A DNA stretch of 16,365 nt. Source: Oscillospiraceae bacterium. Lineage in GTDB: Bacteria; Bacillota_A; Clostridia; Oscillospirales; Oscillospiraceae. The translations under genes were made by a program, and so were the position numbers. Positions 1 to 16,365 of this stretch are shown here, piece after piece; the first letter of the stretch is position 1; each line of letters begins with the position of its first letter. Location: contig JAETOP010000086.1 of assembly GCA_021771675.1 (NCBI GenBank), positions 1 to 16,365 on the forward strand, written 5' to 3'. The notes beneath the pieces are model-generated. The model did not search any database and had not been told where the DNA came from. It saw only the letters and a list, made by a program, of their open reading frames with translations.

Positions 1-13
1 CTTAGCGCACTCC

Positions 14-124
14 TTGTGCGCCTGTGGCGCACAACTCGCACACACGCAGCCTGAGATGTATGTTTTGCCACGCACATGTCGCGACAAAACATGCTCCGAT
101 TTTATTCGCCGCTGCGGCGGCGAA
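14..124. repeat. cluster of three short perfect palindromes
   Basis: Three hairpin-forming sequences follow one another: a 9-bp stem with a TGT loop (14-22/26-34), an ATGTTTTG/CAAAACAT pair (60-67/85-92) enclosing the palindrome TGTCGCGACA (77-86), and an 8-bp stem with a TGCG loop (105-112/117-124). They sit directly upstream of a terminator. A reading frame is open through this stretch to position 217, but its translation is Cys- and Arg-rich, resembles no family I know, and runs through the terminator, so I do not call it a gene. The stretch may be the 3' untranslated region of a gene outside the window, or a repeat remnant. Confidence 0.5.
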
Positions 125-153
125 CTCTGCGAGGCCTTTTTCGACATGCTGAA

Positions 154-185
154 ACGTCCTGAAGCTCCGGCTTCGGGACGTTTTT
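154..185 (+). terminator. intrinsic terminator of an upstream unit
   Basis: An 11-bp stem (ACGTCCTGAAG pairing with CTTCGGGACGT, one T-G wobble) closes a CTCCGG loop and runs into five T residues. It should end transcription arriving from beyond the left edge of the window. Confidence 0.75.
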
Positions 186-266
186 GTGAGTGCAAAAATC
201 TCCTTTTTGAACTGTGATTATTTGGGAATACTATCTCTGTCTTGTGTGTTGACCGGCTTTGCACAG

Positions 267-475
267 CAAATTGTAATTTGGCAGGCAGGTACGGATTACC
301 TGTAGGGGCGGCTATTAGCCGCCCGCGCAGAACCATCCCCGAAAATGGTACAAGTTCAGGCAAATTCGTATCATTTCCCATTCACCGGAACACTCAAAAT
401 ACATTACTTGGCGGGAGGCTAATAGCCTCCCCTACGGTGAAAAGGGCCATGCGGCAAATCGTCAAATTACAATTG
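267..475. repeat. inverted-repeat element A (MITE-like)
   Basis: The element is bounded by CAAATTGTAATTTG (267-280) and CAAATTACAATTG (463-475), which are inverted copies. Inside are two hairpins in inverted arrangement: GGGCGGCTA-T-TAGCCGCCC near 305-323 and GGGAGGCTA-A-TAGCCTCCC near 413-431. The first 114 nt match the element at the right edge of the window with seven mismatches by hand alignment. No coding capacity is evident. It fills most of the gap between the terminator and the hydrolase gene, and no promoter for that gene is recognisable in it. Confidence 0.8.
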
Positions 476-532
476 TCTGGCAGCTGCATCAAGCCGGTGC
501 ACAAGTGAAATCACAGCAAAGGAGCGATTGTA

Positions 533-1528
533 TTGAACGGAAAAGCAAGAAATGCCCTCTTGGGGGCGGCGGGGGCCATGCTCTCGGCGGCGGTGATCCG
601 CAGGGGCGTCTCCATGGCCTTTGACCGGAACATGGTGGGCACCGCCCTGGATCGGGAGGAGCCAAAAGCCATGCAGAAAATGAAGGAGCGGGTGAAAGGG
701 GAGGGGGATGACAACCAGCGGATCATGGAGCTGTGCGAACAGCTGCGGCAGCGGCTGGAGGAGATGCCCCATCAGATTGTCCGGATGACGGGCTACGACG
801 GCACGGAGCTGGTGGGCCATCTGTTCCGGGCGGAGAATCAGAAGCGGGCGGTGGTTGCCATGCACGGCTGGCGCTCCTGCTGGGCCAGGGACTTTGGGCC
901 GGTGGCGGATTTCCTCCGGGACTTGGGCTGTACCGTGCTCTACGCCGAGCAGCGGGGCCAGGGGGAAAGCGGCGGAGAATACATGGGCTTCGGCATGATC
1001 GAGCGGTATGACTGCCTGGAATGGGTGCGCTGGCTCAATGAGAACGGATTCGGCCAGCTGCCGGTGTATCTGGTGGGAATTTCCATGGGGGCTACCACGG
1101 TGCTGATGACGGCGGGTTTCCCGGAGCTGCCGGAGAACGTGGCGGGGGTGCTGGCGGACTGCGGCTTCACCTCGGCCAAGGCGGAGTGGAAATACATCAG
1201 TGAGAACAACCTCCGTGTTCCCTATGACTGCCGGGAGGGGCATGTGGACGCCCTCTGCCGCAAGCGGATTGAGCTGGATGCGGACGCCTACACCACCCTG
1301 GACGCCATGAAAACCTGCCGGGTGCCCATCCTCTTTGTCCACGGAGAGGAAGACACCTTCGTCCCGGTGGAGATGACCCGGGAAAATTATGAGGCCTGTC
1401 AGTCCCCCAAAAAAATGCTGATCGTCCCCGGGGCCAACCACGGCATGAGCTATTTCTATGACCGGGAGGGCTATGAAAACGCCGTAAAGGCCTTCTTCCG
1501 GGAGCAGGAGGAATTCAGAAACCCTTGA
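533..1528 (+). CDS. alpha/beta hydrolase, membrane-anchored
   Basis: This 331-residue protein has an alpha/beta-hydrolase fold. The nucleophile elbow is GISMGA with Ser184, the acid is probably Asp274 in GEEDTFVP, and the histidine is His303 in GANHGM. The HGW motif at 111-113 would form the oxyanion region. Residues 9-22 are hydrophobic and small, suggesting an N-terminal membrane anchor, and 40-80 look helical and charged. Homologues in Firmicutes are annotated as serine aminopeptidase-like or acyl hydrolases; the substrate cannot be read from sequence. The start is a TTG, chosen because AAAGGAG lies 8 nt upstream and the preceding in-frame stretch offers no better start. The nucleoside phosphorylase gene follows 49 nt downstream with its own promoter, so the two need not be co-regulated. 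Confidence 0.9.
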   Translation: MNGKARNALLGAAGAMLSAAVIRRGVSMAFDRNMVGTALDREEPKAMQKMKERVKGEGDDNQRIMELCEQLRQRLEEMPHQIVRMTGYDGTELVGHLFRAENQKRAVVAMHGWRSCWARDFGPVADFLRDLGCTVLYAEQRGQGESGGEYMGFGMIERYDCLEWVRWLNENGFGQLPVYLVGISMGATTVLMTAGFPELPENVAGVLADCGFTSAKAEWKYISENNLRVPYDCREGHVDALCRKRIELDADAYTTLDAMKTCRVPILFVHGEEDTFVPVEMTRENYEACQSPKKMLIVPGANHGMSYFYDREGYENAVKAFFREQEEFRNP

Positions 1529-1553
1529 AAACCAGCCGCTCCTGTGGTAAAAT
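1525..1553 (+). promoter_or_regulatory. sigma-A-type promoter of the nucleoside phosphorylase
   Basis: TTGAAA (1525-1530) and TAAAAT (1548-1553) are separated by 17 nt. The -35 box overlaps the stop codon of the hydrolase gene. The start codon at 1578 follows about 25 nt after the -10 box. Confidence 0.6.
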
Positions 1554-1577
1554 AAAGGAAAAATTACCAAAGGAGCG

Positions 1578-2348
1578 ATGGCAATGCAGGATATTGGGAT
1601 GCAATTTCACATTCATTGCGTGGCAGGGGACGTAGGACGGTATGTCTTTCTGCCCGGAGACCCGGGGCGGTGCCAGTCCATCGCCTCTTATTTTGACAAT
1701 CCCGTCCATGTGGGCATGAACCGGGAGTACAACATCTATACCGGTACCCTGCTGGGAGAAAAGGTCAGCGTCTGCTCCACCGGCATCGGCGGGCCCTCCG
1801 CCTCCATCGCCATGGAGGAGCTGGCGGCCATCGGCGCCGATACCTTCATCCGGGTGGGCACCTGCGGCGGCATCGACCTGGATGTAGAGCCCGGGGATGT
1901 GGTGGTGGCCACCGGGGCCATTCGCTATGAGCACACCTCTTTGGAGTATGCACCCATTGAGTTCCCAGCCGTGCCCGATTTTGAGATCACCGCCGCCTTG
2001 AAGGCGGCGGCGGAGGACCTGGGCTACCGCACCCATGTGGGGGTGGTGCAGTGCAAGGACTCCTTCTACGGCCAGCACAGCCCGGAGAAATCCCCGGTTT
2101 CCTATGACCTGCTGCAAAAGTGGGAGAGCTGGAAGCGGCTGGGGGTGAAGGCCAGCGAGATGGAGTCGGCGGCGCTGTTCGTGGTGGCGGCGGCCCTGGG
2201 AGTCCGGTGCGGCAGCTGCTTCCACGCCGTGTGGAACCAGGAGCGGGAGAAGGCGGGCCTTTTCATGAAAATGACCGAGGACACCTCCGCCGCCATCCGT
2301 GTGGGCATCGAGGCCATGAAGCGGATCATTCTGGCGGACAGGGGTTAG
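1578..2348 (+). CDS. uridine phosphorylase-type nucleoside phosphorylase
   Basis: This 256-residue cytoplasmic enzyme belongs to the PNP/UDP phosphorylase family 1. It would cleave a nucleoside with phosphate to a free base and ribose-1-phosphate. Visible motifs are the phosphate-binding GDPGR (27-31), [16 protein letters not shown] (67-82), RVGTCGG (91-97), KDSFYG, and EMESAALF, whose acidic residues normally contact the ribose. The overall pattern is closer to uridine phosphorylases than to DeoD purine enzymes, but the specificity is inferred. The length is normal for the family. The start at ATG 1578 has AAAGGAG upstream. A nucleoside ABC importer lies about 4 kb downstream, which supports a role in nucleoside salvage. 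The TAG stop lies within a TTAGGAA heptamer repeat. Confidence 0.9.
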
Positions 2349-2360
2349 GAATTAGGAATT
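2345..2360. repeat. TTAGGAA heptamer array at a convergent gene junction
   Basis: Two TTAGGAA units plus TT lie between converging genes. The first heptamer holds the TAG stop of the nucleoside phosphorylase (2346-2348). The second holds, on the other strand, the TAA stop of the minus-strand gene (2352-2354). Similar arrays occur at 3594-3613, 4420-4452 and 12516-12550. Confidence 0.8.
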
Positions 2361-2684
2361 GAACGTATCGGCGTAGCGGACAAAGCCCAGAGTCAGGTAG
2401 TCCAGGTACACCCGTTTGTCCGGGGTTTTGCCCATGGTCACCCGGCGGCACTCCACCTCCCAGACGGGGCTTCCGTCCAGGGTGGTGCGGGTAATCTCAA
2501 ATACATGGTTCCAGCTGCGGCCCTCCATGTACTCCGCCTCACCCCGGGTGAAGCTGATGACCTCCGTCCGCCGAAAGTGGAAGGTGGGGAAGGCATTGCG
2601 CAGGAATGCCTCAAAAAGAGCCTCGGCATCCAGAACGCTTCCCTGCTGGAAGGTTCTGCGGATCATTGCACCATAATCTTCCAT
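2352..2684 (-). CDS. hypothetical protein, about 110 aa
   Basis: I do not recognise this 110-residue protein. It begins MEDYGAMIRRTFQQGS and has no signal peptide or membrane segment. It looks like a mixed alpha/beta protein: an N-terminal helical part, then beta-rich stretches around VISFTRGEAEYMEGRSW and VWEVECRRVTMG. The start at 2684 was preferred over a longer upstream frame because AAAGGAGG lies just before it and a near-consensus promoter lies 40 nt further upstream, inside the longer frame. It is the only minus-strand gene here. It is divergent from the membrane protein gene and convergent with the nucleoside phosphorylase. Its last codons and stop fall within a heptamer repeat, so its natural C-terminus may have been altered by repeat insertion. 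Confidence 0.75.
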   Translation of the reverse strand: MEDYGAMIRRTFQQGSVLDAEALFEAFLRNAFPTFHFRRTEVISFTRGEAEYMEGRSWNHVFEITRTTLDGSPVWEVECRRVTMGKTPDKRVYLDYLTLGFVRYADTFNS

Positions 2685-2726
2685 TGTGATTCCTCCTTTG
2701 GAATAGAACGGCATTCGCCTGATGTC

Positions 2727-2755
2727 ACTATAGTCATAAATGGAAAATTTGTCAA
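2727..2755 (-). promoter_or_regulatory. sigma-A promoter of the minus-strand gene
   Basis: On the minus strand TTGACA (2750-2755) and TATAGT (2727-2732) are 17 nt apart, close to consensus in both boxes. The start codon at 2684 lies about 42 nt downstream with an AAAGGAGG ribosome site. Confidence 0.8.
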
Positions 2756-2789
2756 GAATCTGTGCAATCCATATGACAATTTTGTGCAA

Positions 2790-2795
2790 TATAAC
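2790..2795 (+). promoter_or_regulatory. possible -10 box for the membrane protein gene
   Basis: TATAAC lies 33 nt before the GTG start at 2829, in the AT-rich divergent intergenic region. No convincing -35 box lies at the right distance, so the call is weak. Confidence 0.3.
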
Positions 2796-2828
2796 AGGAA
2801 ATATGAAAATCGTTTCGGAGGAATTGCT

Positions 2829-3341
2829 GTGAATCAGAAAAAAAGCACTCCCGCCTCCCGCATGGCCCTGGGGGGCGTGCTGGCGGGGCTGGCCGTGGTC
2901 ATTATGAGCTTAGGGGGACTGATCCCCATTGCCACCTATGTCAGCCCCATGCTCTGCGCCGTGCTGCTGCAAGTGGTGCTCATGTCCTGCGGAAAGCGCC
3001 TGGCCTGGGCCTGGTACGGGGCGGTGGCGCTGCTGTCAGTGCTGCTGTCGGCGGACAAGGAGGCGGCGGCGGTGTTTGTCTTTCTGGGCTACTACCCGAT
3101 TGTAAAGCCCTGGCTGGACGGCAGGAAGCCCCACTGGCTGTGGAAGGGGCTGCTGTTCAATGGCAGCATGGCTCTGATGTATTTCCTGCTGATGGGGCTG
3201 TTCGGCATGGGGGAGCTGGTGGAGGAGTTCGCCGGGCTGGGCCTGGTGATGCTGCTGGTGCTTCTGGCCATGGGCAACGTGACCTTCTTCCTGCTGGATA
3301 GGCTCTTGGGCATGAAGAAATTACAGAGGAAGGTTTTTTAG
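2829..3341 (+). CDS. small multi-spanning membrane protein, ECF S-component-like
   Basis: This 170-residue protein is almost entirely hydrophobic, with about five membrane segments (roughly residues 13-35, 38-52, 55-72, 74-88, 105-150 in two spans). It begins with a charged tail (NQKKSTPASR) and ends in basic residues. It carries the motif DKEAAAVFVFLGYYPIVKP, which I associate with conserved clostridial membrane proteins of this size, some annotated as ECF-transporter S-component-like. The transported substrate, if any, is unknown. The start is a GTG with GGAGG 7 nt upstream; an upstream open frame runs antisense to the neighbouring gene and was rejected. The GIY-YIG gene begins 1 nt after the stop, implying one transcript. 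Confidence 0.8.
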   Translation: MNQKKSTPASRMALGGVLAGLAVVIMSLGGLIPIATYVSPMLCAVLLQVVLMSCGKRLAWAWYGAVALLSVLLSADKEAAAVFVFLGYYPIVKPWLDGRKPHWLWKGLLFNGSMALMYFLLMGLFGMGELVEEFAGLGLVMLLVLLAMGNVTFFLLDRLLGMKKLQRKVF

Positions 3342-3342
3342 A

Positions 3343-3615
3343 ATGGACAGACCCTGGCAGCTCTACCTGCTGCGCTGCGGCGACGGCACGCTGTACACCG
3401 GCATCGCCCTGGACGCCCAAAAGCGTCTTGCGATGCACCAAAGGGGCAGGGGGGCCAAATACACCCGGGGCCGGGGTCCCCTGGAGCTGGTGTACACCGA
3501 AACCTGCCCCAGCCATTCCCAGGCCCTGAGACGGGAGCTGGAGGTAAAGGCCCTGACAAGGGAGGAGAAGGAAGCGCTGATTACCAAAGGCTTGGAATTA
3601 GGAGTTAGGAATTGA
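3343..3615 (+). CDS. GIY-YIG nuclease-like protein (YhbQ/UPF0213 family)
   Basis: This 90-residue single-domain protein matches the small stand-alone GIY-YIG family. The two core strands are QLYLLRCGDG (6-15) and LYTGIA (17-22), followed by the helix DAQKRLAMHQRG with Arg28, the GAKYTRGRGPLELVY segment (37-51), and the RRELEVKAL helix with Glu66 as the expected metal ligand. In vivo substrates of the family are not settled; DNA-structure nuclease activity is reported for relatives. The gene follows the membrane protein by 1 nt. Its last residues (LELGVRN) and the TGA stop are encoded by a heptamer repeat array that opens element B, so the original C-terminus was probably replaced by repeat insertion. 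Confidence 0.88.
   Translation: MDRPWQLYLLRCGDGTLYTGIALDAQKRLAMHQRGRGAKYTRGRGPLELVYTETCPSHSQALRRELEVKALTREEKEALITKGLELGVRN
3594..3613. repeat. TTAGGAR heptamer array, left end of element B
   Basis: About three imperfect heptamers (GGAATTAGGAGTTAGGAATT) encode the end of the GIY-YIG protein, whose TGA stop starts at the last T. An inverted array lies at 4420-4452. Confidence 0.8.
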
Positions 3616-3805
3616 GTGTGCTGGCAGCCCGGCAAATTGGAGCTTGGCGGCGAGTCGCCGCAGCCAATTTCGCACGGGGATGGTCTGTGGTCGTCACCCC
3701 AATATAAGCCCGGTAACGATTTTACGGCACGTCGTTGGTTGCTGTGGTGCGGGAGCACCCAAAGGCTCCCCTGTGTAAGGGGAGCTGTCAGCGAAGCTGA
3801 CTGAG

Positions 3806-3842
3806 GGACTGTACAGCAGGCACTGAAATAATTGTACAGTCC
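3806..3842 (+). promoter_or_regulatory. leader inverted repeat before the DUF559 gene
   Basis: GGACTGTACA (3806-3815) and TGTACAGTCC (3833-3842) form a perfect 10-bp inverted repeat with a 17-nt spacer, ending 6 nt before the GGAAAGG ribosome site. A nearly identical copy stands in element C (12881-12918, reversed). It could be an operator, an RNA hairpin limiting translation, or a recognition site for the nuclease. Confidence 0.45.
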
Positions 3843-3861
3843 AATGTGGAAAGGAATGCCA

Positions 3862-4242
3862 ATGCAGTCGAAATATAACAAGCAGTTGGTTTTATTTGCA
3901 AAGCAGCTGCGAAATGGAATGACGAAAGAAGAGCGGCATCTCTGGTATGACTTTCTGCGTACCTACCCTGTCCGCTTTTCCAGGCAAAAAATACTGGGGA
4001 AATACATCGCTGATTTTTACTGTGCGGAAGCCAAACTGGTTATTGAACTGGATGGTTCTCAGCACTATGAGGACAGGAACATGGAAAAGGACGAGGAGCG
4101 TACTGCTTTCCTGGAGGCTTACGGTTTGACGGTGATTCGTATTCCCAATAATGAAATCAACAGAAATTTCACTGGTGTTTGTGAGTATATCGATTCTGTG
4201 GTAAAGCGTTCGCTTTGCGCCCAACAGAATGCAAATCCGTAA
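3862..4242 (+). CDS. DUF559 (Vsr-like) endonuclease domain protein
   Basis: This 126-residue protein belongs to the DUF559 family, related to very-short-patch-repair and other PD-(D/E)XK endonucleases. The family pattern is clear: TKEERHLWYDFLR (21-33), FSRQKILGKYIADFYC (39-54), LVIELDGSQHYED (59-71), and YGLTVIRIPNNEI (87-99). Asp51, Glu62, Asp64 and His68 are probable active-site residues. The length is typical of the stand-alone form. ATG 3862 was chosen because GGAAAGG lies 7 nt upstream; ATG 3844 and 3856 are too near or before that site. The gene is richer in A and T than all its neighbours and lies alone between 101-nt inverted repeats, both suggesting arrival by transfer. Its biological role is unknown; it may act on the surrounding repeats. 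Confidence 0.85.
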   Translation: MQSKYNKQLVLFAKQLRNGMTKEERHLWYDFLRTYPVRFSRQKILGKYIADFYCAEAKLVIELDGSQHYEDRNMEKDEERTAFLEAYGLTVIRIPNNEINRNFTGVCEYIDSVVKRSLCAQQNANP

Positions 4243-4419
4243 GGTTTCACTGCACAGTCCCTCAGTCAGCTTCGCTGACAGCTCCCCTTACACAGGGGAG
4301 CCTTTGGGTGCTCCCGCACCAGTGCAACCAACAACGTGCCGCAAAAGCGTTACCGGGCGGGTCAGGGCGAAAACGATGATAGACCAGCTTCGAGCGAATT
4401 GTCAGCGGCCACTGGCCGC

Positions 4420-4452
4420 AATTCCTCATTCCTAACTCCTAATTCCTAATTC
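4420..4452. repeat. heptamer array, right end of element B
   Basis: Four to five units read AATTCCT, CATTCCT, AACTCCT, AATTCCT, AATTC, the reverse complement of the TTAGGAR heptamer. It lies in inverted orientation relative to the array at 3594-3613. The remaining 66 nt before the reductase gene contain only a GGGGC-GTTT-GCCCC hairpin (near 4482-4495) without a T tract. Confidence 0.75.
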
Positions 4453-4518
4453 ACCATACCACACCCTGCAAAATCACCCGGGGGCGTTTGCCCCGAGAAT
4501 AGAAAGGAAGAAGAATAT

Positions 4519-5652
4519 ATGAATTACCGCCAGTTTGGCAGCACCGGGGAGCAGATTTCCGCCCTGGGCTTTGGATGTATGCGCTTTCCCGAGTACGAGA
4601 AGGACGGGAAAAAATACGTGGACACCGACAAGGTGGATGAAATGCTGGCCAAAGCCTTCGAGCGGGGGGTCAACTATTTCGACACCGCTCCCTACTATTG
4701 TAACAGTAACAGCGAGGCGGCCCTGGGCCACGGCGTGAGGAATTTCCGGGACAAAATCCTCCTGTCCACCAAATTCCCCACGGAGGTGGCCAAAAAGCCC
4801 GGGGACTACCGCCGCCAGCTGGAGAGCAGCCTGGAGCGCCTGGGCACCGACCACATCGACTTCTACCATTTCTGGGGCATCGACAGAGAAATCTACGACG
4901 GCATCATCCTGGAGCAGAACCTGCTGGAGGACGCCCGGAAGGCCAAAGAGGAGGGGCTCATTCGACATATCTCCTTCTCCTTCCACGACGACCCCTCCGT
5001 CATCCGGTACATCATCGACACCTCCGAGGCCCGGGGTGTGCCCATGGAGAGCATGCTCTGCCAGTACAACCTGCTGGATCGGAGCAACGAAAAAATGATG
5101 GCCTATGCCCGCTCCAGGGGCCTGGGCACCGTGGCCATGGGCCCGGTGGGGGGCGGACGGCTGGCTGCCCCCACGGAGCTGTATGCCAAGCTCACAGGCG
5201 GCGCCTCCATCCCCACCTATGAGCTGGCCTTCAAATTCGTCCTGGGCAACCCCGACCTGTGCTGCGCCCTGTCCGGCATGGAGAATCTGGACATGGTGGA
5301 AAAGAACACCGCCCTGGCCTCGGGGAGCGTCTCCTTCTCCCAGGAGGAGTGGAAAAAGCTGGGGGACGCTATGGAGAACCTGAGAAAATTCAGCGACCTC
5401 TACTGCACCGGCTGCAAATACTGCCAGCCCTGCCCGGCAGGAATCGTGATTCCCGAGATTTTTAACGCCTACACCTATTACAATGTGTACGGCCTGAAAG
5501 ACCACGCCCGGAAGCTTTTCGGGAAGTACGTGGAAAAGGGAGGGGCCCTGTCCGACGCTTGCCTGAACTGCGGCAAATGCGAGAAGAAATGCCCCCAGCA
5601 TCTGAAAATCCGGGAAAACCTGAAAATGGTGGAGTCGGTTTTCCGGAAGTGA
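4519..5652 (+). CDS. aldo/keto reductase with C-terminal 4Fe-4S motifs
   Basis: This 377-residue protein has two parts. Residues 1 to about 280 form an aldo/keto reductase barrel; the expected tetrad is Asp55 and Tyr60 in FDTAPYY, Lys85 in STKF, and His117 in FYHFWG. Residues about 294-360 form a ferredoxin-like domain with the motifs CTGCKYCQPCP and CLNCGKCEKKCP, which should bind two 4Fe-4S clusters. Such fusions are common in anaerobic Clostridia and are thought to move electrons between a nicotinamide cofactor or ferredoxin and a carbonyl substrate. The substrate is unknown. The protein is cytoplasmic. AAAGGAAG precedes ATG 4519. The sfsA gene starts 6 nt after the stop, so the two are probably co-transcribed. 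No promoter is recognisable between element B and this gene. Confidence 0.92.
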   Translation: MNYRQFGSTGEQISALGFGCMRFPEYEKDGKKYVDTDKVDEMLAKAFERGVNYFDTAPYYCNSNSEAALGHGVRNFRDKILLSTKFPTEVAKKPGDYRRQLESSLERLGTDHIDFYHFWGIDREIYDGIILEQNLLEDARKAKEEGLIRHISFSFHDDPSVIRYIIDTSEARGVPMESMLCQYNLLDRSNEKMMAYARSRGLGTVAMGPVGGGRLAAPTELYAKLTGGASIPTYELAFKFVLGNPDLCCALSGMENLDMVEKNTALASGSVSFSQEEWKKLGDAMENLRKFSDLYCTGCKYCQPCPAGIVIPEIFNAYTYYNVYGLKDHARKLFGKYVEKGGALSDACLNCGKCEKKCPQHLKIRENLKMVESVFRK

Positions 5653-5658
5653 GCGCAG

Positions 5659-6432
5659 ATGGAATACGTCAATATGATTCCGGGGATTTTCCTGGATCGG
5701 CCCAACCGGTTCATTGCCCATGTGGAGCTTGAGGGCGTCGTTCAGACGGTGCACGTGAAGAACACCGGCCGATGCCGGGAGCTGCTGCCCAGGGGCGCCC
5801 GGGTCTACTGCCAGCGTTCAAGCAATCCCAGCCGGAAGACCGGCTTCGACCTGATCGCCGTGGAGAAGGCGGGGCGGCTCATCAACATGGACGCCCAGGC
5901 CCCCAACGCCGCCGCCGGGGAGTGGCTTCTGGGCGGGGGACTGGGGCCCATTGAAAACCTCCGCCCGGAGACCGTTCATGGGGATTCCCGGTTTGACTTT
6001 TCCTTCACCCGGGGGGGAAAGCAGTGCTTCCTGGAGGTAAAGGGCGTCACCCTGGAAGAGGACGGGGTCTGCGCCTTTCCTGACGCTCCCACCCAGCGTG
6101 GAGCCAAGCACCTGCGGGGACTGGCGGAGGCGGCGGAGCAGGGATACGGGGCCTATGTGCTCTTCGTCATTCAGATGGAGGGCGTCCGCAGCCTTCACCC
6201 CAACGAGGCCACCGACCCAGAATTCGCCAGGGCCCTCCGTCAGGCGGCCCAGGCGGGGGTGGAGGTGCTGGCCAGGTCGTGCGCTGTGACCCCGCAGTCC
6301 ATGACCATCACCAAACCGGTGCCGGTGGAGCTGGGGTGTCTTCCCTCTGGGAACAATCTTCCGCTGGAGACGGCCGACATCCAAATGCCCTTTTCTTTTG
6401 AAAAAATTTCCACGAAACCGATTGATTTCTGA
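5659..6432 (+). CDS. sfsA: SfsA family DNA/RNA nuclease-like protein
   Basis: This 257-residue protein shows the SfsA pattern: an N-terminal OB-like part with FLDRPNRF (11-18) and VHVKNTGRCRELL (31-43), then a PD-(D/E)XK nuclease-like core with FDFSF (Asp113), FLEVKGVTL (Glu126, Lys128) and FPDAPTQRGAKHLRGL (140-155). The family was first described as affecting sugar fermentation in E. coli and is now usually annotated as a DNA/RNA nuclease; its physiological role is poorly defined. The usual end of the family lies near VPVEL (about 225). Here a further 30 or so residues follow, and this tail carries the -35 box of the next promoter, suggesting that an earlier stop was lost. The 6-nt gap from the reductase implies one operon. 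Confidence 0.92.
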   Translation: MEYVNMIPGIFLDRPNRFIAHVELEGVVQTVHVKNTGRCRELLPRGARVYCQRSSNPSRKTGFDLIAVEKAGRLINMDAQAPNAAAGEWLLGGGLGPIENLRPETVHGDSRFDFSFTRGGKQCFLEVKGVTLEEDGVCAFPDAPTQRGAKHLRGLAEAAEQGYGAYVLFVIQMEGVRSLHPNEATDPEFARALRQAAQAGVEVLARSCAVTPQSMTITKPVPVELGCLPSGNNLPLETADIQMPFSFEKISTKPIDF

Positions 6433-6449
6433 GAAATATCGTATATAAT
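6422..6449 (+). promoter_or_regulatory. sigma-A promoter of the BMP lipoprotein gene
   Basis: TTGATT (6422-6427) and TATAAT (6444-6449) are 16 nt apart. The -35 box lies within the last codons of sfsA. The start codon follows 49 nt after the -10 box, with AAGGAG between. No purine riboswitch fold is apparent in the short leader. Confidence 0.75.
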
Positions 6450-6498
6450 AAAAGCGTGTGTATACTGCACAACATAATTCTGGTCAAGGAGAATGAAC

Positions 6499-8415
6499 AT
6501 GAAAAAGTTTCTGGCAATCCTGCTGACCCTGTGCATGATCCTGTCTCTGTGTGCTTGCGCTTCCACTGAGAAGAAGCCCACCGAGACCACTGTCGTCACA
6601 GAGGAAAACACCGCGCCTACTGTGGAGGAAACCACCGAGGCTACTACCGAGGCAACCACAGAAGAGACTACCGAGGCCACAACTGAGGCCACCACCGAGG
6701 CCGCTACGGAGGCCACCGAGGCTGCTCCCGTCCCCATGACCCATGAGGAGTATATGGCTGCCGAGATGGACACCGCCGTGTGCGTTGAGACCTATGTCCA
6801 GGCCCATCAGTCCTGGTGGGATGGCAAGATCACCGTCTACGCCCAGAGCGAGGACGGCGCTTACTTCCTGTACAACATGGCCTGCACCGAGGAAGACGCT
6901 GCCAAGTTGGTGCCCGGCACCAAGATCCTGGTCAACGGCTTCAAGTCCGAGTGGTCCGGCGAGGTGGAGATCATCGACGCCACCTTTGAGATTCTGGAGG
7001 GCAGCTTCATTGCCGAGCCCACCGATGTCACCGAGCTGCTGGGCGCTGCTGAGCTCATCAACCATCAGAACGAGCTGATTACTGTCAAGGGTATGACCGT
7101 TGAGAAGATCGCCTTCAAGAATGACGAGCCTGGCGACGACATCTATGTCACCCTGGGCCTGGGCGATCTCACCGCTGAGTTCTGCGTGGAAGCCTACCTC
7201 ACCGGCCCCGATACCGATGTTTACGCCACTGTCAGCGCCCTGAACGCCGGCGATGTGGTGGACATCGAGGGCTTCCTGTACTGGTACAATGGCGCCAACA
7301 CCCACATCACCAGCGTCACCGTTGTTACCCCCGCCCCTGTGGCCGAGCCTGAGGCTCAGGCCGAGGAGCCTGCCGCTGAGCCCGAGGCTCAGGCTGAAGA
7401 GCCTGCTGCTCCCGAGGCCGGCGTGATCACCAAGGTTGCCCTGGTCACCGACGTGGGCACCATCGACGACGAGTCCTTCAACCAGGCCTGCTGGCAGGGC
7501 GTTGAGGAGTGGTGCAAGGCCAACGGCATTGAGTACACCTACTACCAGCCCACCGAGGACTCCACCGACGCCCGTGTGCTGTCCGTGTCCCAGGCCGTGA
7601 GCGAAGGCGCCAATGTTATCGTTATGCCCGGCTACCTGTTCGGCGCCACCGTCCTGGCCGTTCAGGACGAGATGCCCGACGTCTATTTCATCGCTGTTGA
7701 CGTGGCCGCCGGCGATCTGACCCTTGACTACACCAACTATGCCGATCCCTCTGCCAACGTTGCCTGCCTGACCTTCTCCGAGGAGCAGGCCGGTTATCTG
7801 GCCGGCTACGCTGCCGTGAAGGAAGGCTACACCAAGCTGGGCTTCCTGGGCGGCATGGCTGTCCCCGCCGTCATCCGTTATGGCTACGGCTTCGTCCAGG
7901 GCGCTGACGCTGCTGCCAAGGAGGCCGACGTTAAGGTCGAGATCAACTACACCTACGGCGGTCAGTTCTTCGGCTCCCCCGAGATCACTGCCAAGATGGA
8001 AGGCTGGTACCAGAACGGCACTGAGGTCGTCTTCGCCTGCGGCGGCGGCATCTACACCTCTGCTCTGGAGGCTGCCGAGAAGAACAATGGCAAGGTCATC
8101 GGCGTGGACGTGGACCAGAGCTATATCTCCCCGCTGATCATCACCTCCGCCATGAAGGGCCTGCAGAACGTCACCGAGTCCCTGCTGGACAGCCTGAACA
8201 AGGGTGAGTGGGAGGTCTACGGCGGCAAGGTTTCCAACTTCGGCCTGCTGGAGGGCGAGTATGTGGGCCTGCCCACCGACACCTGGAGCCTGGAGCACTT
8301 CACTGTGGAGGAGTACGAGGCTGTGAAGGAGCAGCTCAAGTCCGGCGAGATCGTGGTTGACAACTCCACCGAGGCCATGCCCGAGGTGTCCATCACCGTC
8401 AACGAGATTGCCTGA
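6499..8415 (+). CDS. BMP-family nucleoside-binding lipoprotein with extra N-terminal region
   Basis: This 638-residue protein is the binding component of the adjoining ABC importer. It has a lipoprotein signal (MKKFLAILLTLCMILSLCAC, probable lipidated Cys20) and a Thr/Glu-rich linker of repeated TTEA units (about 24-76). Next comes an extra region (about 78-276) of two beta-rich repeats resembling OB-fold modules, such as GKITVYAQSEDGAYFLY and ILVNGF. A Pro/Ala/Glu linker (about 277-305) follows, then a PnrA/BMP domain (about 307-638) starting VALVTDVGTIDDESFNQ. Ordinary BMP lipoproteins are about 350 residues, so the extra half is unusual. ATG 6499 was preferred over ATG 6493 because AAGGAG lies 7 nt upstream. 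Codon use (more GCT, GTT, CGT than neighbours) suggests high expression. Nucleoside binding is inferred from family and operon. Confidence 0.9.
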   Translation: MKKFLAILLTLCMILSLCACASTEKKPTETTVVTEENTAPTVEETTEATTEATTEETTEATTEATTEAATEATEAAPVPMTHEEYMAAEMDTAVCVETYVQAHQSWWDGKITVYAQSEDGAYFLYNMACTEEDAAKLVPGTKILVNGFKSEWSGEVEIIDATFEILEGSFIAEPTDVTELLGAAELINHQNELITVKGMTVEKIAFKNDEPGDDIYVTLGLGDLTAEFCVEAYLTGPDTDVYATVSALNAGDVVDIEGFLYWYNGANTHITSVTVVTPAPVAEPEAQAEEPAAEPEAQAEEPAAPEAGVITKVALVTDVGTIDDESFNQACWQGVEEWCKANGIEYTYYQPTEDSTDARVLSVSQAVSEGANVIVMPGYLFGATVLAVQDEMPDVYFIAVDVAAGDLTLDYTNYADPSANVACLTFSEEQAGYLAGYAAVKEGYTKLGFLGGMAVPAVIRYGYGFVQGADAAAKEADVKVEINYTYGGQFFGSPEITAKMEGWYQNGTEVVFACGGGIYTSALEAAEKNNGKVIGVDVDQSYISPLIITSAMKGLQNVTESLLDSLNKGEWEVYGGKVSNFGLLEGEYVGLPTDTWSLEHFTVEEYEAVKEQLKSGEIVVDNSTEAMPEVSITVNEIA

Positions 8416-8446
8416 TCTCCAAACCTGATTTCCTGAAACCCAATTT

Positions 8447-8475
8447 CCCGGGAGCATTCGCTCCCGGGATTTTTT
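8447..8475 (+). terminator. intrinsic terminator after the BMP lipoprotein
   Basis: A perfect 9-bp stem (CCCGGGAGC/GCTCCCGGG) with an ATTC loop is followed by A and six T residues. It separates the lipoprotein transcript from the ATPase and permeases. Confidence 0.9.
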
Positions 8476-8487
8476 AGTGCGCCCTCC

Positions 8488-8638
8488 GTAGGGGCGAGTC
8501 ATGACTCGCCCGCTTTCGTTGGATGCCTGAGCGTTCCGGTGAAGGGAACCAGGTAACGGTTTCAGAGCGAAGGCTCCCGCACCAGTGGAGCCAACGGAGC
8601 ACTCAGAAACTGTAATGTGGGTCGCACATTTCACCGGA
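8488..8638. repeat. degenerate repeat element D
   Basis: The region starts GTAG then a perfect 20-bp palindrome (GGGCGAGTCA/TGACTCGCCC, 8492-8511), equivalent in place to the hairpins of elements A and E. It continues with the inverted pair TTCCGGTGAA (8534-8543) and TTCACCGGA (8630-8638). It also contains AGGTAACGGTTTCAGAG and GGCTCCCGCACC segments shared with elements B and C. It seems a mosaic or decayed copy with no gene. Together with the terminator and the promoter at 8707-8735 it accounts for the 352-nt gap between lipoprotein and ATPase. Confidence 0.6.
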
Positions 8639-8706
8639 CATTCGATTTTACCCGCTGTCAATCTGACAAAGATTACGAAATAATGTCTAATCCAAGAAGA
8701 TTTTTG

Positions 8707-8735
8707 TTGTGTTTTTTGGATGGAAGCGCTATAAT
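8707..8735 (+). promoter_or_regulatory. promoter of the ATPase-permease operon
   Basis: A perfect TATAAT (8730-8735) lies 32 nt before the ATPase start. TTGTGT (8707-8712) at 17-nt spacing is a partial -35 box. Lying after the terminator and element D, it would transcribe the three membrane-complex genes separately from the lipoprotein. Confidence 0.65.
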
Positions 8736-8767
8736 AAAACAATAAAAACCCGGTGAGGAGTGACCAT

Positions 8768-10291
8768 ATGGCAGACTTCGTTATTGAAATGCTGAACATC
8801 ACCAAGGAATTCCCCGGTATCAAGGCCAACGACGACGTGACCCTCCAGCTGAAGCGGGGGGAAATCCACGCCCTGCTTGGAGAGAACGGCGCCGGAAAGT
8901 CCACCCTGATGAGCGTCCTGTTCGGCCTGTATCAGCCGGAAGCCGGCATCATCAAAAAGGATGGCCAGGTGGTGAAGATCAACAATCCCAACGATGCCAC
9001 CGCATTGCACATCGGCATGGTTCACCAGCACTTCAAGCTGGTGGAGTGCTTCACCGTGCTGGACAACATCATTCTGGGCGCAGAGCCCATGAAGGCAGCA
9101 GTGGTAGACCGGAAGGCCGCCCGGCAGCGGGTGCTGGAGCTGAGCCAGCGCTACGGCCTCAAGGTGGACCCGGACGCCAAAATCGAGGACATCTCCGTGG
9201 GCATGCAGCAGCGGGTGGAAATCCTGAAAATGCTGTACCGGGACAATGAGATTCTCATTTTCGACGAGCCCACCGCCGTCCTCACCCCCCAGGAGATCGA
9301 CGAGCTGATGGACATCATGCGCTCGTTCAAGAAAGAGGGCAAGTCCATCCTCTTCATCACCCACAAGCTGGCAGAGATCAAGGCCGTGGCCGACCGGTGC
9401 TCCGTGCTGCGCAAGGGCAGATACATGGGCACCGTGGAGGTGGCCCAGACCAGCGTGGAGGAGATGTCCCGGCTGATGGTGGGCCGGGATGTGCAGCTGG
9501 TCTCTAAAAAGGGAGAGAAGCTGCCCGGCAGAACCATCCTCCGGGTGGAGGGCATGACCGTCCCCTCCCGCCTTCACAGCAACAACGCCGTGAAAAACGC
9601 CAGCTTAGAGGTGCGGGAGGGAGAGATTGTGTGCCTGGCCGGCATCGAAGGCAACGGCCAGACGGAATTTGTCCATGCCCTCACCGGCCTGGAAAAAATG
9701 AGCTCCGGCAAGATCACCCTGAACGGCACGGATATTTCCCACGCCTCCATCCGCCAGCGCAGCCGACTGGGAATGTCCCACATCCCCGAGGATCGGCACA
9801 AGCACGGCCTGATTCTGGATTACTCCCTGGAAAACAACATGGTCTTGCAGCGCTATTGGGAGCCCGCCTTCCAGCGCCTGGGCTTCATCAGAAGCAGCGC
9901 CGTCCGGGCTTATTCCGACCGATTGATTCAGCAGTACGACGTCCGCAGCGGCCAGGGCAGCGTCACCATTGCCCGGAGCATGTCCGGCGGCAACCAGCAG
10001 AAGGCCATCGTGGCCCGGGAGATCGACCGGGACCCCCGGCTGCTCATCGCCGTCCAGCCCACCCGGGGCCTGGACGTGGGCGCCATCGAGTACATCCACA
10101 AACAGATCATCGCCCAGCGGGACGCCGGGAAGGCGGTGCTGCTGGTATCGTTGGAGCTGGACGAGGTGATGAACCTGTCCGACCGGATTCTGGTGATGTA
10201 CGAAGGGGAGATTGTGGGCCAGTTCGACCCCAAAACCACCGATGTGCAGACCCTGGGACTGTACATGGCCGGCGCCAAACGAAACACATAA
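8768..10291 (+). CDS. nucleoside ABC importer, double ATPase
   Basis: This 507-residue protein contains two nucleotide-binding domains, as in NupO/RnsB-type nucleoside importers. The first is complete: Walker A GENGAGKS (38-45), Q-loop VHQHF (85-89), signature SVGMQQR (143-149), Walker B ILIFDEP (162-168), and switch His199. The second is degenerate as usual for this class: GIEGNGQTE (292-300) has Gln in place of the Walker A lysine, and LLIAVQPTRGLD (425-436) lacks the Walker B acidic pair, while MSGGNQQK (405-412) is intact. GAGGAG lies 7 nt before ATG 8768; a GTG at 8753 would overlap that ribosome site and was rejected. The permease genes follow closely, and the enzyme should sit on the inner face of the membrane and power import of nucleosides bound by the BMP lipoprotein. 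Confidence 0.95.
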   Translation: MADFVIEMLNITKEFPGIKANDDVTLQLKRGEIHALLGENGAGKSTLMSVLFGLYQPEAGIIKKDGQVVKINNPNDATALHIGMVHQHFKLVECFTVLDNIILGAEPMKAAVVDRKAARQRVLELSQRYGLKVDPDAKIEDISVGMQQRVEILKMLYRDNEILIFDEPTAVLTPQEIDELMDIMRSFKKEGKSILFITHKLAEIKAVADRCSVLRKGRYMGTVEVAQTSVEEMSRLMVGRDVQLVSKKGEKLPGRTILRVEGMTVPSRLHSNNAVKNASLEVREGEIVCLAGIEGNGQTEFVHALTGLEKMSSGKITLNGTDISHASIRQRSRLGMSHIPEDRHKHGLILDYSLENNMVLQRYWEPAFQRLGFIRSSAVRAYSDRLIQQYDVRSGQGSVTIARSMSGGNQQKAIVAREIDRDPRLLIAVQPTRGLDVGAIEYIHKQIIAQRDAGKAVLLVSLELDEVMNLSDRILVMYEGEIVGQFDPKTTDVQTLGLYMAGAKRNT

Positions 10292-10303
10292 GGAGGACCA
10301 CCA

Positions 10304-11503
10304 ATGCGGAAAAGTAATCACGGGCCCCGACTCTCCGGCGCCCCCAGCGGCCTGGGAACGCTGCTGGCCTCCATGGTCTGCATCCTGGCGGGCCTTGCAG
10401 TGGGCTTCGCCGCTCTGCTGGTGCTGGGCGGCATCACCATGGGCCAGAGCGGGGATGAATTCACCTTTGCCAATCTGTTGAAGATCACCTGGGAGCAGGG
10501 CTTCAAGCCCATCGTCCAGGGCGGCTTCTACTCCAAATCCAATGCCATGGGCATGGCCGTGCGGATGGAGATTCTCCAGGCGGCCCCCCTGATTATGACG
10601 GGCCTGTCCGTGGCCTTCGCCTTCAAGACCGGGCTTTTCAACATCGGCGCTGCCGGGCAGTATACCGTGGGCGCTTTTATGGCGCTGTATTCTGCCATCA
10701 TCCTGAAAATGCCCTGGTGGGCCTGCCTGATTGCCTCCGCTCTGGGCGGCGCTGTCTGGGGAGCCATCCCGGGGCTGTTCAAGGCCTTTTTGAACGTGAA
10801 CGAGGTCATCACCGCCATCATGTTCAACTGGATCGGCCTGTACGCCGTGAACACCATGATCTATCAGGGCGGCAACGGCCCCATGTTCAACCTGAAAACC
10901 ACCAAGACCCTCACGCTGAAGGCCTCCGCTCCTCAGGCGCTGCTGCCCTCTTTTAACATCAATGTGGGGGGCAAGGACTATTTCGGCAAGATGTTCATGC
11001 CCACCATCGGCATCTTCATCGCCATGGGTGTGGCGGTGCTTATCTGGGTGATCATCAACAAGACCACCTTTGGCTATGAGCTGAAGGCCTGCGGGCACAA
11101 CAAGAACGCCGCCAAATACGCCGGTATCAACGAGAAGCGGAACATCGTCCTGTCCATGACCATTGCCGGGGCTCTGGCGGGTCTGGGCGCAGGGCTCTTT
11201 TACCTCTCCGGGAGCAAGGAGTGGGAGCCTCTGGTGTCCACCGCCCTGCCCGCCACGGGCTTCAACGGCATCTCCGTGGCCTTGCTCGCCTCCTCCAATC
11301 CCATCGGCTGTATCTTCTCCGCCATCTTCATCTCCCACATCACCGTGGGCGGCGGCTTCATGACCGCCAAGCTCTTCCCCAGCGAGGTGTCGGACATCAT
11401 CTCCGGCGTGGTGATTTACCTGTGCGCCTTCAGCCTGCTGTTCAAGAGCAGGATTATGAAGCTGTTCACCCGTAACCCGAACAGAAAGGGGGGCAAAGCA
11501 TAA
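10304..11503 (+). CDS. nucleoside ABC importer permease 1 (NupP-like)
   Basis: This 399-residue membrane protein belongs to the branched-chain/ribose type permease family (BPD_transp_2). Features include an N-terminal segment (about residues 19-45), the FNIGAAGQ motif near residue 113, FLNVNEVITAIMFNWI near 162-177, and the cytoplasmic coupling region TTFGYELKACGHNKNAAKYAGI (near 256-277). Eight or more further hydrophobic stretches are present, and the C-terminal tail is basic (NPNRKGGKA). AGGAGG lies 7 nt before the start. The gene lies 12 nt after the ATPase stop and its TAA overlaps the next ATG by 1 nt, so the permeases are probably translationally coupled. It would pair with the second permease as the membrane channel. 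Confidence 0.95.
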   Translation: MRKSNHGPRLSGAPSGLGTLLASMVCILAGLAVGFAALLVLGGITMGQSGDEFTFANLLKITWEQGFKPIVQGGFYSKSNAMGMAVRMEILQAAPLIMTGLSVAFAFKTGLFNIGAAGQYTVGAFMALYSAIILKMPWWACLIASALGGAVWGAIPGLFKAFLNVNEVITAIMFNWIGLYAVNTMIYQGGNGPMFNLKTTKTLTLKASAPQALLPSFNINVGGKDYFGKMFMPTIGIFIAMGVAVLIWVIINKTTFGYELKACGHNKNAAKYAGINEKRNIVLSMTIAGALAGLGAGLFYLSGSKEWEPLVSTALPATGFNGISVALLASSNPIGCIFSAIFISHITVGGGFMTAKLFPSEVSDIISGVVIYLCAFSLLFKSRIMKLFTRNPNRKGGKA

Positions 11504-12450
11504 TGTGGCTTCTGATGAAATACACCCTGCTCTATGCCGCCGTGCTGACCCTGGTGGCCATGGGCGGTATGTTCTCCGAGCGCTCCGGCGTGATTAACAT
11601 CGCCCTGGAGGGAATCATGGTCATTGGCGGCCTGATGGGCGTGGTGGCCATCAACATCATGAACGCTTTGGGGGTGCCGGCGTTTCTGGGCGTCCTGGCG
11701 GCGATGCTGGCCTCAGCCCTGGCAGGCCTTGTCTATTCCTCCCTGCTTGCCTTCTCCGCCATCAATTTGAAGGCGGATCAGACCATCGGCGGCACAGCCC
11801 TGAACCTTCTGGCCACCGCTCTGGCCACCGTGATTGCCAAGCGGATCAACGGCTCCGACTCCCCGAAGATTATCTATTCCACCAATTCCAACGCCGTGCT
11901 CAACAGCTCCCACTTCTCCTTTAATGTGGGCCCGCTGACTCTGAACTGGTTTTTGCTGATTACAGTGATCGCCCTGGCGGCGGCCTGGTTCATCCTGTAC
12001 CGGAGCCGGTTCGGGATGCGGCTCATGGCCTGCGGCGAGCATCCCCAGGCGGCGGACTCCGTGGGCATCAACGTATATAAGATGCGCTGGGCCGGTGTGC
12101 TGATGTCCGGCGTTCTGGGCGGCATCGGCGGCATGGCCTACATCGTCCCCGCCGTGGGCGAGTGGAATTTCGAGATGGGCGTGGCCGGCATGGGCTTTTT
12201 GGCCCTGGCGGTGATGATCTTCGGCCAGTGGAAGCCTCTGAACATTGCGGGGGCGGCGCTGTTCTTCGCCATCTTCCGGGCCATGGCCAATATCTACGAT
12301 TCCTTCGGCTTCCTGGCAAGGCTGGGCTGGCCCAAGGAAATCTACAACATGATGCCCTTCGTGGCCTCCATGATTGTGCTGGCCTTCACCTCCAAGAGCT
12401 CCCGGGCCCCCAAGGCCGAGGGCATCCCCTACGATAAGGGAAGCAGATAA
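11503..12450 (+). CDS. nucleoside ABC importer permease 2 (NupQ-like)
   Basis: This 315-residue permease is the shorter partner of the pair, again of the BPD_transp_2 family. It has the characteristic opening FSERSGVINIALEGIMV (24-40), then ADQTIGGTALNLLA, and the coupling region SRFGMRLMACGEHPQAADSVGI (near 168-189), equivalent to that of permease 1. About nine hydrophobic segments are visible, and the C-terminus is hydrophilic. The start ATG overlaps the TAA of permease 1 by 1 nt, with a purine-rich AAAGGGGGG ribosome site upstream inside that gene. It ends the operon, since a strong terminator follows within 15 nt. A longer N-terminus is not available because the family normally starts near here. 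Confidence 0.95.
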   Translation: MWLLMKYTLLYAAVLTLVAMGGMFSERSGVINIALEGIMVIGGLMGVVAINIMNALGVPAFLGVLAAMLASALAGLVYSSLLAFSAINLKADQTIGGTALNLLATALATVIAKRINGSDSPKIIYSTNSNAVLNSSHFSFNVGPLTLNWFLLITVIALAAAWFILYRSRFGMRLMACGEHPQAADSVGINVYKMRWAGVLMSGVLGGIGGMAYIVPAVGEWNFEMGVAGMGFLALAVMIFGQWKPLNIAGAALFFAIFRAMANIYDSFGFLARLGWPKEIYNMMPFVASMIVLAFTSKSSRAPKAEGIPYDKGSR

Positions 12451-12462
12451 AATAATCCTCAC

Positions 12463-12498
12463 CGTCCCCGGTTCCGAAAGGCGCCGGGGACGCTTTTT
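12463..12498 (+). terminator. intrinsic terminator of the nucleoside importer operon
   Basis: A perfect 9-bp stem (CGTCCCCGG 12463-12471 with CCGGGGACG 12484-12492) closes a 12-nt loop and is followed by CTTTTTCTT. Confidence 0.85.
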
Positions 12499-12515
12499 CT
12501 TGAGATATGAGATAA

Positions 12516-12550
12516 TGAGGAATTAGGAGTTAGGAGTTAGGAATTAAGAA
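12516..12550. repeat. TTAGGAR heptamer array beside element C
   Basis: Five heptamers stand in tandem: TGAGGAA, TTAGGAG, TTAGGAG, TTAGGAA, TTAAGAA. The array begins 18 nt after the terminator and ends 11 nt before the left end of element C. No counterpart is seen at the right end of that element. Confidence 0.75.
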
Positions 12551-12561
12551 ATTTTGCTGTG

Positions 12562-13095
12562 CAAATTGTAATTTGAAGCGCAGGGCGCTTCACCCCAATT
12601 CGCACGGGGTAGTCAGTAATTACCGCATAAGTATTCGCCCGGTAACGTTTTCTGGGCAGAAGATTGGGTGAGTTAGGGTGACGGTTTCTGAGCAAAGGCT
12701 CCCCTGTGTAAGGGGAGCTGGCACGGCGAAGCCGTGACTGAGGGACTGTGCAGTAGAATGTTCCCTATTTGCACCATATCGGGCGAATACCGGAAGTGTT
12801 CGTCTACTGCAATCCCTCCTTTTCAGTGCTCCCTGTTATTGTGAAAAAAGATGGAGAATTGGATCGTACCTTTCCACATCGGACTGTGCAATCATTTCAG
12901 TGCCTGCTGTACAGTCCCTCAGTCAGCTTCGCTGACAGCTCCCCTTACACAGGGGAGCCTTTCTCAGAAGCCGTTACCTGTTACCACTCAACGTTTTGCT
13001 CAGAAAACGTTACCGGGCGAATGATTATGTGGCAATTACCAACCGCCTCCGTGCGGCATTGGGGTGAAGCGCCCTGCGCTTCAAATTACAATTTG
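12562..13095. mobile_element. element C: gene-less relative of the DUF559 element
   Basis: A perfect 38-bp terminal inverted repeat (12562-12599 and 13058-13095) begins CAAATTGTAATTTG and includes a GAAGCGC-AGG-GCGCTTC hairpin. Inner inverted modules share GGTAACGTTTTCTG, the GCTCCCCT-GTGTA-AGGGGAGC hairpin (12698-12718), and a second hairpin that is CACGGC-GAA-GCCGTG on the left but GCTGAC-type on the right. The central segment near 12870-12925, read on the minus strand, matches the leader of the DUF559 gene including the GGACTGT repeat and ATGTGGAAAGG. The gene itself is missing. I see no open reading frame of note in the central 150 nt. This element fills most of the 817-nt gap between the two transporter operons. 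Confidence 0.75.
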
Positions 13096-13184
13096 TGAGG
13101 GCACTGGATTTTACAAATCAAGGCGGCATGGGCATGGCGCAATTGGGCAGATTCACAAAATATTAGAAAACCTTAAAATTATAC

Positions 13185-13213
13185 TTTACTTCTTTAGCGA
13201 ACTAAAGTATAAT
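13185..13213 (+). promoter_or_regulatory. promoter of the amino-acid importer with palindromic spacer
   Basis: TTTACT (13185-13190) and a perfect TATAAT (13208-13213) are 17 nt apart. The spacer contains CTTTAG-CGAA-CTAAAG (13192-13207), a perfect 6-bp inverted repeat touching the -10 box, within a wider ATACTTTA/TAAAGTAT pair (13181-13188 and 13203-13210). This is the expected place for a repressor operator. Confidence 0.65.
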
Positions 13214-13267
13214 ACCCCCATCAAAACAAAATGTCCCTTGGAAGAGGGGGAAAAGGAGATCATCCCT

Positions 13268-14050
13268 ATGAAAAAGACAATTGCGTTCCTCACCGCTCTG
13301 GTAATGGCCTTGACCATGGTCTGTGCCGCCTTTGCCGCCGACCAGGCCGATTCTGACTACATCAAGGAAAAGGGCACCCTGGTGGTGGGCATCACCGACT
13401 TTGCCCCTATGGACTACAAGGACGAGAATGGCAGCTGGATCGGCTTCGATGCCGACATGGCCGCCGCCTTCGCTGCCTTCCTGGGCGTGGAGGTGGAATT
13501 CGTGGAAATCGAGTGGGACAACAAGGTCCTGGAGCTGAACTCCAAGAGCATCGACTGCGTGTGGAACGGCATGACCCTCACCGATGAGGTGCTGTCCGCC
13601 ATGACCTGCTCCAACGCCTACTGCAACAACGCCCAGGTGGTCATCCTCCCCGCCGACCAGGCGGAGCAGTACAAGACCGTCGAGGACATGGCCCAACTGG
13701 TCTTCGCCGTGGAGGCCGGTTCCGCCGGTGAGGCGGAGGTTGCCGCTCTTGGCTATGAGTGCACCCCAGTCCAGTCCCAGGCCAGCGCCCTGATGGAGGT
13801 AGCCGCCGGCACCTGTGACGCCGCCGTCATCGACTCCCTGATGGCCGCCGCCATGGTGGGCGAGGGCACCAGCTACGACGGCCTGACCTATACCATCCCT
13901 CTGAACAGTGAGGAATACGGCGTGGGCTTCCGCACCGGCTCCGACCTGGCCCAGCTGCTGAACGAATTCTTCAAGGCCGCCTATGAGGATGGCTCCATGC
14001 TGGAATGCGCCGAGACCTACGGCGTCCAGGCCGCCCTCATCGAGCAGTAA
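13268..14050 (+). CDS. polar amino-acid-binding protein (SBP family 3)
   Basis: This 260-residue exported protein is the binding component of the adjoining amino-acid ABC importer. It has a signal peptide with probable cleavage after AFA at 23. There follows the family 3 start GTLVVGITDFAPMDYKDENG (first lobe), GFDADMAAAFAAFLGVEVEF, and the WNGMTLTDE segment where ligand contacts usually lie. The second lobe begins near VVILPADQ and ends before EEYGVGFRTGSDL. No lipobox is convincing: the only signal-region cysteine is preceded by TMV. The ligand cannot be told from sequence. ATG 13268 was chosen over an upstream frame because AAGGAG lies 9 nt before it, a promoter lies behind, and the signal peptide starts there. 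A 368-nt repeat-containing gap separates it from the permease. Confidence 0.92.
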   Translation: MKKTIAFLTALVMALTMVCAAFAADQADSDYIKEKGTLVVGITDFAPMDYKDENGSWIGFDADMAAAFAAFLGVEVEFVEIEWDNKVLELNSKSIDCVWNGMTLTDEVLSAMTCSNAYCNNAQVVILPADQAEQYKTVEDMAQLVFAVEAGSAGEAEVAALGYECTPVQSQASALMEVAAGTCDAAVIDSLMAAAMVGEGTSYDGLTYTIPLNSEEYGVGFRTGSDLAQLLNEFFKAAYEDGSMLECAETYGVQAALIEQ

Positions 14051-14063
14051 CCCGGCAGGGGTC

Positions 14064-14311
14064 GGGGGCCAAACTCGCTTGGAGATGGTCTGTGGTCGCT
14101 ACCCCCGAGCTCAGCCCGGTGACGCTTTTGCCGATGAATTCGCCGCACCACCCTTTTCACTGTAGGGGAGGCTATCAGCCTCCCGCGCAGAACAATCCCC
14201 AAAAGCGGCACCAAGTCAGGCAAATCCGCACCGTTTTCCATTATCTGGCCCCATTCACCGGAACAATCAGAAACCGTTACGAAAGCGGGAGGCTAATAGC
14301 CTCCCCTACGG
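14064..14311. repeat. repeat element F inside the amino-acid importer locus
   Basis: Two repeat modules lie side by side. The first (about 14064-14130) shares GATGGTCTGTGGTCG and CCCGGTGACGCTTTTG with the left arm of element B. The second (about 14161-14311) is homologous to element A: TGTAGGGG plus a GGGAGGCTA/CAGCCTCCC hairpin, CGCGCAGAACAATCCCC, and the inverted end CGGGAGGCTA-ATAGCCTCCCCTAC (14286-14309). No gene is present. The remaining stretch 14312-14418 shows neither a clear promoter nor a terminator, only the ribosome site of the permease. Confidence 0.7.
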
Positions 14312-14418
14312 GATGTCTTAAATTGACGACATTGTCCCAAAGGGAGAGGCAAGAGCGTCTGCGCCTCCACGAATTACCATCGGGCCGCGCCCGCTAAAAA
14401 GATAAAGGAAGAAGCTCC

Positions 14419-15108
14419 ATGGAAACATTCCTCCAACAGTTCCCCATCGTTTTTCAGTCCCTGAACGTCGGCTTCCTGCAGACGCTGCGGCTCTTCTCCG
14501 TGACGCTGCTGGGGGCCGTCCCTCTGGGGCTGGCCATCATGTTCTGCTCCACCTCCCGGTTCAAGCCCCTGAGCCTGATCACCAACCTCTTCGTCTGGGT
14601 CATCCGGGGCACGCCGCTGATGATTCAGCTGCTGATCATCTATTATTTCCCCGGTCTGGTGCTCCACATTACCTTCTGGAGCAAGGGGGAGAGCGGCCGG
14701 TTCGCCGCCTCCGCCGTGGCCTTCATCATCAACTACGCCTGCTATTTTTCGGAAATCTACCGGGGCGGGCTGCAAAGCATCCCTGTGGGCCAGTGGGAGG
14801 CGGGGCAGGTGCTGGGCATGACCCGGAGCCAGATTTTCTTCCGGGTGATTTTGCTCCAGGTCGTCAAACGCATCCTTCCCCCCATGGGCAACGAGGTGAT
14901 CACCCTGGTAAAGGACACCGCCCTGGCCAGAATCATCGCCCTCCAGGAGATCATCTGGGCGGGCACCGCCTTCCTGAAAGGCTCCCAGGGCATCTCCGGT
15001 CAGGTGTGGCCCCTGTTCTTCACCGCCGTGTACTACCTGGTGTTCAGCGGCCTGCTGACGCTGCTGCTGGGCGCTCTGGAAAAGAAAATGGACTATTTCA
15101 GGGGGTGA
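14419..15108 (+). CDS. polar amino-acid ABC importer permease (HisM/GlnP-like)
   Basis: This 229-residue protein is an inner-membrane permease of the polar amino-acid family. It has about five membrane segments, the early signature WVIRGTPLMIQLL (56-68), the YACYFSEIYRGGLQSIP segment, and the EAA coupling loop QWEAGQVLGMTRSQIFF (near 129-145) that should contact the ATPase. The following NEVITLVKDTALARII is also typical. The length is normal. AAAGGAAG stands 7 nt before ATG 14419. The ATPase gene begins 4 nt after the stop, so these two are coupled. Only one permease gene is present, which suggests a homodimeric channel. Its distance from the binding-protein gene is due to element F. Confidence 0.93.
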   Translation: METFLQQFPIVFQSLNVGFLQTLRLFSVTLLGAVPLGLAIMFCSTSRFKPLSLITNLFVWVIRGTPLMIQLLIIYYFPGLVLHITFWSKGESGRFAASAVAFIINYACYFSEIYRGGLQSIPVGQWEAGQVLGMTRSQIFFRVILLQVVKRILPPMGNEVITLVKDTALARIIALQEIIWAGTAFLKGSQGISGQVWPLFFTAVYYLVFSGLLTLLLGALEKKMDYFRG

Positions 15109-15112
15109 CGCC

Positions 15113-15865
15113 ATGGCAATTCTGGAAGTCAATCACATTCAAAAGAGCTTCGGCGCTGCCGCCATTTTGAAGGACATCTCCTTCTCCCTGGAAAAGGGCC
15201 AGGTACTCTCCATCATCGGCTCCTCCGGCAGCGGCAAGACCACTCTGCTGCGCTGCCTGAATTTCCTGGAAACCGCCGAAAGCGGCTCCATCCGGGTGGA
15301 GGGGAAGACCATCTGGGAGAACCAGCGCAGCCTCAGCGACAGGGAAATCCGGGAAAACCGGCTGCATTTCGGCCTGGTCTTCCAATCCTTCAATCTCTTT
15401 CCCCAGTACACCGTGCTGGAAAACGTGATGCTGGCCCCCAAGCTGCTGAAAAAGGCCCCGCCGGAGCAGCTGGAGCAGAAGGCCAGGCAGCTCATCGACC
15501 AGGTGGGTCTCTCCAACCGCATCGGCAGCTATCCCTGCCAGCTCTCCGGCGGGCAGCAGCAGCGGGTGGCCATCGCCCGGGCCCTGGCCTTGGAGCCGGA
15601 CATTCTCTGCTTCGACGAGCCCACCTCCGCCCTGGATCCAGAGCTCACCGGGGAGGTGCTGCGGGTAATCCGGGGGCTGAAAAGCAGCGAGCGAACCATC
15701 ATCATCGTCACCCATGAGATGGAATTTGCCAGGTCCATCTCCGACCGGGTGATTTTCATGGCCGATGGGGTCATCGAGGAGGAGGGAACCCCGGAGCAGG
15801 TCTTTGGAAATCCCCAATCCCCCAAAACCCGGCAGTTTTTGAGCAGCTCCCTGGAGCGCCTTTGA
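15113..15865 (+). CDS. polar amino-acid ABC importer ATPase (GlnQ/HisP-like)
   Basis: This 250-residue cytoplasmic ATPase powers the neighbouring permease. All motifs are intact: Walker A GSSGSGKTT (36-44), Q-loop VFQSFNLFPQYTVLENV (89-105), signature LSGGQQQR (144-151), Walker B ILCFDEP (164-170) followed by the D-loop SALD, and the switch His201 in VTHEM. The Q-loop and signature wording is typical of the amino-acid class. A GGGGGTGA stretch just before ATG 15113 overlaps the permease stop and acts as the ribosome site, suggesting translational coupling. The regulator gene follows after 13 nt. Confidence 0.96.
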   Translation: MAILEVNHIQKSFGAAAILKDISFSLEKGQVLSIIGSSGSGKTTLLRCLNFLETAESGSIRVEGKTIWENQRSLSDREIRENRLHFGLVFQSFNLFPQYTVLENVMLAPKLLKKAPPEQLEQKARQLIDQVGLSNRIGSYPCQLSGGQQQRVAIARALALEPDILCFDEPTSALDPELTGEVLRVIRGLKSSERTIIIVTHEMEFARSISDRVIFMADGVIEEEGTPEQVFGNPQSPKTRQFLSSSLERL

Positions 15866-15878
15866 AAGGAGACCCCAC

Positions 15879-16172
15879 ATGACCCAGCGAAAATTTGATG
15901 AGGATATGATTCATGAGCTCTACCAGGCCCTGGTGAAGGTCGACTCCCTGGCCGCCTGCGCCCAGCTGATGGAGGATTTGTGCACCCGCAAGGAGGTGGA
16001 GCAGATGGCCCAGCGCCTGCGGGCGGCAAGACTGCTGATGGAGGGCAAAACCTACACCCAGGTCATGGAGCAGACCAACATCTCCTCCGCCACCCTCAGT
16101 CGGGTCTCCCGTTGCGTCCAGTACGGGGAGGGCTACCGGAAATTCGCCGCCCCTCAGGAGCCGGAGGCTTGA
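15879..16172 (+). CDS. TrpR/YerC-like DNA-binding protein
   Basis: This 97-residue protein matches the YerC/YecD family, which is related to the Trp repressor. It is all helical: a dimerisation part (about 8-34), CTRKEVEQMAQRLRAARLL (35-53), and a helix-turn-helix with MEGKTYTQVMEQTNISSATLSRVSRCV (54-80). AAAGGAGA lies 8 nt before ATG 15879. It is the last gene of the amino-acid importer unit, 13 nt after the ATPase and directly before a strong terminator, so it may be co-transcribed with the transporter. Whether it controls this operon, and whether an amino acid is its co-repressor, is inference. The palindrome in the promoter at 13192-13207 is a candidate target. Confidence 0.9.
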   Translation: MTQRKFDEDMIHELYQALVKVDSLAACAQLMEDLCTRKEVEQMAQRLRAARLLMEGKTYTQVMEQTNISSATLSRVSRCVQYGEGYRKFAAPQEPEA

Positions 16173-16197
16173 CGCGTCCTACTCCAAAGTATTTTGC

Positions 16198-16231
16198 ATA
16201 CCGAAGGGTGAACCCCCTTCGGTATTTTTTT
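16198..16231 (+). terminator. intrinsic terminator of the amino-acid importer unit
   Basis: A perfect 11-bp stem (ATACCGAAGGG 16198-16208 with CCCTTCGGTAT 16215-16225) closes a 6-nt loop and runs into seven T residues. Confidence 0.93.
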
Positions 16232-16251
16232 GGCATTGTACAGCAGACTGA

Positions 16252-16365
16252 CAAATTGTAATTTATCGGGCAGGTACAGATTACCCGTAGGGGCGGCTAT
16301 TAGCCGCCCGCGCAGAACAATCCCCGAAAATGGTACAGGTTCAGGCAAATTCGTATCATTTCCCA
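16252..16365. repeat. element E, left part, truncated by the window edge
   Basis: Starting at CAAATTGTAATTT the sequence matches the first 114 nt of element A (267-380) with seven mismatches and no gaps by hand alignment, including the GGGCGGCTA/TAGCCGCCC hairpin and CGCGCAGAA. The right half lies outside the window. Confidence 0.85.

Follow-up and report, generated by a model that had tools for sequence, protein, structure and literature searches.

We analysed a window of 16,365 nucleotides, in which one locus is, with a probability of roughly two in three, a copy of a minimal autonomous mobile element. In this element a gene for a DUF559 nuclease, similar to Vsr and I-Bth0305I, is framed by two double-hairpin arms, one left and one right. 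As such arms flank most relatives of this gene, the ends of the unit recur, a probable empty site was found and the clades tend to have their own arm class, the best reading of the DUF559 element is that it is autonomous and RAYT-like, with an unrelated PD-(D/E)XK nuclease as its enzyme.

The DUF559 locus in the window

A repeat search identified two inverted arms of 109 nt, at 3708–3816 (forward strand) and 4250–4358 (reverse strand), which are 94% complementary and 433 nt apart. They contain the shorter arms (3712–3812 and 4254–4354) between which a sequence-only reading had placed DUF559 as the sole gene, and this gene (PF04480; 3862, its ATG, to 4242, forward strand; 126 amino acids) is indeed the only credible ORF between them. 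The full left arm contains an outer hairpin, GGTGC-GGGA-GCACC. The left arm core (3761–3812, forward strand) consists of a double hairpin and a purine tract, TGAGGGA, and is of the right-end type in the window copy; its hairpin 1 is GCTCCCCT-GTGTA-AGGGGAGC and its hairpin 2 is GTCAGC-GAA-GCTGAC. The right arm core (4254–4305, reverse strand) is an inverted copy of the left arm and is followed by TTT, so that, judging from its sequence, it could double as a terminator. Folded as DNA, both cores are better than their shuffles (z of −4.1 for 3763–3816 and −5.1 for 4250–4304). The gene had also been described as AT-richer, in agreement with a GC content of 46% over 3751–4250 compared to about 55–65% across most of the window. 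A GIY-YIG domain gene (3343–3615, E-value 9.5e-16), which we take to be probably an ordinary URI-type nuclease gene, stops just upstream of the DUF559 element.

Against Pfam, the window protein matched PF04480 with an E-value of 1.1e-30, and PF18741 and PF10881 were below their cut-offs. The HUH/Y1 tyrosine transposase (PF01797) was not among the Pfam matches of this gene, whose model is Vsr-like. The fold of the protein resembles those of the homing endonuclease I-Bth0305I and of Vsr, and is of the Vsr-like PD-(D/E)XK type. A conserved acidic core is present, and the residues invariant across the alignments include D51, E62, D64 and H68. Purifying selection on DUF559 genes is strong, with a median dN/dS of 0.061 from 425 pairs of 63 genes. 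For the DUF559 query, the protein search yielded at least 8,000 scored candidates with E ≤ 1e-10 throughout, and a second search gave at least about as many. Of the 120 relatives listed in the first, a large number sit on contigs of 0.5–2 kb, as assemblies are expected to break at repeats.

Arm modules that recur in the window without the gene had been noted as well, and we observed such a pair at 12694–12962 (no strand assigned), made up of an arm at 12694–12749 and a right-type arm at 12911–12962. As 94 nt of it, including part of its interior, match the left arm and leader of the DUF559 element at 97% in inverse orientation, this gene-less pair looks like a decayed derivative of that element. 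A perfect 38-nt inverted repeat (CAAATTGTAATTTGAAGCGCAGGGCGCTTCACCCCAAT; 12562–12599 and 13058–13095) surrounds it, so that palindromic elements are nested here. A second interspersed palindromic repeat, with a GCGGGAGGCTAATAGCCTCCCCTAC core, is present at 267–459, 14127–14312 and 16252–16365. The sequence-only reading had also noted inverted heptamer arrays. Runs of TTAGGAA/TTAGGAG do exist (2341–2363, 3594–3616, 4420–4452 and 12512–12548), but the run at 4420–4452, to which those at 2341 and 12512 are similar, is short (4.7 units), and the heptamers are not part of the unit common to the relatives. They edge several repeat-rich intergenic regions, among them that of the element with the gene and that of the pair without it.

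The window copy is atypical: its two arms both belong to the right-end type, and there is no overlap between either of them and the ORF. The left arm core ends 49 nt ahead of the ATG, and 11 nt past the stop the right arm core begins. The C-terminus of its protein is similar to those of the near relatives P0002, P0003, P0004 and P0006, and the window copy belongs to a sub-lineage. With two right-type arms it may be immobile, and the comparisons for the window element were all drawn from relatives.

Arms, ends and copies in relatives

A genome scan confirmed at least 573 DUF559 relatives, of which the best 80 were taken. Most of these 80 have an arm of the form AAGCCTCCCTTGTGTAAAGGGAGGTGGC-hairpin-GACGGAGGGATTGT that stops immediately ahead of the ATG, and a partner arm that starts within the last codons of the ORF. 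We scored a set comprising the window, the 80 relatives, two viral loci and 60 loci of further DUF559 genes from the same genomes; 147 ORFs were found, 145 of them scorable, and 255 same-size windows elsewhere in the same loci were used as controls. The expectation that DUF559 genes carry a flanking inverted repeat far more often than controls was borne out: a score of ≥14 was obtained for 114 of the 145 ORFs and 1 of the 255 controls, and a score of ≥16 for 107 and 0, respectively. Without 14 duplicates (places taken twice or near-identical copies), 103/131 ORFs score ≥14 and 97/131 score ≥16. The closest set contributes 65 passes among 71 unique ORFs (L037, L038, L056, L067, L072 and L076 fail), and the further DUF559 genes of the same genomes have a flanking inverted repeat at a lower rate (37/60). 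A pyrimidine-stem hairpin, scored with duplicates kept, lies beside the ORF on at least one side in 131 of 140 cases (19/600 controls) and on both sides in 106 of 140 (0/600 controls). What the relatives have in common is the gene with double-hairpin arms of ∼50 nt at a fixed distance; the heptamers and the full length of the 109-nt arms are not part of this unit. The DUF559 elements at L004, L008–L010, L013–L015, L018 and L153 are enclosed by outer modules (TATACACC..GGTGTA to the left; to the right, a terminator-like hairpin with AACTGTTTTACGA or similar at its end). These elements fall into two arm classes, which hints at a common target or a composite element.

Arm and ORF are joined at the protein level also. 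An arm-encoded C-terminal peptide of the SLSQ type closes the ORF in 76 of 87 clade-A loci (67/77 unique loci), and in 104 of 120 database relatives among the matches listed. A PSPxPSP or SPSP ending is found in 94 of 120 listed YcjD relatives, with the DNA behind this ending inspected in E. coli.

More distant DUF559 genes of the same genomes often bear other arm classes, for example CTCCCTC-TGAC and CTCTCCC-TTT stems. On a tree of 122 proteins, which has few columns and a bootstrap that is not fully settled, the arm classes need 20 changes compared to 49.4 with shuffled labels (0 of 200 shuffles as low). Two arm classes form single supported groups (100/99 and 99/98), and the CTCCCC class is scattered. 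DUF559 clades thus tend to carry their own arm class, also among the genes of one genome, and this agreement could reflect inheritance as one block.

Hairpin 2 persists across changes of stem sequence: 68 of 81 distinct left segments (34 stem sequences) and 52 of 58 distinct right segments (30 stem sequences) have it, compared to 14% in shuffles. In the Clostridia arms, stem and purine tract match as mirrors at 0.767, as direct copies at 0.697 and when shuffled at 0.638; the stem's own mirror beats those of other stems in 22 of 30 cases. As this mirror relation holds only moderately, triplex recognition by the nuclease is offered as a suggestion only.

When the L047 locus was compared with 69 genomes of its genus, three matches (in G172, G164 and G145) began and ended exactly at 748–1199 of this locus, which defines a 452-bp element, and those in G176 and G142 kept to these limits within 3 nt; the five matches are 88–93% identical. 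Where readable, the left flanks of these copies are unlike that of L047, with G172 and G176 sharing the same site. The copies in G172, G176, G164 and G145 have a right-hand tail in common, and a tail of ∼150 nt lies behind the right arm in most copies of the ruminant clade. The right flanks therefore do not count as independent, and in some cases a larger unit may have moved. This tail (L190, L209–L227) is a hairpin chain (..CTTGTCAATTTTCCTGACAAG..) that, in ruminant Clostridia, occurs behind right arms belonging to several repeat classes. In G140, three clade-A copies, one of which (L139) has internal stops, are 92–97% identical over about 450 bp. Their left flanks are 52–55% alike, which lies within the 42–58% found for unrelated 60-mers of those loci, and their right flanks share this tail.

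The search of relatives for empty sites, proposed along with the sequence-only reading, yielded one probable case. In G150 the site that is filled in L047 and L054 is without the element; its two flanks match over 227 nt (94%) and 117 nt (95%), and the matches are 34 nt apart. As the right-hand match opens with GAGCCTTTTT, the last 10 nt of the element, we grade this unoccupied site as probable and not proven; it may instead be a deletion remnant. Butyricicoccus pullicaecorum has a single gene match with one forward and one reverse arm core (≤1 mismatch), as expected for one arrival. At the junctions inspected by eye, whose ends are AAA/TTT-ambiguous, no target-site duplication was recognised.

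Gene-less pairs, with one left and one right end and a short spacer, occur in many relatives, and 13 of 15 inspected pairs span 118–123 nt from stem to stem. This REPIN-like feature, gene-less inverted pairs of the same repeats, includes the pair at 12694–12962 of the window. The pairs L195, L196, L204 and L205 recur within a larger repeated context (e.g. GTTACGAAACCCCGCTCAAGCGGG.. / ..TTTGACACAAGATCATTC). Among the clade-A relatives, the unit of ∼450 bp is found in different places and species, and the gene-less pairs of ∼120 bp keep both ends. These observations establish the unit, its spread and the pairing of enzyme and arms.

We also compared the occurrence of arms and genes in 87 genomes of one family, calling a clade-A gene at a best E < 1e-45, a threshold chosen for this analysis. 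Arm cores were present in 10 of 10 genomes with a clade-A gene and 11 of 77 without (p = 9e-8), and in 12 of 19 genomes with any DUF559 match and 9 of 68 without (p = 4e-5). Absences in this set are soft, since many of the genomes are fragmented; the 11 of 21 arm-bearing genomes without a clade-A gene may be fragmented MAGs or may have another enzyme. In the same family, IS200-type Y1 transposases were not associated with the arms (9/21 vs 22/66, p = 0.44), nor were their stronger matches (5/21 with arms vs 19/66 without, p = 0.78).

Loci in other phyla, proposed mechanism and alternatives

In a plasmid collection, 37 records had a DUF559 match, and 14 loci were sampled to spread over genera. 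A pyrimidine-stem hairpin lies beside the gene in 10 of these 14 loci and in 8 of 269 control windows. All ten are from Proteobacteria or Deinococcus: Sphingomonas, Sinorhizobium and Deinococcus (two each), and Sphingobium, Shinella, Azospirillum and Photobacterium (one each). The Novosphingobium, Synechocystis, E. coli and Thermoactinomyces plasmid loci had no scoring pyrimidine-stem hairpin; in those of Novosphingobium and E. coli, related palindromes were seen by eye despite the lack of a score. At the Sphingomonas locus L229, DUF559 lies between transhydrogenase genes; its left arm precedes the ATG and its right arm spans the stop. At the Deinococcus locus L237 it lies between paaD and paaZ, where the relative L247 has 83 nt without a DUF559 gene. 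At both loci, the gene and its arms are alone inside the operon.

The DUF559 gene of E. coli, ycjD, lies between sapF and fabI and adjoins a BoxC cluster. Its stop falls within a BoxC-type arm, and an intact type-A motif is located downstream. When L242 and L245 were compared with L243 and L244 between sapF and fabI, an RND efflux block was seen in place of the ycjD–BoxC locus; this replacement upstream of fabI is present in both compared strains that are without ycjD. Between hrpB and mrcB, the BoxC A + B pair of MG1655 is absent from strains P276M and AVS0655, and EH2252 has lost only the middle of it. The short form was found in 20 of 60 evenly spread records, and at this one BoxC pair examined the breakpoints are not clean enough for reading a duplication.

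The sequence-only reading had suggested that the nuclease recognises or spreads the palindromic elements in a RAYT-like manner. The flanking arms, the recurrent ends and the clade-specific arm classes uphold this proposal as far as association goes, and we infer from them that the nuclease binds and cuts the arms and drives the movement. Of the two computational checks that came with this reading, on flanking repeats and on empty sites (one usable site), neither spoke against it. It would recognise its own arm hairpins, or a folded form of hairpin plus purine tract, in single-stranded or extruded DNA such as that of the lagging strand, and would nick at the hairpin bases to free or expose the unit. 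PD-(D/E)XK enzymes have no covalent DNA intermediate and, unlike a RAYT, cannot join strands themselves. The joining step must therefore come from the host, whose repair and ligation would put the freed or copied unit at another exposed site. Gene-less pairs would be mobilised in trans.

The homing-enzyme fold, together with neighbouring repeats that are often common to copies, keeps a different route in play, in which a free-standing endonuclease makes a break elsewhere, at an arm pair without the gene or at a related palindrome, and recombination copies the gene in through the arms and neighbouring repeats. We consider this unlikely, given that no other flank in the set resembles 40 of the 77 upstream flanks and 28 of the 75 downstream ones, and that gene and arms stand alone inside the Sphingomonas and Deinococcus operons. 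It is still less probable that another enzyme or replication errors move the pairs and that DUF559 was captured and kept for repair or defence. The arm-bearing genomes without a clade-A gene would fit such a passenger, and strong purifying selection also suits a host role; on the other hand, the arm class tracks the enzyme clade even within one genome, the arm-encoded SLSQ-type end of the ORF is widespread and Y1 transposases are unassociated with the arms. That DUF559 polices such repeats, cutting extruded hairpins or triplexes to limit them, with the adjacent arms as sensors or terminators, seems very improbable, because a travelling unit with recurrent ends would not be expected of such a gene, even though a Vsr-like fold may suit structure-selective nicking and the right arm with its T-run looks like an intrinsic terminator.

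Should the nuclease indeed drive the movement of the DUF559 element, a repair-type nuclease can run a transposition-like spread without transposase chemistry, and a family with thousands of members and no assigned function gains a role. Gene and hairpins are paired in very different bacteria, so that the little-studied DUF559 family may supply the enzyme that several common bacterial repeats have seemed to lack. Two large groups, the CGTC REPs (PMC3733652) and the BoxC/intrastrand-triplex motifs (PMC4666352), are described without a mobility enzyme in the available text of these papers. Tentatively, as a possibility that we would not yet call likely, DUF559 could be the mobility enzyme of a bacterial palindromic-repeat superfamily, forming a widespread class of minimal mobile elements whose gene-less members would be the BoxC/triplex motifs, the CGTC-type REPs and the double hairpins of gut Clostridia, with the nuclease reading folded DNA (hairpin or triplex). 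In the A + B pairing of BoxC, one motif would then be the left end of an element and the other its right end. E. coli K-12 has such a candidate enzyme, fused to repeats of this kind and diversifying with them, so that the question is testable in a laboratory strain.

Comparison with known repeat systems

The nearest folds to DUF559 are the Vsr and I-Bth0305I nucleases and PDB 3hrl; I-Bth0305I is of the EDxHD type. Compared to Vsr and I-Bth0305I, the DUF559 element shows no sign of association with mismatch repair, introns or homing sites. A classical insertion sequence has a DDE, Y1 or serine transposase and a target duplication; in the DUF559 element, the one ORF between the ends is DUF559. 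In the open-access literature, as represented mainly by titles and the starts of abstracts, nothing was found that ties the DUF559 family to palindromic repeats, nor did these titles and abstract starts have DUF559 with mobility or palindromes as a topic.

The DUF559 element resembles the REP/REPIN–RAYT system, as outlined in the available part of PMC3733652, in having a small nuclease gene between hairpin repeats and gene-less inverted pairs, in its mostly intergenic location and in repeats that overlap ORF ends. A gene flanked by inverted hairpin repeats, as in RAYT–REP loci, is found in the window and in the relatives. In RAYTs the enzyme is matched to the repeat class. The RAYT enzyme is an HUH Y1, whereas that of the DUF559 element has a Vsr-like PD-(D/E)XK fold. 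RAYT REPs carry a GTAG tag, which was not found at the hairpin base when the arm sequences were read by eye; each DUF559 arm is a double hairpin plus a purine tract, and left and right arms are of separate types.

CGTC-tagged REPs are, in the same part of that source, apparently without a dedicated transposase, and inverted (HH) dimers predominate among them (PMC3733652). Read on the other strand, typical left arms of DUF559 elements present CGTC, a hairpin and a CCA-like tail. The tag of these REPs is CGTC (TGTC/CCTC) with a CCA tail, whereas the window's own arms carry AGTC/TGTC; their stems are of 8–9 bp, and the hairpin 2 stems of DUF559 arms are mostly shorter.

BoxC is an intrastrand-triplex motif (PIT, TM_ECO) with 23 copies in MG1655, and its close inverted pairs always have one type A and one type B; according to the available text, its authors found no mobility gene near these motifs (PMC4666352). 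As described there, BoxC has one hairpin and a tract without hairpin 2, which the DUF559 arms possess. In both, a pyrimidine-stem hairpin is followed by a G-rich tract, which mirrors the stem in BoxC and does so moderately in the DUF559 arms of Clostridia, and the A/B pairing of BoxC resembles that of the two arm types of the DUF559 element.
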